From Micromonospora sp. MA102 (GTDB taxonomy: Bacteria; Actinomycetota; Actinomycetes; Mycobacteriales; Micromonosporaceae), in contig NZ_JAMWEG010000004.1 in the NCBI RefSeq assembly GCF_025460765.1, forward strand, positions 248,001-312,000: a stretch of 64,000 nt of DNA, in the 5' to 3' direction. Below, piece after piece: positions 1-64,000 of this stretch. The notes below the pieces were generated by a model that was not told where the DNA came from, searched no databases, and saw nothing but the letters and a program-made list of their open reading frames with translations. Made by a program: the position numbers and the translations under genes. Positions within the stretch are counted from its first letter, which is position 1; each line of letters opens with the position of its first letter.

Positions 1-133
1 GCTCGGGCGACTCGGCCATGAGGGCCACCGCGCCGGGGAGGTGCCCGAACTTGCGGTGGATGTTTGTCATCGTGGGACGGGCGGCGGCGGGCGCGGTGTC
101 GGGGGTGTGTGCGGTGAAGACCGGTCGGGACAT
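1..133 (-). CDS. Carboxymuconolactone decarboxylase/AhpD-like protein, N-terminal part only
   Basis: Only the first 44 codons lie in the window. Reading starts at the ATG complementary to 131-133 (MSRPVFTAHTPDT...) and reaches the segment IHRKFGHLPGAVALMAESPE. That segment is characteristic of the alkylhydroperoxidase/carboxymuconolactone decarboxylase (AhpD) fold, whose catalytic CxxC would lie further in, outside the window. Members are cytoplasmic peroxidase-like or decarboxylase enzymes. It is transcribed divergently from a MarR regulator with repeated palindromes in between, a common arrangement in which the regulator senses electrophilic or oxidative stress and represses the enzyme. The family call rests on a short segment, so it is moderate. 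Confidence 0.6.
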   Translation of the reverse strand, partial: MSRPVFTAHTPDTAPAAARPTMTNIHRKFGHLPGAVALMAESPE

Positions 134-154
134 GACGGGTACCCCTCGGATAAG

Positions 155-196
155 ATAGTCAACGTGGTTGACGAAATAGTAAACGAGGTTGTCGAA
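155..196. promoter_or_regulatory. Tandem operator-like repeats between AhpD-like and MarR genes
   Basis: Two 21-bp direct repeats (155-175 and 176-196) are identical at 18 of 21 positions. Each contains a palindrome-like core. The first is perfect, GTCAAC-GTG-GTTGAC at 158-172. The second, at 179-193, is degenerate. Their 21-bp period puts both sites on the same face of the helix. They fill the gap between divergent start codons, so they are probably the binding sites of the MarR protein encoded beside them. Confidence 0.65.
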
Positions 197-197
197 C

Positions 198-668
198 ATG
201 GCAACGCCTGACCGCCCCGGCTTCGTACTCCCGCTGCTGCTGCTCGCCGGCTTCCGCACGCTCATCGACGACCTGCACGCCGAACTGGCCCGGCAGGGGC
301 ACACCGAGCTGCGTCCGGCCCACGGCTTCGTGCTCCAGGCCGTCGGCCCCGCCGGCACCACCGCCTCCGACCTGGGCCAGCGCCTCGGCGTCTCGAAACA
401 GGCGGCCGGCAAGACCATCGACCGCCTGGTCGCGCTCGGCTACCTGGAACGCGCCGACGACCCGGCCGACGCCCGCCGCAAGCTGGTCCGGATGACGGCG
501 AAGGGCCACGACGGGCTGCGCCGCTCGGCGATCGTCTTCGACGAACTGCGCGACCGCTGGGCAGCGGCCCTCGGCGCCGACCGGGTCGCGGCCATCGAGG
601 ACGACCTGCGCCGGATGGTCCCGGCCGACGTCTTCCGGCTCGACGTCCCCGGCTGGTTCGGCGCGTGA
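198..668 (+). CDS. MarR-family transcriptional regulator
   Basis: A 156-residue winged-helix regulator. Residues of about 50-100 hold the DNA-binding part (DLGQRLGVSKQAAGKTIDRL) followed by the wing (RADDPADARRKLVRMTAKG), whose D-x-R-D/A-x-R pattern is typical of MarR. Flanking helices would form the dimer interface. The ATG at 198 is preferred over an in-frame TTG at 189 because AACGAGG lies about ten bases upstream. The gene is divergent from an AhpD-like enzyme, and the intervening DNA holds two helically phased palindromic repeats. Autorepression plus repression of the enzyme gene is the natural inference. The inducing ligand is unknown. Confidence 0.85.
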   Translation: MATPDRPGFVLPLLLLAGFRTLIDDLHAELARQGHTELRPAHGFVLQAVGPAGTTASDLGQRLGVSKQAAGKTIDRLVALGYLERADDPADARRKLVRMTAKGHDGLRRSAIVFDELRDRWAAALGADRVAAIEDDLRRMVPADVFRLDVPGWFGA

Positions 669-721
669 CAAACATCGTCGGCCCTTGACCCACCGGCCGG
701 GCCGGGAGCCACCATGTCGGC

Positions 722-934
722 ATGGACGACGCGTACGTGGAGGGCGACCCGGACGGGCTCAGCCCGTTGCAAACCGAGATCCGGGACGCGGTGGCCCGCG
801 AGCTGCACGCCCAGTTCGCGCTGCGCGCCGACCGCCTCGACCTGGCCGACCTCCCCGAGGTGGCCTACCAGATCACCCTGCGCGTCGACGGGGTGCTGAC
901 CGGCCGAAAGCGCGCGGGTCAGACGCCGGCGTAG
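722..934 (+). CDS. Small hypothetical protein, 70 aa
   Basis: An acidic 70-residue protein (MDDAYVEGDPDG...) predicted to be mostly helical, with a plausible coding pattern (ARELHAQFALRADRLDLADLP). No domain is recognised. ATG codons exist at 714 and 722 in different frames, and the 722 frame is the one that stays open. Its last codons overlap the end of the convergent ccsB gene by 16 bases. No signal peptide or membrane segment is visible. It may be a small regulator or a conserved actinobacterial orphan; nothing in its surroundings defines its role. Confidence 0.5.
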   Translation: MDDAYVEGDPDGLSPLQTEIRDAVARELHAQFALRADRLDLADLPEVAYQITLRVDGVLTGRKRAGQTPA

Positions 935-1890
935 GAGTGCAGGCCGGTGAAGAAGAAGTTGACGCCGAACAGGTTCATCAGCATGGTCAGGAAGCCCACG
1001 ACCGAGATCCAGGTGGCCACGTTGCGCTTGACGCTCGGGGTGGCCCGGGCGTGCAGGTAGCCCGCGTAGACCACCCAGGAGATGAACGCCCAGGTCTCCT
1101 TCGGGTCCCAGCCCCAGGCGCGACCCCAGGCCGCCTCGGCCCAGATCGCACCCGCGATCACCGCGAAGGTGAAGACCGGGAAGGCGAAGGCGTGCAGCGT
1201 GAAGGTCAGCCGCTCCAGGCCGGCCGCCGCCGGCAGCCGCCGGGCCAGGGTGTACGGGAAGCTCCGCTTCCCCTGCTCCCAGCCGGCCCGCATCAGGTAC
1301 CCCACGGCCGGCACCACGCCCAGCAGGAAGATGCCGGAGGCGAAGATGATCGTCGACACGTGGATGACGAACCAGTAGGACTGCAGCGCCGGCATCAGCG
1401 GCACGACCTGCACATAGAGCTTCAGCTCGGCGAACGCCAGCAGCAGCACCATGACCAGGGTGAGGAACAGCCCGAGCCGGCGCAGCGACGGCTGCTTCCA
1501 GAGCACCGCGAGCCAGGCCGCCGCCCCGATCCAGGTGACGGTCAGCACGAACTCGTACATGTTGCCCCAGGGCATCCGCTCAGCGGCGATGCCCCGGGTG
1601 ACCACCGCGCCGAGGTGCAGCGCGGCGGCGAGCACGGTGATCCAGGCGGCGATCCGCCCGGCCAGCGCGGCCCGCGCCGCGGAGCGATCCGGCCGGGTCG
1701 CGGCCGGGGTGGCCGGCTCCTCGACCGTCCCACCGGGGCCGCCGACGCCGGCGCCGACCAGCTCCCGGGCCGGGGCCGCCGCCGGCACCTTCCGGGCGTT
1801 GCCCACGGCGTACTCGACGGCGTGGCTGACCATCGCCACCAGGTACGCCAGGATCGCGAACGTGACCAGCTGGTCGGAGAGTGCGGACAT
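919..1890 (-). CDS. ccsB: Cytochrome c biogenesis protein CcsB (CcsA-type heme handling)
   Basis: A polytopic membrane protein of 323 residues with about eight hydrophobic segments. The tryptophan-rich motif WGRAWGWDPKETWAF near residue 260 is the heme-handling signature of the CcsA/CcsB family. With ResB it forms the system II heme lyase that exports heme and attaches it to apocytochrome c outside the membrane. The ATG at 1890 overlaps the resB stop as TGATG, and AGGAGACGAG precedes it; a GTG three bases upstream is the alternative. It is the last gene of the operon. Its end overlaps the convergent 70-aa gene. Confidence 0.93.
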   Translation of the reverse strand: MSALSDQLVTFAILAYLVAMVSHAVEYAVGNARKVPAAAPARELVGAGVGGPGGTVEEPATPAATRPDRSAARAALAGRIAAWITVLAAALHLGAVVTRGIAAERMPWGNMYEFVLTVTWIGAAAWLAVLWKQPSLRRLGLFLTLVMVLLLAFAELKLYVQVVPLMPALQSYWFVIHVSTIIFASGIFLLGVVPAVGYLMRAGWEQGKRSFPYTLARRLPAAAGLERLTFTLHAFAFPVFTFAVIAGAIWAEAAWGRAWGWDPKETWAFISWVVYAGYLHARATPSVKRNVATWISVVGFLTMLMNLFGVNFFFTGLHSYAGV

Positions 1891-3512
1891 CACTCGTCTC
1901 CTTCTCGCGCCCGCGGGTCGTCCCGCCCGTCGTCGCTGACCGCGGCGACGAGCTGTGCGAACTCGTCGGCGAACCCTGGATGCTCGGTGCGCGGCAGCCC
2001 ACCGGCCTCCACCAAGCTACTACCGCTCGTCGGAGATCCATCCGCCGGGGGCGTCACCCGGAACCAGACCCGGCGCCGCCGGGCGAACAGCGAGCCCATC
2101 AGCCCGAGGAGCAACGTCACGCAGGCGACCAGCATCAGGGTCTGGCCGGGGGCGTGCCGGACCGAGATGGTGATGTACGGCTTCGTGCCGACGAACTCCA
2201 GCGTGCTGCCGTCGTCCAGCGTCCACTTCTCGCCGGGGCGCAGCACCTTCTCGCCGATTTGCTTGAGCTTGCCGTTGGCGACCTGCCGCTGGTCGAGCTT
2301 GTAGACCGAGCCGGGGATGCCGGCGTCCAGCCCCAGGTTGCCCCGGTACGCGGCCAGCACCACCGCGGGGTTCCGCTCGGCGGGGAACTGGGACGCGACG
2401 AACGGCGCGCGGTCCGGGGCGGTGGGCAGGTAGAGCCCGTCGAAGGCGACCTGCTGGTCCGGGGCGCGCCGGCCGGTCTTCGGGTCGATGTTCGCGTCCG
2501 GGAAGGCGGCCACGCCCTCCTCGGTGGCGTTCTGGTCGCCGCTGCGCAGGAACGGCTCGTCGCTGGTCTGTGTGCGGCCGTACCGGTCGGTGTACTTGAG
2601 GATCGGCGCGTACCCGTTGCCGAGCAGGTAGACGTTTGCCGAGCCGAGCCGCAGCGGCGAGTTGACCGAGAAGCCCGCGGTGCGCGTGGACCCGTCGTCC
2701 ACGTGGTCCACGGTCACCGTGGCCCAGTAGCGGGAGGCCTGCCCGGACGCCAGGTAGTCGGCCTCGAACCGGTCCAGGGTGAGGCAGAACGGCGGCAGGT
2801 CGGCGCTGTCGACGCGCGGCCCGAGCGATGCCTCGGCGTACTGCTGGCGGCTGTTGCAGAAGGCGTTGTCCGCGCCGGCCGTCAGCAACTTGTTGCCGTG
2901 CCAGCCGTACCAGGAGCCGAGCGCGACGCCGAGCAGGAGGGCGACCAGCGAGACGTGGAAGAACAGGTTGCCGGTCTCCTTGAGGTAGCCCTTCTCGGCG
3001 GAGACCTCGTTCCCGCGGACGGTGACCCGCCAGCGTCGGCGGCGCAGCACCGCCGCGATCGCCTCGGCGTCGGCGGCGGCCGGGGCCTCCAGCACGGCGT
3101 GCTGGGGCAGCCGCTCCAGGCGCTTCGGCGCGGCGGGCGGCCGCATCCGCAGCGCGCGGACGTGGTCGCGGGCGCGGGGCAGGACGCAGCCGACCAGCGA
3201 GGTGAAGAGCAGCAGGTAGATGGCGGAGAACCAGACCGAGCCGAAGACCTCGAACATGCCGAGCTGGTCGAGCCGGGGCGCCAGGTCGGGGTGGTCGACG
3301 AAGTACTCGTTGACCTTCTCCGGGCTGACCCCGCGCTGCGGCAGCACCGAGCCGGGGATGGCGGCGATCGCCAGCAGGAAGAGCAGGATCAGCGCGGTAC
3401 GCATGCTGGTGAGCTGCCGCCACGAGTTGCGCAGCAGGGCCAGCACCGGGTTGGCGCGTCGCCGGGGGGCGCCGGAGGGCGGCGCGGCCGGCCGGTCGTC
3501 CACGGTCGTCAT
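1890..3512 (-). CDS. resB: Cytochrome c biogenesis protein ResB
   Basis: A 540-residue ResB/Ccs1 protein. Three N-terminal membrane spans (about 38-58, 90-110 and 175-198) are followed by a large extracytoplasmic domain and a last span near 460-485 (LMLVACVTLLLGLMGSLFA) with a basic tail. This is the usual ResB topology. It partners CcsB in the system II synthetase that ligates heme to apocytochromes. The ATG at 3512 overlaps the ccdA stop as TGATG, which fixes the start and implies translational coupling. A much longer open frame runs upstream, but it is a shadow over ccdA. Confidence 0.93.
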   Translation of the reverse strand: MTTVDDRPAAPPSGAPRRRANPVLALLRNSWRQLTSMRTALILLFLLAIAAIPGSVLPQRGVSPEKVNEYFVDHPDLAPRLDQLGMFEVFGSVWFSAIYLLLFTSLVGCVLPRARDHVRALRMRPPAAPKRLERLPQHAVLEAPAAADAEAIAAVLRRRRWRVTVRGNEVSAEKGYLKETGNLFFHVSLVALLLGVALGSWYGWHGNKLLTAGADNAFCNSRQQYAEASLGPRVDSADLPPFCLTLDRFEADYLASGQASRYWATVTVDHVDDGSTRTAGFSVNSPLRLGSANVYLLGNGYAPILKYTDRYGRTQTSDEPFLRSGDQNATEEGVAAFPDANIDPKTGRRAPDQQVAFDGLYLPTAPDRAPFVASQFPAERNPAVVLAAYRGNLGLDAGIPGSVYKLDQRQVANGKLKQIGEKVLRPGEKWTLDDGSTLEFVGTKPYITISVRHAPGQTLMLVACVTLLLGLMGSLFARRRRVWFRVTPPADGSPTSGSSLVEAGGLPRTEHPGFADEFAQLVAAVSDDGRDDPRAREGDE

Positions 3513-4348
3513 CAGATGCTCACCTCGCCGACGCCCACGTGCGTCTGCAACCAGATCACGAAGTCCTGCCAGCCGCCGGTGACCAGCGCCACGCCGATCA
3601 GGATCAGCAGCGCGCCGCCGATCCGGGTGACCCAGCGGCTGTTGCGCCGGACGGCGCGGAACACCCCGAGGAGGCGGTGGAAGCCCAGCCCGAAGACGAC
3701 GAACGGTACCCCCAGCCCGAGGCAGTACGCCACGGCGAGCAGCACGGCCCGGTCGGTCCGCCCGTCGACGGTGGCCATGCCGAGCACCGCGCCGAGCGTC
3801 GGGCCGGTGCACGGCAGCCAGCTCAGCGCGAAGACGGCGCCGAGGACCGGGGCGCCGAGCAGCCCGGCGGCCGGGAGCCGCCGGATCCGGAACTCGCGCT
3901 GCATGCCGGGGACCACGCCCAGGTAGCCGAGGCCGAGCACCACGACGAGGGCGCCGATGACGATCTCCAACGTGCGCTCGTACTGGAAGAGGAGCTTGCC
4001 GACGCCGGAGAAGAGGATCGCGGTGGCGGTGAAGACCGCCGTGAAGCCGGCGATGAAGAGCATGGTGCCGGCCAGCACCCGCCCCTTCACGGCGGCGACC
4101 GGCCGTGCCGCCGGGGGCGCCGCGACCGCCACGCCGCCGCCCGGCTCGTCCGCGACGGCCGCGGGGGCTGCCGGCCGGACCCGGCCCTCCAGGTCCGCCC
4201 CGGCCAGCCCGGTGACGTACGACAGGTAGCCGGGCATCAGCGGCAGGACACACGGGGACAGGAAGCTGACCAGCCCGGCGAGCGCCGCGGCGCCGACGGC
4301 CAGCAGGAGCGGGCCGGACTCGGCGAGCTGGCGGAAGGTCTCGCCCAT
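3512..4348 (-). CDS. ccdA: CcdA thiol-disulfide transmembrane electron carrier
   Basis: A 278-residue, six-span membrane protein of the CcdA/DsbD family. The paired redox cysteines are visible in SFLSPCVLPLMPGY (Cys33) and, near the middle, LSWLPCTGPTLG. They carry reducing equivalents from cytoplasmic thioredoxin across the membrane to ResA. A proline/alanine-rich loop of about 40 residues between spans is longer than in minimal CcdA. The ATG at 4348 overlaps the stop of the upstream resA as TGATG. Its place between resA and resB matches the standard ccs/res gene order of actinobacteria. Confidence 0.93.
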   Translation of the reverse strand: MGETFRQLAESGPLLLAVGAAALAGLVSFLSPCVLPLMPGYLSYVTGLAGADLEGRVRPAAPAAVADEPGGGVAVAAPPAARPVAAVKGRVLAGTMLFIAGFTAVFTATAILFSGVGKLLFQYERTLEIVIGALVVVLGLGYLGVVPGMQREFRIRRLPAAGLLGAPVLGAVFALSWLPCTGPTLGAVLGMATVDGRTDRAVLLAVAYCLGLGVPFVVFGLGFHRLLGVFRAVRRNSRWVTRIGGALLILIGVALVTGGWQDFVIWLQTHVGVGEVSI

Positions 4349-4920
4349 CAGCGGGATCCGGACGCGGGCTGCTCGGCCGCGATCCGCTCGACGACGGGCT
4401 GGAGTTCGTCCCGGGTGATCGCCCGGCGGATCACCACGGCGACCCGGCCGTCGCGGTCCAGGACGACGGTCGCCGGCGTGGTGTTGGGCGGGATGTCGAA
4501 GTTGAGCGCCTGCCGGCTGGCCGGGTCGAAGAGGCTCGGGTAGGTGACCCGGCCCTCCTCGAAGGCGACCGCCTTGTCCTTGCTGTCCTGTACGTTGATG
4601 CCGAGGAAGGTGACGCCGGACGCCTTGGTGGCCTGGTGCACGGCCTCCAGGTCGTCGGCCTCCGCCCGGCAGGGGGCGCACCAGGAACCCCAGAAGTTGA
4701 CGACGACCACCTGGCCGCGGGCCTCGGCGAGGTCGTAGCTGCCGCCGGTGAGCAGCTCACCGCTCACCTTCGGGGTCTTCGACCGCTGGTCGGGGGCGCA
4801 GGTGATGGTGACGCCGTCGCTCGCGCAGCGGCTCTCCTCGCTGCCGGAGGAGCAGCCGACCAGCGCCGTCCCGGCGGTGACGGCGGCGAGCAGGGCGGCG
4901 ACGAGCCTCCGGCTGGGCAT
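4348..4920 (-). CDS. resA: ResA-like thioredoxin-fold lipoprotein
   Basis: A 190-residue TlpA/ResA protein. The N-terminus is a lipoprotein signal ending in the lipobox ALVGC (Cys23), so it should be anchored outside the membrane. The thioredoxin-like domain carries the active site WCAPC (Cys81 and Cys84), followed by an AhpC/TSA-like fold. Its role is to reduce the CxxCH cysteines of apocytochrome c before heme attachment, using electrons from the neighbouring CcdA. The ATG at 4920 overlaps the stop of the upstream phosphatase gene (TGATG). Two more cysteines soon after the lipobox may form a structural disulfide. Confidence 0.92.
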   Translation of the reverse strand: MPSRRLVAALLAAVTAGTALVGCSSGSEESRCASDGVTITCAPDQRSKTPKVSGELLTGGSYDLAEARGQVVVVNFWGSWCAPCRAEADDLEAVHQATKASGVTFLGINVQDSKDKAVAFEEGRVTYPSLFDPASRQALNFDIPPNTTPATVVLDRDGRVAVVIRRAITRDELQPVVERIAAEQPASGSR

Positions 4921-5567
4921 CAGGCTCCCTTGGCCGTCCGGGCGGTCGGCGAGATCGAGACCAGGTGGGCCGCGGGCTCGGAGTAGCCGATGCCGACGAT
5001 CTTGGCACCGTCGAAGTGGAACGAGGTGAGGCTGGCCAGGCCGCACTGCCGCCTGCGCGGGTCGTGCCAGAGCCGCTTCCGCTCGACGTAGCGGCGCAGG
5101 GTCCAGATCGGCAGCTGGTGCGAGACGAGCACGGCCTCCCGCCCCTCGGCGGCGATCCGGGCGGCGTGCAGCGCGCCGAACATCCGCTCGGCGATCACCC
5201 GGTAGGCCTCGCCCCAGGACGGGGTGACCGGGTCGCGCAGCACCCACCAGTTGCGCGGGTCGCGGAAGGAGCCGTCGCCCGGGGACACCTTCTTGCCCTC
5301 GAACCAGTTCGCGCTCTCGATCAGCCGCTCGTCCACCCCGACTGGCAGCCCGAACTGGGCGGCGATCGGCTCGGCGGTCTGCTGGGCACGTTCGAGCGGG
5401 CTGGCCACCACGTGCACCACGGTGCGCTCGGCGAGCGCCTGGGCGGCCGCCTTGGCCATCTGGACGCCCAGCTCGGAGAGGCGGAACCCGGGCAGCCGGC
5501 CGTAGAGGATGCCGTCCGGGTTGTGCACCTCGCCGTGCCGCAGCACGTGGACCACCGTCTCGCTCAC
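4920..5567 (-). CDS. Histidine phosphatase (phosphoglycerate mutase-like) protein
   Basis: A 215-residue member of the histidine phosphatase superfamily. The catalytic motif LRHGE (Arg10-His11) lies at the N-terminus, ERAQQTAEPIA is the second arginine region, and VSHQLPIW carries the second catalytic histidine. The GTG at 5567 follows the hemL stop by five bases. The physiological substrate cannot be read from sequence. Its fixed place between hemL and resA is often seen in actinobacteria and may be an operon passenger, or it may act on a phosphorylated metabolite. The reading frame stays open further upstream, but only as a shadow over hemL. Confidence 0.88.
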   Translation of the reverse strand: MSETVVHVLRHGEVHNPDGILYGRLPGFRLSELGVQMAKAAAQALAERTVVHVVASPLERAQQTAEPIAAQFGLPVGVDERLIESANWFEGKKVSPGDGSFRDPRNWWVLRDPVTPSWGEAYRVIAERMFGALHAARIAAEGREAVLVSHQLPIWTLRRYVERKRLWHDPRRRQCGLASLTSFHFDGAKIVGIGYSEPAAHLVSISPTARTAKGA

Positions 5568-5572
5568 GCTTG

Positions 5573-6910
5573 CTACCCCCCGTGTCCTGCCGCCGCCGCT
5601 GCCGTCGCCGCCTCGGGCAGGGCCGCGGCGATCTGCTCCAGGGCGGCGTCGTCGATCGCCGCCGACACGAACCACGACTCGAACGCGCTCGGCGGCAGGT
5701 AGACGCCGGCCGCGAGCATGGCGTGGAAGAACGCCTTGAACGCGGGCACCTGCTGGGTGCGGGCGCTGTCGTAGTCGGTGACGTCGGCGTCGGTGAAGAA
5801 GATCGAGAACATGTTGCCCGCGTACGACAGGCGGTGCGGGACCCCGGCGGCGGCCAGCGCCTCGGTGGCGAGCTTGCCCACGGCGGCGGCCGTCTCGTCG
5901 AGGCGGCGGTAGAGCGCGTCGTCGGCCAGCCGCAGCGTGGCCAGGCCGGCGGCGCACGCGAGGGGGTTACCGGAGAGGGTGCCGGCCTGGTAGACCGGGC
6001 CGGCCGGGGCCAGCTTCGCCATGATCTCGGTGCGCCCGCCGAACGCCGCGGCGGGCAGGCCGCCGCCCATGACCTTCCCGTACGTCCACAGGTCGGCGTC
6101 GGACGGGTCGAGGCCGTGCCAGCCGGCGCGGGAGACCCGGAACCCGGTCATCACCTCGTCGACGATCAGCAGCGCGCCGTGCGCGTGGGCGATCCGGGCG
6201 AGCTGCTGGTTGAAGTCGCCGCGCGGGGCGACCACGCCCATGTTGCCGGCGGCCGCCTCGGTGATGATCGCCGCGATGTGCGGGCCCTCGGCGGCGAAGG
6301 CCTCCTCGACCGCGCGCAGGTCGTTGTACGGCAGCACGATGGTGTCGCCGGCGGCCGCCCCGGTGACACCGGGCGAGTCGGGCAGGCCGAGGGTGGCCAC
6401 GCCGGAGCCGGCGGCGGCGAGCAGCGCGTCGGAGTGGCCGTGGTAGCAGCCGGAGAACTTGACGATCTTGGCCCGGCCGGTGAAGCCGCGGGCCAGCCGG
6501 ATCGCCGACATGGTCGCCTCGGTGCCCGAGTTGACCAGGCGGACCTGCTCCACCGGGGTCCGCGCGACGATCTCCGTGGCCAGCTCGACCTCACCCGGGG
6601 TGGGGGTGCCGAAGCTGGTGCCGAGCGCGGCGGCCTCGCGCAGCGCCTCGACCACGGCCGGGTGGGCGTGACCGAGGATCAGCGGGCCCCAGGAGCAGAC
6701 CAGGTCGACGTAGCGGCGACCGTCGGCGTCGAAGAGCCAGGGACCCTCCCCCCGGACCATGAAGCGCGGGGTGCCGCCGACGGCACGGAACGCGCGCACG
6801 GGTGAGTTGACCCCGCCGGGCACGATGGCCTTGGCGCGGTCGAACAGGGCCTCGGAGGCCGGTGCGTCGGCCGGGTAGCGGCCGGATCCGGCGGAAAAGG
6901 TATCGGTCAC
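5573..6910 (-). CDS. hemL: Glutamate-1-semialdehyde 2,1-aminomutase
   Basis: A 445-residue PLP enzyme of aminotransferase class III that converts glutamate-1-semialdehyde to 5-aminolevulinate in the C5 route to heme. Diagnostic segments are [12 protein letters not shown] at the N-terminus, the [16 protein letters not shown] phosphate-binding region, [11 protein letters not shown], and the Schiff-base lysine in [17 protein letters not shown] (about residue 278). Length is typical. The start is GTG at 6910 and no strong Shine-Dalgarno sequence is visible; a CACAAT element about nine bases upstream may be the -10. It heads the hemL-resA-ccdA-resB-ccsB run, tying heme supply to cytochrome c assembly. 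Confidence 0.95.
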
Positions 6911-7048
6911 GATGCCGCCATTGTGTCAGCGCCGGGCGGCTGATCGGCAGGCACCCCGCACCGAGGGTTACCGGGCTCACGCCCCGCGGGTGCGGCACGG
7001 GCCAGCGGCCGGCGGGTCGCTCGACGGGCCCGCGGGTTGAGATCGCGA

Positions 7049-7054
7049 TAGGGT
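7049..7054 (+). promoter_or_regulatory. Leaderless -10 element for STAS gene
   Basis: TAGGGT lies six bases before the GTG start at 7061 and no ribosome-binding site intervenes. That spacing puts transcription initiation at or next to the start codon. Confidence 0.55.
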
Positions 7055-7060
7055 GACCGG

Positions 7061-7393
7061 GTGGATCGTGCCGAACTGTCCATCACGCTACAGCGGACGG
7101 GTGACGAAGCGGTGCTTCGCCTCGCCGGTGAGATCGACATGCTCACGGCCGCCCAGCTGTCGACAGTCGTCAACGAGGTGCTGGCCGACCCCCCGCCGCG
7201 CATCGTGCTCGACCTGGGCGGGGTCACCTTCTGCGACTCGCAGGGCCTCGGGACGCTCGTGGTGCTCAGCCGCAAGGCCAGCCACGCCCAGAGCCTGCTG
7301 GTCCTGAGCAACGTCGGCGACTTCCTCCTGAGGGTCCTGGACATCACCGGCCTCCGCTCGGCCCTGATGATCCGCAACGAAACCGCTCCCTGA
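7061..7393 (+). CDS. STAS-domain anti-sigma factor antagonist
   Basis: A 110-residue single STAS domain of the SpoIIAA/RsbV type. The phosphorylatable serine sits in FCDSQGLGTLVVL (Ser60), the canonical position at which an anti-sigma kinase inactivates the antagonist. In the unphosphorylated state such proteins bind the anti-sigma factor and free the sigma factor. The GTG at 7061 has no Shine-Dalgarno sequence but a TAGGGT box six bases upstream, so the mRNA is probably leaderless. No anti-sigma kinase is adjacent. The SpoIIE-type phosphatases elsewhere in this window are plausible activators. The gene ends in front of a bidirectional hairpin shared with the convergent transporter. Confidence 0.9.
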   Translation: MDRAELSITLQRTGDEAVLRLAGEIDMLTAAQLSTVVNEVLADPPPRIVLDLGGVTFCDSQGLGTLVVLSRKASHAQSLLVLSNVGDFLLRVLDITGLRSALMIRNETAP

Positions 7394-7409
7394 GGCGCCA
7401 CCCTCTCGC

Positions 7410-7470
7410 GTCGATCATGAAGTTGACGGCGATGTGGATCTCCACGGGTGCCGCCAACCTCATGATCGAC
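7410..7470. terminator. Bidirectional hairpin, copy 1 of a dispersed inverted repeat
   Basis: The arms GTCGATCATGAAGTTG (7410-7425) and CAACCTCATGATCGAC (7455-7470) are complementary at 15 of 16 positions. The 29-base loop holds a second small hairpin (GTGGA-TC-TCCAC). It lies exactly between two convergent genes and shares its ATCATGAAGTTG core with the hairpin at 44609-44665. It probably terminates both transcripts. Confidence 0.7.
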
Positions 7471-7480
7471 GGGTCGAGGG

Positions 7481-9073
7481 TCAGGTGACCGGGACGTCGC
7501 GGCGGCGGAAGGCCGTCAGACCCGTTGCCGTCAGGGCCAGCGCCACGGCGGCCAGCGCCCAGAGCGGGGTGGCGCTCCAGGTGTCGCGGAGGACCTGGGG
7601 GGTGTGCGTGAACGGGGACAGGTCCAGCAGCCACTGGTCGAGTTCGAGCACCGCGCCGAGCTGGCCGAGCAGCACGCAGACCGCCAGCACCGCCCAGGAC
7701 ACCGAAGCGAGCCGGGGCAGCAGGCCGTAGAGCAGCACGGCGAGCCCGGCCAGCACCCAGGCGGCGGGCGCGTGGGCCAGCCCGGCACCGAGCATCCGGG
7801 GCAGCTCCCGCGGCACGTCGTGCACGCTCAGCCCGTACGTGAGCCCGGTGGCCAGGCCGGTCACGGCGAGCACCACGGCCGGGCCGACCAGCGCGAACAC
7901 CACGTGCGACAGCAGCCAGGTGGAGCGGTGCGCGCCGGTGGCGAGCACCGGTTCGGCGTGCCCGGCGGACTCCTCGGCACGCATCCGCAGCGCGGCCTGG
8001 ATGCCGTAGCCCGCGGCCGCCAGCCCGGCCAGGCTGAGCGTGGCACCGAGATAGGCGTCGGCCAGGCCGGAGGCCCCGCCGATCCGGGCCATGATCTGCT
8101 CCAGCTCCCGGTTCCCCTCGACCGAGCGGCCGGCCGCCTGCGCGGCGCCGCCGAGGATCAGCCCGAGCAGGCCGAAGCCGACCGACCACCAGAGGATCTG
8201 CCCCCGGTGCAGCCGCCAGGCCAGCCCGAACGGGCCGGCGAGCCCCCGGCCGGCGGCGGCCGGCCCGAGCCGGGGCGGCAGCACCCCCGCACCCAGGTCG
8301 CGGCGCACCGAGACCGGGTACGCGACCGCGGCGAGCAGCGCCGACGCGACCAGCGGCAGCGCCAGCACCCACCAGCGTTCCCCCTCGAACGGCCGGATCC
8401 GGGGCGCCCAGCCCAGCGGGGAGAGCCAGCTCGGCCAGTCGTTCGCGGCGGTGTCCCCCACCATCCGCAGCGCGAAGGAGGCGCCGAGAACGGCGATCCC
8501 GATGCCCCGGGCCCCGCCCGCGGTCTCGGTGAGCTGGGCGGTCAGTCCGCCGAGGGTGGCGAAGACCACGCCGGTGAGAGCCGTGCCGAGGCCGTACGCG
8601 TACGAGCCGGCGGCGGAGAGCCCGGTGGACGCCAGGCCGGCCGCGGTGAGCAGGCCGAGCAGCACGTCGGCCGCGTACGTGACGAGCAGCGCGGCGGTCA
8701 GCCCGGCGTGCCGGCCCAGCACCCCGCCGCCGAGCAGCTCCCGCCGGCCGGCCTCCTCCTCGACGCGGGTGTGCCGGACGACGGTCAGCAGGCTGGCCAG
8801 CGCCACGATGACCAGCAGGAAGCCGCCACGCTGGGCGGTCAGCGCGCCGACACTGTCCCCGTAGATCGGGCCGAGCAGCGCGATGATCGAGGGGTTGCGG
8901 GCGGTCCCGGTGACGTACGCGGCCCGCTCGGCGTCGGTCGGGAACAGCTCGAAGAAGCTGGTCGCGTAGGTCGTCGGCAGCACGGCGAGCAACAGCACCC
9001 AGAGCGGGAGCACGAGACGGTCCCGGCGCAGCACGAGCCGGGCCAGCTGCCAGGTTCCGGTGAGGGTGCTCAT
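7481..9073 (-). CDS. ABC-2 type exporter permease (two-repeat form)
   Basis: A 530-residue membrane protein with about twelve hydrophobic segments in two similar halves. It fits the ABC-2 exporter permeases annotated in actinobacteria for polyketide or other drug efflux. Each half starts with a cytoplasmic region (for example [21 protein letters not shown]) and contains an [15 protein letters not shown]-type or [16 protein letters not shown] segment, a coupling motif repeated in both halves. The ATG at 9073 overlaps the ATPase stop as ATGA. With the upstream ATPase it forms a complete exporter. The divergent GbsR/MarR regulator next door suggests inducible expression. The substrate is unknown. 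Confidence 0.85.
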
Positions 9074-9972
9074 CGGGTCAGCTCCTCGGGGACCGCCTCG
9101 TAGTGCCGCAGGAACAGCTCCTCCAGCGTCGGCGGCGTGCTGACCAGGCTGCGGACGCCCAGCTCGGTGAGGCGCCGCAGCGCGACGTCCAGCGCGGCGG
9201 TGTCCACGTCGAACCGCACGCGGTTGCCGTCCACCCGCAGGTCGTGCACGCCGGGCAGGTCGGCAAGCCCGTCCAGCGGGGCGGTCACCTCGGCGTCGAT
9301 CGAGGTGCGGTGCAGGTGGCGCAGCTCGGTGAGGGTGCCGGACTCGACGGCCCGGCCGTTCCGGATGATCGTCACCCGGTCGCAGAGCGCCTCCACCTCG
9401 GCCAGGATGTGGCTGGAGAGCAGCACGGTGCGGCCGTCCTGCTTGGCCCGGCGTACCCAGTGCTGGAAGACCTCCTCCATGAGCGGGTCGAGCCCGGAGG
9501 TCGGCTCGTCGAGGATGAGCAGCTCGACGTCGGACGCGAGCGCGGCCACCAGGCCGACCTTCTGCCGGTTGCCCTTGGAGTAGGCGCGGCCCTTCTTGCG
9601 CGGGTCCAGCTCAAAGGATTCCAGCAGCTCGGCCCGGCGCTTCGGGTCGAGCCCGCCGCGCAGCCGGCCGAGCAGGTCGATCACTTCGCCGCCGCTCAGG
9701 TTGGGCCAGAGGGTGACGTCACCGGGAACGTACGCGAGCCGGCGGTGCAGGGCGACGGCGTCCCGCCAGGGGTCGCCGCCGAGCAGCCGGACGGCCCCCG
9801 CGTCCGCCCGCAGCAGACCGAGCAGCACCCGGATGGTGGTCGACTTGCCGGAGCCGTTGGGGCCCAGGAAGCCGTGCACCTCGCCGGCGCGGACGGTCAG
9901 GTCGAGTCCGTCGAGCGCTCGGGTCCGGCCGAAGGTCTTCACCAGGCCGGACACTTCAATGGGAGTTTCCAT
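9070..9972 (-). CDS. ABC exporter ATP-binding protein
   Basis: A 300-residue ATPase of the drug-exporter (DrrA/CcmA-like) class. Walker A is GPNGSGKST (residues 37-45) and Walker B is [13 protein letters not shown]. The signature motif is the divergent YSKGNRQKV form usual for this subfamily rather than LSGGQ. The C-terminal 90 residues form the accessory domain typical of DrrA relatives. Its stop overlaps the permease start. Its own ATG at 9972 faces the regulator gene across an 85-bp gap that contains a palindromic operator. Confidence 0.9.
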
Positions 9973-9992
9973 ACTTCGGAAGCTACGCTCGT

Positions 9993-10008
9993 TTCACAAA
10001 CTTGTGAA
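9993..10008. promoter_or_regulatory. Palindromic operator between exporter and GbsR/MarR regulator
   Basis: TTCACAA-AC-TTGTGAA is a perfect seven-base inverted repeat with a two-base centre, placed 20-36 bases from the ATPase start and about 50 bases from the regulator start. It is the only clear dyad in the divergent gap and is the likely site for the adjacent regulator. Confidence 0.6.
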
Positions 10009-10057
10009 GACAGTGAGATCTGAGAGACGATCGGATGCGATGAGCACGGAGGAGACG

Positions 10058-10567
10058 ATGTCGATGACCCAGTCGCCCCGCCCGGACGAGGAAGAGGTCC
10101 ACCGCTTCGTGGAACGGATGGCGATGGCCTTCGCGGACGTCGGCTTCCCCCGGATGGCCGGCCGGGTGCTCTTCACCGTGATGAGCGCGGACGAGCCGCT
10201 CACGGCCGGCGAGATCGCCGAGCGGCTGGGGGTCAGCGCGGCCGCCGTGTCCGGCGCCGTGCGCTACCTGACCCAGTTCGCCATGCTGGTCCGCGAGCCG
10301 GTCAAGGGCTCCCGGCGCGACCGCTACCGGATGCCGGTCAACCCCTGGTACGAGGCCACCATCACCAAGACGAACCTCTACAAGAACTTCATCGACATCG
10401 CCGGCGGTGGGGTGGAGGCGCTGCGGGGGCGAAGCACCCCGGCCGGCGAGCGGGTGGCCGAGATGCGGGACTTCTTCCTCTTCGTCCAGGAGGAGGTCGA
10501 CGCGCTCGGCGAACGGTGGCGGGCCCGGCGCGCCGCGACGGGACACGGCGACCGGGCGGACGCCTGA
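10058..10567 (+). CDS. GbsR/MarR-type transcriptional regulator
   Basis: A 169-residue helix-turn-helix protein. The DNA-binding region is LTAGEIAERLGVSAAAVSGAVRYLTQFAMLVREP, with a basic wing (KGSRRDRYRM), followed by a helical C-terminal half. This resembles the GbsR/MarR regulators that sit beside two-component ABC exporters in actinobacteria. The ATG at 10058 is chosen because GGAGGAG lies five bases upstream; ATG codons at 10040 and 10064 are alternatives. It is divergent from the exporter and shares a palindromic operator with it, so it is probably an autoregulated repressor of the exporter genes. Confidence 0.85.
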   Translation: MSMTQSPRPDEEEVHRFVERMAMAFADVGFPRMAGRVLFTVMSADEPLTAGEIAERLGVSAAAVSGAVRYLTQFAMLVREPVKGSRRDRYRMPVNPWYEATITKTNLYKNFIDIAGGGVEALRGRSTPAGERVAEMRDFFLFVQEEVDALGERWRARRAATGHGDRADA

Positions 10568-10571
10568 ACGC

Positions 10572-11125
10572 TCAGGTGTTGTTGCCCCAGCGGGCCTGCT
10601 CCAGCAGGTCCACCGCACGCTCCCGGGACTCCGCGTCGTCGTCGGCGCGCAGCAGCGAGGTCGCCTCGTCCACCGCGTCGGTGAGCACCCGCCACTGGGC
10701 GTCGCGCTCCCGCACCAGATCCGACTGGGCGGCGAGCTGCCGCGTCTTCACCCACAGCTCGACGAAGACCGACACCTTCGCCCGCAGCACCCACGGGTCG
10801 AAGGGCTTGGTCAGGTAGTCGACCGCGCCGACCGCGTAGCCCCGCAGGGCGAGCTGGGCGTCCTTGTCCGCGGCGGTGAGGAAGATGATCGGCACGTGCC
10901 GGGTGCGCTCCCGCCGCTTGATGTGCGTGGCGGTCTCGAAACCGTCCATGTCCGGCATCTGCGCGTCCAGCAGGATCACCGCGAAGTCGTCCACGAGGAG
11001 CTGCTTGAGCGCCGCCTCGCCGCTCTCCACGGCGACCGACTGCACCGGAAGCCCCTGGAGGATCGCCTCCAGGGCCATCAGGTTCTCCCGCCGGTCGTCC
11101 ACCAGCAGCGCCTTGGCCATCTGGG

Positions 11126-11129
<4 letters not shown>
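10572..11129 (-). CDS. Response regulator with helical output
   Basis: A 185-residue protein with an N-terminal receiver domain. It has the acidic pair DD at residues 11-12, the phosphoacceptor Asp55 in LLDAQMPDMDGF and the conserved lysine in LTKPFDP. The remaining 60 or so residues are helical with no DNA-binding motif, so it probably acts through protein contacts or as a phosphate relay. The GTG at 11129 overlaps the stop of the hybrid kinase gene (GTGA), marking co-translation. The kinase already has its own receiver, so this protein likely takes phosphate from it or competes for it. Confidence 0.88.
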
Positions 11130-14926
<3,797 letters not shown>

Positions 14927-15107
14927 CAGTTCCTCGCTCAGCTCGGGGGCCATCAGGCTCGTGCCGACACGCGGCCATCCCACCATTCTGCCGCGTGTCA
15001 CGTCGAGGCCACGGGCTCCGGGCGCCCGCCACGCCCGATCTGTCCCCCACCGACCGGATCGGCGGACCCGCTTGGCACCCGGGGCGGCGGCGGTGGAGGA
15101 TACGGAG

Positions 15108-17171
15108 GTGCCAGCGGAGACGGGGCCGGCGATGAACGGCGGCTCGGACGAACACGTCCGGCGGGTCCGCCTCCCCGCGGACCGGCGCACACCCGCGGCG
15201 GCCCGGGCGCTGGTGCGGTCCGTGCTCGCCGAGGCGGACCTGGACGAGCTGCTCAACGAGGCGCTGCTGCTGACCACCGAACTCACCACGAACGCGGTGG
15301 AGCACGCGCGCACCGAACTGGACATCGAGGTCGAAGCCGACCCGGCGGGGCTCACCGTCACGGTCACCGACTTCGCCTCCGGCCCGGTCGACGAGCTGAT
15401 GATCGGCGTCCGGAACACCACCTCCGACATCACCGAGGTCGCCGAGCGCGGGCGTGGGCTGCTGCTGGTCGACCACTTCGCCAGCCGGTGGGGCACCACC
15501 TACCTGCCCACCGGGAAGGGCGTCTGGTTCCGGCTCGACCGGCCCGGCCTCGGTGCGGCCAGCCGGCCGGCCGAGACCCGCGCCACACTCGCGGCCACCG
15601 AGCCGGCCGACGGTGGCACCCCGAGCGCCGCCGCGATGAGCGAGCTGATGCAGACCACCCCCGACCCGTACGCGGACGACCCGCTGCCCGAGTTCGCCGC
15701 CGGGCTGCTCACCCGGGTCGCCGAGATGGTCGGCGCGGCCGGCGGTGTGGTGCGGCTGGACCGTGGCGACGGGCAGGGCCGCCAGGTGCTCGCCCGCTAC
15801 GGCCGGCAACCCCGGGAGGGCAACGAGCTGCTCCGCGTCCCGCTCGCCGTGCACCGCCCGTACGCCGGGGAGTTGGAGCTGGACGCGGCGCCCTCCGCGT
15901 ACGCCCGGCCCCTCGCGGTGCTCGCCGCCGAACGGCTCTCCCTGCACCTGGAGAACGACCGGCTGCGCCGCGCCGACGTCCGCCGGTCGGCCTGGCTGAC
16001 CTTCCTGGCCGAGGCCAGCGAGCTGCTCGCCCAGTCGTTGGACGTCGAGCTGACCATGGCGCTCGTCCCTCAGCTCGTGGTGCCCCGGCTCGGCCAGTGG
16101 TGCGCGGTGCACACCAGCGACGAGTGGGGGCGGCTGCGGCTCGCCGCCGCCAGCCACGCCGACGAGTCGGTGCTGCCGCAGCTGCACCGGGTGCTCCAGG
16201 AGACCGGGCCCGACTCGATCCAGGCCCGGCTGCGGGAGGCGTCCCGCAGCGCCGCGCAGGTGCCGCTGAGCGGGCCGATGGAGGGCTTCGCCGTACCCCT
16301 GATCGCCCGCGGGCAGCGGCTCGGCACCCTGGCCGTGGGCCGCCACCAGCGGCACCGGCACGACCCCGACGAGGTCTCGGTGCTGGAGGACGTGGCCCGG
16401 CGGGCCGCCCTGGCCATCGAGAACGCCCGGATCCACGCCGAGCGCCGGCGCGTCGCGCAGACCCTCCAGCAGTCGCTGCTGCCGCCCGTGCTTCCGGTGG
16501 TCGAGGGCATCGGCTTCGCCGCCGAGTACGTCCCGACCGGCGACGACGCCGAGGTCGGCGGCGACTTCTACGACGTGGTGCCACTGTCGGACGGCCGGTG
16601 GCTCGTGGTGATCGGCGACGTCTCCGGCAAGGGCGTCCAGGCGGCGGCCGTGACCGGGCTGGTCCGGGACGTGATCCGGGTGCTGGTCGGCGACGGCAAG
16701 CCGCTGCCGGAGGTGCTCGGCCGGCTCAACGAGACGCTTGTCGAGCGGGGTGGCGGCCGCTACTGCACGCTGGCGCTGGCGGCGGTCGGTCCCGGCGACG
16801 GCGACCAGCTCGACGTCTCCCTGCACCTGGCCGGGCACGACCGGCCGGTCCTGCTGCACGGCGGCGGCGGTGCGGGCTTCGTCGGCACCGGCGGCACGGC
16901 GCTCGGGCTGCTCGACGCGATCGCCACCCCGACCGCCGAGATCGCGCTGAAGCCGGGCGACGCGCTGATCTTCTACACGGACGGGGTCACCGAGCGGCGG
17001 CGCGGCCGGGAACTGTTCGGCACCGACCGCCTGCGCGAGGCCGCCGCACCCCTGGCCGGCTACTCGGCCGACGTGGTCGCCGCCCGCCTCCGCGCCACCA
17101 CCATCGCCTTCAGCGTCGAACCCCCACGCGACGACATAGCGGTCCTGGTCCTCCGCAACGACGCCCTGTAA
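15108..17171 (+). CDS. SpoIIE-type serine phosphatase with RsbW-like and GAF regions
   Basis: A 687-residue protein. Residues of about 20-150 form an RsbW-like ATPase/anti-sigma domain (LTTELTTNAVEHA is its N-box and RGRGLLLVDHFASRWG its ATP-lid region). A GAF-like sensory region follows (about 170-440). Residues from about 460 to the end are the PP2C-like SpoIIE phosphatase, with metal-binding motifs DDAEVGGDFYDVV, GDVSGKG and FYTDGVTE. Such proteins couple a sensory input to the phosphorylation state of STAS antagonists. GTG at 15108 is preferred because GGAGGA lies seven bases upstream; ATG at 15132 is the alternative. It is divergent from the multi-HAMP kinase. Confidence 0.88.
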   Translation: MPAETGPAMNGGSDEHVRRVRLPADRRTPAAARALVRSVLAEADLDELLNEALLLTTELTTNAVEHARTELDIEVEADPAGLTVTVTDFASGPVDELMIGVRNTTSDITEVAERGRGLLLVDHFASRWGTTYLPTGKGVWFRLDRPGLGAASRPAETRATLAATEPADGGTPSAAAMSELMQTTPDPYADDPLPEFAAGLLTRVAEMVGAAGGVVRLDRGDGQGRQVLARYGRQPREGNELLRVPLAVHRPYAGELELDAAPSAYARPLAVLAAERLSLHLENDRLRRADVRRSAWLTFLAEASELLAQSLDVELTMALVPQLVVPRLGQWCAVHTSDEWGRLRLAAASHADESVLPQLHRVLQETGPDSIQARLREASRSAAQVPLSGPMEGFAVPLIARGQRLGTLAVGRHQRHRHDPDEVSVLEDVARRAALAIENARIHAERRRVAQTLQQSLLPPVLPVVEGIGFAAEYVPTGDDAEVGGDFYDVVPLSDGRWLVVIGDVSGKGVQAAAVTGLVRDVIRVLVGDGKPLPEVLGRLNETLVERGGGRYCTLALAAVGPGDGDQLDVSLHLAGHDRPVLLHGGGGAGFVGTGGTALGLLDAIATPTAEIALKPGDALIFYTDGVTERRRGRELFGTDRLREAAAPLAGYSADVVAARLRATTIAFSVEPPRDDIAVLVLRNDAL

Positions 17172-17210
17172 CCCCGCCCCGTCCCCGACGCCGGCGGGCG
17201 GGGTTACAGG
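17165..17210. terminator. Symmetric bidirectional terminator containing both stop codons
   Basis: Perfect 15-base arms, CCTGTAACCCCGCCC (17165-17179) and its complement (17196-17210), enclose a 16-base loop. The TAA stop of the upstream phosphatase gene lies in the left arm. The TAA stop of the convergent oxidase gene lies in the right arm on the other strand. One hairpin therefore ends both genes. Confidence 0.8.
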
Positions 17211-18631
17211 CCGCCCGGGAGGCGGCCGGGGGACAGGCGGTGGTGCGGGTCCAGGTGGGCCTTGGCCGTGCGGAGGCGCGGCAGGGTGGGCAGCTCGCCC
17301 CAGAGGTCGACGGCCCGGCGGACCGGCGCGGGAGCGGAGACCACCACGCAGCGGCCCTGGCGGGCGAGGAGCACCCCCCGGACGGCGGCGAGGATCGAGG
17401 CCACCCGCTCGGGCGGCAGCGAACCGGGCAGCGCGGCGTGCACGGCGCCGATCCCGGCCGAGCCGCGGACCGGCACCGGGGTGCCGGCCGCGTCGCGCAG
17501 CGCGTAGACGGCGGCGTGCAGGTCGTTGATCGGCACCTCGATCCGCAGGGCGGTGTCGCCGGGCGCGAACGGGTAGCGGCCCCACCACTCGGGGGCGGCG
17601 TGGTTGACCACGGCCTCGGGGCCGAGCAGCGCGGCGAGCCGGTCGGCGCGCTCCGCCACGTCGGCGGGGCCGCCTTCCAGGAGCACCACCAGGCTGCCCG
17701 CGGCGGCCGGCCGCCCCGGACGCCCGGTCACCGCCGGATGGTCGGGCCGGTTGGCCACGGACGGGTGGGAGACGGGGATCCGCCGGCGCGGCAGCGACAC
17801 GGGCACCGGCAGGTCCAGCTCGACGGCCGCCGGGTCGAGCCGGGCGGCGAGCACCGCCCGGACCAGGTCGTGCACCTCCAGCGGGGTCCACACGGGACGG
17901 GACACCCAGACCCGGCCGGCCGGCACGGCCTGCACCCGCATGGTGGCCGAGACCAGCACCCCGAGGCCGCCCTGCGAGCCGCAGAGCAGCCGGGCCACGT
18001 CGAGCCCCGGCACCTCGGCCGCGCCGAACAGCGCCGCCGCGCCGCCCCGCGCCGGCCCGGCCCGGCCGAGCAGCACGGTGCCCGGCTCCCCCACGCTGAC
18101 CAGTTCGCCGTCGGCGTCGAGGTAGCGCACCCCGACGAGCTGGGCGCACGGGCTGCCGTGCCGGTGGCGCAGCGGGCCGGACTCGTCGGCGGCCAGCACC
18201 CCGCCGAGGGTCGCCCCCGGGGAGGGCGCGTCGACGGGGAGGCGCCGGCCGCTGCGCTCCAGAGTGGCCTGGACGGCCCGCAGCGGCGTGCCGGCGCCGA
18301 TCTCGGCCACCGCGGAGGCCTGCGGCTCGTGCCACACCCCGGCCAGCCGGCCGGTGTCGAGCATGATGTCCACCTGCTCCGGCGCGGCGCCCCAGTCGAT
18401 CTTCGTGCCGGCGCCGCGGGGCACCACGGTCAGGTCGTGCGCCGCGGCCAGCCGGAGCACCTCGGCCGCGGCGTGCGGGCCGCCCGGCACCGCGACCCAG
18501 CGGGCCGTCCGGCCGGCCACCTCGTCGGCCGGGCCGGCGAAGCGGGCGAACGGCGGGCCGCAGATCTCCGCCAGCTTCCGGGTGATCTCGAGGGCTCCGG
18601 GTCGGTCGGTGGAACGCGCTGCAGCCGCCAT
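17204..18631 (-). CDS. FAD-binding oxidoreductase, GlcE-like
   Basis: A 475-residue flavoprotein of the vanillyl-alcohol-oxidase/PCMH fold. The N-terminal half has the FAD-binding signature VVPRGAGTKIDWG and PSPGATLGGVLAADESGP, and the C-terminal half is a substrate cap ending in the usual LDPHHRLSPGRLPGGL. It resembles GlcE-type glycolate oxidase subunits or related 2-hydroxyacid dehydrogenases. A partner GlcD/GlcF is not in the window. ATG at 18631 is used; an in-frame ATG at 18649 lies inside a LexA-like box. That box sits directly on the promoter region, hinting at DNA-damage control. Confidence 0.85.
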   Translation of the reverse strand: MAAAARSTDRPGALEITRKLAEICGPPFARFAGPADEVAGRTARWVAVPGGPHAAAEVLRLAAAHDLTVVPRGAGTKIDWGAAPEQVDIMLDTGRLAGVWHEPQASAVAEIGAGTPLRAVQATLERSGRRLPVDAPSPGATLGGVLAADESGPLRHRHGSPCAQLVGVRYLDADGELVSVGEPGTVLLGRAGPARGGAAALFGAAEVPGLDVARLLCGSQGGLGVLVSATMRVQAVPAGRVWVSRPVWTPLEVHDLVRAVLAARLDPAAVELDLPVPVSLPRRRIPVSHPSVANRPDHPAVTGRPGRPAAAGSLVVLLEGGPADVAERADRLAALLGPEAVVNHAAPEWWGRYPFAPGDTALRIEVPINDLHAAVYALRDAAGTPVPVRGSAGIGAVHAALPGSLPPERVASILAAVRGVLLARQGRCVVVSAPAPVRRAVDLWGELPTLPRLRTAKAHLDPHHRLSPGRLPGGL

Positions 18632-18639
18632 GGCGGTTA

Positions 18640-18655
18640 TCGTACACATGTTCGA
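18640..18655. promoter_or_regulatory. LexA (SOS) box, copy 1
   Basis: TCGTACACATGTTCGA differs at one base from the actinobacterial SOS consensus TCGAAC-N4-GTTCGA. It lies nine bases from the oxidase ATG at 18631 and 76 bases before the prolyl oligopeptidase start. The identical 16-mer recurs at 37661-37676. Confidence 0.6.
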
Positions 18656-18718
18656 ACGCCGCGCCGGCGAGTCGCCGCACTTCGGCGGCGCGCGGACCTG
18701 AGGGCGGCCCACCGCCGG

Positions 18719-18724
18719 TAACGT
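18719..18724 (+). promoter_or_regulatory. Leaderless -10 element for prolyl oligopeptidase
   Basis: TAACGT ends seven bases before GTG 18732 and no ribosome-binding site is present. The spacing favours GTG 18732 over the in-frame GTG at 18723 as the start. Confidence 0.5.
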
Positions 18725-18731
18725 GGCGCCC

Positions 18732-20828
18732 GTGACCACCGAAACCCCTGCGCCCGTCGCCAAGCGCGTTCCGGCCGAGCGGACCCACCACGGCGACACC
18801 GTCGTCGACGAGTACGCCTGGCTCGCCGCCAAGGACGACCCGGAGACGATCGCCTACCTGACCGCGGAGAACGCGTACACGGAGGCGCGCACCGCCCACC
18901 TGGCGGGGCTGCGCGCGGAGCTGTTCGAGGAGACCCGCCGGCGCACCCAGGAAACCGACCTGTCGGTGCCGACCCGCAAGGACGGCTACTGGTACTACAC
19001 CCGCACGGTCGAGGGCCAGCAGTACGGCGTGCAGTGCCGCCGGGCCGTCCGCGACGGCGAGACCGCCCCGCCGGTCAGCGCGGACGGCGCCCCGCTCGAC
19101 GGCGAGGAGGTGCTGCTCGACGGCAACCAGCTCGCCGAGGGGCACGACTTCTTCGCCCTCGGCGCGTTCGACGTCAGCCCGGACGGGCGCTGGCTGGCCT
19201 ACTCCACCGACTTCTCCGGCGACGAGCGCTTCACCCTGCGGATCAAGGACCTCCAGACCGGCGAGGTGCGTCCCGACGAGATCCCGGACACCTTCTACGG
19301 CACGGCCTGGTCGAGCGACGCCTCGACGCTGTTCTACGTCACCGTCGACGACGCCTGGCGGCCGAACCGGGTCTGGCGGCACACCGTGGGCACCCCGTCG
19401 GCCGAGGACGTGGTGGTGCACCAGGAGGACGACGAGCGGTTCTGGGTGGGCGTCGAGCTGACCCGCTCCGAGCGCTTCGTGCTGATCGACATCCACAGCA
19501 AGATCACCAGCGAGGTACGGGTCATCCCGGCCGGCAACCCCACCGGCGAGCCGGCCGTCGTGGCGCCCCGGCGGCAGGGCGTCGAGTACGCGGTGGAGCA
19601 CCACGGGCACCGCTTCCTGATCCTGCACAACGACGGTGCGGAGGACTTCGCGCTGGCGTACACCTCGGCGGACGCGCCGGGCGACTGGACGCCGCTGATC
19701 CCGCACACCCCCGGCACCCGGCTGGAGGCCGTCGACGCGTTCGAGAACCACCTGGTCGTCTCGCTGCGCAGCAACGGGCTGACCGGGCTGCGGGTGCTGC
19801 CGGTCGGCGGGGGCGACAGCTTCGACATCGACTTCCCCGAGCCGATCTACAGCGTCGGCCTCGACGCCAACCCGGAATACCGCACGGCCGAGGTGCGGCT
19901 GCGCTACACCTCGCTGGTCACCCCGGACTCGGTCTACGACTACGACCTGGTCACCCGGCAGATGGTGCTGCGCCGGCGGAAGCCGGTCCGGCCCGGCCCG
20001 GACGGGCGCGAGTACGACCCGGCCGACTACGAGCAGCACCGGGACTGGGCGCTCGCCGACGACGGCACCCGGGTGCCGATCTCGCTGGTGTGCCGCACGG
20101 GCACCCCGCACGACGGCTCCGCCCCCGCCGTCATCTACGGCTACGGGTCGTACGAGGCGAGCATGGACCCCTGGTTCTCGATCGCCCGGCTCAGCCTGCT
20201 CGACCGGGGCGTGATCTTCGCGGTGGCGCACATCCGCGGCGGCGGTGAGCTGGGCCGGCGCTGGTACGACGAGGGCAAGCTGCTGGCCAAGAAGAACACC
20301 TTCACCGACTTCGTGGCCTGCGCCCGGCACCTGGTCAAGGCCGGCTGGACGGCCAGCGACCGGCTGGTCGCCCGGGGCGCCTCGGCCGGCGGCCTGCTCA
20401 TGGGCGCGGTGGCCAACCTGGCCCCGGACGCGTTCGCCGGCATCGTCGCGCAGGTGCCGTTCGTGGACGCGCTCACCTCGATCCTCGACCCGTCGCTGCC
20501 GCTGACGGTCACCGAGTGGGAGGAGTGGGGCAACCCGCTCGACGACCCCGAGGTCTACGAGTACATGAAGTCGTACACGCCGTACGAGAACGTGGCCGCG
20601 GTGGACTACCCGGCGATCCTCGCGGTGACCAGCCTCAACGACACCCGGGTGCTCTACCACGAGCCGGCCAAGTGGATCGCGCGGCTGCGGGCGGTCGCCC
20701 CGCAGGGCGACTACCTGCTGAAGACCGAGATGGGCGCCGGCCACGGCGGCCCCAGCGGCCGGTACGACGCCTGGCGCGAGGAGGCGTTCGTCAACGCCTG
20801 GACCCTCGACCGGCTGGGCCGCGCCTGA
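18732..20828 (+). CDS. Prolyl oligopeptidase family serine peptidase (oligopeptidase B-like)
   Basis: A 698-residue S9A peptidase. The N-terminal two thirds form a beta-propeller (begins HHGDTVVDEYAWLAAKDDPETIAYL), and the C-terminal alpha/beta-hydrolase domain carries the triad. The nucleophile is in RGASAGGLLMGAVAN, the acid in LNDTRVLYHEPAKW and the histidine in GAGHGGPSGR. The sequence resembles oligopeptidase B, which cleaves short peptides after basic residues in the cytoplasm; no signal peptide is seen. It is expressed alone and ends in a hairpin shared with the convergent dehydratase gene. Confidence 0.92.
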   Translation: MTTETPAPVAKRVPAERTHHGDTVVDEYAWLAAKDDPETIAYLTAENAYTEARTAHLAGLRAELFEETRRRTQETDLSVPTRKDGYWYYTRTVEGQQYGVQCRRAVRDGETAPPVSADGAPLDGEEVLLDGNQLAEGHDFFALGAFDVSPDGRWLAYSTDFSGDERFTLRIKDLQTGEVRPDEIPDTFYGTAWSSDASTLFYVTVDDAWRPNRVWRHTVGTPSAEDVVVHQEDDERFWVGVELTRSERFVLIDIHSKITSEVRVIPAGNPTGEPAVVAPRRQGVEYAVEHHGHRFLILHNDGAEDFALAYTSADAPGDWTPLIPHTPGTRLEAVDAFENHLVVSLRSNGLTGLRVLPVGGGDSFDIDFPEPIYSVGLDANPEYRTAEVRLRYTSLVTPDSVYDYDLVTRQMVLRRRKPVRPGPDGREYDPADYEQHRDWALADDGTRVPISLVCRTGTPHDGSAPAVIYGYGSYEASMDPWFSIARLSLLDRGVIFAVAHIRGGGELGRRWYDEGKLLAKKNTFTDFVACARHLVKAGWTASDRLVARGASAGGLLMGAVANLAPDAFAGIVAQVPFVDALTSILDPSLPLTVTEWEEWGNPLDDPEVYEYMKSYTPYENVAAVDYPAILAVTSLNDTRVLYHEPAKWIARLRAVAPQGDYLLKTEMGAGHGGPSGRYDAWREEAFVNAWTLDRLGRA

Positions 20829-20834
20829 CCCGCC

Positions 20835-20865
20835 GGGCTGGGGGGCGGCGCCCGCCCCTCAGCCC
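20835..20865. terminator. Bidirectional hairpin between oligopeptidase and dehydratase
   Basis: GGGCTG-G-GGGGCGG (20835-20848) pairs with CCGCCCC-T-CAGCCC (20852-20865) with one mismatch and a three-base loop. The dehydratase stop codon lies in the right arm, so the element can end both convergent transcripts. Confidence 0.65.
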
Positions 20866-21800
20866 AGCAGCGGGGCCAGCACGTGCGGGTCGGCGTTGCC
20901 GCCGGTGACCACCGCGACGGTACGCCCCGGCGGCAGCTCGTCGCGGTGGAAGAGCCGGGCGGCCAGCGCGACCGCGCCGCTCGGCTCGGCCACCAGCCGG
21001 GCCTCCCGGAGCAGCCGCCCGGTCGCCGCGAGGATCTCGTCCTCGGTGACCGTGACGATGCCGTCGAGCCGGTCCCGCAGGTGGGCCAGGGTCAGCTCGG
21101 ACAGGTTGGTGCGCAGGCCGTCCGCGCAGGTCCGGTAGGTGCGTTCGACCTCCCACACCACCACCTGCCCGGCGGCCAGGGAGTCGCGGGCGTCGGCGGC
21201 GAGCAGCGGCTGCACCCCGATCACCGCGGCCGACGGGCGCAGCGCCTTGACCGCCGTGGCCACGCCCGAGGCGAGCCCGCCGCCACCCACCGGCACGAGC
21301 ACCACGTCCACGTCGGGCAGGTCGGCGACGATCTCCAGGCCGACGGTGCCCTGGCCGGCGATGATCCACGGATGGTCGAACGGCGGCACGAGCGCGGCCC
21401 CGGTGTCGGCGACGATCCGCTCGGCCTCGGCGAGCCGGCGGGCCGGCGGCACGAGCCGCACGTCCGCGCCGAGCGCGCGCATCCGGTCCACCTTGATCCG
21501 CGGCGCGCCCTCGGGGACGACCACGGTGCACGGCACGCCGAACGCCCGGGCCGCGTACGCCAGGGCCTGCCCGTGGTTGCCGGAGGAATGGGTCACCACG
21601 CCTCGGGACCGGGCGGCGGGGTCCAGCCGGGCCACCGCGTGGGTCGCCCCCCGCAGCTTGAACGAGCCGACCGGTTGCAGGCTCTCCGGCTTGAGCCACA
21701 GCTCGTCGTCCCAGAGCGTCGGCAGCAGCGGGGTGCGCACCACGGTGCCCGCGACGTCCTCGGCGGCGGCCCGGACGTCGGCGATCGAGACCAGCTCCAT
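20859..21800 (-). CDS. Threonine/serine dehydratase-like PLP enzyme
   Basis: A 313-residue fold-type II PLP protein. The Schiff-base lysine is in GSFKLRGA near residue 48, SSGNHGQALAYAA binds the substrate carboxylate, and VGGGGLASGVATAVK is the glycine loop holding the PLP phosphate. There is no C-terminal ACT domain, so it is the short catabolic or serine-racemase-like form rather than biosynthetic IlvA. It would deaminate threonine or serine to 2-oxoacids, or racemise serine. It stands alone, convergent to the oligopeptidase. Start ATG 21800, with CAGGAT six bases upstream as a possible leaderless -10. Confidence 0.87.
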   Translation of the reverse strand: MELVSIADVRAAAEDVAGTVVRTPLLPTLWDDELWLKPESLQPVGSFKLRGATHAVARLDPAARSRGVVTHSSGNHGQALAYAARAFGVPCTVVVPEGAPRIKVDRMRALGADVRLVPPARRLAEAERIVADTGAALVPPFDHPWIIAGQGTVGLEIVADLPDVDVVLVPVGGGGLASGVATAVKALRPSAAVIGVQPLLAADARDSLAAGQVVVWEVERTYRTCADGLRTNLSELTLAHLRDRLDGIVTVTEDEILAATGRLLREARLVAEPSGAVALAARLFHRDELPPGRTVAVVTGGNADPHVLAPLLG

Positions 21801-21851
21801 CGCACCATCCTGCCGCGCCGTGGGACCGGGCGCCGCCCCGCGCCGGCCGCC

Positions 21852-21857
21852 TAGACT
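21852..21857 (+). promoter_or_regulatory. Leaderless -10 element for 54-aa membrane protein
   Basis: TAGACT lies six bases before GTG 21864. No Shine-Dalgarno sequence is seen, so the short gene probably has a leaderless transcript. Confidence 0.5.
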
Positions 21858-21863
21858 GCCCGG

Positions 21864-22028
21864 GTGAGCGAGGACGAGCAGCGGGCGGAGGGCGGGCCGG
21901 GACCGGCCCGGCGCGCACCGGTCTGGCTGATCCTCGGTGTGGTCGCCTCCGCCCTGGTGGTCTGCTGCTGCTCGGCGCTGATCGGCGTGGCCGTCGCCTG
22001 GTCCGCCGGGCTGTTCGACCCGCGCTGA
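21864..22028 (+). CDS. Small single-span membrane protein, 54 aa
   Basis: A 54-residue protein starting MSEDEQRAEGGPGPARRAP, followed by one hydrophobic helix (WLILGVVASALVVCCC...) that contains three consecutive cysteines, and ending LFDPR. The charge pattern suggests the N-terminus is cytoplasmic. A TAGACT box six bases before the GTG supports real expression. The stop codon is one base from that of the convergent glycosyltransferase gene. No family is recognised. The CCC cluster could be palmitoylation-like, metal-binding or structural. Confidence 0.6.
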   Translation: MSEDEQRAEGGPGPARRAPVWLILGVVASALVVCCCSALIGVAVAWSAGLFDPR

Positions 22029-22029
22029 C

Positions 22030-24147
22030 TCAGCGGACCGGGGCCCCGCCGACCAGCGCCGCCGCCTCCCCGGTGCGGACCATCCGCTGCCAGCGCAGCC
22101 GGTTGCCGACCACCGCGGTCACCACCGACTGCACCACCACGAGGTACATCACCTGCCGGTAGACGAGCTGCTGCAGCGGCAGCGTCCAGAGCGGGCCGAA
22201 CCGCTCCCGGTCCAGGCGCAGCGCGTACGCGGCGGTGCCGCCCTGGAGCAGGAGCAGGCCCAGCCAGGCCAGCGCCAGCTCGGACCAGGGCAGGAAGAGC
22301 AGCCCGTAGAGGGCGAAGATATCGACGGCCGGCGCGGCCAGCGGCAGCACGATCTGGAACACGGCCAGGTAGGGCAGGCCGCGCCGGCCCAGCTTCCCGC
22401 CGGCGCCCGGCTCGCGCAGCGCGTGGCGGTGCTTCCACATGGCCTGCATGGTCCCGTAGCACCAGCGGTAGCGCTGCCGCCACAGCTGGCGCAGCGACGA
22501 GGGCGCTTCGGTCCAGGCGATGGCGCTCTCCTCGTACACCACCCGCCAGCCGGCCCGGAGCACCTTCATGGTGAGGTCGGTGTCCTCGGCGAGGGTGTCG
22601 GCGGGCACGCCGCCGACCCCGAACAGCACCTGGCGGCGGAACGCGCCGATCGCCCCCGGGATGGTGGGCATGCACTCCAGCATGTCGTACATCCGGCGGT
22701 CGAGGTTGAAGCCGATCACGTACTCCAGGTGCTGCCAGCGGCCGAGCAGCCGGCGCCGGTTGGCCACCTTGGTGTTGCCGCTGATCGCACCCACGGTCGG
22801 GTCGGCGAAGCCTTGGACCAGCCGGTACACGGTGTCCGGCTGGAAGACGGTGTCCCCGTCGACCAGCACCAGCAGGTCGGCCCGGGCGGCCCGGATGCCG
22901 GTGTTCAACGCGGCCGGCTTGCCGGCGTTGGCCTGCCGGATGACGCGTACCCCGCGCAGTCGCATCCGTTCGACGATGTCGGCCGTGCCGTCGCTGGAGC
23001 CGTCGTCCACCACGATGACCTCCAGCGCCGGGTACGCGCTGGCGACGAGGGACCGCACGGTGGCGGCGATGTTGGCGGCCTCGTTGTACGCCGGCACGAT
23101 CACCGACACGGGCGCGACGACCTCGGGCAGCCGGTGGCGGGGCCGGCGTACCCGGCGGACGTGCCGCTGGGCGCAGACCACCTGCACGGCGAGGCGGACC
23201 ACGCCGAGCACCAGGGCCACCGCGAGCAGCACGTTCATGGCCGAGGCCAGCCAGTCGGCGCCGGTCTGCGCCCCGCGCAGCGCGGTGCCGCTCAGTCGGG
23301 CGCCGGTGGTGGCCGGGACCATCGAGTCGGGCGCGCCGATCCCGGCGGAGACGGTGGTGAACCGGTAGCCCTGCGCGGCCAGCCGGGGCAGCATCTGGTC
23401 CAGGGCGGCCACGGTCTGGCCGCGGTCCCCGCCGCCGTCGTGCATCAGCACCACGGCGCCGGCGCCCCCGGCCGGGGTGGCGGCCCGCACGATGGCCGGC
23501 ACGCCGGGCCGCTGCCAGTCCTTGGCGTCCCGGTCGGCGAGCACCGCCACGTGCCCGCTGCCGGCGGCCGCCCGCAGCGTCCGGTACTGGGCGTCGGTGA
23601 CGGCGTCCGTGGTCGACGAGAAGGGCGGCCGGAACAGGGTCACCTCGCGGCCGGTCACCCCGGCGATCGCGTTGCGGGTCCAGGAGAGCTCGACGCCGGC
23701 GCGCCAGCCCGGCGCGGTGGTCAGGTCGGCGTGGGTGAAGGTGTGCGAGCCGATCTCGTGCCCCTCGGCGAGGATCCGCCGGACCAAGTCGGGGTGCTCG
23801 TCCACCCGCGCGCCGACCACGAAGAACGTGGCGTGGGCGTGGTGCCGGCGCAGCACGTCGAGGATCTGCGGCGTCCAGCGCGGGTCGGGGCCGTCGTCGA
23901 AGGTGAGCGCCAGGGTGCGCGCGGGCAGCCGCCGGCTGACCGGCGCGGGGCCGTCCAGCCGCAGCACCGGCCCGCCGGTGGCGACCGCGCGTGGTGGGGG
24001 CGAGGCGGGCGCCTGGTCCGGGCCGGCGCCGCCGCCGACGGCGCTGACCAGGCCGTGGAAGCTCAACGCGGCGAGCAGGGCGACGAGGCCCAGCAGGAGC
24101 AGCACCCAGTGTGCCCGGGGGTCGGGGCGGGCGACGTGTCGCGCCAT
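22030..24147 (-). CDS. Bifunctional polysaccharide deacetylase / family 2 glycosyltransferase
   Basis: A 705-residue membrane protein. After an N-terminal span (about 13-35) comes an extracellular CE4 deacetylase domain with LALTFDDGPDPRWT and the metal-binding SHTFTHADL, then RPPFSSTTD. A second span (about residue 300) leads to a processive GT2 domain with VSVIVPAYNEAANI, VDDGSSDGT, DGDTV, the TED-type segment DTLAEDTDLT and the product-binding motif QRYRWC. C-terminal spans form the export channel. This is the architecture of Streptomyces MatB, which makes a poly-N-acetylglucosamine-like adhesive. The start codon is two bases after the upstream gene's stop. Confidence 0.88.
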   Translation of the reverse strand: MARHVARPDPRAHWVLLLLGLVALLAALSFHGLVSAVGGGAGPDQAPASPPPRAVATGGPVLRLDGPAPVSRRLPARTLALTFDDGPDPRWTPQILDVLRRHHAHATFFVVGARVDEHPDLVRRILAEGHEIGSHTFTHADLTTAPGWRAGVELSWTRNAIAGVTGREVTLFRPPFSSTTDAVTDAQYRTLRAAAGSGHVAVLADRDAKDWQRPGVPAIVRAATPAGGAGAVVLMHDGGGDRGQTVAALDQMLPRLAAQGYRFTTVSAGIGAPDSMVPATTGARLSGTALRGAQTGADWLASAMNVLLAVALVLGVVRLAVQVVCAQRHVRRVRRPRHRLPEVVAPVSVIVPAYNEAANIAATVRSLVASAYPALEVIVVDDGSSDGTADIVERMRLRGVRVIRQANAGKPAALNTGIRAARADLLVLVDGDTVFQPDTVYRLVQGFADPTVGAISGNTKVANRRRLLGRWQHLEYVIGFNLDRRMYDMLECMPTIPGAIGAFRRQVLFGVGGVPADTLAEDTDLTMKVLRAGWRVVYEESAIAWTEAPSSLRQLWRQRYRWCYGTMQAMWKHRHALREPGAGGKLGRRGLPYLAVFQIVLPLAAPAVDIFALYGLLFLPWSELALAWLGLLLLQGGTAAYALRLDRERFGPLWTLPLQQLVYRQVMYLVVVQSVVTAVVGNRLRWQRMVRTGEAAALVGGAPVR

Positions 24148-24149
24148 GG

Positions 24150-24566
24150 TCAGGGCTTGCCCGGCCGGCTCGGCCGGGCGCTGTTGCGCCGCTCGTCGCC
24201 CTGTCCGGGCACGCTGGTGGTGGGGTGGGGCGTCGCCGAGGTGGCGGCCCGGGTGGGAGCGGTCGTGCGGCTGGCGGCCGGCGCGGGCGCCGACGGGCTG
24301 GTGCTGGTCACCGACGGGGGCCGTGGGCTCGGGCTGGTCGGCTTCCCGCCCCGCGGCGGAGCGTCGACTCCGGCCTCGATCGGCGGCGGTTTGTCGGACC
24401 AGCCGGGCAGCGGCACCGACGAGTCGAAGAACAGCCCGGCCAGGATCAGGCCGAAGCTGGTGAGCAGGCCGAGGCCCATCGCCACGCCGGCGATCACGGT
24501 CAGCCGGCGGCGCCGGCCGGTCCGGTCGACGAACACCGGCGGCGCGGCGCCCGGCTGGTTCGGCAT
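24150..24566 (-). CDS. Small membrane protein upstream of MatB-like synthase
   Basis: A 138-residue protein. It has a short cytoplasmic head with a basic stretch (DRTGRRRRL), one membrane span (about 24-46, LTVIAGVAMGLGLLTSFGLILAG) and an extracellular tail rich in Pro, Ser, Thr and Ala. ATG 24566 is chosen because GGGAG lies nine bases upstream. Its stop is two bases before the deacetylase/glycosyltransferase start, so the two are co-transcribed. By position it may be the accessory partner of the synthase. Whether it corresponds to Streptomyces MatA cannot be judged from sequence inspection. Confidence 0.7.
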   Translation of the reverse strand: MPNQPGAAPPVFVDRTGRRRRLTVIAGVAMGLGLLTSFGLILAGLFFDSSVPLPGWSDKPPPIEAGVDAPPRGGKPTSPSPRPPSVTSTSPSAPAPAASRTTAPTRAATSATPHPTTSVPGQGDERRNSARPSRPGKP

Positions 24567-24610
24567 GGTACTGGTCTCCCGCTGTCGCTCCCGCCGGCCC
24601 GGTACGCCGG

Positions 24611-24637
24611 CTCGGGAGGCCATCCCGGCCTCCCGAG
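24611..24637. terminator. GC-rich hairpin after FtsX-like permease
   Basis: CTCGGGAGGCC (24611-24621) and GGCCTCCCGAG (24627-24637) form a perfect 11-base stem with a five-base loop. It lies in the 104-bp gap between the permease and the downstream glycan operon and probably separates the two transcription units. Confidence 0.65.
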
Positions 24638-24670
24638 GCAAACAGCGCCGGTGGCACCCGTGGCGTCACG

Positions 24671-26194
24671 TCAGGTCGTGCGCAGCTCCTCGACCGTCGT
24701 GCTGGCGCGCAGGAAGAGCAGGCCGACGCCGACGGTGAGCAGCACCGCGGCCAGCCCGGCGGCCGCGAACCAGGCCAGCTGCTCCCACGGCACGTGCGGC
24801 GGGACGGTCACCTCGGGCACCCACTCGGTGCGGGTGTACCGGGCCCGGGTGGCCGGATCCCCGCAGAGCCGCTCGCCCGCGTCGCAGACCTCCTGCGCGT
24901 AGCCCCCGTCCCTCGGCGCGGGGAACACGCCCCGGACCAGCAGGTAGCCGACGGCCAGCGCGAGGCCGATCGCGGGCACCGCCGGGGCGAGCGACTGCCA
25001 GAGCAGCGAGCGGCCGATGGTGGCGCGGGGCACCCCGGTCGCCACCAGCGCCGCGTAGGCCCGGCGCCGGGTGGTGATGCCCTCGACGACCGCCACCAGC
25101 AGCCCGCCGGCCGCGATCGCCACGGAGACGGCGACGGCCAGGTCGACCAGATCCATCGCGCCGAGATAGAAGGAGTCCGAGCCGGCGAGCCCCGCGCCGG
25201 TCCGGCGGTTCAGCTCCATCCGGGCCAGGAAGTCGGCCCGGACGGCGGCGGCGCCCGCACCGAAGATCAGCGCGGCCAGCAGCGCGGCGAAGGTGCGGCT
25301 GCCCGCCCACGGGTCGGCGGTCAACCGGCGGGCGGCGAGCAGCGCGGCCGGGCGGCGGCCGTAGCGGTGCAGCAGGCGGCCGGCGAGATGGGAGAGCCAG
25401 CCGGTGCCGGCGATCACCCCGACCATGGCGGCCAGGGCCCCGAGGATCAGCAGCGTCGGCAGCAGCCAGGGCGGCGGTTGGGCGTGCCGCCGCTCGTACC
25501 AGAGGCCGACCGGCCGGAACGCGGCGAACAGGGCCAGCCCCACCAGGATCAGCAGGCCGGGCCAGGGCCAGGGCGCCCGCGTGCGGACCCGACGGACCAC
25601 GCCGAACGGGGTGGTGGTGACGCGGCGCAGCAGCACCGCGCTGACCAGGGCGGTGAGCAGCGGCAGGCCGAGCACCACGGCCAGCATGGCCGGCTGGGCC
25701 GGTTGGACGTCGGTGGGCAGCGGCAGCCGGCCGTCGGTGCCGGGCCGGTGCAGCAGCCGGTGGCCGGCCAGGAAGGCGGCGAGGCCACCGACGGTCCCGA
25801 GCAGGCTGGCCAGCCCGGTCTCCGCGGCCGCGATCCGGGTGACCTGGTGCGGGGTCGCCCCGGCCAGCCGGAACGCGGCCAGGCGGCGGTCCCGGGCCGG
25901 CGCGCCGAGCCGGGCGCACTGCCCGGCCAGCCCGAGCACCGGCACCACGAGCAGCAGCAGGCCGAACGCCAGCCCGCCGCGCAGGCCCGGCTCGCGCAGC
26001 AGCCCGTTGGTGTATTGAAGGGACCAGCGGACGGAGTCGCCGTCGGTGGCCGGTGGGGTGGGTATGGCCAGCACGGTGAGCGCGGCCAGCCCGACCAGCG
26101 TGGCCAGGGCGGCGCTCAGCGCGGTCAGCGCGACCCGGGCGGCGTCGGTCCGGGTGCCGGCCCGGGCGAGCCGGAACAGGGTGCCCGGGCTCAC
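24671..26194 (-). CDS. FtsX-like ABC transporter permease
   Basis: A 507-residue permease with about ten hydrophobic segments and two FtsX-like regions. The first is around ARDRRLAAFRLAGATPHQVTR and the second around RRRAYAALVATGVPRATIGR, each being the cytoplasmic coupling segment of MacB/FtsX-type transporters. An extracytoplasmic segment near the C-terminus holds two cysteines (EVCDAGERLCGDPA). GTG 26194 overlaps the ATPase stop as GTGA. These transporters use mechanotransmission for peptide or antibiotic efflux or resistance. PadR control in the same operon fits a drug-inducible system. Confidence 0.85.
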   Translation of the reverse strand: MSPGTLFRLARAGTRTDAARVALTALSAALATLVGLAALTVLAIPTPPATDGDSVRWSLQYTNGLLREPGLRGGLAFGLLLLVVPVLGLAGQCARLGAPARDRRLAAFRLAGATPHQVTRIAAAETGLASLLGTVGGLAAFLAGHRLLHRPGTDGRLPLPTDVQPAQPAMLAVVLGLPLLTALVSAVLLRRVTTTPFGVVRRVRTRAPWPWPGLLILVGLALFAAFRPVGLWYERRHAQPPPWLLPTLLILGALAAMVGVIAGTGWLSHLAGRLLHRYGRRPAALLAARRLTADPWAGSRTFAALLAALIFGAGAAAVRADFLARMELNRRTGAGLAGSDSFYLGAMDLVDLAVAVSVAIAAGGLLVAVVEGITTRRRAYAALVATGVPRATIGRSLLWQSLAPAVPAIGLALAVGYLLVRGVFPAPRDGGYAQEVCDAGERLCGDPATRARYTRTEWVPEVTVPPHVPWEQLAWFAAAGLAAVLLTVGVGLLFLRASTTVEELRTT

Positions 26195-26892
26195 CGGTGC
26201 CCGCCGGACACCGGCACGTCGAGACCGAGGCCCGACTGGTCGACCACCCCGTCGCGCAGGGTCACCTCGCGGTCGGCGTACGCGGCGATCCGCGGCTCGT
26301 GGGTGACCAGCACGACGGCGGTGCGCTGCTCCCGGGCGAGCCGGACGAGCTGGGTGAGCACCTGCTCGCCGGTGAGCGTGTCCAGCGCGCCGGTGGGCTC
26401 GTCGGCGAAGAGCACCCGAGGCTCGGTGACCAGGGCCCGGGCCAGGGCACACCGCTGCTGCTGGCCGCCGGACATCTCGCCCGGCCGGGCGTCGGCGACC
26501 TCGGCCACGCCGAGCCGCTCCAGCCAGGTGACCGCCGCCGTCCGCGCCTCTCGCCGCCCCGTGCCGGCGAGAAGCAGCGGAAGGGCGACGTTCTCCGCCG
26601 CGGTCAGCTCGGCGACGAGCTGGCCGAACTGGAAGAGCACCCCGAACTCGGTGCGCCGCAGCCGGGACCGGGCCGACTCGGACCACTCGTCGATCCGCTC
26701 CCCGCGCCAGGTGACCTGCCCGGCGTCCGGGCGCAGGATGCCGGCGAGGCAGTGCAGCAGGGTGGACTTGCCGCAGCCGCTCGGGCCGGTGACGGCGACG
26801 ATCTCGCCCGCTGCCACGTCGAGCGTCACGCCGCGCAGGGCCGGCGTCGGCCCGTACGCCCGGACCACGCCGCGCGCCTCCAGGAAACTCAC
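26191..26892 (-). CDS. ABC transporter ATP-binding protein (MacB/LolD-like)
   Basis: A 233-residue ATPase. Walker A is GPSGCGKST, the signature is MSGGQQQR, Walker B is VLFADEPTGALD and the H-loop is LVTHEPR. This is the short form that partners FtsX-like permeases. GTG 26892 overlaps the PadR stop (GTGA), and its own stop overlaps the permease start. The regulator, ATPase and permease are therefore translated as one coupled unit. Confidence 0.92.
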   Translation of the reverse strand: MSFLEARGVVRAYGPTPALRGVTLDVAAGEIVAVTGPSGCGKSTLLHCLAGILRPDAGQVTWRGERIDEWSESARSRLRRTEFGVLFQFGQLVAELTAAENVALPLLLAGTGRREARTAAVTWLERLGVAEVADARPGEMSGGQQQRCALARALVTEPRVLFADEPTGALDTLTGEQVLTQLVRLAREQRTAVVLVTHEPRIAAYADREVTLRDGVVDQSGLGLDVPVSGGHR

Positions 26893-27425
26893 GAGTGCAC
26901 CTCCCGGTGCCAGTCGGCGACCCGTTCGAGGGTGGTGTGCAGCCACCGCAGGTCGGCGTCGAGATGGGCGATGGCGAAGTCGGCCGCGATCACGTCGTCG
27001 AGGCCGGCCGCCGGGGCGGTCTTCACCGCGGTCAGCTCGCGCAGCCGCTCGGTGTGCGCCCGGCGCTGGGCGATCAGGTAGGCGCGGGCCCGCTCGACGT
27101 CGGCCACCATGAGCGCGACCACCACCTTGGCGAAGAGGGTGCTCGCCACGTACGGCATCGGCGGCTCGACGGTGGCCAGCCACCGGTCGAGCGCGGCGCG
27201 CCCCTCCCCGGTGAGCGCGTAGGACGTCCGGTCGGGTCCGCCCTCGCGGGCCTGCCCGGCCGGTGCGACCAGGCCGTCCCGCTGGAGCCGGGCCAGGGTG
27301 GCGTAGACCTGCCCGAAGGCGAGCGGCCGGGCCCGGGGCAGCCGCTCGTCGTGGGCGCGCTTCAGCTCGTAGCCGTGCCGGGGGCCGCGCGCGAGCAGCC
27401 CGAGCAGTACGTGCTGAGTGGACAC
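26889..27425 (-). CDS. PadR-family transcriptional regulator
   Basis: A 178-residue regulator. The N-terminal winged helix (HVLLGLLARGPRHGYELKRA, then LAFGQVYATLARLQRDGLV) is typical of PadR, and the C-terminal half is a dimerising helical region. It heads the ABC transporter operon and should repress it until a compound binds. The GTG at 27425 gives the usual PadR N-terminus. An in-frame ATG at 27440 lies inside an inverted repeat and is the main alternative. No Shine-Dalgarno sequence is seen for either. Confidence 0.85.
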   Translation of the reverse strand: MSTQHVLLGLLARGPRHGYELKRAHDERLPRARPLAFGQVYATLARLQRDGLVAPAGQAREGGPDRTSYALTGEGRAALDRWLATVEPPMPYVASTLFAKVVVALMVADVERARAYLIAQRRAHTERLRELTAVKTAPAAGLDDVIAADFAIAHLDADLRWLHTTLERVADWHREVHS

Positions 27426-27430
27426 GCCCA

Positions 27431-27453
27431 CACTATTCATCGAGCGAATAGTG
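27431..27453. promoter_or_regulatory. PadR operator-like palindrome
   Basis: CACTATTC (27431-27438) and GAATAGTG (27446-27453) form a perfect eight-base inverted repeat with a seven-base spacer at the start of the PadR gene. The sequence is unusually AT-rich for this genome and overlaps the likely -10 region, which fits an autorepression site. Confidence 0.65.
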
Positions 27454-27500
27454 GTGTCAAGACCGGCCCGTACGGCGGGTCGCCGCACGGGCCGGTCGGG

Positions 27501-28067
27501 TCAGGGGGTCCAGGAGGGGTCGCGGCCGGTCCGCCCGAGAAGGGCGTCCAGCGTGGTCGGCTCGGCGCTGGTCGGGACCGGCTCCCCGAAGGCGCCCATC
27601 TTCTGCCCGGTGTCGCCCATCCGGTCCATGAAGCCGTGCCCCGCCGCGAGCACCGCCGGGTCGACCTCCAGCCGCTGGCCGGTCGCGCGCGCCAGGTCCC
27701 AGCCGTGCACGGTGAGGTCGATGAGGGCCATGTCGCCGACGGTCTCCTGCGGCAGGCCCATGCCGGGCGAGACACCCTCCAGCGCCGCCGGGTCCGACCA
27801 GGCCCGCGCCAGGCGGTCGGCCTCGGTCGCGAACCGGTCCCGCCAGCCCTCGGTGAGGTGGTCGGTCTTGGCCGACCAGTCGACCTCCCGCCGGCGGGCC
27901 AGGTCCTGGAAGTTGACCACCACGTCGAAGAGGTGGTTGAGCAGGTCGCGCACCGTGTAGTCCGGGCACGGGGTGGGCCGGCCGAGCTGGTCGTCGGAGA
28001 TGCCCTGGACCACCGTCGCCGTCCGGGGCGCCGCGGCGGCCAGCAGCTCACTAGTCTTCGTGCTCAT
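27501..28067 (-). CDS. TIGR03086-like mycothiol-dependent-type metal-binding protein
   Basis: A 188-residue protein of the DinB/maleylpyruvate-isomerase-N superfamily. The helical-bundle pattern includes TPCPDYTVRDLLNHLFDVV, where the histidine is the first metal ligand, and ALIDLTVHGWDLARATGQ, which carries the HxWD ligand motif. These proteins bind a divalent metal and often use mycothiol. The reaction is unknown. Start ATG 28067 is preceded at seven bases by TACGCT, so the mRNA is probably leaderless. It is divergent from an AraC-type regulator with a 32-bp gap. Confidence 0.8.
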   Translation of the reverse strand: MSTKTSELLAAAAPRTATVVQGISDDQLGRPTPCPDYTVRDLLNHLFDVVVNFQDLARRREVDWSAKTDHLTEGWRDRFATEADRLARAWSDPAALEGVSPGMGLPQETVGDMALIDLTVHGWDLARATGQRLEVDPAVLAAGHGFMDRMGDTGQKMGAFGEPVPTSAEPTTLDALLGRTGRDPSWTP

Positions 28068-28074
28068 AGGGACC

Positions 28075-28080
28075 AGCGTA
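28075..28080 (-). promoter_or_regulatory. Leaderless -10 element for TIGR03086-like gene
   Basis: On the minus strand TACGCT ends seven bases before the ATG at 28067. There is no room for a conventional leader with a ribosome-binding site. Confidence 0.5.
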
Positions 28081-28099
28081 TGAGGGCGGTCTTGAAGAA

Positions 28100-28936
28100 A
28101 TGCGACACGAACCGCGGCGGGACACCCGGGGCATCCTCGACCCCGGCCTGCTCCAGCGGCGGGTCCGCTTCCGGCGCCGGCTGCCCGCCCCGGCGCTGCG
28201 CCCCTGGGTCGAGCACTACTGGCTGATCGACTGGGCGCTCACCGAGCCGTTCGACCAGCGGCTCGTCCCGCACCCCGCGGTCAACGTGGTGTTCCAGGTC
28301 CAGGCCGGCGAGCCGGAGCACGGCGAGATCGCGGGCGTGGACACCGGCCTGTTCACGGTCACCCTGCACGGCACCGGCCGGGTCACCGGCGTGCAGTTCC
28401 GCCCGGGCGGTTTCCGCCCCTTCTGGCGCCGCCCGGTCTCCGAGCTGACCGGCCGGCGCCTCCCGCTGCCCGCCGGGCCACCACCGGCCGGCCCGGCCCC
28501 CGCCGCGCCGTTCGCCGCCGGGCCGGTCTGCCCGGGCACCGACGAGCAGCGGTGCCGCCGGCTGGACGACCTGCTCACCGCCTGGCAGCCGGCGCCGGAC
28601 CCGCTCACCGCCGAGGCCACCGCCCTGGTCGAGGAGATCCGCGCCGACCGGAGCGTCCTGCGCGTCGACGACTTCGCCCGGCGGCACGGCGCCTCCACCC
28701 GGCGGCTCCAGCGGCTGTTCCTGGACCACGTCGGCGTCGGTCCGAAGTGGGTGATCCGCCGCTACCGGCTCCAGGAGGCCATCGAGCAGGCCGCCGCCGG
28801 GCCGCTGGACTGGTCGCGGGTCGCCGCCGATCTGGGGTACGCCGACCAGGCCCACCTGGTCCGCGAGTTCACCGCGGTGGCCGGGGTGTCGCCGGCCGCG
28901 TACGCCCGCTCGCTGGCGGCCTCGCGCGGCCGGTGA
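28100..28936 (+). CDS. AraC-family transcriptional regulator
   Basis: A 278-residue protein. The N-terminal half begins at about residue 25 with RRLPAPALRPWVEHYWLIDW, a motif of the DUF6597/cupin-like sensor domain of a large AraC subgroup. The C-terminal half has two helix-turn-helix motifs, with RVDDFARRHGASTRRLQRLF and then WSRVAADLGYADQAHLVREF ahead of the typical GVSPAAYAR ending. It is divergent from the TIGR03086-like gene, which it may regulate. ATG 28100 follows GAAGAA closely. Confidence 0.87.
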   Translation: MRHEPRRDTRGILDPGLLQRRVRFRRRLPAPALRPWVEHYWLIDWALTEPFDQRLVPHPAVNVVFQVQAGEPEHGEIAGVDTGLFTVTLHGTGRVTGVQFRPGGFRPFWRRPVSELTGRRLPLPAGPPPAGPAPAAPFAAGPVCPGTDEQRCRRLDDLLTAWQPAPDPLTAEATALVEEIRADRSVLRVDDFARRHGASTRRLQRLFLDHVGVGPKWVIRRYRLQEAIEQAAAGPLDWSRVAADLGYADQAHLVREFTAVAGVSPAAYARSLAASRGR

Positions 28937-28948
28937 CCCGGAAGGGGC

Positions 28949-30487
28949 TCAGCGGCGGCGGACGGCGACCACCGCGACGTCGTCGTGGATCTCCGGCGGC
29001 GCCAGCTCGACCAGCAGCCGCCGGCAGAACTGGTCGAGGTCGTCGTCGACCCGGGTGGCCACCGCGGCGAGCGCGGCCATGCCCTCGTCGATGGTGGCGT
29101 CCCGCCGCTCGATCAGCCCGTCGGTGTAGAGGACCAGCGTGGCCCCGGCCGGCAGCACGAACTCCAGGTCCGGCGGGCGGGGCGCGCGCACCCCGAGCAG
29201 CGGCGCCGACTGCTGCACGAACTCGGTCCGCCCGTCGCCGCTGACCAGGGCCGGCAGGTGCCCGGCGCTGGCCAGCCGGATCAGGCCGCTGCCCGGATCG
29301 AGCAGCAACACGCAGATGGTGGCCAGCTCGGCCGGCAGCAGGGTACGCATCAGCTCGTTGACCCGGTCCAGGATCACGCCCGGCGGATGCCCCTCGACCG
29401 CGTACGCGCGCACCGCGTGCCGCAGCTCGGCCATCACCGTGGCGGCGTGCAGCGAGTGCCCGGCCACGTCGCCGATGGCCACCAGCAGGTGACCGTCGAG
29501 CATCACCAGCTCGTAGAAGTCCCCGCCCACCTCGGTGTGGGCGCTCGCCGGCTCGTAGCGGACGGCCAGGTCGAGGCCGGCGACCTCGGGCAGCCGGCGG
29601 GGCAGCAGGCTGCGCTGGAGGGTCACCGCGATGCGGTGCTCCTGGTCGAAGGAGCGCTGGGCCTCGACCGCCGAGGCGACCGCCTGGGCGAGCTGCACCA
29701 GCACCGGGGTCCGCACGGTCTGGGTGGCGGTCGGCACCACCACGTAGAGCGGGGCCCGGTCCTCCCGCAGCCGGGCGGCGGCCACGGTCACCGTGTCGCC
29801 GGCGGGCCAGGCGGTCAGGTCCCAGGCACCCGGTTCGTCGACCCGGACCCGGGTGCCGGTCGGGAGCCCGGTGTCGTCGACCGTCCACGGCACGATCACC
29901 GGCTGCGCCTCCGGGCCGGCGGCCACCCCGGCCAGGCAGTCGCCGTCGAACGTCTCCGCGACCACCGCGGCCGGGCTCTTGAAGATCCGTGCCGCTCCGG
30001 CCGCCGCCGCCTCCAGCAGCCGGACGAAATTCGACGCGGCGTGCATCTCCACTGTCGCGTCGGCCAGCGCGGCCAGCCGCTCGGCGAGCAGCTCGGCCCG
30101 CTGCCGGGCCTGGTAGTAGCGGAGCACCGCGTGCGCGGTGGCGACCAGTTCCTCCGGCTCGATCGGCTCGGCCAGGTAGGCGTCCGCGCCCCGGGTCAGC
30201 CCCTGCGCCCGGTCCACCACGTCCACCGCGTGCGCGGAGACGTGGATGACCGGGGTCGATGGGTTGGCGCCCTTGATCAGCTCGCAGACCTCGAAGCCGC
30301 TCATGTCCGGCAGCCGGACGTCGAGCACCACGAGGTCGACCGGCTCCTTGCGCACCCGGTCCAGCGCGTCGGCGCCGTTCTCCGCCTCGATGGTCGCGAA
30401 GCCGGCCCGGGTCAGCCAGCTCACCAGCAGGTACCGCTTGGGACTGCTGTCGTCGACCACCAGCACGGTCGCCGGACCGCCCTCCAC
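28949..30487 (-). CDS. Response-regulator-linked SpoIIE phosphatase
   Basis: A 512-residue protein. Residues 5-125 form a receiver domain with phosphoacceptor Asp56 in VVLDVRLPDMSGF. A linker and GAF-like region (about 150-300) follow, then a SpoIIE/PP2C phosphatase domain with TEVGGDFYELVM, AIGDVAGHSLHAA, LYTDGLIERRD and HDDVAVVAV. This is the RsbU/RssB-like design in which phosphorylation of the receiver gates dephosphorylation of a STAS antagonist. GTG 30487 is two bases after the stop of the kinase gene, so the kinase next to it is the probable phosphodonor. It is the last gene of the stressosome-type operon. Confidence 0.88.
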   Translation of the reverse strand: MEGGPATVLVVDDSSPKRYLLVSWLTRAGFATIEAENGADALDRVRKEPVDLVVLDVRLPDMSGFEVCELIKGANPSTPVIHVSAHAVDVVDRAQGLTRGADAYLAEPIEPEELVATAHAVLRYYQARQRAELLAERLAALADATVEMHAASNFVRLLEAAAAGAARIFKSPAAVVAETFDGDCLAGVAAGPEAQPVIVPWTVDDTGLPTGTRVRVDEPGAWDLTAWPAGDTVTVAAARLREDRAPLYVVVPTATQTVRTPVLVQLAQAVASAVEAQRSFDQEHRIAVTLQRSLLPRRLPEVAGLDLAVRYEPASAHTEVGGDFYELVMLDGHLLVAIGDVAGHSLHAATVMAELRHAVRAYAVEGHPPGVILDRVNELMRTLLPAELATICVLLLDPGSGLIRLASAGHLPALVSGDGRTEFVQQSAPLLGVRAPRPPDLEFVLPAGATLVLYTDGLIERRDATIDEGMAALAAVATRVDDDLDQFCRRLLVELAPPEIHDDVAVVAVRRR

Positions 30488-30489
30488 CG

Positions 30490-31854
30490 TCAGGCTCCGC
30501 CCGCGGGAAGGTGCACGGTGAAGGTGCTGCCCCGACCGGGTTCGCTGGTCAGCTCCAGCGTCCCGCCGAGCAGCGTGACCAGCCGGCGCGCGTACGGCAG
30601 GCCGAGGCCGGTGCCGCCGACCCGGGTCGTGCCGGGCACCTGGTAGAACTCCTCGAAGATCCGCTCGTGCAGCTCCGGCGGGATGCCCGCGCCGGTGTCG
30701 CTGACCGACAGCGACCAGCGGTCGCCCCGATGTTCCGCCCGCAGCCGCACCTCGCCCCGCTCGGTGAACTTCAGGCCGTTGTGCAGCAGGTTGCGCAGCA
30801 CCTGGGCGAGCAGCACCTCGTCCGAGCGGAGCGTCGCCGGGGCGGGCGGCTCCTCCACCACCAGCTCCACGGCCGGCCGGGTGGCCAGCGCCCGCAGGGT
30901 GCCGCGGAGCTGCCCGAAGATCGCGCGCAGGTCCACGTCGGCCCAGTTCGGCTCGAGCCGGCCCGACTCGGCCTTGGCCAGGTCGAGCAGCTCGTTGACC
31001 AGGCCGAGCAGGTCGGCCGCGGAGGACCGGATCAGCCCCACCTGCCGGGCCTGTTCGGCGGTGAGCGGATCGGAGGCGGAGTCGCCGAGGAGGCGGCCCA
31101 GCCCGATGATCGCGGTGACCGGGGCGCGCAGCTCGTGGCTCACGTTGGCCAGGAACCGGCTCTTCGACTCGCTGGCCGCCCGGAGCTGCGCGGACTTCTC
31201 GTCCAGCTCGGCGTAGAGCGCCACCACACCGCGGTTGGTCTCCTCCAGCTCCTCGGTGAGCTGGTTGTAGAGCGCCATCACACCGCGGTTGGTCTCCTGG
31301 AGCTCGGAGTTGAGCACCTCCAGCTCGTCGCGATGGCTGCGCACCTCGTCGAGGGCGGCGATGAGCTGCGTGTTCTGCGCGGCCAACTCGTCCAGGGCGG
31401 TGCCCGGAGCGCTGGCGGCCAGCTCGGTCCGGAGCTGGTCGAGACGCTCCGGCGTCAGCGGCGGCGCGTGGGCCGGGACTCGTCGGGACATCCTCACGAC
31501 CGTATCCCCCCCGTCGGTCACCACGCCCAGCATGTCCACGAGACGCGCCACCGCGCCGGACTGCGGCTCGTACCGGCCGCCGGGCAGGGGACGGGCCGGG
31601 GCCAGGTCGAGCCGGAGCGTCGGCTGGCCGGTGTGGGCGTCGGCGGCGACCGCGAAGGTGACGTCCGCGCCGCCGACCGCACCCAGCAGGTCCCGGGCCA
31701 CCTCGCTGAGCGCGGTGGCCAGGCGTACCTGGTCCTGGTGCTCCAGCCCGACGGCGGCGGCCACCTCCCGGCCGCGCTGCCGGACCAGGAAGATGTCCTG
31801 CTCCACCCGGAGCGCCATGTGCAGCAGCGGGTCCGCGGCGCCCGGTCGGGTCAC
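30490..31854 (-). CDS. Histidine kinase with divergent RsbT-like N-terminus
   Basis: A 454-residue kinase without membrane spans. The first 130 or so residues resemble an RsbT/HATPase domain (LATALSEVARDLLGAVGG is an N-box-like segment). A coiled coil follows with the repeated phrase EETNRGVVALYAEL and ETNRGVMALYNQL, then FLANVSHELRAPVTA (His near 239) and an ATPase domain ending VGGTGLGLPYARRLV. GTG 31854 overlaps the previous stop as GTGA. With the downstream receiver-phosphatase it makes a two-component branch feeding the stressosome output. The N-terminal domain may be a non-catalytic partner-binding module. Confidence 0.85.
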   Translation of the reverse strand: MTRPGAADPLLHMALRVEQDIFLVRQRGREVAAAVGLEHQDQVRLATALSEVARDLLGAVGGADVTFAVAADAHTGQPTLRLDLAPARPLPGGRYEPQSGAVARLVDMLGVVTDGGDTVVRMSRRVPAHAPPLTPERLDQLRTELAASAPGTALDELAAQNTQLIAALDEVRSHRDELEVLNSELQETNRGVMALYNQLTEELEETNRGVVALYAELDEKSAQLRAASESKSRFLANVSHELRAPVTAIIGLGRLLGDSASDPLTAEQARQVGLIRSSAADLLGLVNELLDLAKAESGRLEPNWADVDLRAIFGQLRGTLRALATRPAVELVVEEPPAPATLRSDEVLLAQVLRNLLHNGLKFTERGEVRLRAEHRGDRWSLSVSDTGAGIPPELHERIFEEFYQVPGTTRVGGTGLGLPYARRLVTLLGGTLELTSEPGRGSTFTVHLPAGGA

Positions 31855-32864
31855 GGCTCCGCCCGGGCGACCAGGACGCAGGCGTCGTCGCGGCGGATCC
31901 CGGCGTCGCGGAGCAGGGTGGCGGCGACCAGCAGCGGCGGGCGGCCGGGCAGGCCCGGGTAGTCGGCCAGGTCCCAGCGGTCCACCACGCCGTCGCTGTG
32001 CATGACCAGGGTCGCCCCGGCCGGGAACGGGTAGTCGTACTCCCGCACCGAGGGGCGCTGGTGTCCGGCGATGCCGGGCAGCGAGACGAGCCCCCGCCGC
32101 CGCTCACCCACCGCCACGATCATGGCTGCGATGTTGCCCAGCCCGGCGTACCGCAGCAAGCCCGACACGGGGTCCGGTTCGGCCACCGCCAGCGCGGCGC
32201 CCCGGGTGTGCCCCATGGTCCGGTGCAGGTGCTGCACCACGGTGCCCGGCGAGCCGGCCGGCGCGGCGCGGAACGCGGCGACCGCGGCCCCGGTCGCGGC
32301 GGCGGCCAGCGGGCCGTGTCCCAGGCCGTCGCAGACCAGCACCTGCCGCCGGCCGTCGACCATCCGCACCGCGTAGCCGTCGCCGCTGACCTGCTCACCG
32401 GTGATCGGCCGGACCAGCGCACCGGCCCAGTCCGGCTCGGGCACCGGACCGTCCCAGACCTGGACGGCCAGCACCGTGCCCCGGCCGGGCAGGGAGTAGC
32501 CGTCGAACCGGCTCGCCTGCCGCACTATCGCGCCCAGGCCGATGCCGAGCGTGCCGGTGGTGGAGTGCCCGTCCGCGGAGGAGAGCGCGAGGTCGGCCAT
32601 GCCGGGACCGGAGTCGATCGCCACCAGCTCCACCCCGGCCCGCCCGGCCCGGCGTACCGGCCGGAGCAGCAGGGTGCCCTGCTGGGCGTGCTTGGCCAGG
32701 TTGGTGGTGATCTCGGCGGCGACGATGGCCAGGTCGGCGACGCGCTGCTCGCCGAATTCCAGCTGCCGGCCGAGCCGCTCCGCGGCCCGCCGCACGCTGC
32801 TCGCCGTGGCGCCGCTCTCGATGCGGAACCAGAGACCGTGGTCGGTGACCACGTCGGCGTTCAT
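31851..32864 (-). CDS. RsbT-like kinase domain fused to SpoIIE-type phosphatase
   Basis: A 337-residue fusion. Residues of about 10-140 are an RsbW/RsbT-type ATPase (N-box AAEITTNLAKHA, then AIDSGPGMADL). Residues 150-337 form a PP2C-like phosphatase resembling RsbX (VLVCDGLGHGPLAA, MHSDGVVDRWDL). In classical stressosomes RsbX resets phospho-RsbS and RsbR; here the same activity appears joined to a kinase-like domain. ATG 32864 overlaps the rsbT stop as ATGA; a GTG nine bases upstream is less likely. Its place directly after rsbT matches the rsbX-like role. Confidence 0.87.
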   Translation of the reverse strand: MNADVVTDHGLWFRIESGATASSVRRAAERLGRQLEFGEQRVADLAIVAAEITTNLAKHAQQGTLLLRPVRRAGRAGVELVAIDSGPGMADLALSSADGHSTTGTLGIGLGAIVRQASRFDGYSLPGRGTVLAVQVWDGPVPEPDWAGALVRPITGEQVSGDGYAVRMVDGRRQVLVCDGLGHGPLAAAATGAAVAAFRAAPAGSPGTVVQHLHRTMGHTRGAALAVAEPDPVSGLLRYAGLGNIAAMIVAVGERRRGLVSLPGIAGHQRPSVREYDYPFPAGATLVMHSDGVVDRWDLADYPGLPGRPPLLVAATLLRDAGIRRDDACVLVARAEP

Positions 32865-33280
32865 CGGGACCACTTGGTGACGGTGATCCGGGTGCCCTCA
32901 CCCACGGCGGTCCAGATGTCGAAGTGGTCGACCAGCCGGCGGGCGCCGCTGAGCCCCAGGCCCAGCCCGCCGCCGGTGGTGAAGCCGTCGGTCAGGGCCG
33001 CGTCGAGGTCCGGGATGCCCGGCCCCTCGTCGGCGAAGACGATGCGGACGCCGCGCCGCCGGCCGTCCTCGACGGTGGTCACCTCGGCGCTGCCCCCGCC
33101 GCCGTAGATCAGCGTGTTGCGGGCCAGCTCGCTGGCGGCGGTGACCAGCTTCGTCTGGTCGACCAGCGACAGCCGGACCGCGACGGCGGTGGTACGCACC
33201 AGCTGCCGCACCCGGACCACGTCCTCGTCGCTGCGGATCGCCTGGGTCGCCGGCACGCCCAGGTCGACGCCGGCGGTCAT
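32861..33280 (-). CDS. rsbT: RsbT serine kinase
   Basis: A 139-residue GHKL ATPase. The N-box is TAASELARNTLIYGGGG, the G1 box FADEGPGIPDLDAAL, and the glycine-rich lid GGGLGLGLSGARRLV, all as in RsbT. RsbT phosphorylates RsbS and RsbR within the stressosome and, once released, activates a downstream phosphatase or cyclase. ATG 33280 overlaps the rsbS stop (ATGA). Gene order rsbR-rsbS-rsbT is conserved from Bacillus to actinobacteria. Confidence 0.93.
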   Translation of the reverse strand: MTAGVDLGVPATQAIRSDEDVVRVRQLVRTTAVAVRLSLVDQTKLVTAASELARNTLIYGGGGSAEVTTVEDGRRRGVRIVFADEGPGIPDLDAALTDGFTTGGGLGLGLSGARRLVDHFDIWTAVGEGTRITVTKWSR

Positions 33281-33687
33281 GACGTGGCCGTCGTCTCGGC
33301 GTCCTCGTCGCCGTCCACCTCGTCCCACTCGTCGGCCCGGCTCGCCGCGATCAGCTCCATGCCGCGCTCCACGTTCAGCGCGGTACGGATGCCGTTGAGC
33401 GACAGCCCCAGCTCGACCAGGGTGATGGCGACGGCGGGACGCATCCCGACCACCACCGTCTCGGCGTCGAGCACCTTGGAGATCGACGCGATGGTGGAGA
33501 GCATCCGGCCGACGAAGGAGTCGACGATGTCCAGCGCCGTGATGTCGATGATCACGCCGTGGCAGCCGGTGGCGACGATCCGCTCCGCGAGGTCCTCCTG
33601 GAGCTGGATCGCCGTCTGGTCGGACATGTCGACCTGGATGGAGACCAGCAGGATGTCGCCGATCTTGAGGATCGGCACCCGCTCCAT
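33277..33687 (-). CDS. rsbS: RsbS stressosome STAS scaffold
   Basis: A 136-residue STAS protein starting MERVPILKIGDILLVSIQVD. The phosphorylatable serine is in DIVDSFVGRMLS, the position used by RsbT in RsbS. The last 20 residues form an acidic tail (DEWDEVDGDEDAE) longer than in Bacillus. It should co-assemble with RsbR into the stressosome core and sequester RsbT. ATG 33687 overlaps the rsbR stop as TGATG. Confidence 0.92.
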   Translation of the reverse strand: MERVPILKIGDILLVSIQVDMSDQTAIQLQEDLAERIVATGCHGVIIDITALDIVDSFVGRMLSTIASISKVLDAETVVVGMRPAVAITLVELGLSLNGIRTALNVERGMELIAASRADEWDEVDGDEDAETTATS

Positions 33688-34547
33688 CAGGACTCCCGGC
33701 GGGCGCGGCGGGAGGTCGTCTCGACGCCGGTCAGGCGCAGCACGTGGCGCAGCGCGTCGGCCAGGCTCGCCTTGGTGGCGATGTCGCCGAACTCGATGCC
33801 GAGCGCGACGATCGTCTGCGCGATCTGCGGCCGGATGCCGGAGATGATGCAGTCGGCGCCCATCAGCCGGGCGGCCACCACGGTCTTGAGGATGTGCTGG
33901 GCGACCTGGGTGTCCACGGCCGGCACGCCGGTGATGTCGATGATCGCGTACGGCGAGCCGGTGTCGACCAGGGTCTGGAGCAGCCGCTCCATCACCACCT
34001 GGGCGCGGGCCGAGTCGAGGGTGCCGACCAGCGGGACGGCGACCACGCCCTCCCAGAGCTTCACCACCGGCGTGGACAGCTCCAGCAGCTGCTCCGCCTG
34101 GTCGGCGATCAGGCCCTCGCGGGTGCGCACGAAGCTCTCGAAGGTGAACAGCCCCATCTGGTCGATCAGGGCGGAGAAGGCGACGAAGTCACGGAGGGTG
34201 CCCGCGTCCTGGTCCTGCTCCATGAGCTCGAGCAGCACGTCCTTGATGGCGAACACGCTGATCGCGGTCTCGGTGGCGCTGAAGCCCTGCCGGGCCCGGT
34301 TCGTGGACAGCTCGGCCAGCACCGCGCGCAGCTCGCCGCCGTGCTCGTCGGCCAGGTCGGCGAGCCCGTTCCCCGCCGCGTCGGCCATGCTCCGGTGCAG
34401 CTCCCGCACCTGCCGGCTCAGCTCGGCCTGGCTGAGGCGACCGCGCAGCGAGCCGACGACGATCTCCGTCCAGCGCTCGGTCAGCCGGTCGGCGTGCTCG
34501 GTCAGCAGGCGGGCGAGCCGACCACTCTGTTCGGCGCTCAACGCCAT
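33687..34547 (-). CDS. rsbR: RsbR-type stressosome sensor
   Basis: A 286-residue protein. An all-helical N-terminal sensor (about 1-150, RsbRD-like rather than the globin type) is followed by a STAS domain with GVPAVDTQVAQHI and SGIRPQIAQTIVALG. Both carry the threonines that RsbT phosphorylates in Bacillus RsbR. It senses the stress input and forms the stressosome shell with RsbS. ATG 34547 is chosen because GGGAGG lies six bases upstream; it heads the six-gene operon. Confidence 0.92.
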   Translation of the reverse strand: MALSAEQSGRLARLLTEHADRLTERWTEIVVGSLRGRLSQAELSRQVRELHRSMADAAGNGLADLADEHGGELRAVLAELSTNRARQGFSATETAISVFAIKDVLLELMEQDQDAGTLRDFVAFSALIDQMGLFTFESFVRTREGLIADQAEQLLELSTPVVKLWEGVVAVPLVGTLDSARAQVVMERLLQTLVDTGSPYAIIDITGVPAVDTQVAQHILKTVVAARLMGADCIISGIRPQIAQTIVALGIEFGDIATKASLADALRHVLRLTGVETTSRRARRES

Positions 34548-34708
34548 CGTGACCTCCCTGGACTCTGGACTGGCGGACTCTATCACCGGGGTCTGCGGCA
34601 CTAGTTGTCGCGTAGCAACGGAATGAACGACGGCACCCTTCTCGGCTCCCGTTCTGCACGTTGCCAGCTCCGTGGGTTACCGTTCCACCGAACACAGGAG
34701 GTCGGCGA

Positions 34709-35065
34709 ATGTCCCTGACGGTGCACACGGAACAGCGCGGCGACGTGGTCGTCGTGTCGGTCGCGGGCGAGCTGGACATGGCGACGGCACCGCAGCTCCA
34801 GGACCAGATCACGGACCTGCTGGACAAGGGGCGCAACCGCCTCGTGTTCGACCTGGCCGAGGTGTCGTTCTGTGACTCCACCGGGCTGTCGGTGTTCGTG
34901 CGCGCCAAGAACAGCTGCGACGAGGCCGGCGGTGTGGTCCGGCTGGCCGCCCCGCAGCGCGGCGTGCTCCGCATCCTCGAGGTGAGCGGCCTGGTCGAGG
35001 TGCTGCACACCTACCCGACGGTGGAGCAGGCCGTGGCGGGCGACCCCACGCCGGCCTCCTCCTGA
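34709..35065 (+). CDS. STAS-domain anti-sigma factor antagonist
   Basis: A 118-residue SpoIIAA/RsbV-type antagonist, MSLTVHTEQRGDVVVVSVAGELD..., with phosphorylatable Ser57 in FCDSTGLSVFVRA. ATG 34709 has a canonical AGGAGG seven bases upstream, one of the best ribosome-binding sites in the window. It is divergent from the rsbR operon. It is a likely substrate of the SpoIIE phosphatases encoded there, which would connect the stressosome to a SigB-like sigma factor elsewhere. Confidence 0.9.
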   Translation: MSLTVHTEQRGDVVVVSVAGELDMATAPQLQDQITDLLDKGRNRLVFDLAEVSFCDSTGLSVFVRAKNSCDEAGGVVRLAAPQRGVLRILEVSGLVEVLHTYPTVEQAVAGDPTPASS

Positions 35066-35075
35066 CCGTCTCCCC

Positions 35076-36368
35076 TCAGCGCTCGTCCTCGATGTGCCGG
35101 GGGCGGGCGATCACCATGCCCGCCGCCGTCTGCACGGCGAGCGCCACCAGCAGGAAGCCGATCGGCGCGGTCCAGCCCCCGGTGGCCTCGTAGAGGATCC
35201 CGACCAGCAGCGGGCCGAGCGCGGCGATCACGTAGCCGGTGCTCTGCGCGAAGGCGGAGAGCGCGACCGTGCCCTCGGCGGTCCGGGCCCGCAGCCCGAT
35301 CGTGGTCAGGATCAGCGGGAACGCGCCCTGGCCGAAGGCCAGCAGCAGCACCCAGAGCGGCGCGAGGCCGTGCGGCGCGAGCGCCAGGCCGACGTACGCG
35401 GCCGTGGAGAACGCGGTCAGCGACAGCACCAGCGGGCGCAGCGTGGGCAGCCGGCCGGCCAGGGCCGGCATCGCCAGGGCCACCGGCACGCCGAGCGCGG
35501 TCACCCCGGCGAGCAGCAGGCCGGCCGCCTCGGGCGCGTACCCGGCGTCCCGGAAGAGCTGCGCCAGCCAGCCCATGATCGCGTACCCGCTGAGCGACTG
35601 CGCCCCGAAGTACACCGCCATGGCCCAGCCGAGCCGGGTGCGCGCCGGCCGTACCCGAGGCGGCGCGGCGGCGGCCACCGCCGGGGTCGCCGTCCGGCGC
35701 GCGGCCCGGGTCCGCAGCGCCAGCGGCACCCACGGGAGTACGGCCACCGCGGCCAGCCCGGCCCACACGCCGAGCCCGGCCCGCCACGAGCCGAAGGCGT
35801 GGGCGACCGGCACCGCCGAGGCCGCGGCCACCGTCGTGCCCACGGTCAGCGCCACCGTGTACGCCCCGGTGACCAGCCCGGTGCGGTGCGGGAAGTGCTG
35901 CTTGACCAGCATCGGCAGCAGGATGTTGGCGACCGCGATGCCGGCCAGCGCGAGCGCGCTGGTGAGCACGAAGACCGCCGCCGAGTCGGTGACGACGCGG
36001 AGCACCTGCCCGACGGTCAACGCGACCATGGCCACCACCAGCACCCGCGCGGCGGGCCAGCGGCGGACCAGCCACGGGGTGAGCGCGCCGAGACCGGCGA
36101 AGGCGATGGTGGGCAGCGTGGTGACCAGGCCGGCCGTCGCGCCGGAGAGGCCCAGCCCGTCGCGGATCTCGTCGAGCAGGGCGCCCAGGCTGGTCACCGC
36201 GGCGCGCAGGTTGACCGCGACCAGCAGCATGCCGACCAGGACCAGGAGGCCGCCGCGCGCCGGGGTGGCCGGTGGCGCGGGGGCGGCGGCCGGGGCCGGC
36301 CCGGGGGTCACGTCGGTGGTGGGCGCCTCGGTGACGGGGGCCCCGGTGGGCGGTGGTGGCGGGGTCAT
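35076..36368 (-). CDS. MFS transporter, CynX/NimT-like
   Basis: A 430-residue transporter with twelve hydrophobic segments after a 35-residue Pro/Ala-rich cytoplasmic N-terminus. VNLRAAVTSLGALLDEIRDGLGLS is the first-helix pattern of the CynX/NimT branch, which includes cyanate and 2-nitroimidazole transporters. ATG 36368 is preceded at seven bases by TAGGTT on the minus strand, so the transcript is probably leaderless. It is divergent from a FadR-type GntR regulator with overlapping -10 boxes. The substrate is unknown and is likely a small organic acid or anion. Confidence 0.88.
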   Translation of the reverse strand: MTPPPPPTGAPVTEAPTTDVTPGPAPAAAPAPPATPARGGLLVLVGMLLVAVNLRAAVTSLGALLDEIRDGLGLSGATAGLVTTLPTIAFAGLGALTPWLVRRWPAARVLVVAMVALTVGQVLRVVTDSAAVFVLTSALALAGIAVANILLPMLVKQHFPHRTGLVTGAYTVALTVGTTVAAASAVPVAHAFGSWRAGLGVWAGLAAVAVLPWVPLALRTRAARRTATPAVAAAAPPRVRPARTRLGWAMAVYFGAQSLSGYAIMGWLAQLFRDAGYAPEAAGLLLAGVTALGVPVALAMPALAGRLPTLRPLVLSLTAFSTAAYVGLALAPHGLAPLWVLLLAFGQGAFPLILTTIGLRARTAEGTVALSAFAQSTGYVIAALGPLLVGILYEATGGWTAPIGFLLVALAVQTAAGMVIARPRHIEDER

Positions 36369-36375
36369 GACCTCG

Positions 36376-36385
36376 AACCTACAAT
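36376..36385. promoter_or_regulatory. Overlapping divergent -10 boxes (MFS / GntR)
   Basis: TAGGTT on the minus strand (36376-36381) serves the transporter gene, and TACAAT on the plus strand (36380-36385) serves the GntR gene. They share two base pairs, so the two promoters cannot be occupied at once. Confidence 0.55.
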
Positions 36386-36417
36386 CATGGGATGAATTTC
36401 GGCAGGAGGTGTAACCG

Positions 36418-37101
36418 GTGACACCCGCCGTCGATTCCGTCGCCGTGCCGCCACGCGGCCACCGGGTGCGCCAGACCATCGAGCAGCTTCGGGGCCGGAT
36501 CCTCGGCGGCGAGTGGCCGGTGGGCGCGAAGATCCCCACCGAGCCGCAGCTCGTCGCCGCCCTGGGCGTCGGGCGGAACACGGTCCGCGAGGCGGTCCGG
36601 GCGCTGGTGCACGCCGGGGTGCTGGAGTGCCGGCAGGGCTCCGGGACCTACGTGGTGTCGACCGACGAGCTGGCCCCCGTGGTGGCCCGCCGGCTCACCG
36701 ACGACCGGATGGCCGAGGTCATCGAGGTCCGGCGCGCCTTCGAGGTGGAGGCGGCCCGGCTCGCCGCGCTGCGGCGTACCCCCGAGGACCTGGCGGCGCT
36801 CGACGGCGCGCTCGCCACCCGGGAGGCCGCCTGGCGCTCCGGCCGGGTCGGCGAGTTCGTCGAGGCGGACGCCGCGCTGCACACCGCCGTGGTGGCCGCC
36901 GCGCACAACGCCATGCTGGCCGAGCTCTACGCCTCGGTCGGCACCGCGCTGCGCAGCACCGTCGCCCAGGCCATGGGCGAGACCCTGGAGCCCGAGCGGT
37001 ACGTGGACCACGGCCGGCTGGTCGAGGCCATCCGGGACGGCGACCCGGCCCGGGCGGCGATCGAGGCCGGCGCTTTCCTCGAGGCCCCCTCCCGGGCATA
37101 G
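36418..37101 (+). CDS. FadR-type GntR transcriptional regulator
   Basis: A 227-residue regulator. The winged helix (LRGRILGGEWPVGAKIPTEPQLVAALGVGRNTVREAV...) covers residues 20-85 and is followed by the all-helical FCD ligand-binding domain (ADAALHTAVVAAAHNAML is the metal/acid-binding helix). GTG 36418 has AGGAGG eight bases upstream. It faces the MFS transporter across a 49-bp gap and most likely controls it in response to a carboxylate ligand. Confidence 0.9.
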   Translation: MTPAVDSVAVPPRGHRVRQTIEQLRGRILGGEWPVGAKIPTEPQLVAALGVGRNTVREAVRALVHAGVLECRQGSGTYVVSTDELAPVVARRLTDDRMAEVIEVRRAFEVEAARLAALRRTPEDLAALDGALATREAAWRSGRVGEFVEADAALHTAVVAAAHNAMLAELYASVGTALRSTVAQAMGETLEPERYVDHGRLVEAIRDGDPARAAIEAGAFLEAPSRA

Positions 37102-37140
37102 GTTGTGCCGGACGGAAATTCGGACAGCACGGGAGTGCGG

Positions 37141-37611
37141 ATGCTCAAGGGCTTCAAAGACTTCATCATGCGCGGCAACGTCGTCGACCTGGCGGTCGGC
37201 GTCGTCATCGGTGCCGCCTTCACCGGGGTGGTCACCCAGCTCACCAAGTCGTTCCTGGACCCGCTGATCCGGGTCTTCGTGCTGCTGATCACCGGCAGCG
37301 ACAAGGGTCTGGCCGGCACGGCGCCGACCTTCCGCGGCATCGCGTTCGACTGGGTCGCCTTCCTCAACGCGGTGATCACCTTCCTGCTCACCGCGGCGGC
37401 GCTGTACTTCCTGGTCGTCTACCCGATGAACCGGCTCGCCGAGCGGCGCAAGCGCGGCGAGGAGCCCCCGCCCGCCGCTCCCAGCGAAGAGGTCAAGCTG
37501 CTCACCGAGATCCGGGACGCGCTGCTCGCCGGCAACCACGGCACCCCGGCCCAGCGCGGCGCGCTGGACGACGTGCTCGGCCGCCGCCAGGAGCCCCCGG
37601 CCGCGCGCTGA
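37141..37611 (+). CDS. mscL: Large-conductance mechanosensitive channel MscL
   Basis: A 156-residue channel protein. The N-terminal amphipathic helix MLKGFKDFIMRGNVVDLAVGVVIGAAF is the MscL signature, followed by the pore-lining first span, a periplasmic loop (GSDKGLAGTAPTFRG), the second span and a charged C-terminal helical bundle. It opens on hypo-osmotic shock to release solutes. ATG 37141 has GGGAG five bases upstream, and a possible -10 (TAGGTT, 37099-37104) lies near the end of the GntR gene. A strong terminator follows. Confidence 0.95.
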   Translation: MLKGFKDFIMRGNVVDLAVGVVIGAAFTGVVTQLTKSFLDPLIRVFVLLITGSDKGLAGTAPTFRGIAFDWVAFLNAVITFLLTAAALYFLVVYPMNRLAERRKRGEEPPPAAPSEEVKLLTEIRDALLAGNHGTPAQRGALDDVLGRRQEPPAAR

Positions 37612-37623
37612 CCCCATAGCCGA

Positions 37624-37654
37624 TCGGCCCCCGTGGGAATCCCGCGGGGGCCGA
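37624..37654 (+). terminator. Terminator hairpin after mscL
   Basis: TCGGCCCCCG (37624-37633) and CGGGGGCCGA (37645-37654) form a perfect ten-base stem, with an inner GGG/CCC pairing in the loop. It lies 12 bases after the mscL stop and just before the SOS box of the next gene. Confidence 0.8.
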
Positions 37655-37660
37655 CGCGTG

Positions 37661-37676
37661 TCGTACACATGTTCGA
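37661..37676. promoter_or_regulatory. LexA (SOS) box, copy 2, abutting a -10
   Basis: TCGTACACATGTTCGA is identical to the box at 18640-18655. It directly abuts the -10 hexamer TAGAGT at 37677-37682, so a bound LexA dimer would block RNA polymerase at the 82-aa gene. Confidence 0.7.
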
Positions 37677-37682
37677 TAGAGT
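37677..37682 (+). promoter_or_regulatory. Leaderless -10 element for SOS-box gene
   Basis: TAGAGT lies six bases before ATG 37689 and immediately follows the LexA-like box. The transcript is probably leaderless. Confidence 0.6.
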
Positions 37683-37688
37683 CCCGGC

Positions 37689-37937
37689 ATGGAGCAGCGC
37701 AGGCACTGGTGGAACGGGAAATGGGGGCGGCTGGCCCGGCGGGACGTCTTCCTCCGGGTCGACGGCGACCGCTGGCACGTCGAGCAGCGGGCCGGCGGCG
37801 CCGAGGGGGTCTCCCAGTTCTACGAGTACGCCAGCGTCGAGGAGGCCGAGGAGACGGTCCGGGCGCTGCTCGAGGGGCCGGACACGTGGCGCGAGCTGTC
37901 CCCCCGACCGCCGAGCGGCTGGGCCCCGCCCGTTTAG
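37689..37937 (+). CDS. Putative LexA-regulated small protein, 82 aa
   Basis: An 82-residue soluble protein (MEQRRHWWNGKWGRLARRDVFL...). It has a basic, tryptophan-rich N-terminus, a short beta-rich middle (RVDGDRWHVEQRAG) and an acidic helical segment (SVEEAEETVRALLE). No catalytic motif or known domain is recognised. Promoter architecture is unusually clear: a LexA-like box, a TAGAGT -10 and an ATG six bases later. It is therefore a good candidate for an SOS-induced protein of unknown function, for example a cell-division or nuclease modulator; that last point is speculation. Confidence 0.75.
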   Translation: MEQRRHWWNGKWGRLARRDVFLRVDGDRWHVEQRAGGAEGVSQFYEYASVEEAEETVRALLEGPDTWRELSPRPPSGWAPPV

Positions 37938-37966
37938 CGCCCGCGCGCCTCGGGAACCGCGCCTGT

Positions 37967-38332
37967 ATGAGCCAGCAGCAGGACACCGTCTCCCGGGTCA
38001 CCACCGGCATGCGGGTGGTCGACTCCACCGGCGTGGAGGTGGGCACCGTGGATCTCGTCCAGCGCGGCGACCCGACCGCCGTGACCGTGCAGGCGCCCGC
38101 CCCGGTGGACCCGGGCAGCAGCCTGGACGAGCTGATCGGGTCGGCGGCCGCCGAGGAGCCGGACGTCCCGGCCGACCTGGCCGCCCGGCTGCTGCGCGAG
38201 GGCTACCTCAAGGTCTCGACCGAGTTGGCCCGCACCGGCGCGGTCTACGTGCTGGCCGACCGGATCGCGGCGGTCACCGACGACGGCGTACGCCTCACCG
38301 TCCCCGCCGGCGAACTCCCTCCGGAGGAATGA
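37967..38332 (+). CDS. Hypothetical protein, PRC-barrel/DUF2171-like
   Basis: A 121-residue protein. The opening VTTGMRVVDSTGVEVGTVDLVQRGDPTAV is the pattern of PRC-barrel or DUF2171-type beta domains. The middle is helical (VPADLAARLLREGYLKVST) and the end returns to strand-rich sequence (YVLADRIAAVTDDGVRLTVP). Such domains appear in RNA-processing and electron-transport proteins, but the stand-alone form has no known job. No Shine-Dalgarno sequence is evident at ATG 37967. Confidence 0.65.
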   Translation: MSQQQDTVSRVTTGMRVVDSTGVEVGTVDLVQRGDPTAVTVQAPAPVDPGSSLDELIGSAAAEEPDVPADLAARLLREGYLKVSTELARTGAVYVLADRIAAVTDDGVRLTVPAGELPPEE

Positions 38333-38341
38333 CCCCCCGCC

Positions 38342-38347
38342 TAGGGT
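38342..38347 (+). promoter_or_regulatory. Leaderless -10 element for 91-aa gene
   Basis: TAGGGT ends seven bases before ATG 38355, and the gap to the previous stop is too small for a usual leader. Confidence 0.55.
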
Positions 38348-38354
38348 GGGCGGC

Positions 38355-38630
38355 ATGTGGATGGTGATCGGAGAACAGGGCGGCTCGCCGGCCGAGGCGG
38401 CGGCACGGGCTGCCCAGTTCGCGCACATGGCCGAGGTGACCCGGCAGAGCCCCGGCTTCGTCCGGGGCTGGTGGGGCGCCGACGACGACGAGCCCGACCT
38501 CAGCCACGCGCTGGTCGTCCTCGACACGCTGGAGCAGGCGCGGGCGCTCCGGCGGATGGTCGAGGAGAACGTCACCGGCGCCCGCGTGCGGATCATGGAA
38601 ATCGGCGTCGAGGCGGAAGGCGTCGCCTGA
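38355..38630 (+). CDS. Hypothetical protein with ABM-like dimeric alpha-beta barrel pattern
   Basis: A 91-residue protein (MWMVIGEQGGSPAEAAARAAQF...). The strand-helix-strand-strand-helix-strand order, the QSPGFVRGWWGADDDE segment and the late LDTLEQARALRRMVEEN helix match the dimeric alpha/beta-barrel (antibiotic monooxygenase/stress-response) fold. No catalytic residue can be assigned. The promoter is of the leaderless type. It converges on the BenE-type transporter, whose stop codon lies immediately next to its own. Confidence 0.65.
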   Translation: MWMVIGEQGGSPAEAAARAAQFAHMAEVTRQSPGFVRGWWGADDDEPDLSHALVVLDTLEQARALRRMVEENVTGARVRIMEIGVEAEGVA

Positions 38631-39839
38631 TCAGCCGGCCCGGGCCGGGGCCGCCGGCTCCGGGGCCGGCTCGGCCACCGGTGGCACGGCCGGGCGTCGG
38701 CGGCGGAACAGCAGGAGCATCAGCCAGCCGGCCACCAGCCCCCAGAACGCGCCACCCACACCGAGCAGGCTCACCCCGGAGGCGGTGACCACGAGGGTGA
38801 CCACGGCGGCCTCCCGGGCGTCCGGCTCGGCGACCGCCGCCGCGACCGCGCCGGCCAGCGCGCCGAGCAGCGCGAGCCCGGCCACCGCCTCGACCAGGAC
38901 CGGCGGGGAGAGCAGCACCAGGGCGGTGGCCACCCCGGCACCCAGGCCGAGCAGCGCCAGGCCGATCCCCGCGGTGACCGAGGCGATCCAGCGCCGCTCC
39001 GGGTCGGGGTGGGCGTCCGGGCCGGCCGCCAGCGCGGCGGTGATCGCGGCCAGGTTCACCGCGTGCCCGCCGGCCGGCGCGCCGAGCGCGGTGGCGAGCC
39101 CGGTCACGCGGAGCGCCGAGCCCAGCGGGGCCCGGTAGCCGTAGCCGGCCAGCACGGCCGTCCCCGGCACGTTCTGCGCGGCCATGGTGACCAGGAACAG
39201 CGGCAGCGCCAGCCCGACGATCGCGGGCAGGGTCCAGGCCGGGGCGGTCAGCGCCACGGCCGGGGCGGCGTCGATCCGGGCCGGCCCGGACGCGGTCAGC
39301 GCGATCGCCACCACCGCCACGGCGAGCGCGCCGGGCACCGCCCAGCGGCGGGCGAACCGGTGCAGCAGCAGCCAGGCGAGCACCACCGGCCCGGCCAGCC
39401 CGGGCACCTCGACCAGGGCCCGGACGGGCGCGGTGCAGAGCGGCAGCAGCACTCCGGCGAGCATGGCGCTGGCGATCGGCGCGGGGATCGCGGCGACCGC
39501 CCGACCGAGCGGGGGAACGAGCCCGGCCGCGGCGATCAGCAGGCCGGTGAGCAGGAAGGCGCCGACCGCCGCGGGCCAACCGCCGGGCACCGGCCCGGTG
39601 GCGACCAGCAGGGCGGCGCCGGGGGTGGACCAGGCGATGGCCAGCGGCAGCCGGTGCCGCAGGCCGAGCCAGACCGCGCAGGCGCCGCAGGCGACGCAGA
39701 GAGCGAGCAGCCCGGAGGCGGCCTGCGCCTGGTCCGCACCCACCGCGCGGAGCCCGGCGAGCACGACCGTGAACGAGCTGGCGAAGCCGACCAGGGCGGT
39801 CACCACGCCGGCCAGGACGGGTTGCAGTCGACCGGCCAT
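38631..39839 (-). CDS. BenE-type benzoate/H+ symporter
   Basis: A 402-residue membrane protein with about twelve hydrophobic segments. Family features include LAIAWSTPGAALL near the N-terminus, AMLAGVLLPLC, and the GGHAVNLAAITAALAAGPDAHPDPERRW segment characteristic of BenE. Benzoate is the substrate of the best-known members, but close relatives may move other aromatic acids or purines. ATG 39839 has GAGGGGAG upstream. It is divergent from an XRE-cupin regulator, with a perfect 20-bp dyad between them. Confidence 0.88.
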   Translation of the reverse strand: MAGRLQPVLAGVVTALVGFASSFTVVLAGLRAVGADQAQAASGLLALCVACGACAVWLGLRHRLPLAIAWSTPGAALLVATGPVPGGWPAAVGAFLLTGLLIAAAGLVPPLGRAVAAIPAPIASAMLAGVLLPLCTAPVRALVEVPGLAGPVVLAWLLLHRFARRWAVPGALAVAVVAIALTASGPARIDAAPAVALTAPAWTLPAIVGLALPLFLVTMAAQNVPGTAVLAGYGYRAPLGSALRVTGLATALGAPAGGHAVNLAAITAALAAGPDAHPDPERRWIASVTAGIGLALLGLGAGVATALVLLSPPVLVEAVAGLALLGALAGAVAAAVAEPDAREAAVVTLVVTASGVSLLGVGGAFWGLVAGWLMLLLFRRRRPAVPPVAEPAPEPAAPARAG

Positions 39840-39855
39840 CGCACTCCCCTCACCA

Positions 39856-39875
39856 CCGTTCCGTTTACGGAACGG
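39856..39875. promoter_or_regulatory. Palindromic operator between BenE-type and XRE genes
   Basis: CCGTTCCGT-TT-ACGGAACGG is a perfect nine-base inverted repeat in the 59-bp gap between divergent starts. It is the likely binding site of the XRE-cupin regulator. Confidence 0.7.
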
Positions 39876-39898
39876 ACCGATGTAGCACGATAGCCCCC

Positions 39899-40462
39899 AT
39901 GGCAGCTGCCCCACCAGCCGGTGACCGGACCGCCACGGCCGTCGGCCGGCGCATCCGCGCCCTCCGGGAGGAGCGGGGGATGTCCCTGTCCACGCTCGCC
40001 CGGCTGGCCGGCGTCGGAAAGGCCACCCTCTCCGGGCTGGAGAACGGCACCCGCAACCCCACCCTGGAGACCCTGTACGCGATCACCGCCCAGCTCGGCG
40101 TGCCGCTCACCGCCGTACTCTCCGGGCCGGCGGAGACGCCGACCGTCCGCGGCGCCGCCGTCGGTGCCACCCTGCTGGAGGTCTTCCGCGACACCGACGC
40201 GACCTACGAGCTCTACCGGATGCGGGTCAGCCCCGGCCCGGCGCAGCTCTCCCCCGCGCACCAGGCCGGCGTCACCGAGCACGTCACGGTCTTCGCCGGC
40301 GTGCTCCGCGCCGGCCCGGTCGACGCACCGGCGACCGCCGGCCCCGGGGAATACCTGCGCTGGACCTCCGACGTGCCGCACAGCTACGCCGCCGTCGGCG
40401 ACGAGGAGGTGCGGGCGAGCCTGCTGCTGCGCTACCCGCGAACGACCACAGTGGATGACTGA
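39899..40462 (+). CDS. XRE-family regulator with cupin domain
   Basis: A 187-residue regulator. The N-terminal HTH (GRRIRALREERGMSLSTLARLAGVGKATLSGLENGTRNPTLETL...) covers residues 15-70, and the C-terminal cupin barrel (SPAHQAGVTEHVTVFAGVLRAGP, then GEYLRWTSDVPHSYAA) senses a small ligand. Proteins of this design often repress the divergent transporter. A strong palindrome upstream supports that. Start ATG 39899. Confidence 0.9.
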   Translation: MAAAPPAGDRTATAVGRRIRALREERGMSLSTLARLAGVGKATLSGLENGTRNPTLETLYAITAQLGVPLTAVLSGPAETPTVRGAAVGATLLEVFRDTDATYELYRMRVSPGPAQLSPAHQAGVTEHVTVFAGVLRAGPVDAPATAGPGEYLRWTSDVPHSYAAVGDEEVRASLLLRYPRTTTVDD

Positions 40463-40555
40463 TACATACCGCGTGTGCAAGCCGGCGACATTTCTTTCAG
40501 CAGACCCAGCAGTGCGTAGAGACGCGGGGCCGATGTTCTTGGCAAGCTTGTCTCC

Positions 40556-41275
40556 ATGACGCTGATCCTCCGCTCGGCCATCCTGAACGACGTCGGCCTC
40601 GTCCGGACCAACAACGAGGACTCCGCCCTCGCCGGTGACCGCCTCGTGGCGGTGGCCGACGGCATGGGCGGCCTCCCCGCCGGCGAGGTGGCCAGCGAGA
40701 TCGTCATCCGCATCCTGGACGAGCTGACCCCGCCGACCGCTCCCGACGAGGCGGCCGACGCCCTCCGCGCCGTGGTGAGCACGGCCAACCAGCGGATCCG
40801 CGCGGCCATCACGGTCGACCCGGCGCGCGACGGCATGGGCACGACGCTGACCGCCGCCCTGCTCGCCGGTGACTCCCTGGTCCTCGCCCAGGTCGGCGAC
40901 TCCCGTTGCTACCTGCTGCGGGACACCGAGCTGACCCAGCTCACCCGGGACGACACGTTCGTGCAGGCCCTGGTCGACCAGGGTGCGCTCTCCCCCGACC
41001 AGGCCCGCCACCATCCGCAACGCTCGCTCGTCACCCGGGCGGTGCAGGGCTCGGACGCGCCACCGGCCGTCGGGGTGCTCACCGTGTTCGCCGGCGACCG
41101 GCTGCTGCTGTGCAGCGACGGCCTCTCCGACTACGTGGAGGACGCCGCCATCACCTCGGCGCTGGTCACCTACGGTGACCGGCAGCAGTGCGGCGAGCAG
41201 CTCGTGAAGCTCGCCCACCAGGCCGGCGCGCCGGACAACGTCACCGTGGTGGTGTCGGACGTCACCGAGGCCTGA
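40556..41275 (+). CDS. PP2C-family Ser/Thr phosphatase
   Basis: A 239-residue soluble phosphatase of the PPM family. Metal-binding motifs are VRTNNEDS, VADGMGGLPAGE, DGMGTTLTA and LLLCSDGLSDYV, with GAPDNVTVVV near the end. It is shorter than PstP because it lacks the transmembrane segment. It would dephosphorylate Ser/Thr kinase substrates in the cytoplasm. No kinase is adjacent; the transmembrane kinase at 54525 is one candidate partner in the window, by inference only. Confidence 0.92.
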   Translation: MTLILRSAILNDVGLVRTNNEDSALAGDRLVAVADGMGGLPAGEVASEIVIRILDELTPPTAPDEAADALRAVVSTANQRIRAAITVDPARDGMGTTLTAALLAGDSLVLAQVGDSRCYLLRDTELTQLTRDDTFVQALVDQGALSPDQARHHPQRSLVTRAVQGSDAPPAVGVLTVFAGDRLLLCSDGLSDYVEDAAITSALVTYGDRQQCGEQLVKLAHQAGAPDNVTVVVSDVTEA

Positions 41276-41326
41276 GCCCGCCCGATTCCGGTTGCGCCGC
41301 CGGGTGGGTCGGGTTGGGATGGGCGG

Positions 41327-42526
41327 ATGCGCATTCGCCCCTTGGCCGCCGAGGAACGCCTGACCACCAGCTTCCCGCTCCAGGCCTACGCCTTCGAGAC
41401 ATCGCCGATGGCCACGTCGCGGACCGAGGAGTTCCGCCAGTACCTGCCGTACAACGCGGGCAACCGGACACTGATCGTCGAGGAGGACGGGGTCACCACG
41501 GCCGCCGTCTCGGCCGTCCCCATGCGGCAGAACCTGCGCGGGGCCGTGCTGCCGATGGCCGGCGTCGCCGGGGTGGCCACCCACCCGCTGGCCCGCCGGC
41601 GCGGGCACGTGCGCACCCTGCTGCACCAGCTCCTCGACGAGATGCGGGACGAGGGGCACCCGCTGACCGCGCTCTACCCGTTCCGCGCCTCCTTCTACGA
41701 ACGCTTCGGCTACGTCGGGCTGCCCCGGCGGCGTACCGCGGTCTTCTCCCCCGCGGACCTGGCCCCGCTGCTCCGCGCCGAGCTGCCCGGCGAGGTGAGG
41801 TGGGAGCGGATCGGTGCCGGCTACGAGCGGTGGCGGGCGTACACCGAACGCTGCCTGCGCGAGCGGCACGGGTTCGCGTGCTTCCCGGACTTCCGGGCCG
41901 TCGGGCTGCGCGACCGGGACGACCGCTGGCTGCTCACCGCCGTCCGGGACGGCGAGACGGTCGGCGCGGTCACCTACCGGATCGACGACCACGGCGGCGC
42001 GCTGATCGCCGACGACCTGCTGGCCAGCGACCCGTACGCCCGGGCGTCGCTGCTCCAGTTCTTCGCCCGCCACGTCGACCAGGTCGAGCGGATCAGCGTC
42101 GACCTCCCCGCCGACGAACTGCCCGAGCTGTGGCTCACCGACCTCGCCGTGCACGTCGAGGCGCGGGTGTCCCGGCCCGGCTCGCCCGCCCCGATGGCCC
42201 GGCTGCTCAGCCTGGACGCGCTCGCCGACCAGCCGGTCGGGACCGGCCGGGTCACCGTCGAGCTGGTCGGCGACCGCTGGCTGACGGGCACCCACCTGCT
42301 CGACGGCACCACCGGCACGCTGGAGGTGCTGCCGGCGGACGCCGCCGCGGCGGGCACCGTGCCGGCCGCGCGGCTCACCGCCGCCGGGCTCTCCGCCCTG
42401 GCGTACGGGGTGCTCGACCCGGCCGAGGTGGCCGTGCGCGGGCTCGGCGAGGTGCCCGTCGACGCGGCCGCCGAGCTGCGCCGGATCTTCCCGCGGGAAC
42501 TGCCGTACCTGTTCGCCGACTTCTGA
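41327..42526 (+). CDS. Eis-like GNAT N-acetyltransferase
   Basis: A 399-residue protein of the Eis family. A GNAT domain with the acetyl-CoA loop VAGVATHPLARRRGHVRTLL lies near residues 85-105, followed by YPFRASFYERFGYVG. A second GNAT-like domain and a C-terminal sterol-carrier-like domain (to ...YLFADF) follow. Mycobacterial Eis acetylates aminoglycosides and protein lysines as a hexamer, with the C-terminal carboxylate as base, and the terminal Phe here fits that. The natural substrate is unknown. Confidence 0.88.
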   Translation: MRIRPLAAEERLTTSFPLQAYAFETSPMATSRTEEFRQYLPYNAGNRTLIVEEDGVTTAAVSAVPMRQNLRGAVLPMAGVAGVATHPLARRRGHVRTLLHQLLDEMRDEGHPLTALYPFRASFYERFGYVGLPRRRTAVFSPADLAPLLRAELPGEVRWERIGAGYERWRAYTERCLRERHGFACFPDFRAVGLRDRDDRWLLTAVRDGETVGAVTYRIDDHGGALIADDLLASDPYARASLLQFFARHVDQVERISVDLPADELPELWLTDLAVHVEARVSRPGSPAPMARLLSLDALADQPVGTGRVTVELVGDRWLTGTHLLDGTTGTLEVLPADAAAAGTVPAARLTAAGLSALAYGVLDPAEVAVRGLGEVPVDAAAELRRIFPRELPYLFADF

Positions 42527-42552
42527 GCCCGTTTCCGGTTCCGGGCCGGGGG

Positions 42553-42558
42553 TAGGGT
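42553..42558 (+). promoter_or_regulatory. Leaderless -10 element for ZIP transporter
   Basis: TAGGGT ends seven bases before GTG 42566 and no Shine-Dalgarno sequence is visible. Confidence 0.55.
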
Positions 42559-42565
42559 CCTGCGG

Positions 42566-43315
42566 GTGCCGGAGTGGTTGGAAGCGGGATTCTGGGGACT
42601 GCTGGCCGGATCGGCCCTGCTGATCGGGGCGGCCGCCGGGTTCTTCGCGCGGGTGCCGCGCCGGGTCATCGCCTCGGTCATGGCGTTCGGCGCGGGCGTG
42701 CTGCTCTCCGCGGTCTCGTTCGAGCTGATCGCCGAGGCCCACGAGCAGGGCGGGCTGACGCCGGTCGTGATCGGCTCGACGTTCGGGGCGCTCGCCTACA
42801 CGGGGGCGAACATCCTGCTGGCCCGGCGCGGGGCGCGGCACCGCAAGCGCTCCGGCGACGAGCAGCCCTCCGAGCAGGAGCAGCCCGGCTCGGGCACGGC
42901 CATCGCGGTCGGCGCGCTGCTGGACGGCATACCCGAATCGGTGGTGATCGGCGCGAGCCTGCTGGCCGGCGGCCCGGTCAGCCTGATCACGGTGCTCGCG
43001 GTCTTCCTCAGCAACGTGCCCGAGGGCCTGTCCAGCGCGGCCGGCATGCGCCAGGCGGGCCGGACCCGCCGCTACGTCTTCCTGCTCTGGACGGGGATCG
43101 CGGTGGTCTCCGGCGTCTCGGCCCTGGCCGGGTACGCGCTGCTCGGCGGCGCCCCGCCCGCGCTGCTGGCCGGCATCACCGCGCTGGCGGCCGGCGCGAT
43201 CCTCGCGATGATCACCGACACCATGGTTCCGGAGGCGTACGAGGACGCCCACCTGCTGGTCGGCCTGATCACCGTCCTCGGCTTCCTGGTCGCGTTCGCG
43301 CTGTCCCACGCCTGA
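42566..43315 (+). CDS. ZIP-family metal transporter
   Basis: A 249-residue membrane protein with about eight hydrophobic segments. The paired metal-site motifs are LDGIPESVVIGAS and LSNVPEGLSSAAG, with the His/Arg-rich cytoplasmic loop ARHRKRSGDEQPSEQ between spans three and four. It would import Zn or another divalent cation. The promoter is leaderless and no Zur-like palindrome is seen upstream. The gene stands alone on the plus strand. Confidence 0.88.
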   Translation: MPEWLEAGFWGLLAGSALLIGAAAGFFARVPRRVIASVMAFGAGVLLSAVSFELIAEAHEQGGLTPVVIGSTFGALAYTGANILLARRGARHRKRSGDEQPSEQEQPGSGTAIAVGALLDGIPESVVIGASLLAGGPVSLITVLAVFLSNVPEGLSSAAGMRQAGRTRRYVFLLWTGIAVVSGVSALAGYALLGGAPPALLAGITALAAGAILAMITDTMVPEAYEDAHLLVGLITVLGFLVAFALSHA

Positions 43316-43408
43316 CGCCGGCGCGGACTCCCGGCCCCGCGGCGGCCGGTTGGCTTAGCGGCGGGTTAAGGATCCGGTCCGGAGTCGTGCGGCGGCGGGC
43401 GGTCCTCC

Positions 43409-43414
43409 TAGCAT
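43409..43414 (+). promoter_or_regulatory. Leaderless -10 element for beta-helix lipoprotein
   Basis: TAGCAT lies six bases before GTG 43421. Confidence 0.5.
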
Positions 43415-43420
43415 CGGGCG

Positions 43421-44611
43421 GTGCGTGTGAAGTCCGCTGTCACCCTCCTCGTCCTCGGTCTCGCCACCGCGGCGCTGCCGGCCTGCGGAGGTGACCAGCC
43501 GGCGGGCTCGCCCGCGCCGGTCGCCGCCACCACCGGCGCGGCCGCTGGTGCGACGCCGCCCCCGACCGGCGCCCCGAGCGCCCGGGCCGGTCTGGGCACC
43601 GCCAAGCCCAGCGCGACCCCCGCAGCGGTCGCGTTCCGGGCCGGCAACCCGGACGGGCGCGCCACCGTCCCCGTCGAGGCGCGGGCCGTGGACACGTCGC
43701 GGCCGACCCGTACGGTCGGCACCGGCACCCCGGCCAGCTGCACCTCGGCGGCGGTGGTGAAGGCCGTGGCGGCCGGCGGCATCATCACCTTCAACTGCGG
43801 CCCGGCCCCGGTGACCATCCGGATGACGGCGACCGCCAAGGTGGTCAACTCGCACGGCCCGCGGGTCGTGCTGGACGGCGGCGGCAAGGTCACGCTGAGC
43901 GGCGGCGGCCAGCGCCGGATCCTCTACCAGAACACCTGCGACCAGGCGCAGGGCTGGACCACCTCGCACTGCCAGAACCAGGACCACCCGCAGCTCACCG
44001 TGCAGAACCTGACCTTCGCCGACGGCAACTCCACCGGCGACCGGACCGAGGGGGGCGGGGGCGGCGCGATCTTCGTGCGCGGTGGCCGGCTCAAGGTGGT
44101 CAACACGCGCTTCGTGAACAACCGCTGCGACCGGACCGGCCCGGACCTGGGCGGCGCCGCGCTGCGCGTGCTCAGCCAGCACGACAACAAACCGGTGTAC
44201 GTCGTGAACAGCACCTTCACCGGCGGCGTCTGCGCGAACGGCGCGGCGACCAGCAGCATCGGCGTCTCCTGGACCGTGCTGAACAGCGTGTTCCGCGACA
44301 ACCGGGCGGTCGGCAGCGGGGCCAACCCGTCCCGGTCCGGCACCCCGGGCGGCGGCAGCGGCGGCGCGATCTACTGCGACGGCAACGAGTTCACCGTCCG
44401 GATCGCCGGCACGATCATCGAGAACAACACGGCGAACGAGGGCGGCGGCGCCGTCTTCTTCGTCAGCAACAACCGCACCGGCACCATGAAGATCGAATCC
44501 TCGGCCCTCCGCCACAACCCCAGCAAGGGCTTCGAGACACAGGGCTATCCCGGCATCTTCTTCCTGGGCGCCCACCCACCCACGGTGTCCGGCTCCCGCC
44601 TCACCCGGTGA
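43421..44611 (+). CDS. Secreted lipoprotein with right-handed beta-helix
   Basis: A 396-residue exported protein. The signal peptide ends in a lipobox (LATAALPAC). A 45-residue low-complexity Pro/Ala/Thr linker leads to a parallel beta-helix with repeated turns such as VQNLTFADGNST, VVNTRFVNNRC, VLNSVFRDNRAV and GTIIENNTANEGGGAVFF. This is the pectate-lyase/polymorphic-outer-membrane type of fold, which often binds or cleaves polysaccharide. No catalytic set is obvious. Six or so cysteines in the helix probably form disulfides. Its stop codon is the first base triplet of a hairpin repeat. Confidence 0.82.
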   Translation: MRVKSAVTLLVLGLATAALPACGGDQPAGSPAPVAATTGAAAGATPPPTGAPSARAGLGTAKPSATPAAVAFRAGNPDGRATVPVEARAVDTSRPTRTVGTGTPASCTSAAVVKAVAAGGIITFNCGPAPVTIRMTATAKVVNSHGPRVVLDGGGKVTLSGGGQRRILYQNTCDQAQGWTTSHCQNQDHPQLTVQNLTFADGNSTGDRTEGGGGGAIFVRGGRLKVVNTRFVNNRCDRTGPDLGGAALRVLSQHDNKPVYVVNSTFTGGVCANGAATSSIGVSWTVLNSVFRDNRAVGSGANPSRSGTPGGGSGGAIYCDGNEFTVRIAGTIIENNTANEGGGAVFFVSNNRTGTMKIESSALRHNPSKGFETQGYPGIFFLGAHPPTVSGSRLTR

Positions 44612-44665
44612 TCATGAAGTTGTCGCCACCGCCGTCGGCGTGTCGCGGCAACAACTTCATGATCA
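44609..44665. terminator. Bidirectional hairpin, copy 2 of a dispersed inverted repeat
   Basis: TGATCATGAAGTTGT (44609-44623) and ACAACTTCATGATCA (44651-44665) are perfect 15-base complements with a 27-base GC-rich loop. The left arm begins with the stop codon of the lipoprotein gene and the right arm ends seven bases from the convergent stop. The ATCATGAAGTTG core also occurs at 7410-7470. Confidence 0.75.
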
Positions 44666-44671
44666 GCGACC

Positions 44672-45754
44672 TCAGTAGGGGTTGCTGTGGCCGGGGAGGC
44701 GGGCCTTCAGGAGGGCCGTCGGGCGGCCGGGGAGGGTCGGGTCCGGGGACATCGGCGGGGAGGTGGTGCCCGTACCGTCGGACATGCCCTCGAACAGCTC
44801 CCGGAGCGCCGTGACGCTGTCGATCCTCGGGGTCCAGCCCAGTTCGCGTTCGGCGCGCTCACTCGACATGAGCGGGGCGTTCAACGCCAGGTCCACCCAG
44901 CCGGTGTCGACCGGCTGCAGCCGCGCCCGCCAGGTCAGCGCCGCCGCCGCGCGGAGCACCGGAATGGCCACCGGCACCGTCCAGCCGTGGAAGTGCCGGG
45001 CCAGCAGCTCCGGGGTCAGCGCCGGATCCGCGGCCACGTTGAAGGCGCCGCGCGCGTCACCCAGCACCGCCCGGGCGTACGCGTCGGCCACATCGTCGGC
45101 GTGCACCGCCTGCATACGCAGCCGCCGGTGCGTCGGGACCAGCGGGATCCGGCCGTACCGGAGCAGCCGCACCGGCGCCAGCGGCCCGATGAAGTAACGC
45201 CGGATCTCCGTGCCCGCCTCCCGCTGGAAGGTCAGCCCCGGCCGCAGCCGGACCACCCGCAGCTCCGGGCGCTCCCGCTGCACACCGTCCAGCAGCGCCT
45301 CCACCTCGGCCTTGTCCCGGCTGTACGACGACGTCTCCACCCCGGTCGCCGGCCAGTTCTCACTCACCGGGTGGTCCTTCGGGCCGGGCGCGTAGGTGCC
45401 GACCGACGAGGCGTGCACCAGGGCGGGAACACCGGCCCGGACGGTCGCCTCGAACACCGCCCGGCTGCCGCCCACGTTGGTCCGGTGCAGGGTGCGCTGG
45501 TCGTGGCTGGGCTGGATCTGCCAGGCCAGGTGCACCACGGCCCGCGCCCCGGCGAAGGCCGCGGCCAGCTTCTCCACCGCGTCCGGCGCTCCCACGTCGC
45601 AGGAGTGCCACTCCACCCCGTCGTACGGCTCACCGGCGTCCGGCCCGGGCAACCGGCGCGCCACCCCGACCAGCTCCGCCCCGGACTCCCGCCGCAGCCG
45701 GCGCAGCAGCGCCGTCCCCACGTTGCCGGTGGCCCCCACGATCACGATGCGCAT
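44672..45754 (-). CDS. NAD(P)-dependent epimerase/dehydratase family protein
   Basis: A 360-residue atypical short-chain dehydrogenase. The N-terminal Rossmann motif is IVGATGNVGTALL, followed by an acidic/strand segment and VVHLAWQIQPS. The active-site region is HASSVGTYAPGP with YSRDKAEVE supplying the Tyr-x-x-x-Lys pair. A C-terminal substrate domain ends in a 40-residue disordered tail. It most resembles nucleotide-sugar epimerase or related extended SDRs, but the substrate cannot be told. It converges on the beta-helix lipoprotein with a shared hairpin. Confidence 0.87.
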   Translation of the reverse strand: MRIVIVGATGNVGTALLRRLRRESGAELVGVARRLPGPDAGEPYDGVEWHSCDVGAPDAVEKLAAAFAGARAVVHLAWQIQPSHDQRTLHRTNVGGSRAVFEATVRAGVPALVHASSVGTYAPGPKDHPVSENWPATGVETSSYSRDKAEVEALLDGVQRERPELRVVRLRPGLTFQREAGTEIRRYFIGPLAPVRLLRYGRIPLVPTHRRLRMQAVHADDVADAYARAVLGDARGAFNVAADPALTPELLARHFHGWTVPVAIPVLRAAAALTWRARLQPVDTGWVDLALNAPLMSSERAERELGWTPRIDSVTALRELFEGMSDGTGTTSPPMSPDPTLPGRPTALLKARLPGHSNPY

Positions 45755-45790
45755 ACCGGTGCCGTACCCGCTGAAGCGGACAGCAACCGC

Positions 45791-46090
45791 TCACGGACGG
45801 GGGTTCGTCCGCGCCCAGCTCTTCTCGCCCTCGCGCCGCCCCTGCGTGGCGGCCAGGCAGCGCGGGCAGACGTAGCCCTCCGGGTCGGCCTCGGTGAGCA
45901 CGTCGGTGTCCGAGTAGTCGAAGGGCACGTGGGGAAAGCGACGCAGCCGGGTGCGGCTGAGCTGGAGCCCGCAGACCGTCTGGTTCTGGCCCGGCAGCCA
46001 GGCGTGGACCTCGCCACCGGGACGGCGCACCCCGTCGTCCCCGGCCACCTCGCTGGACGCCGCCACCGCGGCGGTGCTGCTCACCCTCAT
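45791..46090 (-). CDS. Conserved small protein with CxxC knuckle, 99 aa
   Basis: A 99-residue protein (MRVSSTAAVAASSEVAGDDG...). It contains TVCGLQLSRTRLRRFPHVPFDYSD and, near the C-terminus, YVCPRCLAATQGRREGE. The CPRC pair plus the upstream Cys and histidines suggest a single zinc knuckle. The segment order is typical of a small actinobacterial family without assigned function. ATG 46090 is used; a GTG at 46108 is an alternative. It lies just upstream of tRNA-Lys, on the opposite strand. Confidence 0.65.
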   Translation of the reverse strand: MRVSSTAAVAASSEVAGDDGVRRPGGEVHAWLPGQNQTVCGLQLSRTRLRRFPHVPFDYSDTDVLTEADPEGYVCPRCLAATQGRREGEKSWARTNPRP

Positions 46091-46198
46091 GCGTATCCGG
46101 TTCCCCACCGGGGCGTCGTCATGCCCGGCGGTCGCCGGCGCGGAGTCTGAAGATCGACAGGTGGCGGAAGCCGGAAGCCCCGCGCGGGCGGGTTCCGG

Positions 46199-46204
46199 TA
46201 GCCT
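46199..46204 (+). promoter_or_regulatory. -10 element of tRNA-Lys
   Basis: TAGCCT sits eight bases before the first base of the tRNA, the expected spacing for its promoter. Confidence 0.4.
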
Positions 46205-46212
46205 GGTCGGAC

Positions 46213-46284
46213 GGGCCGCTAGCTCAATGGCAGAGCTGTGGACTTTTAATCCATAGGTTCAGGGTTCGAGTCCCTGGCGGCCCA
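46213..46284 (+). tRNA. tRNA-Lys (anticodon TTT)
   Basis: A 72-base cloverleaf. The acceptor stem GGGCCGC pairs with GCGGCCC, the D arm is GCTC-N7-GAGC, the anticodon stem GTGGA/TCCAT encloses the loop CTTTTAA (anticodon TTT), and the T arm is CAGGG-TTCGAGT-CCCTG. The discriminator base is A and no CCA is encoded. A hairpin terminator follows at 46299-46320. Its 3' half is duplicated at 47568, marking it as an integration site. Confidence 0.95.
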
Positions 46285-46295
46285 CTCCTCCGCAG
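46248..46295. repeat. attL-like 48-bp direct repeat in tRNA-Lys
   Basis: This 48-bp stretch runs from the last two bases of the anticodon loop through the tRNA 3' end and 11 bases beyond. It is identical to 47568-47615. After one mismatch a further ten bases match. Integrases commonly use tRNA 3' ends as attachment sites. Confidence 0.8.
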
Positions 46296-46298
46296 CTC

Positions 46299-46320
46299 AG
46301 CGGCCCTTTGTAGGGCCGCT
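46299..46320 (+). terminator. tRNA-Lys terminator
   Basis: AGCGGCCC-TTTGTA-GGGCCGCT is a perfect eight-base stem directly after the tRNA, followed by GTTGCCGT. The same post-tRNA arrangement is found after the second copy. Confidence 0.7.
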
Positions 46321-46372
46321 GTTGCCGTAGTTCCGACCGGTACCGCAGCAAAGTAGTAGGCCGGCTGGTGCC

Positions 46373-46406
46373 GTGACCAGGAACGTTCACGGTGTTGGCT
46401 GACACG
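46373..46406. mobile_element. Left 34-bp inverted repeat of the methyltransferase cassette
   Basis: The left end begins GTGACC, contains GAACGTTCACGG and ends TGACACG. It matches the reverse complement of 47371-47404 at 31 of 34 positions. Only the methyltransferase gene lies between the two copies. No target-site duplication is obvious. Confidence 0.6.
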
Positions 46407-46488
46407 GTCTGGCCGGTTGGTCGGGCGGCGTCGTGGCGGTCAGGCTGTGTCGGTGGCAGATCTTGTACGGGTGCGGCGGCTCATGTGA

Positions 46489-47349
46489 TCAGGGCGCGGC
46501 GCGAACCGCCGAGACGAGCCCGCCCGCGCCCTCGTCCTGCTGCGGCGGGGTGAGCACAGGACGCCCGTAGGCCTCGGCGCGCTCACGCAGGGTGAAGGTC
46601 TCCGCCTCCCAGCCGAGGCCGTCTAGCCAGCCGACCGGGTCCTCCGGCATCTCCCAGACCCACATCGACGCTGCCGATCCCGAAGCGGCATCCCCGCGGA
46701 AGCGTTCGACCACACCGCGCGAGCCCAGTGTGAGGCCCATCCTGCTGCCTGCAGCGGACAGCGCGCCGACCCGTTCGAGCAGCGACTCCACTGCGTCCTC
46801 GGGTAGATAGATCAGCAGTCCCTCGGCGATCCACACCGTCGGCTGCGCCGGATCGTGCCCGGCCGCGGCAAGGGCGCCGGGCCAGTCCTCGCGTAGGTCG
46901 ACCGGGACGGTGATCCGCTCGCAGCGCGGAACGGCACACTCCTGACGCAGCACCGAGGCCTTGAAGCCAAGCGGTTCGGCCGTGTCGACCTCGAACAACC
47001 GCGTACCCGCAGGCCAGTCCATCCGGAAGGCCCTGCTGTCCATCCCGGCTCCGAGCAGCACGACCTGCCGGACGCCGGACGCGACCGCCCGATCCAGCAG
47101 GTCGTCCAGGAACTTCGTCCGGATGACGATCGAGAAGGCCACACCGAGCCAGCGGCGCCGCGCCGCCTCGTCCGCGCGCGGGGGCGGCGGCGTCCCGGGG
47201 CCTCTCCCGCCGGCCGTGGCGAAGGCCAGCGCCAGCGGGTCCCGGAACAGCGGCTGCTCGCGTGCCGTCTCCATTGCCCTCACCCGGGCCACGCCCACGG
47301 CTGTGGCCCACACCCCGGACGGCTCGATCGGTCCCGCCGCATGAGTCAT
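46489..47349 (-). CDS. SAM-dependent methyltransferase, TIGR00027/LCMT-like
   Basis: A 286-residue enzyme of the leucine carboxyl methyltransferase-like family. The N-terminal VGVARVRAMETAREQPLFRDPLA is family-typical. The SAM-binding GAGMDSRAFRM motif follows FLDDLLDRAVASGVRQVVLLG, and FEVDTAEP is the acidic loop. VWIAEGLLIYLPEDAVESLL completes the pattern. Actinobacterial members act mostly on unknown small molecules. ATG 47349 has TAGGCT six bases upstream, so its transcript is probably leaderless, with a -35-like TTGGGT inside the right inverted repeat. The gene is the only cargo between two inverted repeats and two tRNA-derived direct repeats. Confidence 0.88.
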   Translation of the reverse strand: MTHAAGPIEPSGVWATAVGVARVRAMETAREQPLFRDPLALAFATAGGRGPGTPPPPRADEAARRRWLGVAFSIVIRTKFLDDLLDRAVASGVRQVVLLGAGMDSRAFRMDWPAGTRLFEVDTAEPLGFKASVLRQECAVPRCERITVPVDLREDWPGALAAAGHDPAQPTVWIAEGLLIYLPEDAVESLLERVGALSAAGSRMGLTLGSRGVVERFRGDAASGSAASMWVWEMPEDPVGWLDGLGWEAETFTLRERAEAYGRPVLTPPQQDEGAGGLVSAVRAAP

Positions 47350-47355
47350 GCGTTC

Positions 47356-47361
47356 AGCCTA
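47356..47361 (-). promoter_or_regulatory. Leaderless -10 element for the methyltransferase gene
   Basis: On the minus strand TAGGCT ends six bases before ATG 47349. TTGGGT in the inverted repeat (47377-47382) may act as a -35, although its 15-base spacing is short. Confidence 0.5.
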
Positions 47362-47370
47362 GCCAGGCGG

Positions 47371-47404
47371 CGTGTCACCCAACGCCGTGAACGTTCGTGG
47401 TCAC
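47371..47404. mobile_element. Right 34-bp inverted repeat of the methyltransferase cassette
   Basis: This is the reverse-complement partner of 46373-46406 with three mismatches. Its inner end overlaps the promoter region of the methyltransferase gene. Confidence 0.6.
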
Positions 47405-47415
47405 AGCGCTGGCTG

Positions 47416-47530
47416 CTAGCGCCCGACGCGGATGCGGTCGGCGTGGTACAGCTCGCGGGAGCCGTCGGCGCGGAAGACCACCAGGACCGGGACGCCTTCG
47501 CCGATGTCCAGCTGCTTGCGCAGGCCGGAT
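47416..47530 (-). pseudogene. Coding-like fragment, C-terminal end of an unknown protein
   Basis: One minus-strand frame ends at TAG 47418-47416 and reads LRKQLDIGEGVPVLVVFRAD followed by GSRELYHADRIRVGR. Codon choice and the amphipathic pattern look like a real protein end, but there is no start or upstream domain before the second att-like repeat. It may be the truncated last part of a gene carried by an integrated element. The parent family is not recognised. Confidence 0.35.
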
Positions 47531-47567
47531 GATCTCGCACAACACTCGATCCGGCCGGCTCGCCGGC

Positions 47568-47615
47568 AATCCATAGGTTCAGGGTTCGAGTCCCTGGCGG
47601 CCCACTCCTCCGCAG
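47568..47615. repeat. attR-like 48-bp duplicate of the tRNA-Lys 3' end
   Basis: An exact copy of 46248-46295, carrying the 3' part of tRNA-Lys without its 5' half. It is followed by its own hairpin (AGCG-G-CCCCGATCGGGG-T-CGCT, 47619-47640) and GTTGCCGT. It marks the distal end of a 1.3-kb insertion, or the junction between two tandem insertions. Confidence 0.8.
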
Positions 47616-47721
47616 GTCAGCGGCCCCGATCGGGGTCGCTGTTGCCGTGATGGGCCGGGACAGCAGCGAAGTACGGCAGTAGCCTTCAGCGGTCCCACTG
47701 TTGGTCTGCCCCTCACGCCGG

Positions 47722-48246
47722 CTATCGGCAGAGAGAGCCGATCAGTTCTTCGAAGCCGGGGAACTCCTCCCGCGCTGCGGCAATGACCTCACTCGCCGGC
47801 TTGCGATGCGACGGTGCCCACCGTTGGGCGATCTCCGCGAGCCGGGCATCCGTGCGGGGCTCATGTTCGTGGCTGGGGTATGCCGTCGCCTCCCAGGGAC
47901 CGAACCCGTCAGCCAGAAGCCACAAATAGGCCCACAGGTTCTGCGCTACGACTCCCATCTCACCCTCCGAACCGAGAAACACCACCGGTTGCTGCTCGAT
48001 CGGCTTGCCATCACGCACCAGCCAGAAGGCGGCGAGACCACCAGTGCCGTCCTGCCCGAAAACCCGGAACTCGGATCCGTCAAGCTCGGCGTTTCCCGTC
48101 CAGGCCCGCCACCACTCGGCAATCTCCCCCGAGTCAAGGAAGTGGGAGTACGGCTCGAAGTCAACGCCGGCCCCGTCCCTGTAGTCGAAGCCGACCTCAT
48201 GAGCTTCGGACAGCGGAGCCGGCAAGGTACGGCCATCCTGATCCAC
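47722..48246 (-). CDS. Hypothetical protein, possible SUKH-like immunity protein
   Basis: A 174-residue soluble, acidic, tryptophan-rich protein (LSEAHEVGFDYRDGAGVDFEP, then EWWRAWTGNAELDGSEFRVFGQDGTGG). The middle LAAFWLVRDGKPIEQQPVVFLGSEGE and the C-terminal ATAYPSHEHEPRTDARLAEIAQRW are reminiscent of SMI1/KNR4 (SUKH) proteins found next to polymorphic toxins, but the match is loose. GTG 48246 is preceded at six bases by TAGGGT, so transcription is probably leaderless. No toxin gene is adjacent. Confidence 0.55.
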   Translation of the reverse strand: MDQDGRTLPAPLSEAHEVGFDYRDGAGVDFEPYSHFLDSGEIAEWWRAWTGNAELDGSEFRVFGQDGTGGLAAFWLVRDGKPIEQQPVVFLGSEGEMGVVAQNLWAYLWLLADGFGPWEATAYPSHEHEPRTDARLAEIAQRWAPSHRKPASEVIAAAREEFPGFEELIGSLCR

Positions 48247-48252
48247 GGCAGC

Positions 48253-48258
48253 ACCCTA
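48253..48258 (-). promoter_or_regulatory. Leaderless -10 element for 174-aa gene
   Basis: On the minus strand TAGGGT ends six bases before GTG 48246. Confidence 0.5.
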
Positions 48259-48296
48259 GCGAGGAGTACCGACGGAACCGCCGACAGCGGATCGCT

Positions 48297-48475
48297 GAGG
48301 GGTCCTTCCACCGATCCAGCGCTTGGCCGAGCCGCTTGAGCGCGTCGCGGGTGGTCGCCGACGACACGACCGTGTAGGTCTCCATGGTGATGGCGAACCG
48401 CGCGTGCCGGAGAATCCGCATCGCCACCCGGGATGCACATCCAGGCCAGCCAGAAGCGAGGCGCAGGCCCGCGTC
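48297..48475 (-). pseudogene. Tyrosine recombinase (integrase) C-terminal remnant, frameshifted
   Basis: Two minus-strand frames together read CASLLAGLDVHP and then VAMRILRHARFAITMETYT followed by SSATTRDALKRLG. This is the C-terminal catalytic end of an integrase: the H-x-x-R region, then the ILRHARF segment and the active-site tyrosine in METYT. The two parts are in different frames at CATCCCGGGTGG, where a single missing C would explain the shift. No N-terminal part is present. It lies 680 bases beyond the second att-like repeat and suggests a decayed integrative element. Confidence 0.7.
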
Positions 48476-48568
48476 CCAAGCGACAGTCGTTCCGCTTCAA
48501 CATCAGATCTTCGCCATCCGTAGGGTCACAGGCGTCGTGAGGTGTCCGCATCGTTCACGGGAGGCGGC

Positions 48569-48976
48569 GTGCAGGGAGAGAAGGCCCTCGCGGAAGTCGA
48601 GAGGGCGCTAGGCGTCCGATTCCCTTCTGACTACCGGACCTTCATCGTCAGCAGTGGTGGCGTTGACGAGTTCGTCGGCCCGGCAGGGGACTTCCTGAGC
48701 ATCTACGCACCGGACCGCCTGATTGAAATGAACGAGGCGGCGGATGCGGCAGAGCGCTTCCCCGGTGGGGTGATCATCGGGGGCGACGGTGGCCGGGAGA
48801 TGCTCACCTACGACTTCCGCCGACAGCCACCGCCGTTGGTGCTGCTCGACATCACTGCTGAGGGTTGGGACGCAGCGATTCACCAGGCCCCGAGCTTTGC
48901 CGCCCTGATGGCCGAGTTCCCGAGGACAGGTTGGCGCTTCGACGCAGCGGACGACGCCGCCCCCCGGCGAAGGTGA
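48569..48976 (+). CDS. SMI1/KNR4 (SUKH) family protein
   Basis: A 135-residue SUKH-fold protein: ALGVRFPSDYRTFIVSSGG at the N-terminus, then YAPDRLIEMNEAADAAERFPGGV (from the central helix), IIGGDGGREMLTYDFR and a final helix (PSFAALMAEFPRTG). Stand-alone members are usually immunity proteins against contact-dependent toxins. No toxin is visible, so this may be an orphan immunity gene. GTG 48569 is chosen for GGGAGG just upstream; a GTG at 48542 is possible. It is in the accessory region beside an integrase remnant. Confidence 0.8.
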   Translation: MQGEKALAEVERALGVRFPSDYRTFIVSSGGVDEFVGPAGDFLSIYAPDRLIEMNEAADAAERFPGGVIIGGDGGREMLTYDFRRQPPPLVLLDITAEGWDAAIHQAPSFAALMAEFPRTGWRFDAADDAAPRRR

Positions 48977-49103
48977 GCGACAGCAACCGTGCCGGACGCC
49001 GCCACGCCGACGAGAGCTGACGTGGACGAATTCAGCCAACGCATTCACAGAAGGCACTGGACGCCATGAGACGATCGGCACCGATGCCGACGGAAGGCGC
49101 GTG

Positions 49104-49769
49104 ATGACCGCCTCGACACGCCGGGTGGCCGTCTTCGACCTCGACGACACCCTGGTACGCGGAGACTCGTTCGCCCAGTTCACCCGCCATCTGCTGTTCC
49201 GCCAGCGGTGGCGCGCGGCAGTGTCGCTCGTACTCGCTCCGCTCCTCGCACCGATGCTCTTCCTGTCACCCACGCGACGGGTGGCCATCACCGGCTTCCT
49301 CTGGCTTGCGTCGGCTGGTCTCTCCGAGGCGCAGTTCACCGCCCTGGCCGAACAGTTCGCCGCAACCCACGCCCAGAGGCGCATCACGGTCGCGCTCGAC
49401 CGGCTCCAGCACCACCTCGCGACCGGCGACCGCGTCATCATCGTCACCGCATGTGCCGACCCGCTCGCCACCGCCATCTGCGCCAAGCTGGGCCTGGGCA
49501 AGGTGGAGGTCATCGCTGCCCGACTCCGCGCCGGCCGCACCGGCATGTGGCCCGTCCTCGGCTGCCAGGGGCCGCAGAAAGTGCAGCGACTCCGCGACGC
49601 CGGGGTCACGCTGCCCATCCACTCTGCCTACACCGACAGCTTTTCCGACCTGCCCCTCCTGCGCGCCGCCACGCACCGCTACCTCATCGAGCCGTCCACC
49701 CAGGACCTGGCCCGACTGCAGGCGGCCTCGCCCGGCGCAGTCACCGTCCTCCGGACGTCAGCCGAGTGA
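49104..49769 (+). CDS. HAD-superfamily hydrolase, SerB-like (HAD-IB)
   Basis: A 221-residue phosphatase. Motif I is VFDLDDTLVRGD (nucleophile Asp), motif II is VIIVTAC, and motif III/IV is the lysine near GPQKVQRL with YTDSFSDLPLL. A helical cap includes a hydrophobic stretch (LVLAPLLAPMLFL). The HAD-IB layout matches phosphoserine phosphatase-like or lipid-phosphate enzymes. ATG 49104 has GGAAGG six bases upstream. Confidence 0.85.
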   Translation: MTASTRRVAVFDLDDTLVRGDSFAQFTRHLLFRQRWRAAVSLVLAPLLAPMLFLSPTRRVAITGFLWLASAGLSEAQFTALAEQFAATHAQRRITVALDRLQHHLATGDRVIIVTACADPLATAICAKLGLGKVEVIAARLRAGRTGMWPVLGCQGPQKVQRLRDAGVTLPIHSAYTDSFSDLPLLRAATHRYLIEPSTQDLARLQAASPGAVTVLRTSAE

Positions 49770-50035
49770 CGGCGAACCGCCGCTGACGTCCACGACCGTC
49801 GACCCGGCTCGGCGAAAAGGCCCGGTTAACGGCCTGGGTGTCGCCGTTCCCAAGGTCAACAACCTCGCCGCCGAGCGTGTCAGTCCATAGATAGTCCGCA
49901 TCACGCGCCGCGACCGAGGCCCTGGCCGTCGGCTGTTGCGATCCGCCCGGGCCCCGCTTGAAGCCCACCGGGCTCGGTCGGGCGACCGTCTGGGATATCG
50001 TGCGCTGCCGAAGACGTGAGACGAGGGTGTGCAGC

Positions 50036-50647
50036 ATGCCGGGCAGAAGGTCGAGCGGCGCCGGACGGCGCGCGGCGGGTGTGGGTGCGCTGGTCCTCGC
50101 GAGCCTACTTTTGGCCGGCGGCTGTTCGCGAGCTGCCGACACGGCGGAGCGGGGGGCGGAAGCGCAGTCGTCGCCGTCACCGGTCGTGGCGATGCGTCTG
50201 GAGAAGCCGGAAAAGTTGCTGAGCGGTTGGCCTGAGTCGATGAGCCGGACGTTGCGCGAGCCGGCCCAGAAGAACATGGGCAGCTTCAAGGAGCTTCTCG
50301 ACGGGGAGCCGACCAGCGCGGTCGGCACCGCCTACACGGCCGCCGACGAGCAGTACACGGCCCTCGTCAGTGGGGTGTCCGGGAAGGTAACCGATCCGAA
50401 GGCGACGCTGGACAGGATCTTCGCCACCCTGCCGCGGCTGTCCGGTGTCAAGCCAACACGACCGGGCCCGATGGGCGGTGAGGCTCGCTGCGGGAAGGGC
50501 GAGACCCAGGGCGTCAACGTGGAGGTCTGTGCGTGGGCCGACCACCACAGCATCGGCATGGTGACCTTCCTCGGCTTCCCGAAGTCCGGCAGCGCGGACA
50601 GTCTGTTCGTGCGGGCGCGTTCCCAGCTGGAGCACCCCGTCACCTAA
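50036..50647 (+). CDS. Hypothetical lipoprotein
   Basis: A 203-residue exported protein with a basic N-terminus (MPGRRSSGAGRRAAG), a hydrophobic core and lipobox LLLAGGC. The mature part has no recognised domain. It contains RLEKPEKLLSGWPESM and AWADHHSIGMVTFLGFPKSG, a pattern seen in small actinobacterial lipoproteins of unknown role. Two cysteines late in the chain (RCGKGE and EVCAWAD) may pair. ATG 50036 follows GAGGG; the preceding 266 bp show no other gene. Confidence 0.7.
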   Translation: MPGRRSSGAGRRAAGVGALVLASLLLAGGCSRAADTAERGAEAQSSPSPVVAMRLEKPEKLLSGWPESMSRTLREPAQKNMGSFKELLDGEPTSAVGTAYTAADEQYTALVSGVSGKVTDPKATLDRIFATLPRLSGVKPTRPGPMGGEARCGKGETQGVNVEVCAWADHHSIGMVTFLGFPKSGSADSLFVRARSQLEHPVT

Positions 50648-50730
50648 GGCAAGCCCCGGCAATCCGAACGGCCGCCGCGCAGCCCGTTGAGCCGCTTCCA
50701 GAGCGGTTCAACCGAATCCCGACGTTGACC

Positions 50731-50736
50731 TAGGCT
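50731..50736 (+). promoter_or_regulatory. Leaderless -10 element with adjacent TTGACC
   Basis: TAGGCT lies six bases before GTG 50743. TTGACC directly in front of it resembles a -35 sequence but is too close to act as one. Confidence 0.45.
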
Positions 50737-50742
50737 GCGCGG

Positions 50743-51678
50743 GTGGGTTACTGGGGCACGGTGGTGGTGGCGCGGCCGCAGGGGTTACTGGTCGACCAGG
50801 ACGGCATCAGCGGGTTCGGTTACCGCCATCAGTGGTTGCGCGAGCTGGGCGACGGGTGGCAGCTGGTGGAGACCCAAGGGTGGAATGATCCGCCGGATCT
50901 GCTCGGGCCGTCCGAGGCGGTTGCGGCGTCGACGGGTTTTCCGGTCTTCGCCGCGTACGTCAGCGACGGGGACTGTGCGGTGATGTGCGCGGCGGTGCCG
51001 GGTGCGGTGGGGCAGTTGACCCACCTGTGGGACGTCAGCGGGCCGTGCGGTGTGTACCGGCATCAGCCGAGGGGCATGCCGCAGCCGGTCGGCCGCGGCG
51101 TCGACGAGGTGGTCTCAGAGTTGAGCGACTGGTCTGCCTCGGCTGGTCTGCGAGCGGACACCTCGGCGCTGCGCGCCTTGATCAGTCACGACCGGACCCC
51201 GGGTTGGCAGCCGGCGGATGATCTGTTGTTCGACCTGGTGAAGGCGCTGGGGGTGGCCCGGATCGGTCGAACGCTGCCGTGGGCGTTCCCGATCGACCGT
51301 CGACCGTTTGCTGTGATCACGGACTTTATGGGCCTGGCGACCAGGGCACGGTCGAGGGCGGTGTACCGGCGGGCCGAGGAGGAGAACGGCGAGGCGCCGG
51401 AGCCGGCGCAGCCGTGGGAGACAGCCGCGATCGCACTGGAAGAGGAGTTGTGGGCGGCGCTGTACCGCCCCGGCGTGGACATGCCGGCGTTGGTGCGCCG
51501 GGTGGCTGAAGTACAGGCCGCGTACGACGCGGCAAGCGAGGACCGGGCAGGACGGGCCGCGGTGGACCCCGACCGCTTGTTCGAGTCGCTCTTCGCCGGA
51601 CTGGTCGACGGCACCGTGCAACCGGATGACCCGGAGGACTCCGGCCGCCTGTGGGCGGACGAGCGGGCGACCGGGTGA
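50743..51678 (+). CDS. Hypothetical protein, 311 aa
   Basis: A 311-residue soluble protein starting MGYWGTVVVARPQGLLVDQDG. The first 130 residues are strand-rich with an aromatic pattern (YRHQWLRELGDGWQLVETQGW) and the C-terminal third is helical and acidic (EEENGEAPEPAQPWETAAIALEEELW). No enzyme motif is seen. The design, an N-terminal beta domain plus a disordered acidic tail, resembles uncharacterised actinobacterial proteins from accessory regions. Probably leaderless. Confidence 0.6.
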   Translation: MGYWGTVVVARPQGLLVDQDGISGFGYRHQWLRELGDGWQLVETQGWNDPPDLLGPSEAVAASTGFPVFAAYVSDGDCAVMCAAVPGAVGQLTHLWDVSGPCGVYRHQPRGMPQPVGRGVDEVVSELSDWSASAGLRADTSALRALISHDRTPGWQPADDLLFDLVKALGVARIGRTLPWAFPIDRRPFAVITDFMGLATRARSRAVYRRAEEENGEAPEPAQPWETAAIALEEELWAALYRPGVDMPALVRRVAEVQAAYDAASEDRAGRAAVDPDRLFESLFAGLVDGTVQPDDPEDSGRLWADERATG

Positions 51679-51942
51679 CGGGCCTGACGGGACCTGACAT
51701 CAGCGGTTGACATCGACGGTGGTGGCCGCAGCCGGACGAGTGCGGACCGGCGCTGCTTGGGACCCGAACCCCGTGGACGTCAGCACCGCGAAGGCCGGGA
51801 CCGATGAGATCGCACGGCCTCGCCGGTCTACCTCGTGTCCACAGCGAGCCGAGGAGAAGGCCGGAGTGATGCGTGTCGGCCACTCACCGGCGGCGAACTC
51901 GTTATCGGAAGGATTCAGCTGATGCCGCGAAAGGAGTTCCCC

Positions 51943-52785
51943 ATGCGGATCAACGTCAACGACGTTGAGCTGTGCGTCGAGACCTTCGGTGACCCGGGGG
52001 ACCCGCCGGTGCTGCTCATCGGCGTCACCATGATGAGCTGGCCGGACGAGCTGTGCACGAAGCTGACCGGGCGCTATGTGGTGCGCTATGACCTGCGAGA
52101 TGCGGGCCAGTCGGCGTTCGTCGATCCTGACGCGCCCGCGTACGACCTGCGTGATCTGGTGACCGATGCGGCGGAGCTGCTGGGGGCGCTGGAGTTGCGG
52201 AGTGCGCATGTGGTCGGGCTCGGCGTCGGCGGCTTCGTCGCGCAGTTGCTTGCGCTGGACCACCCTGATCGGGTCGCGTCGCTGACGCTGATCTCCACCC
52301 GGCCGGTCGCTCCTGGTCCGGTGGATCCGGACCTGCCCGACCACGCGCCGGAGCTGACGGCGGAGCTGTTCGGCCGTCCGCAGCCGGACTGGACCGATCG
52401 TGACAGCGTCATCGATTACCTGGCCGGGGCCGCAAGGCTGATGTCCGGCACGCGAGGATTCGACGAGGCGGACGCACGCCTCGCTGCCGGGATCGTCTTC
52501 GACCGGGCGGCACGGACGGCGAAGGCGCAGCGCGCCAGCCACTTGGGCACCATGTTCGCCGCCATCGACTGCCAGCCCCGGTGGCGTGAGCGGTTGGGCG
52601 ACATTGCCGCACCGACGCTTGTCATGCACGGCGACGAGGATCCGTTCTTCCCGTACGGGAACGGCGTGGCGCTGGCCAAGGAGATCCCTGGCGCCACACT
52701 GCTCCCGTTGCGCGGCATCGGTCAGGGCCTGCCGCGGGCGGCCTGGCCGGTGGCGGTGGACGCCCTCCTGCGCCACACGTCCTGA
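51943..52785 (+). CDS. Alpha/beta-hydrolase-fold protein lacking Ser and His of the triad
   Basis: A 280-residue protein closely matching the RdmC/DhmA-like alpha/beta hydrolases (VLLIG...VRYDLRDAGQSA, then HVVGLGVGGFVAQLLALDHPDRV). At the nucleophile elbow the usual G-x-S-x-G reads GLGVG, with Gly94 in place of Ser. The catalytic Asp is kept (Asp233 in HGDEDPFFP), but the last motif reads GIGQGLPRAAW, with Gln261 where His is expected. Active hydrolysis is therefore unlikely; a binding or regulatory role is possible. ATG 51943 has AGGAG eight bases upstream. Confidence 0.82.
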   Translation: MRINVNDVELCVETFGDPGDPPVLLIGVTMMSWPDELCTKLTGRYVVRYDLRDAGQSAFVDPDAPAYDLRDLVTDAAELLGALELRSAHVVGLGVGGFVAQLLALDHPDRVASLTLISTRPVAPGPVDPDLPDHAPELTAELFGRPQPDWTDRDSVIDYLAGAARLMSGTRGFDEADARLAAGIVFDRAARTAKAQRASHLGTMFAAIDCQPRWRERLGDIAAPTLVMHGDEDPFFPYGNGVALAKEIPGATLLPLRGIGQGLPRAAWPVAVDALLRHTS

Positions 52786-52790
52786 GCCGG

Positions 52791-52822
52791 CTTGCCGTGC
52801 CACGGCGGCGCCGGCTGGGCCT
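52791..52822. terminator. Hairpin between hydrolase-fold gene and broken secreted-protein gene
   Basis: AGCCGGC (52791-52797) pairs with GCCGGCT (52816-52822), and an inner GCCGTG-C-CACGGC stem (52800-52812) can form as well. It follows the hydrolase-fold stop directly. Confidence 0.5.
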
Positions 52823-52858
52823 CGATCCTTGCCGGCGGAGCAGCGCCCGGGCGGCCGC

Positions 52859-53541
52859 TCAGGCCGCCTCGGTCGTCGTGATGGAGAAGGTGGCGACGTT
52901 GTCGGCCGGGTCGGAGTCCGGGTATCCATCCCGCCGCACGGCGCTCACCTCGACGCCGGCCTGCCCCAGGTCGCCGACCGGCGTGTCCGCCGACGCGGAG
53001 AAGTACAGGTCGAACGTCCGCTGCTCGCCCTCCATGAACTCCCCGCCGGGCACGCACTCGTGGCTGCACTCGAGGGACCAGGGGTATCCGAAGGTCGCCG
53101 GCAGGTTCACGCCGACGATGGACATCATGCCGTGCGGGGCGTCGCTGTCGTAGCGGACGGTCACGGGCAGGTGGCCCTCGAAGTAGCCCTCGGGCTGCCG
53201 TACCAGGGTCAGGTCACCCGAGACGGTGACCGCGGCGTCCGGCTGCCGGTCCTGGACGTAGCGCTGGGGGTTGGCGAGCGAGCCGGTGGTGGACCGGAAC
53301 CGGGTCGTGAACGTCTCGTCGGTGACCTTCGTGCCGTCGACCTTGATGACGGCCTCGCCGTTGCCGGCCTTCATGGCGTAGGGCTGGACGGTGGTCAGCA
53401 CCTGGAAGTCGATGGTGAAGGCGCGCTGCTCACCCGGGCTCAGTTCACCGCCCGGCACGTCGCACTCCACCCGGATCCGCCCGTCAACGCGGCGGCCACG
53501 CCGAGGACGGCAGCGAGCACAGTGGACTGTGTCGTACGCAA
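52859..53541 (-). pseudogene. Secreted protein with duplicated beta domain, disrupted
   Basis: A TTG start at 53541 with GGGGGAG upstream encodes a clear signal peptide (MRTTQSTVLAAVLGVAAALTG), but that frame stops after 33 codons. A second frame continues with RVECDVPGGELSPGEQRAF and runs about 200 residues to the stop at 52859. The downstream part contains a second copy of the same domain (LECSHECVPGGEFMEGEQRTF). The first copy lacks the strand region that precedes this motif in the second. A deletion with frame change between signal peptide and domain one explains all this. The intact protein would be an exported, immunoglobulin-like repeat protein. Confidence 0.65.
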
Positions 53542-53862
53542 GAGATCTCCCCCGATTTCCGTGCGTCCGCGACGGGCGTTCCATCGCGGTGCTCGCGGGC
53601 GTGCAACGTGCCGGCCTCCACGAACGGCGTCAATGGTCGCAGGTTCGGACACTCCCCGCTGCCCCGCGAACACCGCCCGCTGTCGCTCCGCACGTGGGTG
53701 ACGACGCCACCGATTCGGAGCTGGTGACGGCGTACCGGCATGAACCGACGCTGCTCACCGGGAGCGAGGGGAGCAAACCCTCCCCGCTTCGTCACCTGTC
53801 GCCCGGGCGCCGTCCCTGGTTTTCTCTCTGCCGACGGGATCTCGAGAGAAAGCAGGGTTTCC
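53542..53862 (+). other. Structured 321-bp leader region before secreted protein gene
   Basis: No gene is seen. The region has three pairings. GGGGAG pairs with CTCCCC across CAAACC near 53769-53785. TTTCTCTC (53821-53828) pairs with GAGAGAAA (53844-53851). AAACCCT (53775-53781) is complementary to AGGGTTT (53854-53860), just before the ATG at 53863. The last pairing would cover the ribosome-binding site AGCAGGG, so the leader might control translation. Confidence 0.4.
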
Positions 53863-54291
53863 ATGTCGTTGCTCCGCCGTACCCTCGCCACCGCGGCCGT
53901 GGCCCTCGCCGCCGGCGCCATCGCCGTGGTCGACGCGTCCCCGGCGCTGGCCAGCACGCCGGCGAGCTGCTCCAGCGTCCGCCAGATCGGCACGACCCGC
54001 GTGCTCACCGTCGGCGGCGTGCAGGCCGCCTCGGTGAAGCAGTACTACGGCTGTGGCTACAACTACGCCTACATCTACGTGTGGGAGCAGTACCGGGCCA
54101 ACCACTCGAACTGGGACCTGTACGTCCATGTCATCGACGAGTCGGACAGCGGCACCGACTACGGGGTGGGCGAGCTGAACAACACCACCCGGGCGGAGCT
54201 GTGGGGCAAGCCGGCGAACACGGCCGCGCACTGCACCCACGTCACCGGCTACCTGAACTCGACGGGCGGCTCGACCAGCACCGTCTGCTGA
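53863..54291 (+). CDS. Secreted four-cysteine protein homologous to kinase ectodomain
   Basis: A 142-residue exported protein. The signal peptide (MSLLRRTLATAAVALAAGAI, then AVVDASPALA) is followed by a mature domain of about 110 residues with four cysteines: SCSS, YGCGY, HCTH and TVC. Key segments SVKQYYGCGYNYAYIYVWEQYR and AELWGKPANTAAHC recur, cysteines included, in the extracellular C-terminus of the kinase encoded next (SVKQYWSPSC and YELWTEPWPSAGRC). The domain family is not recognised otherwise. It may be a ligand, decoy or co-receptor for the kinase. ATG 53863 follows AGCAGGG, which can pair with an upstream sequence. Confidence 0.75.
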   Translation: MSLLRRTLATAAVALAAGAIAVVDASPALASTPASCSSVRQIGTTRVLTVGGVQAASVKQYYGCGYNYAYIYVWEQYRANHSNWDLYVHVIDESDSGTDYGVGELNNTTRAELWGKPANTAAHCTHVTGYLNSTGGSTSTVC

Positions 54292-54307
54292 CCCCCGCCC
54301 GCACGGC

Positions 54308-54338
54308 GTCCCGGGTCGCGCCTGGGGCGGCCCGGGAC
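54308..54338. terminator. Hairpin after the secreted four-cysteine gene
   Basis: GTCCCGGG (54308-54315) and CCCGGGAC (54331-54338) form a perfect stem 16 bases after the stop codon. It is the first of three hairpins in the gap. Confidence 0.6.
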
Positions 54339-54380
54339 ACCCCCGGCTCCACAACGATCACCGATCCGCCGAAGGGGGGC

Positions 54381-54408
54381 GGGGCCGGCCGGCCACACGT
54401 CCGGCCCC
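54381..54408. terminator. Second hairpin in the gap before the kinase gene
   Basis: GGGGCCGG (54381-54388) and CCGGCCCC (54401-54408) pair across a 12-base loop. Confidence 0.4.
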
Positions 54409-54420
54409 GGTGGCGACACT

Positions 54421-54456
54421 CGACGGTCCGTGCCCTGCTCGGGGCACGGACCGTCG
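54421..54456. terminator. Perfect 15-bp hairpin upstream of kinase gene
   Basis: CGACGGTCCGTGCCC (54421-54435) and its exact complement (54442-54456) enclose a six-base loop. It is the strongest stem in the gap and lies 54 bases before the kinase -10-like TAGCAT (54510-54515). Confidence 0.6.
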
Positions 54457-54524
54457 GCGTCGGCGCCGACGGGTGCACCCGAGCGTCGGAGGCCGTTCCG
54501 ACCCGTCGGTAGCATTCAGCGGCG

Positions 54525-56333
54525 ATGGTCCACAGCGAGCAGCCGGTGACGCACCGCCCCGAGCCGGGCGCCGGCGTCGATCTGGGGATCGCCGGGTGCA
54601 CCGACGCCGTGGAGGTCGGGCGGGGCGGGTTCGGCGTCGTCTACCGGGCCTGGCAGGCCGACTACTCCCGCTGGGTGGCGGTGAAGGTGCTCGCCGCCGA
54701 CTGGGCCGGGCCGTCGCGGGCCCGCTTCGAGCGGGAACTGCGCGCCCTGGGCCGGCTCTCCGACCATCCGCACATCGTCACCCTGCACCAGGCCGGCCGG
54801 ACCGCCGCCGGAAACCCGTACCTGCTGATGGCGTACGAGGAGGGCGGCTCGCTGGGCGACCGGCTGCGCCTCGGCACGGCGGGTGACTGGCGGGCGGCCG
54901 TCGCCGGCGGGATCGCGGTGGCCGGCGCGCTGGAGACCGCGCACCGGGCCGGGGTCCTGCACCGCGACGTGAAGCCGGAGAACATCCTGGTCTCCGGGTA
55001 CGGGGAGCCGAAGCTGGCCGACTTCGGCCAGGCCCGGGCCGGCGCGGACCGTCCCGGCACGCGGGGCACGGTCACCGCGAGCGTGCTGCACGCCGCCCCG
55101 GAGGTGCTGCGCGGCGAGCCGGCCTCGGTGGCCGCCGACGTCTACGCGCTGGCCTCGACCGTGCTGCACTGGATCCGCGGCACGCCGGCCTTCGCGCCCG
55201 CCGCCGGGGAGTCCACCGACGCCCTGCTGCGCCGGATCGCCGCCGACCCGGTGCCGGACCTGCGCCCGCTCGGCGTACCCGACGGGGTGTGCGCGGCGCT
55301 GGAGCGCGCGCTGGCCAAGGATCCGGCGCGGCGGCCGGTGTCGGTCGCGGAGTTCGCGGCCGAGCTGCGGGCCGCCCAGGCCGCGGCGGGGCTGCCGGTG
55401 ACCCCCTTCGTCCCCGGCGACGTGGCCGCCGACGACGGGGTGCGGACGGCCCCGCCGGCCGGCCCGGCGCCGTCGCTGTCGGCCCGCCGCCGCGCGGCCC
55501 TCGCCCTCTCCGCCACGGTGGCGGGACCCTCCCGGGTACGCCGGCACGCGCTGCGCCGCACCGTCGGCCTGGCCGTGGCGGTGGCGGCCGTGCTGGCCAC
55601 CGGGTACGCGCAGGCACCGCCCCCGCCCGCCCCGGTGACCCTGCCCGAGCGGGTGGAGCTGGGCGAGCTGACCCTGCACGCCGAGTCGGCGGAGCGGCTG
55701 GTGCGGGTGCGCAACCGCGCCGACCACCCGGTGACCGTGGGCGGGGTGAGGGTGGGTGGCCCGTCCGGGGGTGAGCTGCGGATCGTCGAGGACGGGTGCG
55801 GGTCGCGGCGGCTCGCCCCGGGGGCCGCCTGCGACGTGGGGCTGGTCGTGGTGCCCCGGGTGGTCGGGCCGGTCCGGGCGGTGCTGGAGCTGACCGTGGC
55901 CGGCCGGCGGGTGAGCACGACGCTGGCCGGCACGGCGGGACCCCGCCGGGCGGCCCAGGACGACGCCCCGCCCGGCCGGTGCTACGCCGACGCCTACCAG
56001 ATCGGCGCGTCCGCCTACGGCTACGCGGGCGGGCTGCGCGCCATCTCGGTGAAGCAGTACTGGTCGCCGAGCTGTCGCGCGGCGATGGCGTACGTCTGGG
56101 TGTGGAAGCAGTACCGGGACAACGTGTCGACGGGCGGCGGCACCTGGACCGTCGACCTGGCGGTGCGGGCGGACGGGCCGCGGGCGCGGCAGCGCGCCAC
56201 CGGCCAGCCGTACGAGCTGTGGACCGAGCCGTGGCCGTCGGCGGGGCGGTGCGTCACCGCCACGGCGACGGTGACCGTCATCCACTCCGGCGCGGTGACC
56301 TCGGCGACCACCGAGCCGTGGTGCGACCGGTGA
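54525..56333 (+). CDS. Transmembrane Ser/Thr protein kinase with Ig-like and four-Cys ectodomain
   Basis: A 602-residue receptor kinase. The kinase domain (about 25-285) has the glycine loop VGRGGFGVVY, VAVKVL (Lys54), the catalytic HRDVKPEN (His146), DFG at 166 and APEVLRG. One span lies at about 345-365. Outside come an Ig-like ASH-type domain (about 371-475, VELGELTLHAESAERLVRVRN...) and a C-terminal 110-residue domain with four cysteines homologous to the secreted protein at 53863. There are no PASTA repeats. ATG 54525 has TAGCAT nine bases upstream. The next gene, an FHA protein, overlaps its end and is a likely substrate. Confidence 0.88.
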   Translation: MVHSEQPVTHRPEPGAGVDLGIAGCTDAVEVGRGGFGVVYRAWQADYSRWVAVKVLAADWAGPSRARFERELRALGRLSDHPHIVTLHQAGRTAAGNPYLLMAYEEGGSLGDRLRLGTAGDWRAAVAGGIAVAGALETAHRAGVLHRDVKPENILVSGYGEPKLADFGQARAGADRPGTRGTVTASVLHAAPEVLRGEPASVAADVYALASTVLHWIRGTPAFAPAAGESTDALLRRIAADPVPDLRPLGVPDGVCAALERALAKDPARRPVSVAEFAAELRAAQAAAGLPVTPFVPGDVAADDGVRTAPPAGPAPSLSARRRAALALSATVAGPSRVRRHALRRTVGLAVAVAAVLATGYAQAPPPPAPVTLPERVELGELTLHAESAERLVRVRNRADHPVTVGGVRVGGPSGGELRIVEDGCGSRRLAPGAACDVGLVVVPRVVGPVRAVLELTVAGRRVSTTLAGTAGPRRAAQDDAPPGRCYADAYQIGASAYGYAGGLRAISVKQYWSPSCRAAMAYVWVWKQYRDNVSTGGGTWTVDLAVRADGPRARQRATGQPYELWTEPWPSAGRCVTATATVTVIHSGAVTSATTEPWCDR

Positions 56334-56914
56334 CCGGCGGCTGGTTCGAGGTGCACGGCACCGGGCCGGTGCGCCTCGTGCCGCTCAGCGTGGACACCCT
56401 GACCATCGGCCGGGCCCCCGGCAACGAGCTGCCCATCGACAGCCGGTTGGTCTCCCGGCTGCACGCGCTGGTGGAGCGCTTCCCGTCGGGCTGGATCATC
56501 CGCGACCTGGGCAGCACCAACGGCACCACGGTCAACGGGGCGCCGCTGCGCGAGGCCCGTACCCTGCACGACGGCGACCGGGTGGAGGTCGGGCCGGCGC
56601 GGCTGGTGTTCCGGGCCCCCGGGCAGCACACCGGCACGCGTACGGTCGGCGTCGAGGCGCCGCCCGCCCCGCCGGCGCTGACCCGCCGGGAGGGTGAGCT
56701 GCTCGACGCGCTGTGCCGCCCGTACCTGGCCGGGGGCGACACCTTCCCGGAGCCGCCGGCCGTGCGGGTGCTGGCCGGCACCCTGGGCGTCAGCGAGAGC
56801 GCGGTGAAGAAGCACCTGACCCGGCTTTACGACAAGTTCGGCCTGGTCAGCAACGACGACCGCCGCCGGGCGCGGCTGGCCGCCGAGGCGGTCCGCCGGG
56901 GCGCGGTGAGCTGA
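56330..56914 (+). CDS. FHA-domain protein with C-terminal helix-turn-helix
   Basis: A 194-residue protein. Residues of about 10-90 form an FHA domain (LTIGRAPGNELPIDSRLVSRLHALVER..., with GSTNGTTVNGAPL), which binds phosphothreonine. After a Pro-rich linker with threonines (TGTRTVGVEAPPAPPALT), residues of about 110-185 form a helical domain with VLAGTLGVSESAVKKHLTRLYDKFGL, a winged-helix-like or LuxR-like HTH. GTG 56330 overlaps the kinase stop as GTGA; GTGs at 56318 and 56321 are alternatives. It could be a transcription factor switched by the kinase, as in EmbR-like systems. Confidence 0.85.
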   Translation: MTGGWFEVHGTGPVRLVPLSVDTLTIGRAPGNELPIDSRLVSRLHALVERFPSGWIIRDLGSTNGTTVNGAPLREARTLHDGDRVEVGPARLVFRAPGQHTGTRTVGVEAPPAPPALTRREGELLDALCRPYLAGGDTFPEPPAVRVLAGTLGVSESAVKKHLTRLYDKFGLVSNDDRRRARLAAEAVRRGAVS

Positions 56915-56969
56915 CGCGAGGCCGTTCACCTGGTACGACGGTGGGACCAGCCGAGCCGAGGAGGTACCG

Positions 56970-57452
56970 ATGACCGGTGGACGGGAGACCGTGGAGGTCG
57001 ACCCGGTGGTGTTCCGCGCCGTCTACGACTCGCCCGCCTCGCTGCCGGGCCGGCACCGCTGGACCACGCCCGAGTCGGACGTGCGCCGGTTGGAGAAGCT
57101 GCTGAACATGCCGGCGCGGAGCATCGGCGCCCCGCTGTGGGTGAGCGGCGACGAGCCGGACTGTCCGAAGTGCGGGCGCCGGGTGAACTGGTACGACATC
57201 GTCTCCTCCGCCCTGCACGGGGTGCACGACCGGGGGATGATCGCGCGGGTGATCCTGGGCGAGCGCAAGTACGTCAACACCGAGGTGCCGGACGCCATCC
57301 CCGGCGTGCACTGCGCCGACTGCCGCACCGCGATCGAGGGGCTGCGCAGCTTCAAGTGCCACAACTGGGCGTACGCCTTCGAGGAGCTGGAGGAGATCGT
57401 CGGGCGGATGTCGGGCGTGCCGAGTCAGCCGGCGCCGCCCACCTCCGCCTGA
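56970..57452 (+). CDS. Zinc-ribbon protein of unknown function
   Basis: A 160-residue soluble protein. Two cysteine pairs, CPKCGRRVNWYDI and HCADCRTAIEG, are about 60 residues apart and probably bind one zinc. Between them is a helical stretch with HGVHDRGMIARVILGERKYVN. The protein begins VDPVVFRAVYDSPASLPGRHRW and ends in a helix (YAFEELEEIVGRMSG). GAGGAGG lies five bases before ATG 56970. It follows the FHA gene by 55 bases on the same strand and may be part of its operon. Its end overlaps the convergent GH65 gene by 28 bases. Confidence 0.7.
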   Translation: MTGGRETVEVDPVVFRAVYDSPASLPGRHRWTTPESDVRRLEKLLNMPARSIGAPLWVSGDEPDCPKCGRRVNWYDIVSSALHGVHDRGMIARVILGERKYVNTEVPDAIPGVHCADCRTAIEGLRSFKCHNWAYAFEELEEIVGRMSGVPSQPAPPTSA

Positions 57453-59809
57453 GCGCGCCGGGCCGGCCGGCGGCCGGGTGGCGACGGCGGCTCGGGCCCG
57501 GGGTCCGGCACCGGCGGCATGGGCCGGGTGACCGGCGCCGCCCCGGTCACCCGGAGCCGTTCGCCGTGGTGCCACAGCTCGACCGCGTCGGCCGGGCCGG
57601 CGTCGGGCAGCTCGTAGCGGGCCGTGTCCGGGGTCAGGGTGACCCGCAGCCGGTGCCCGTGCCAGCGCAGGTGGAAGGCGAGCCGGGTGATCCGGCGGGG
57701 CAGCCGCGGCTCGAAGGAGAGCACGCCCCGGTCGTCGCGCAGGCCGCCGAAGCCCTGCGCCACCACCAGCCAGGCGCCGGCCAGCGAGGCCAGGTGCAGG
57801 CCGTCGGCGGTCTTGTCGCCGAGGTCCTCCAGGTCCTGCAACGCCGTCTCGGCGAACAGGTCGTACGCCAGGTCCAGGTGGCCGACCTCGGCGGCGAGGA
57901 CCGCCTGCACGGACGCCGACAGTGACGAGTCCCGGACGGTCCGCGCCTCGTAGTACGCGAAGTTGCGGGCCTTCTCCTCGGCGGTGAACTCGCCGGGGCA
58001 GCGCAGCATGGCCAGCACGAGGTCGGCCTGCTTGACCACCTGCCGGCGGTACAGCTCCAGGTAGGGGAAGTGCAGCAGCAGCGGGTAGTCGTCCGCCCGG
58101 GTGTTCGGGAAGTCCCACTCGGGCTGCTCGGTGAAGCCGGCCGACTGCTGGTGCACCCCGCGCTTGCCGTCGTAGGGCACGTGCACCGCGTCGGCGGCGG
58201 CCCGCCAGCCGGCGACCTCGGCCGGGTCGACGCCGAGCCGGGCGGCCGCCTGCGGGAGGCGCTCGGCGGCGTCGGCCGCGCCGCGCAGGTTACGCCGGGC
58301 CATCAGGTTGGTGAAGAGGTTGTCATCGACCAGCGCGGAGTACTCGTCGGGGCCGGTGAGCCCGGTCAGGTGGAACACGCCGGTGTCGGACCAGTGGCCG
58401 TACCGGTGCCAGAGCCGGGCGGTCTCCACCAGCAGCTCGACGCCGCACCCGCCGAGGAACTCGGTGTCGCCGGTGGCCGCCACGTAGCGCAGCACCGCGT
58501 CGGCGATGTCGGCGTTGACGTGCAGCCCGGCGGTGCCCGCCGGCCAATAGCCAGAGCACTCCCGGCCGCCGAGGGTCCGCCACGGAAAGGTGGCGCCGGC
58601 CAGCCGCAGCTCGGCGGCGCGGTCCCGGGCCTCGGGCAGGTGGGCGTGCCGCCAGCGCAGCGCCGACCGGGCCAGCCCCGGCGCCAGGTACGTCAGCACC
58701 GGCAGCACGTAGCCCTCGGTGTCCCAGAGCACGTGGCCGTCGTAGCCGTTGCCGGTCAGCCCCTTGGCCGGGATGGTGCGGTCCCCGTCGGACCGGCCGG
58801 ACTGGAGCAGGTGGAACACCGCGAACCGGAGTGCCTGCTGGAGTTCCGGGTCGCCGTCCAGCTCGACGTCGGCGGTGGCCCAGGCGGCGTCGAGGGTGGC
58901 CCGCTGCGCGTCGAGCAGGGCGGCGAAGCCCTCGGTCCGGGCGGCGTCCGCCTCGGCGACGACCAGGTCGGCCAGCTCGCCGGCCGGCGTGCCGTCGACG
59001 TGCGCGCACTCGTACGCGGCGAACTTCGTGACGTGGATCCGCTCGCCGGGGCGCAGCGGGCCGGTGACCGCCAGCCGGAACCGGTCGGCCGTCAGCTCGG
59101 TGTCGGTCGCGGCGGTGTCCGGCGCGTCGACCCGGTGGGCGACCGCGACGGCGACCCGCTGGGCGCTGCGCCCGGTCCGGTGCACCAGCACTGCGTCGGT
59201 GCCGTCGTGCCGGCCGGTCTCGGCGATGAGCGGGTCGTGGATCACCGAGGCGGCGCGCGGGTCGTCGGCGCGTTCCGGCACCCGTTCGTTGGCGAGCAGG
59301 TCGGCGTCAACACGCACCTCGACCGGGCCGTCCAGCGGCTCGACCTGGTAGTCCACCGCGGCGACCGGTCGGCGGGGCAGCGAGACGAGCCGCGTGCTGC
59401 GTACCCGCACGCCCTGCCCGCCCGGCGAGATCCACTCGGTCTCCCGGCGGATCACCCCGGCGCGGAGGTCGAGCACCCGCTCGTGCCGCCGGACCGTCCC
59501 GGTCCGCAGGTCCAGCGGCTCACCGCCGACCCAGAGCCGGACCAGCGCGGCGTTCGGCGCGCTGATCACGGTGTCGCTGTGCTCCGGGAAGGCGTACCCG
59601 CTCTCCGGGTAGCTCACCTCGCGCTGCTCGTGGAACCCGTTGAGGTAGGTGCCCGGCATCTCGTACGGCTCACCCTCGTCGAGGGTGCCGCGCCAGCCCA
59701 CCCAGCCGTTGCCCAGCGCGAAGATCGACTCGGTCTCGCCGAGCCGGTGCAGGTCCGCCCCGGTGCGGCGGATCCGCCAACTCTCGTCGCCCTGAGGGCT
59801 GTGCGGCAC
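57425..59809 (-). CDS. GH65-family disaccharide phosphorylase or hydrolase
   Basis: A 794-residue enzyme of glycoside hydrolase family 65. The N-terminal beta-sandwich domain starts ESIFALGNGWVGWRGTLDE, and the (alpha/alpha)6 barrel contains HVLWDTEGYVLPVLTYL, ECSGYWPAGTAGLHVNADI and the catalytic acid in HLTGLTGPDEYS. The C-terminal beta-sheet domain ends FHLRWHGHRLRVTL. Members phosphorolyse maltose, trehalose, kojibiose or nigerose in the cytoplasm; specificity is not readable here. GTG 59809 has GGGAGG just upstream. No sugar ABC transporter is adjacent. Confidence 0.92.
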   Translation of the reverse strand: MPHSPQGDESWRIRRTGADLHRLGETESIFALGNGWVGWRGTLDEGEPYEMPGTYLNGFHEQREVSYPESGYAFPEHSDTVISAPNAALVRLWVGGEPLDLRTGTVRRHERVLDLRAGVIRRETEWISPGGQGVRVRSTRLVSLPRRPVAAVDYQVEPLDGPVEVRVDADLLANERVPERADDPRAASVIHDPLIAETGRHDGTDAVLVHRTGRSAQRVAVAVAHRVDAPDTAATDTELTADRFRLAVTGPLRPGERIHVTKFAAYECAHVDGTPAGELADLVVAEADAARTEGFAALLDAQRATLDAAWATADVELDGDPELQQALRFAVFHLLQSGRSDGDRTIPAKGLTGNGYDGHVLWDTEGYVLPVLTYLAPGLARSALRWRHAHLPEARDRAAELRLAGATFPWRTLGGRECSGYWPAGTAGLHVNADIADAVLRYVAATGDTEFLGGCGVELLVETARLWHRYGHWSDTGVFHLTGLTGPDEYSALVDDNLFTNLMARRNLRGAADAAERLPQAAARLGVDPAEVAGWRAAADAVHVPYDGKRGVHQQSAGFTEQPEWDFPNTRADDYPLLLHFPYLELYRRQVVKQADLVLAMLRCPGEFTAEEKARNFAYYEARTVRDSSLSASVQAVLAAEVGHLDLAYDLFAETALQDLEDLGDKTADGLHLASLAGAWLVVAQGFGGLRDDRGVLSFEPRLPRRITRLAFHLRWHGHRLRVTLTPDTARYELPDAGPADAVELWHHGERLRVTGAAPVTRPMPPVPDPGPEPPSPPGRRPARRAQAEVGGAG

Positions 59810-59945
59810 GGGTCCTCCCGAGGTCGGTACGCCGCGGCCACCGAATCAGACCCGGCTGAGAGGCGCCTGAGACTTCGGTGCCCCGACAGTCATTCCCCCA
59901 CCACCCTCAAGGTGAACGGAGTATGAACAGTTGGTGAGGTGATGC

Positions 59946-60575
59946 ATGACCGACGCCCTGGTGACAGACGTTCCCGATGTCAGTACCGACTGGTACCACG
60001 ACATCGTCGAGTTCGCCGACCGCACACCGGAACCGGTGCACTGGTTCGCGCTGCACTTCACCGAGGGGGCGATCGTCCTGCTCGGGATCCTGCTGGTGCT
60101 GGCCGCGCTGACCCGGCTGGTCGGCGGCGACCTCCGGGGCCGGGCGCTGGCCCTGGCCGCCCCGGTCGCGGTCGTCTGCGCGTACGCCTCCAGCGAGGGG
60201 TTGAAGACCCTGATCGCCGAGGACCGGCCCTGCCGCAGCCCGGCCGACCTGGTCATCGTTGCCGGGCACTGTCCGCCGGCCGGCGACTGGTCGTTCCCGA
60301 GCAACCACGCCACCATCGCGGGCGCGCTGGCCGCCACCGCACTGCTGCTGCACCGCCGGATCGGCCTGGTCGCCGCCCCGCTCGCCGTGCTGGCCGCGTT
60401 CTCCCGCACGTTCGTGGGCGTGCACTACCCGCACGACGTGGCCGCCGGCCTGCTGCTCGGCGTGCTCGTCGGCACCGTGCTCACGCCGGTGCTGGCCCGC
60501 CCGGTCGCCGACGTCCTGCGCCGCCGGGTCCGCCGGGCCGCGGCCCGGCCGGCCGTCCGACCCGCCCGGCGCTGA
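59946..60575 (+). CDS. PAP2-family membrane phosphatase
   Basis: A 209-residue membrane protein with five to six hydrophobic segments. The three PAP2 motifs are KTLIAEDRP, PSNHATIAGA and SRTFVGVHYPHDVAAG. It would dephosphorylate a lipid phosphate such as undecaprenyl diphosphate or phosphatidic acid on the outer face of the membrane. ATG 59946 follows GAGGTG. It is monocistronic and converges on the prepilin peptidase gene with a 21-base gap. Confidence 0.9.
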   Translation: MTDALVTDVPDVSTDWYHDIVEFADRTPEPVHWFALHFTEGAIVLLGILLVLAALTRLVGGDLRGRALALAAPVAVVCAYASSEGLKTLIAEDRPCRSPADLVIVAGHCPPAGDWSFPSNHATIAGALAATALLLHRRIGLVAAPLAVLAAFSRTFVGVHYPHDVAAGLLLGVLVGTVLTPVLARPVADVLRRRVRRAAARPAVRPARR

Positions 60576-60596
60576 CCCGCTCGCCGCCGCCGGCGC

Positions 60597-61370
60597 TCAC
60601 GTCGTCAGGACGAGGGCGACGGCGGTGCCGAAGATGAGGAACGGGCCGAAGGGCAGGTGGCTGGACCAGCGGACCCGGCGGGCCGCCAGCAGCGCGAGAC
60701 CGGCCACCGCGGAGAGCGTGACCGCGAGCACCAGGCCCGCCACCAGGACCGGCCAGCCGTACCAGCCGAGCAGCGCACCGGCGCCGAGCGCCAGCTTGGC
60801 GTCGCCGAGACCGAATCCGCGCTGGCCGAGCAACAGGGTGGTCGCCGCGAATCCCGCGCCGAGGGCGAGCCCGGCCGCGGTGGCCCGTAGCCAGGGCGCC
60901 GGGCCGGGCCCGGCCAGCGCCGCCACCCCGAGCAGTGCCCACACCCCGGCCGCCGCCGGCCAGGTCAGCCGGTCCGGGAGCCGGTGCGCCGCCGCGTCGA
61001 CCAGGGCCATTGGCACCGCCCAGGCGAGCCACCAGGCGACCACCGCCCGCGTGCCGGCCGGCCCGCCGGTCAGCGCGACGGCCGCCACCGCCGCGACCAG
61101 GGCCACCTCCACCACGAGCGGCGCCGCGCCGACCCGCGCCCGGCAGGACCCGCAGCGGGCCGCCGGGCCGAGTGCCGGCAGCGGCCGGTCCAGGCCGATG
61201 GGGACGCCGCAGCGGTCGCACCCCACCCGGTCGGGCACCCCGGGGGGTACGGCGTACCGCGCGACCGCCAGCCGCAGGAGCGGCACGACCGCCAGGGCGG
61301 CCAGCAGCCGGACGCCCGGGCGGCGGTCGAGGGCCGCCGGTGCGGGCCCACGGACCCGTTCGGCGGTCAC
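60597..61370 (-). CDS. Prepilin peptidase (A24 family)
   Basis: A 257-residue membrane protease. An N-terminal zinc-binding region (VGCDRCGVPIGLDR, then RCGSCRARVG) is followed by six or so spans. The aspartate motifs are MALVDAAAHRLPDRLTW and GFGLGDAKLALGAG, the latter being the GxGD signature. It processes type IV or Flp-type pilins. The GTG at 61370 has GGGGGAG upstream. It faces a divergent operon with a SAF/CpaB-like protein, so both probably belong to one pilus or secretion system. Confidence 0.88.
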   Translation of the reverse strand: MTAERVRGPAPAALDRRPGVRLLAALAVVPLLRLAVARYAVPPGVPDRVGCDRCGVPIGLDRPLPALGPAARCGSCRARVGAAPLVVEVALVAAVAAVALTGGPAGTRAVVAWWLAWAVPMALVDAAAHRLPDRLTWPAAAGVWALLGVAALAGPGPAPWLRATAAGLALGAGFAATTLLLGQRGFGLGDAKLALGAGALLGWYGWPVLVAGLVLAVTLSAVAGLALLAARRVRWSSHLPFGPFLIFGTAVALVLTT

Positions 61371-61960
61371 GCCGGCTCCCCCGATCGGTCACGCCGGCTT
61401 CCACTCTGGAGCACGCAGAGTGAATCCGGACCGCTCGCCGTGTCACGGATGGCGCGGAAAAAGGCGTCCCGCGGAGGGGCGGGCGGGTCCGGGCGGGTGA
61501 CAACCGGCGGCCGGCGGGCGCTCCGGAGGCCGGGGGGACGGATCGGACCAGAGGGACGCTTGCCCCCCATTCCACCGCCCGGTGACCCGCGCCCGGGACA
61601 CCGGTTGTCGCGTGCGGGTGAACGCACTCCTGCCACCGGCCGACCCGCCCGCGGGCCGTTGGTCGCCGTCCGGACACCCACCGGTCGCCACCACCTGTCA
61701 TCACTCACAGTGTTCACGTGAATTGCCTCTGTTGCATCGGCGGACGTCAGCCTATGCTCGCCCCTTGGGTACGACGCAACCCCCGAACAATTGGCGTCGG
61801 AGGCCGACCGGAGACATCACGTTTCGAATTCGTTAAAGATCAGTACAGGTAAATGCAGCGGTAGCAGTTGTGGCCCGGCCGCACACATCCGGGCGCGCTT
61901 CCGCATGCCCGGAGTGCGTCGGCGCGACCACTCCGGGCCGCCACCGAGGAGGGCCCGGCG
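61371..61960. other. 590-bp intergenic region with promoter-like elements
   Basis: No gene is supported here. The first half is GC-rich and featureless. From about 61700 the DNA becomes markedly AT-richer. It contains the palindrome TTCACGTGAA (61713-61722), a TTGCAT...TATGCT pair (61732-61737 and 61753-61758, 15-base spacing) and TTCGAATTCGTTAAAGATC near 61820. The long leader of the downstream operon probably starts in this part. Confidence 0.5.
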
Positions 61961-62527
61961 TTGCGCACACGGCAATCCCGCCGATGGGAAATCTGCCTGC
62001 TCAGCCTTGCTCTGCTGGCCGCGGCCGCCGGTTGCGGCGACGAGCCCGAGGCGGCGGCCCGCCCGCTGACCGCGGGCGCGGCGGCACCCGCGGCGCATTC
62101 CACCGCTGAGGAGGAGGCGGCCGGAAAGGCCGCCCTCACCGCCTATTCCGGCTATCTCGACGCGTCCCAGGCGGCGAGCGCACGCAGCGATCCCGGGCAT
62201 CCCGCACTCGCCCGATTCGTCGCGGATCCGCTGCTGACTCGGGTGCGGATGGCAATTCGTGACGCGAAGGAGCACGGCGCGATGCGTACCGGGAAACTCG
62301 TGTCCGACCCCACCGTGGTGTCGGTCGACCTGGCGGCCAGACCGCCCACCGTGGAGATCCAGGACTGCCTGGACGCCACCGGCTACCGCCTCGTCTACGC
62401 CAAGGACCGCCGGGTCGTCCCCGGCACCCGCGGCGGGCGCTACCTGGCGACCGCCACCGCCACCCGCTACCCCGACGGCCGCTGGCTGATCAGCGCCGGC
62501 GCCGGACACCAGGACCAGCCGTGTTGA
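61961..62527 (+). CDS. Hypothetical lipoprotein of pilus-like operon
   Basis: A 188-residue lipoprotein. The start is TTG 61961, with GAGGAGG about eight bases upstream, giving MRTRQSRRWEICLLSLALLA and the lipobox AAAAGC. The mature part has a helical stretch (AAGKAALTAYSGYLDASQAAS) and a strand-rich end (VVSVDLAARPPTVEIQDCLD, then RYPDGRWLISAGAGH). This matches small nuclear-transport-factor-like lipoproteins found ahead of SAF-domain genes in actinobacteria. The stop overlaps the next gene's start. Confidence 0.75.
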   Translation: MRTRQSRRWEICLLSLALLAAAAGCGDEPEAAARPLTAGAAAPAAHSTAEEEAAGKAALTAYSGYLDASQAASARSDPGHPALARFVADPLLTRVRMAIRDAKEHGAMRTGKLVSDPTVVSVDLAARPPTVEIQDCLDATGYRLVYAKDRRVVPGTRGGRYLATATATRYPDGRWLISAGAGHQDQPC

Positions 62528-63492
62528 CCTGGGGAGGAAGGGGTGTCCCGGCCCGCCCGACCCGGGCCGGGACGCCCCGGCGGCTGCTGCTCACCGCCGG
62601 CCTGGCGCTACTGCTCGCGCTGACCGGCGCGCCCGCCCTGCTGTTCACCGGCACGCCGGCCCGGGCCGGCGACCCCGGCGGCGAGTGCCCTCCCGGGCAG
62701 AACGACTGCAACGTCTGGGACGACGAGCCCGGCACCCCGGGCGGGCCGGGCGGTGGCGGCAACCCCGGCGGTGGCGGCGGGGACGGCGGCGGTGGCGGCG
62801 CGAAGTGCCAGTGGAACGGCCGGGTCGTCCCCTGCTACGACGACGTGCTCGGTTGGTTCAACAACGGCGACGGCTGCTACTACAAGCTGGCCGAACCCCA
62901 GCCCGAAGCGCCCGAGGGCAAGCAGTGGTACGTGCAGACCTGCAACGGCGGTGACCTGGGCGCGCAGACCGTGGTGCTGCGCGACGGGCCACCACCCGGC
63001 TACGGCGCGCCGCCCGACCCGGAGGAACTGGCCCGCCGCGCGCTCGCGTCCATCTCCCTGTTGCCGCCCCGGGTCGCGGTGGCGCCCCGGCGCAGCAAGG
63101 GTCCCGGTCTGGTGGGGCTGCCCGTCTGGATGTGGGCGAGCGACGGGGCGTCCTACTTCGGGCCGCTGCACGCCTCCGCCTCGGACCGCGACGTGACCGT
63201 CGAGATCACCGCCCGGGTGACCCGGATCGTCTGGAACATGGGCGACGGCACCGAGGTCACCTGCACGGGACCGGGCACGCCCTACACCGCCGACGGACCG
63301 CGGGCGGGGCTGACCTCCCCCGACTGCGGCGACGACCTCGGCTACGCGAAGGCCGGCACCTACCAGGTCAGCGCCACGACGTTCTGGACCGTCGAGTGGA
63401 CCGGCGGCGGCGAGAGCGGCGAGATCGCCCAGAGCCGGGGCAGCGGGACTGTTCCGGTCCAGATCAACGAACTTCAGGTGGTGACGCGATGA
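62521..63492 (+). CDS. Secreted Gly/Cys-rich protein with PKD-like domain
   Basis: A 323-residue exported protein. A signal peptide (RLLLTAGLALLLALTGAPAL, then LFTGTPARA) precedes a glycine tract and paired cysteines (CPPGQNDC, AKCQWNGRVVPC, GDGCYY, QTCNGG). The C-terminal half has a PKD-like fold (RIVWNMGDGTEVTCTGPGTP, then YAKAGTYQVSATTFWTV). No catalytic motif is seen. GTG 62521 overlaps the lipoprotein stop; its own stop overlaps the SAF gene start (ATGA). It is likely an extracellular component of the pilus-like system. Confidence 0.75.
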   Translation: MLTWGGRGVPARPTRAGTPRRLLLTAGLALLLALTGAPALLFTGTPARAGDPGGECPPGQNDCNVWDDEPGTPGGPGGGGNPGGGGGDGGGGGAKCQWNGRVVPCYDDVLGWFNNGDGCYYKLAEPQPEAPEGKQWYVQTCNGGDLGAQTVVLRDGPPPGYGAPPDPEELARRALASISLLPPRVAVAPRRSKGPGLVGLPVWMWASDGASYFGPLHASASDRDVTVEITARVTRIVWNMGDGTEVTCTGPGTPYTADGPRAGLTSPDCGDDLGYAKAGTYQVSATTFWTVEWTGGGESGEIAQSRGSGTVPVQINELQVVTR

Positions 63493-64000
63493 GTGTGGCG
63501 ACGCGGAACGGCACCCCCCTGGACGCGCCCGTGGCGCCGCCCAAGGTGGTCCGGCAGCGGCGGATCCGCCCCGGCCTGCTCGGCCTGGCCGTGCTGCTCA
63601 TCGCCCTCGGCGGCCTGGGCGCGGCGTTCGCGGTCACCTCGGTCCGCTCCACCGGCAGCTACCTCGCGGTGGCCCGGCCGGTCGAGGCCGGCCGGCAGCT
63701 CACCAGCGACGACCTGATCCCGGTGCGGGTGTCGGGCGGGCGGGAACTCCAGCCGGTGCGGGCCGACCGGATCAGGGAGGTGCTCGGCCTGCGGGCCGCC
63801 GTCCGGCTCACCCCGGGCACGCTGCTGACCCCGGCCCAACTCACCGACGCGCCGCTGCTCGGCCCCGGGCAGCAGCAGATCGCGCTGGGCCTGGAGCCGA
63901 CCCAGGTGCCCGCCCGCAAGCTGCACCCCGGCGACCGGGTGCTCCTGATCAGCACGCCGGACAACAGCACCGGCAGCGCCGGCGGCACGCGCGGCGGCGG
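63489..64000 (+). CDS. SAF-domain (CpaB/RcpC-like) protein, 5' part
   Basis: The first 170 codons of a membrane-anchored protein cut by the window end. A span lies at about 28-52 (RPGLLGLAVLLIALGGLGAA), followed by an SAF domain (YLAVARPVEAGRQLTSDDLIPVRVS..., with RAAVRLTPGTLLTPAQLTD). CpaB/RcpC proteins of this type help assemble Flp/Tad pili. ATG 63489 overlaps the previous stop as ATGA. The rest of the operon, probably including ATPases and TadBC-like proteins, would lie downstream. Confidence 0.8.
   Translation, partial: MSVATRNGTPLDAPVAPPKVVRQRRIRPGLLGLAVLLIALGGLGAAFAVTSVRSTGSYLAVARPVEAGRQLTSDDLIPVRVSGGRELQPVRADRIREVLGLRAAVRLTPGTLLTPAQLTDAPLLGPGQQQIALGLEPTQVPARKLHPGDRVLLISTPDNSTGSAGGTRGG

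Follow-up and report, generated by a model that had tools for sequence, protein, structure and literature searches.

The closest described counterparts of the locus analyzed here are the PknH-EmbR and RsgI systems. In the parts of the reports consulted, EmbR of Mycobacterium tuberculosis is an FHA transcription factor encoded with the receptor Ser/Thr kinase PknH, and the PknH-like sensor domain, which contains two disulfides, recurs in the lipoproteins LpqQ, LprH, LppH and LpqA and in Rv3705c (PMC7785237, PMC9239209, PMC4118811). For the RsgI/SigI system of Clostridium thermocellum, the consulted text gives 57% identity between the GH10 module of RsgI6 and Xyn10D (PMC4711584). PASTA kinases (PknB/Stk) are described in the available excerpt as membrane kinases with an extracellular domain, generally with a phosphatase gene next door (PMC6213207), and the PknQ kinase and the FHA protein MupFHA of Mycobacterium ulcerans, both encoded on one plasmid, interact according to the abstract (PMC4238996). 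The preliminary description of our locus knew of no described system with this layout, which was overstated, since PknH-EmbR also joins a receptor kinase to an FHA transcription factor and has a sensor domain that recurs in free lipoproteins. Within the open-licence literature, we recognized no description of this particular locus.

The locus lies in a window of 64,000 nucleotides (the whole stretch of DNA that was analyzed) from the soil bacterium Micromonospora sp. MA102. Its four open reading frames, coding for a secreted protein, a kinase, an FHA-HTH protein and a zinc-ribbon protein, sit where the preliminary description had placed them, and the features are as follows.

53768..53800, + strand: conserved 33-bp upstream element, GGGGAGNNAANNGTNNCCNNTTCGNCACCTNTC with one mismatch here; candidate regulator site
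53816..53825, + strand: CTGGTTNTCT-type block, putatively -10-like as judged from its sequence
53863..54291, + strand: secA, secreted protein of 142 aa, with a signal peptide (read by eye) followed by a four-Cys domain
54525..56333, + strand: receptor Ser/Thr kinase, 602 aa
54609..55382, + strand: kinase domain (about residues 29 to 286)
55560..55607, + strand: likely transmembrane segment (about residues 346 to 361), a hydrophobic stretch read by eye
55629..55943, + strand: ASH/PapD-like Ig domain of the kinase ectodomain
55953..56330, + strand: four-Cys domain of the kinase, homologous to secA
56321..56914 (from the first GTG), + strand: FHA-HTH protein, 197 aa, with its start codon within the kinase gene
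56970-57452: zinc-ribbon gene, 160 aa

A second GTG at 56330 is an alternative start of the FHA-HTH gene and would give a 4-base GTGA overlap with the kinase gene. The CTGGTTNTCT-type block stands 7 nt ahead of the ATG in three leaderless-looking relatives.

The window kinase matches Pkinase with an E value of 1.7e-35 and contains the VAVK (VAVKV), HRD (HRDVKPEN) and DFG motifs. We considered and rejected its identity as a PASTA kinase: no Pfam PASTA match was found at E up to 1, the best NCBIfam match (PknB_PASTA_kin) spans only the kinase domain and falls below the cut-off, and the ectodomain consists of an ASH domain plus the four-Cys domain. An ASH-type Ig-like domain in place of PASTA repeats is what the preliminary description had proposed, and the predicted structure of this region resembles CEP192 (7ptb; Z 14.1, rmsd 1.9, 102 residues). 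Of 17 relatives, 11 match the Pfam ASH family, with E 5.6e-5 at best; for this region of the window kinase itself, Pfam gives nothing at E up to 1.

The secreted protein and the C terminus of the kinase contain one and the same domain, their similarity being far above chance. They are 31% identical over 105 aa (BLASTP, E 9e-11), and six-row profiles of the secA group and the kinase group align with a probability of 98.3% and an E value of 2.1e-14 (hhalign). After the removal of 8 of 74 matches (truncated, split or duplicate sequences), 66 domain sequences remained, all with three of the four cysteines and 64 with the remaining one. Both the shared domain and the four common cysteines claimed from the DNA alone were thus borne out, and the structure models of the two domains, compared by the order of their strands, predict an identical order and no differing folds. 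The further claim that the ectodomain is a copy of its secreted neighbor holds as far as the domain is the same; as to local duplication, the secA-type and kinase-type domains form deep separate clades, each far more alike within its own group, and a topology test neither demanded nor rejected the closest kinship of the two (AU p 0.54).

No Pfam or NCBIfam family matches the four-Cys domain above threshold, an indication that it belongs to an actinobacterial family still without annotation. The sequence-only Pfam search of 27 four-Cys members at E up to 10, in which the HMMER filters discard most matches above about 0.1, gave no match to the PknH sensor family. Membership in DUF2690 (PF10901) was also rejected, the best Pfam E value being 0.012, in 6 of the 27 members and below the curated cut-off; in the own-genome search, DUF2690 was not found at the place of secA or of the kinase. 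By profile comparison, its alignment with the N-terminal 42 columns of the domain reached a probability of 44% and a score of 28.5 (column-shuffled controls: mean 10.0, standard deviation 1.7, maximum 14.6 in 60; reversed profile, 11.3), a narrower alignment gave only 15%, and the second half of the domain failed to align. DUF2690 is therefore a possible distant relative, as far as these profiles indicate. The model of the four-Cys domain most resembles the MspA rim (2v9u; Z 9.3, rmsd 2.6, 91 residues; next row, 6.9), with no Foldseek E value below 0.001. Among solved structures, the single-sequence search returned only antibody chains (E 0.04 and above) and the profile search returned none. 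PHROGs gave E 0.073 at best for secA and nothing for the kinase's copy of the domain, the plasmid collection held no relative of secA, and PADLOC had no match for secA, the FHA-HTH protein or the zinc-ribbon protein. For the kinase, PADLOC had many matches, and the 25 listed all start at residue 26 or later, in the kinase domain or continuing from it.

The kinase and the FHA-HTH protein are a fixed pair. The FHA-HTH gene follows the kinase gene in all 28 distinct kinase genes whose 3' flanks were examined (14, 13 more and the window kinase), in line with the partnership of the two that the preliminary description had proposed. The HTH match of the FHA-HTH protein is weak (GerE, E 0.011). At 12 loci of other genera, a set that excludes five weaker FHA matches, FHA-HTH relatives follow kinases that lack the four-Cys domain, which is expected of a modular pair of sensor kinase and FHA protein. 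At none of these 12 loci did the other open reading frames include a paralogue of the kinase ectodomain, so the pairing of sensor and secreted protein is not general to FHA-HTH kinases. The zinc-ribbon gene, once taken for a fourth partner, was dismissed as such: it is genus-wide, occurring in 131 of 160 genomes (one of them at E 7.7e-4 only) versus 22 with the kinase. It lies about 0.9 to 1.3 kb from the FHA gene in 9 of the 16 loci having both, and it is absent at all examined kinase loci of the Actinoplanes group and at G109.

Among the 160 genomes of the genus, the kinase occurs in 22, secA in 15 and both in 14 (Fisher p 1e-13, a test that takes genomes as independent and ignores shared ancestry). 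The secreted gene and the kinase gene, whose failure ever to occur together would have spoken against the preliminary description, thus share 14 of the 15 secA genomes. For the sister secreted family secB, no such association appears: of its 16 genomes, one has the kinase (p 0.70). In 12 of the 14 genus genomes having both genes, secA adjoins the kinase; in a second genus group, g29, the two stand head-to-head in five of six genomes, so that the linkage has been kept through a change of orientation and holds in two genus groups. Eight of the genus's 22 genomes with the kinase lack an intact secA, G267 retaining a remnant, so either the kinase works without secA or the partner was lost.

These distributions bear on two other explanations. 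The secreted protein may be a ligand or antagonist of the kinase that acts by homotypic contact between four-Cys domains, in direct autocrine feedback, for which the paralogous domains, the linkage in two arrangements and the near-constant company of the kinase in secA genomes would speak. We consider this distinctly improbable, given the eight kinase genomes that do without secA, the identity of about 31% between two domains that are each far more alike within their own group, and the members of the family that occur elsewhere than with these kinases, namely secB and the seven copies in G160. Genomic hitchhiking, by which the kinase locus would stand beside secA through descent and be functionally unlinked, gains something from the inflation of the co-occurrence count by relatedness and from the zinc-ribbon gene, which shows that a plain neighbor can pass for a partner. 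It seems very improbable nonetheless, in view of the two orientations, the unusual shared domain and the 33-bp element found at unlinked copies of secA.

This element, which is new here as a candidate regulator site ahead of secA, was looked for in 20 chosen genomes with up to 3 mismatches allowed; 18 of them contain it, at 22 sites in all, and none contains the reversed pattern. It precedes 17 of the 18 secA genes in these genomes, among them head-to-head copies and the copies in G011, G071 and G308, where secA and the kinase are not linked. Because the pattern was drawn from secA upstream regions, its finding at secA is by construction. Independent support comes from two facts: the pattern is all but absent from the rest of these genomes, and the five remaining sites precede three spore-associated-protein-like genes, one gene for a peptidoglycan-binding-like secreted protein and one kinase. 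Copies from Micromonospora and the Actinoplanes group are 76% identical across the block, or 68% once the nine positions that served to find it are set aside, versus 30% in the upstream flanks. No site above 14 bits was found at the secB loci examined. In a scan of the 2 kb upstream of 29 kinase genes, six (G011, G071, G068, G051, G096 and G308) lacked any element scoring over 20 bits; for G068, a search allowing up to 3 mismatches turned up no copy anywhere in the genome. Downstream of the FHA gene in L034, L115, L124 and L140 lie weak element-like sites of 20 to 31 bits that face it, and one of 23.9 bits occurs in L083.

From the conserved DNA ahead of secA, a few surface proteins would seem to be under the control of the kinase and its partner regulator. 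The element might instead be bound by another regulator or belong to an unusual developmental promoter, making secA and the kinase members of one regulon, not target and controller. It would suit development that spore-associated-like and peptidoglycan-binding-like genes lie behind other sites; in four kinase-only genomes, the element stands 201 to 208 bp ahead of the kinase itself, and in G294 secA and one element site are present with no kinase found. On the other side, the kinase pair has its own HTH regulator next door, and in G258, the Actinoplanes-group genome that is the other of the two kinase-free genomes searched, no site was found, its secA being the one without the element. We regard this explanation as unlikely, though worth taking seriously.

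On a narrow balance of probability, we favor a one-kinase signaling unit composed of the kinase, the FHA-HTH regulator, the 33-bp element and a regulon of secreted proteins that includes secA, which carries the sensor's own domain. What was observed, namely the shared domain, the fixed kinase-FHA pair, the co-occurrence and linkage of secA with the kinase, and the element with the genes behind it, forms its basis. The membrane Ser/Thr kinase would read an extracellular cue through its ASH stalk and four-Cys sensor domain, its phosphorylation would engage the FHA-HTH protein, as in the phosphothreonine signaling proposed in the preliminary description, and this protein would probably act by binding the 33-bp element, thereby switching, up or down, a few secreted surface proteins, chiefly secA. 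The sensing would likely be of a borrowed-module kind, with a single envelope or spore-surface ligand bound by both the sensor and the secreted product; the kinase would thereby gauge how much of it has already been covered or processed by the secreted products. A tentative extension, which we think doubtful, is that the kinase monitors its own secreted paralogue, the regulon product and the sensor competing for, or co-assembling on, one shared ligand of the envelope or spore surface. A feedback loop would then be closed through the FHA-HTH factor and a 33-bp element of the system's own, and FHA-HTH plus kinase would be a general chassis, with the ectodomain swapped from genus to genus.

For many bacterial receptor kinases, no ligand is known. 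At this locus, the sensor has a small, free relative that is secreted, the kinase is coupled to a regulator, and the candidate target site is short and precedes few genes, which makes ligand, phosphorylation, DNA binding and output each testable in one system.

Compared with PknH-EmbR, our locus likewise encodes kinase and FHA regulator together, in every kinase gene examined. It differs from PknH in its ASH stalk and in a four-Cys domain without a Pfam match to the PknH sensor family, and from EmbR, which has an OmpR-type DNA-binding domain, a BTAD and a C-terminal FHA domain, in its small FHA domain plus C-terminal HTH; on the side of our locus, the free paralogue is adjacent and apparently co-regulated. 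Like PASTA kinases, ours is probably a membrane kinase with an extracellular domain, but it lacks a PASTA match and its adjoining gene encodes the FHA-HTH protein. The abstract on PknQ-MupFHA describes MupFHA neither as a DNA-binding regulator nor as part of a system with a shared ectodomain (PMC4238996). With RsgI, as presented in the consulted text, our kinase seems to share the plan of a membrane sensor whose extracellular module is of a type also found in secreted proteins, which are enzymes in that case; unlike RsgI, which is an anti-sigma factor, the sensor here is a kinase, and the domains differ, the modeled fold and the RsgI4 sensor from a different species showing only a middling resemblance (Z 6.9).

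The preliminary description had proposed that a secreted protein and the ectodomain of a neighboring receptor kinase share one domain. Sequence and profile comparison confirms this, revealing a four-cysteine domain of about 110 residues common to the secreted protein (secA) and the kinase C terminus. The loci concerned are as follows:

53768-53800, conserved 33-bp element upstream of secA, candidate regulator site
53863-54291, secA, secreted four-cysteine protein of 142 aa
54525-56333, receptor Ser/Thr kinase of 602 aa
56321-56914, FHA-HTH gene, overlapping the kinase gene
56970-57452, zinc-ribbon gene (P0004)

Among 66 domain sequences from the window's genome and other genomes (74 matches minus 8 truncated, split or duplicate ones), three cysteines are kept in all and the fourth in 64. 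AlphaFold2 models of the secA domain (mean pLDDT 92.4; alignment of 27 sequences from both groups) and of the ectodomain (mean pLDDT 92.2; 17 sequences, kinases only) were compared by element order, and both four-cysteine domains show three strands, a short helix and five strands; the ectodomain model carries two extra short helices ahead of this domain. The Ig-like ASH domain previously suggested makes up the first half of the ectodomain, with Z 14.1 to CEP192 in structure comparison of the model and Pfam ASH matches in 11 of 17 kinase relatives, the window's own row being without one.

The four-cysteine domain gave no above-threshold family match in Pfam or NCBIfam (PHROGs was also searched). 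Only one weak Pfam match recurs, DUF2690, seen in 6 of 27 members with an E value of 0.012 at best. When 13 DUF2690 sequences were compared with a broad family alignment, only the N-terminal 42 columns aligned, with a probability of 44% and a score of 28.5; none of 60 column-shuffled controls exceeded 14.6, and the reversed profile scored 11.3. A narrower alignment gave a probability of 15%. In structure comparison the top-ranked candidate neighbor was the MspA rim domain, at Z 9.3 against 6.9 for the row below it, a tentative resemblance. The domain was matched in 50 of 300 genomes and 9 of 44 genera sampled from the window's family, but among 396 genomes sampled across the phylum just one besides the window's own had it. 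Genome G160 holds seven family members, four in tandem (L104 6607-8536, L103, L105), in short frames that are not kinase-sized, and G504, from another family of the class, holds two adjoining members (L116 5950-7486). Copies of secB, a sister secreted family with this domain, are apparently truncated at L118 6370-7002 and L117 5111-6418 (G071, G247).

Matches in 160 genomes of the genus were assigned manually to kinase, secA or secB from frame length and score, together with the sequence where it had been retrieved; for 8 of the 16 secB matches, score and length alone decided. Fragments in G009, G022, G071 and G247 were excluded from the counts. The kinase was found in 22 genomes, secA in 15, both in 14, secB in 16 and kinase with secB in 1; Fisher's test, which ignores genome relatedness, gave p values for co-occurrence with the kinase of 1e-13 for secA and 0.70 for secB. 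In line with the partnership proposed earlier, 14 of the 15 secA genomes have the kinase, and in 12 of these 14 secA lies upstream of it on the same strand, with starts 0.5-1.2 kb apart; the two genes lie apart in G011 and G071. The kinase occurs without secA in 8 of its 22 genomes, and decayed secA remains in kinase-only G267. Outside the genus, the family sample contains the kinase in seven genomes (six of genus group g29, one of g10) and secA in seven, all g29, with both in six. Five of these six have the genes head-to-head, with starts about 100-150 bp apart (G239 was scored so from a kinase N terminus at a contig end), while G308 has them on different contigs. A small second secreted gene, absent from the window, follows secA 3' in seven genomes; it is spore-associated-like in G011, G308, G260, G325 and G728 and of another type in G026 and G038.

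In a tree of the 66 domains, the kinase ectodomains all fall on one side of a branch (support 100/100) and secA forms one branch (99/100), joining secB and five other secreted sequences (96/90). The topology test did not reject a tree that places secA together with the kinases (AU p 0.54), so local duplication is one possible origin of the paired domains.

The coupling to the FHA-HTH gene held throughout: it lies 3' of all 28 distinct kinase genes whose 3' flank was covered, window included. Left out of the 28 was G009, where kinase and FHA-HTH gene fall on separate contigs; one contig end fuses the kinase to a GH65-like gene piece (L032/L136 7951-8076), probably an assembly artifact, and the start of contig C13 holds a kinase tail and, after it, the FHA gene. 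The G026 kinase gene (L033 5560-7365) has an in-frame TGA inside the four-cysteine domain with the frame continuing beyond, either a nonsense change, a sequencing error or decay. Twelve full-length FHA-HTH relatives in other genera (L163-L174; 45-51% identical) also follow kinases, which are without the four-cysteine domain and end in a different conserved C-terminal ectodomain; no other ORF in these twelve loci resembles the kinase ectodomain. Therefore, the kinase/FHA-HTH pair looks, from gene content, like a chassis with exchangeable sensors. The zinc-ribbon gene, matched in 131 of 160 genus genomes, was rejected as a member: in 9 of 16 loci with both genes it is about 0.9-1.3 kb from the FHA gene, and another gene occupies that gap in the loci read for it. 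It is a neighbor rather than part of the system. The preliminary description was right in its observation and partly right in its interpretation.

One strongly conserved block lies upstream of 21 of 22 secA genes; its GGGG is 93-102 bp ahead of the start codon in the Micromonospora genes (15) and 65-92 bp ahead of it in the other 6. Between these 15 and 6, identity over the 33-bp block is 76%, or 68% once the nine positions used for locating it are set aside; four upstream flanks reach 30% and the stretch immediately downstream 40%. Allowing up to 3 mismatches, we found 22 sites in 18 of 20 chosen genomes and no site for the reversed pattern in the same 20; the window has one site, and 100 shuffled versions gave none. 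secA stands behind 17 of the 22 (17 of 18 secA genes in this set), as expected because the pattern was derived from secA upstream regions. The other five precede three spore-associated protein A-like secreted proteins, one secreted peptidoglycan-binding-like protein and one kinase. Twelve of the 18 genomes have a single site, at secA; G109 has its single site at the kinase, G294, without kinase, has one at secA, and G071, G154, G220 and G260 have two each. Further sites came from a weight-matrix scan of the collected loci: they lie 201-208 bp before the kinase in kinase-only G077, G089, G005 and G109, and farther upstream in kinase-only G738 and G267. Six of 29 kinase genes scanned had no element within 2 kb upstream, and no collected secB locus scored above 14 bits. 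Three genes, those of G239 and G308 and the one at the second site of G220, have a CTGGTTNTCT-like block that stops 7 nt short of the ATG; it looks like the -10 of putative leaderless transcripts. Weaker element-like sites (20-31 bits) lie downstream of and facing the FHA gene (L034 8450, L115 5448, L124 11261, L140 1254), with no convincing gene behind them. The Micromonospora secA leader (window 53816-53855) shows by eye an inverted repeat just before the start, CTGGT...ACCAG in several species and TTTCTCTC...GAGAGAAA in the window.

The kinase most likely detects a cue, presumably a ligand, at the envelope or spore surface; phosphorylation would then engage the FHA-HTH factor, the putative binder of the element, through which it would act on secA and a small number of further surface proteins. 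The layout is unusually testable. Searches of the open-licence literature yielded no description of a single locus that brings all the parts together, the free paralogue lying adjacent and under a common element. Each part has a precedent. In EmbR-PknH, one operon encodes a kinase and an FHA transcription factor; EmbR is reported to be phosphorylated in vitro, but the same study could not detect this in normally growing M. tuberculosis (PMC9239209). PknH-like sensor domains also recur in free proteins (PMC4118811), and the RsgI6 sensor module is shared with the secreted enzyme Xyn10D (PMC4711584).
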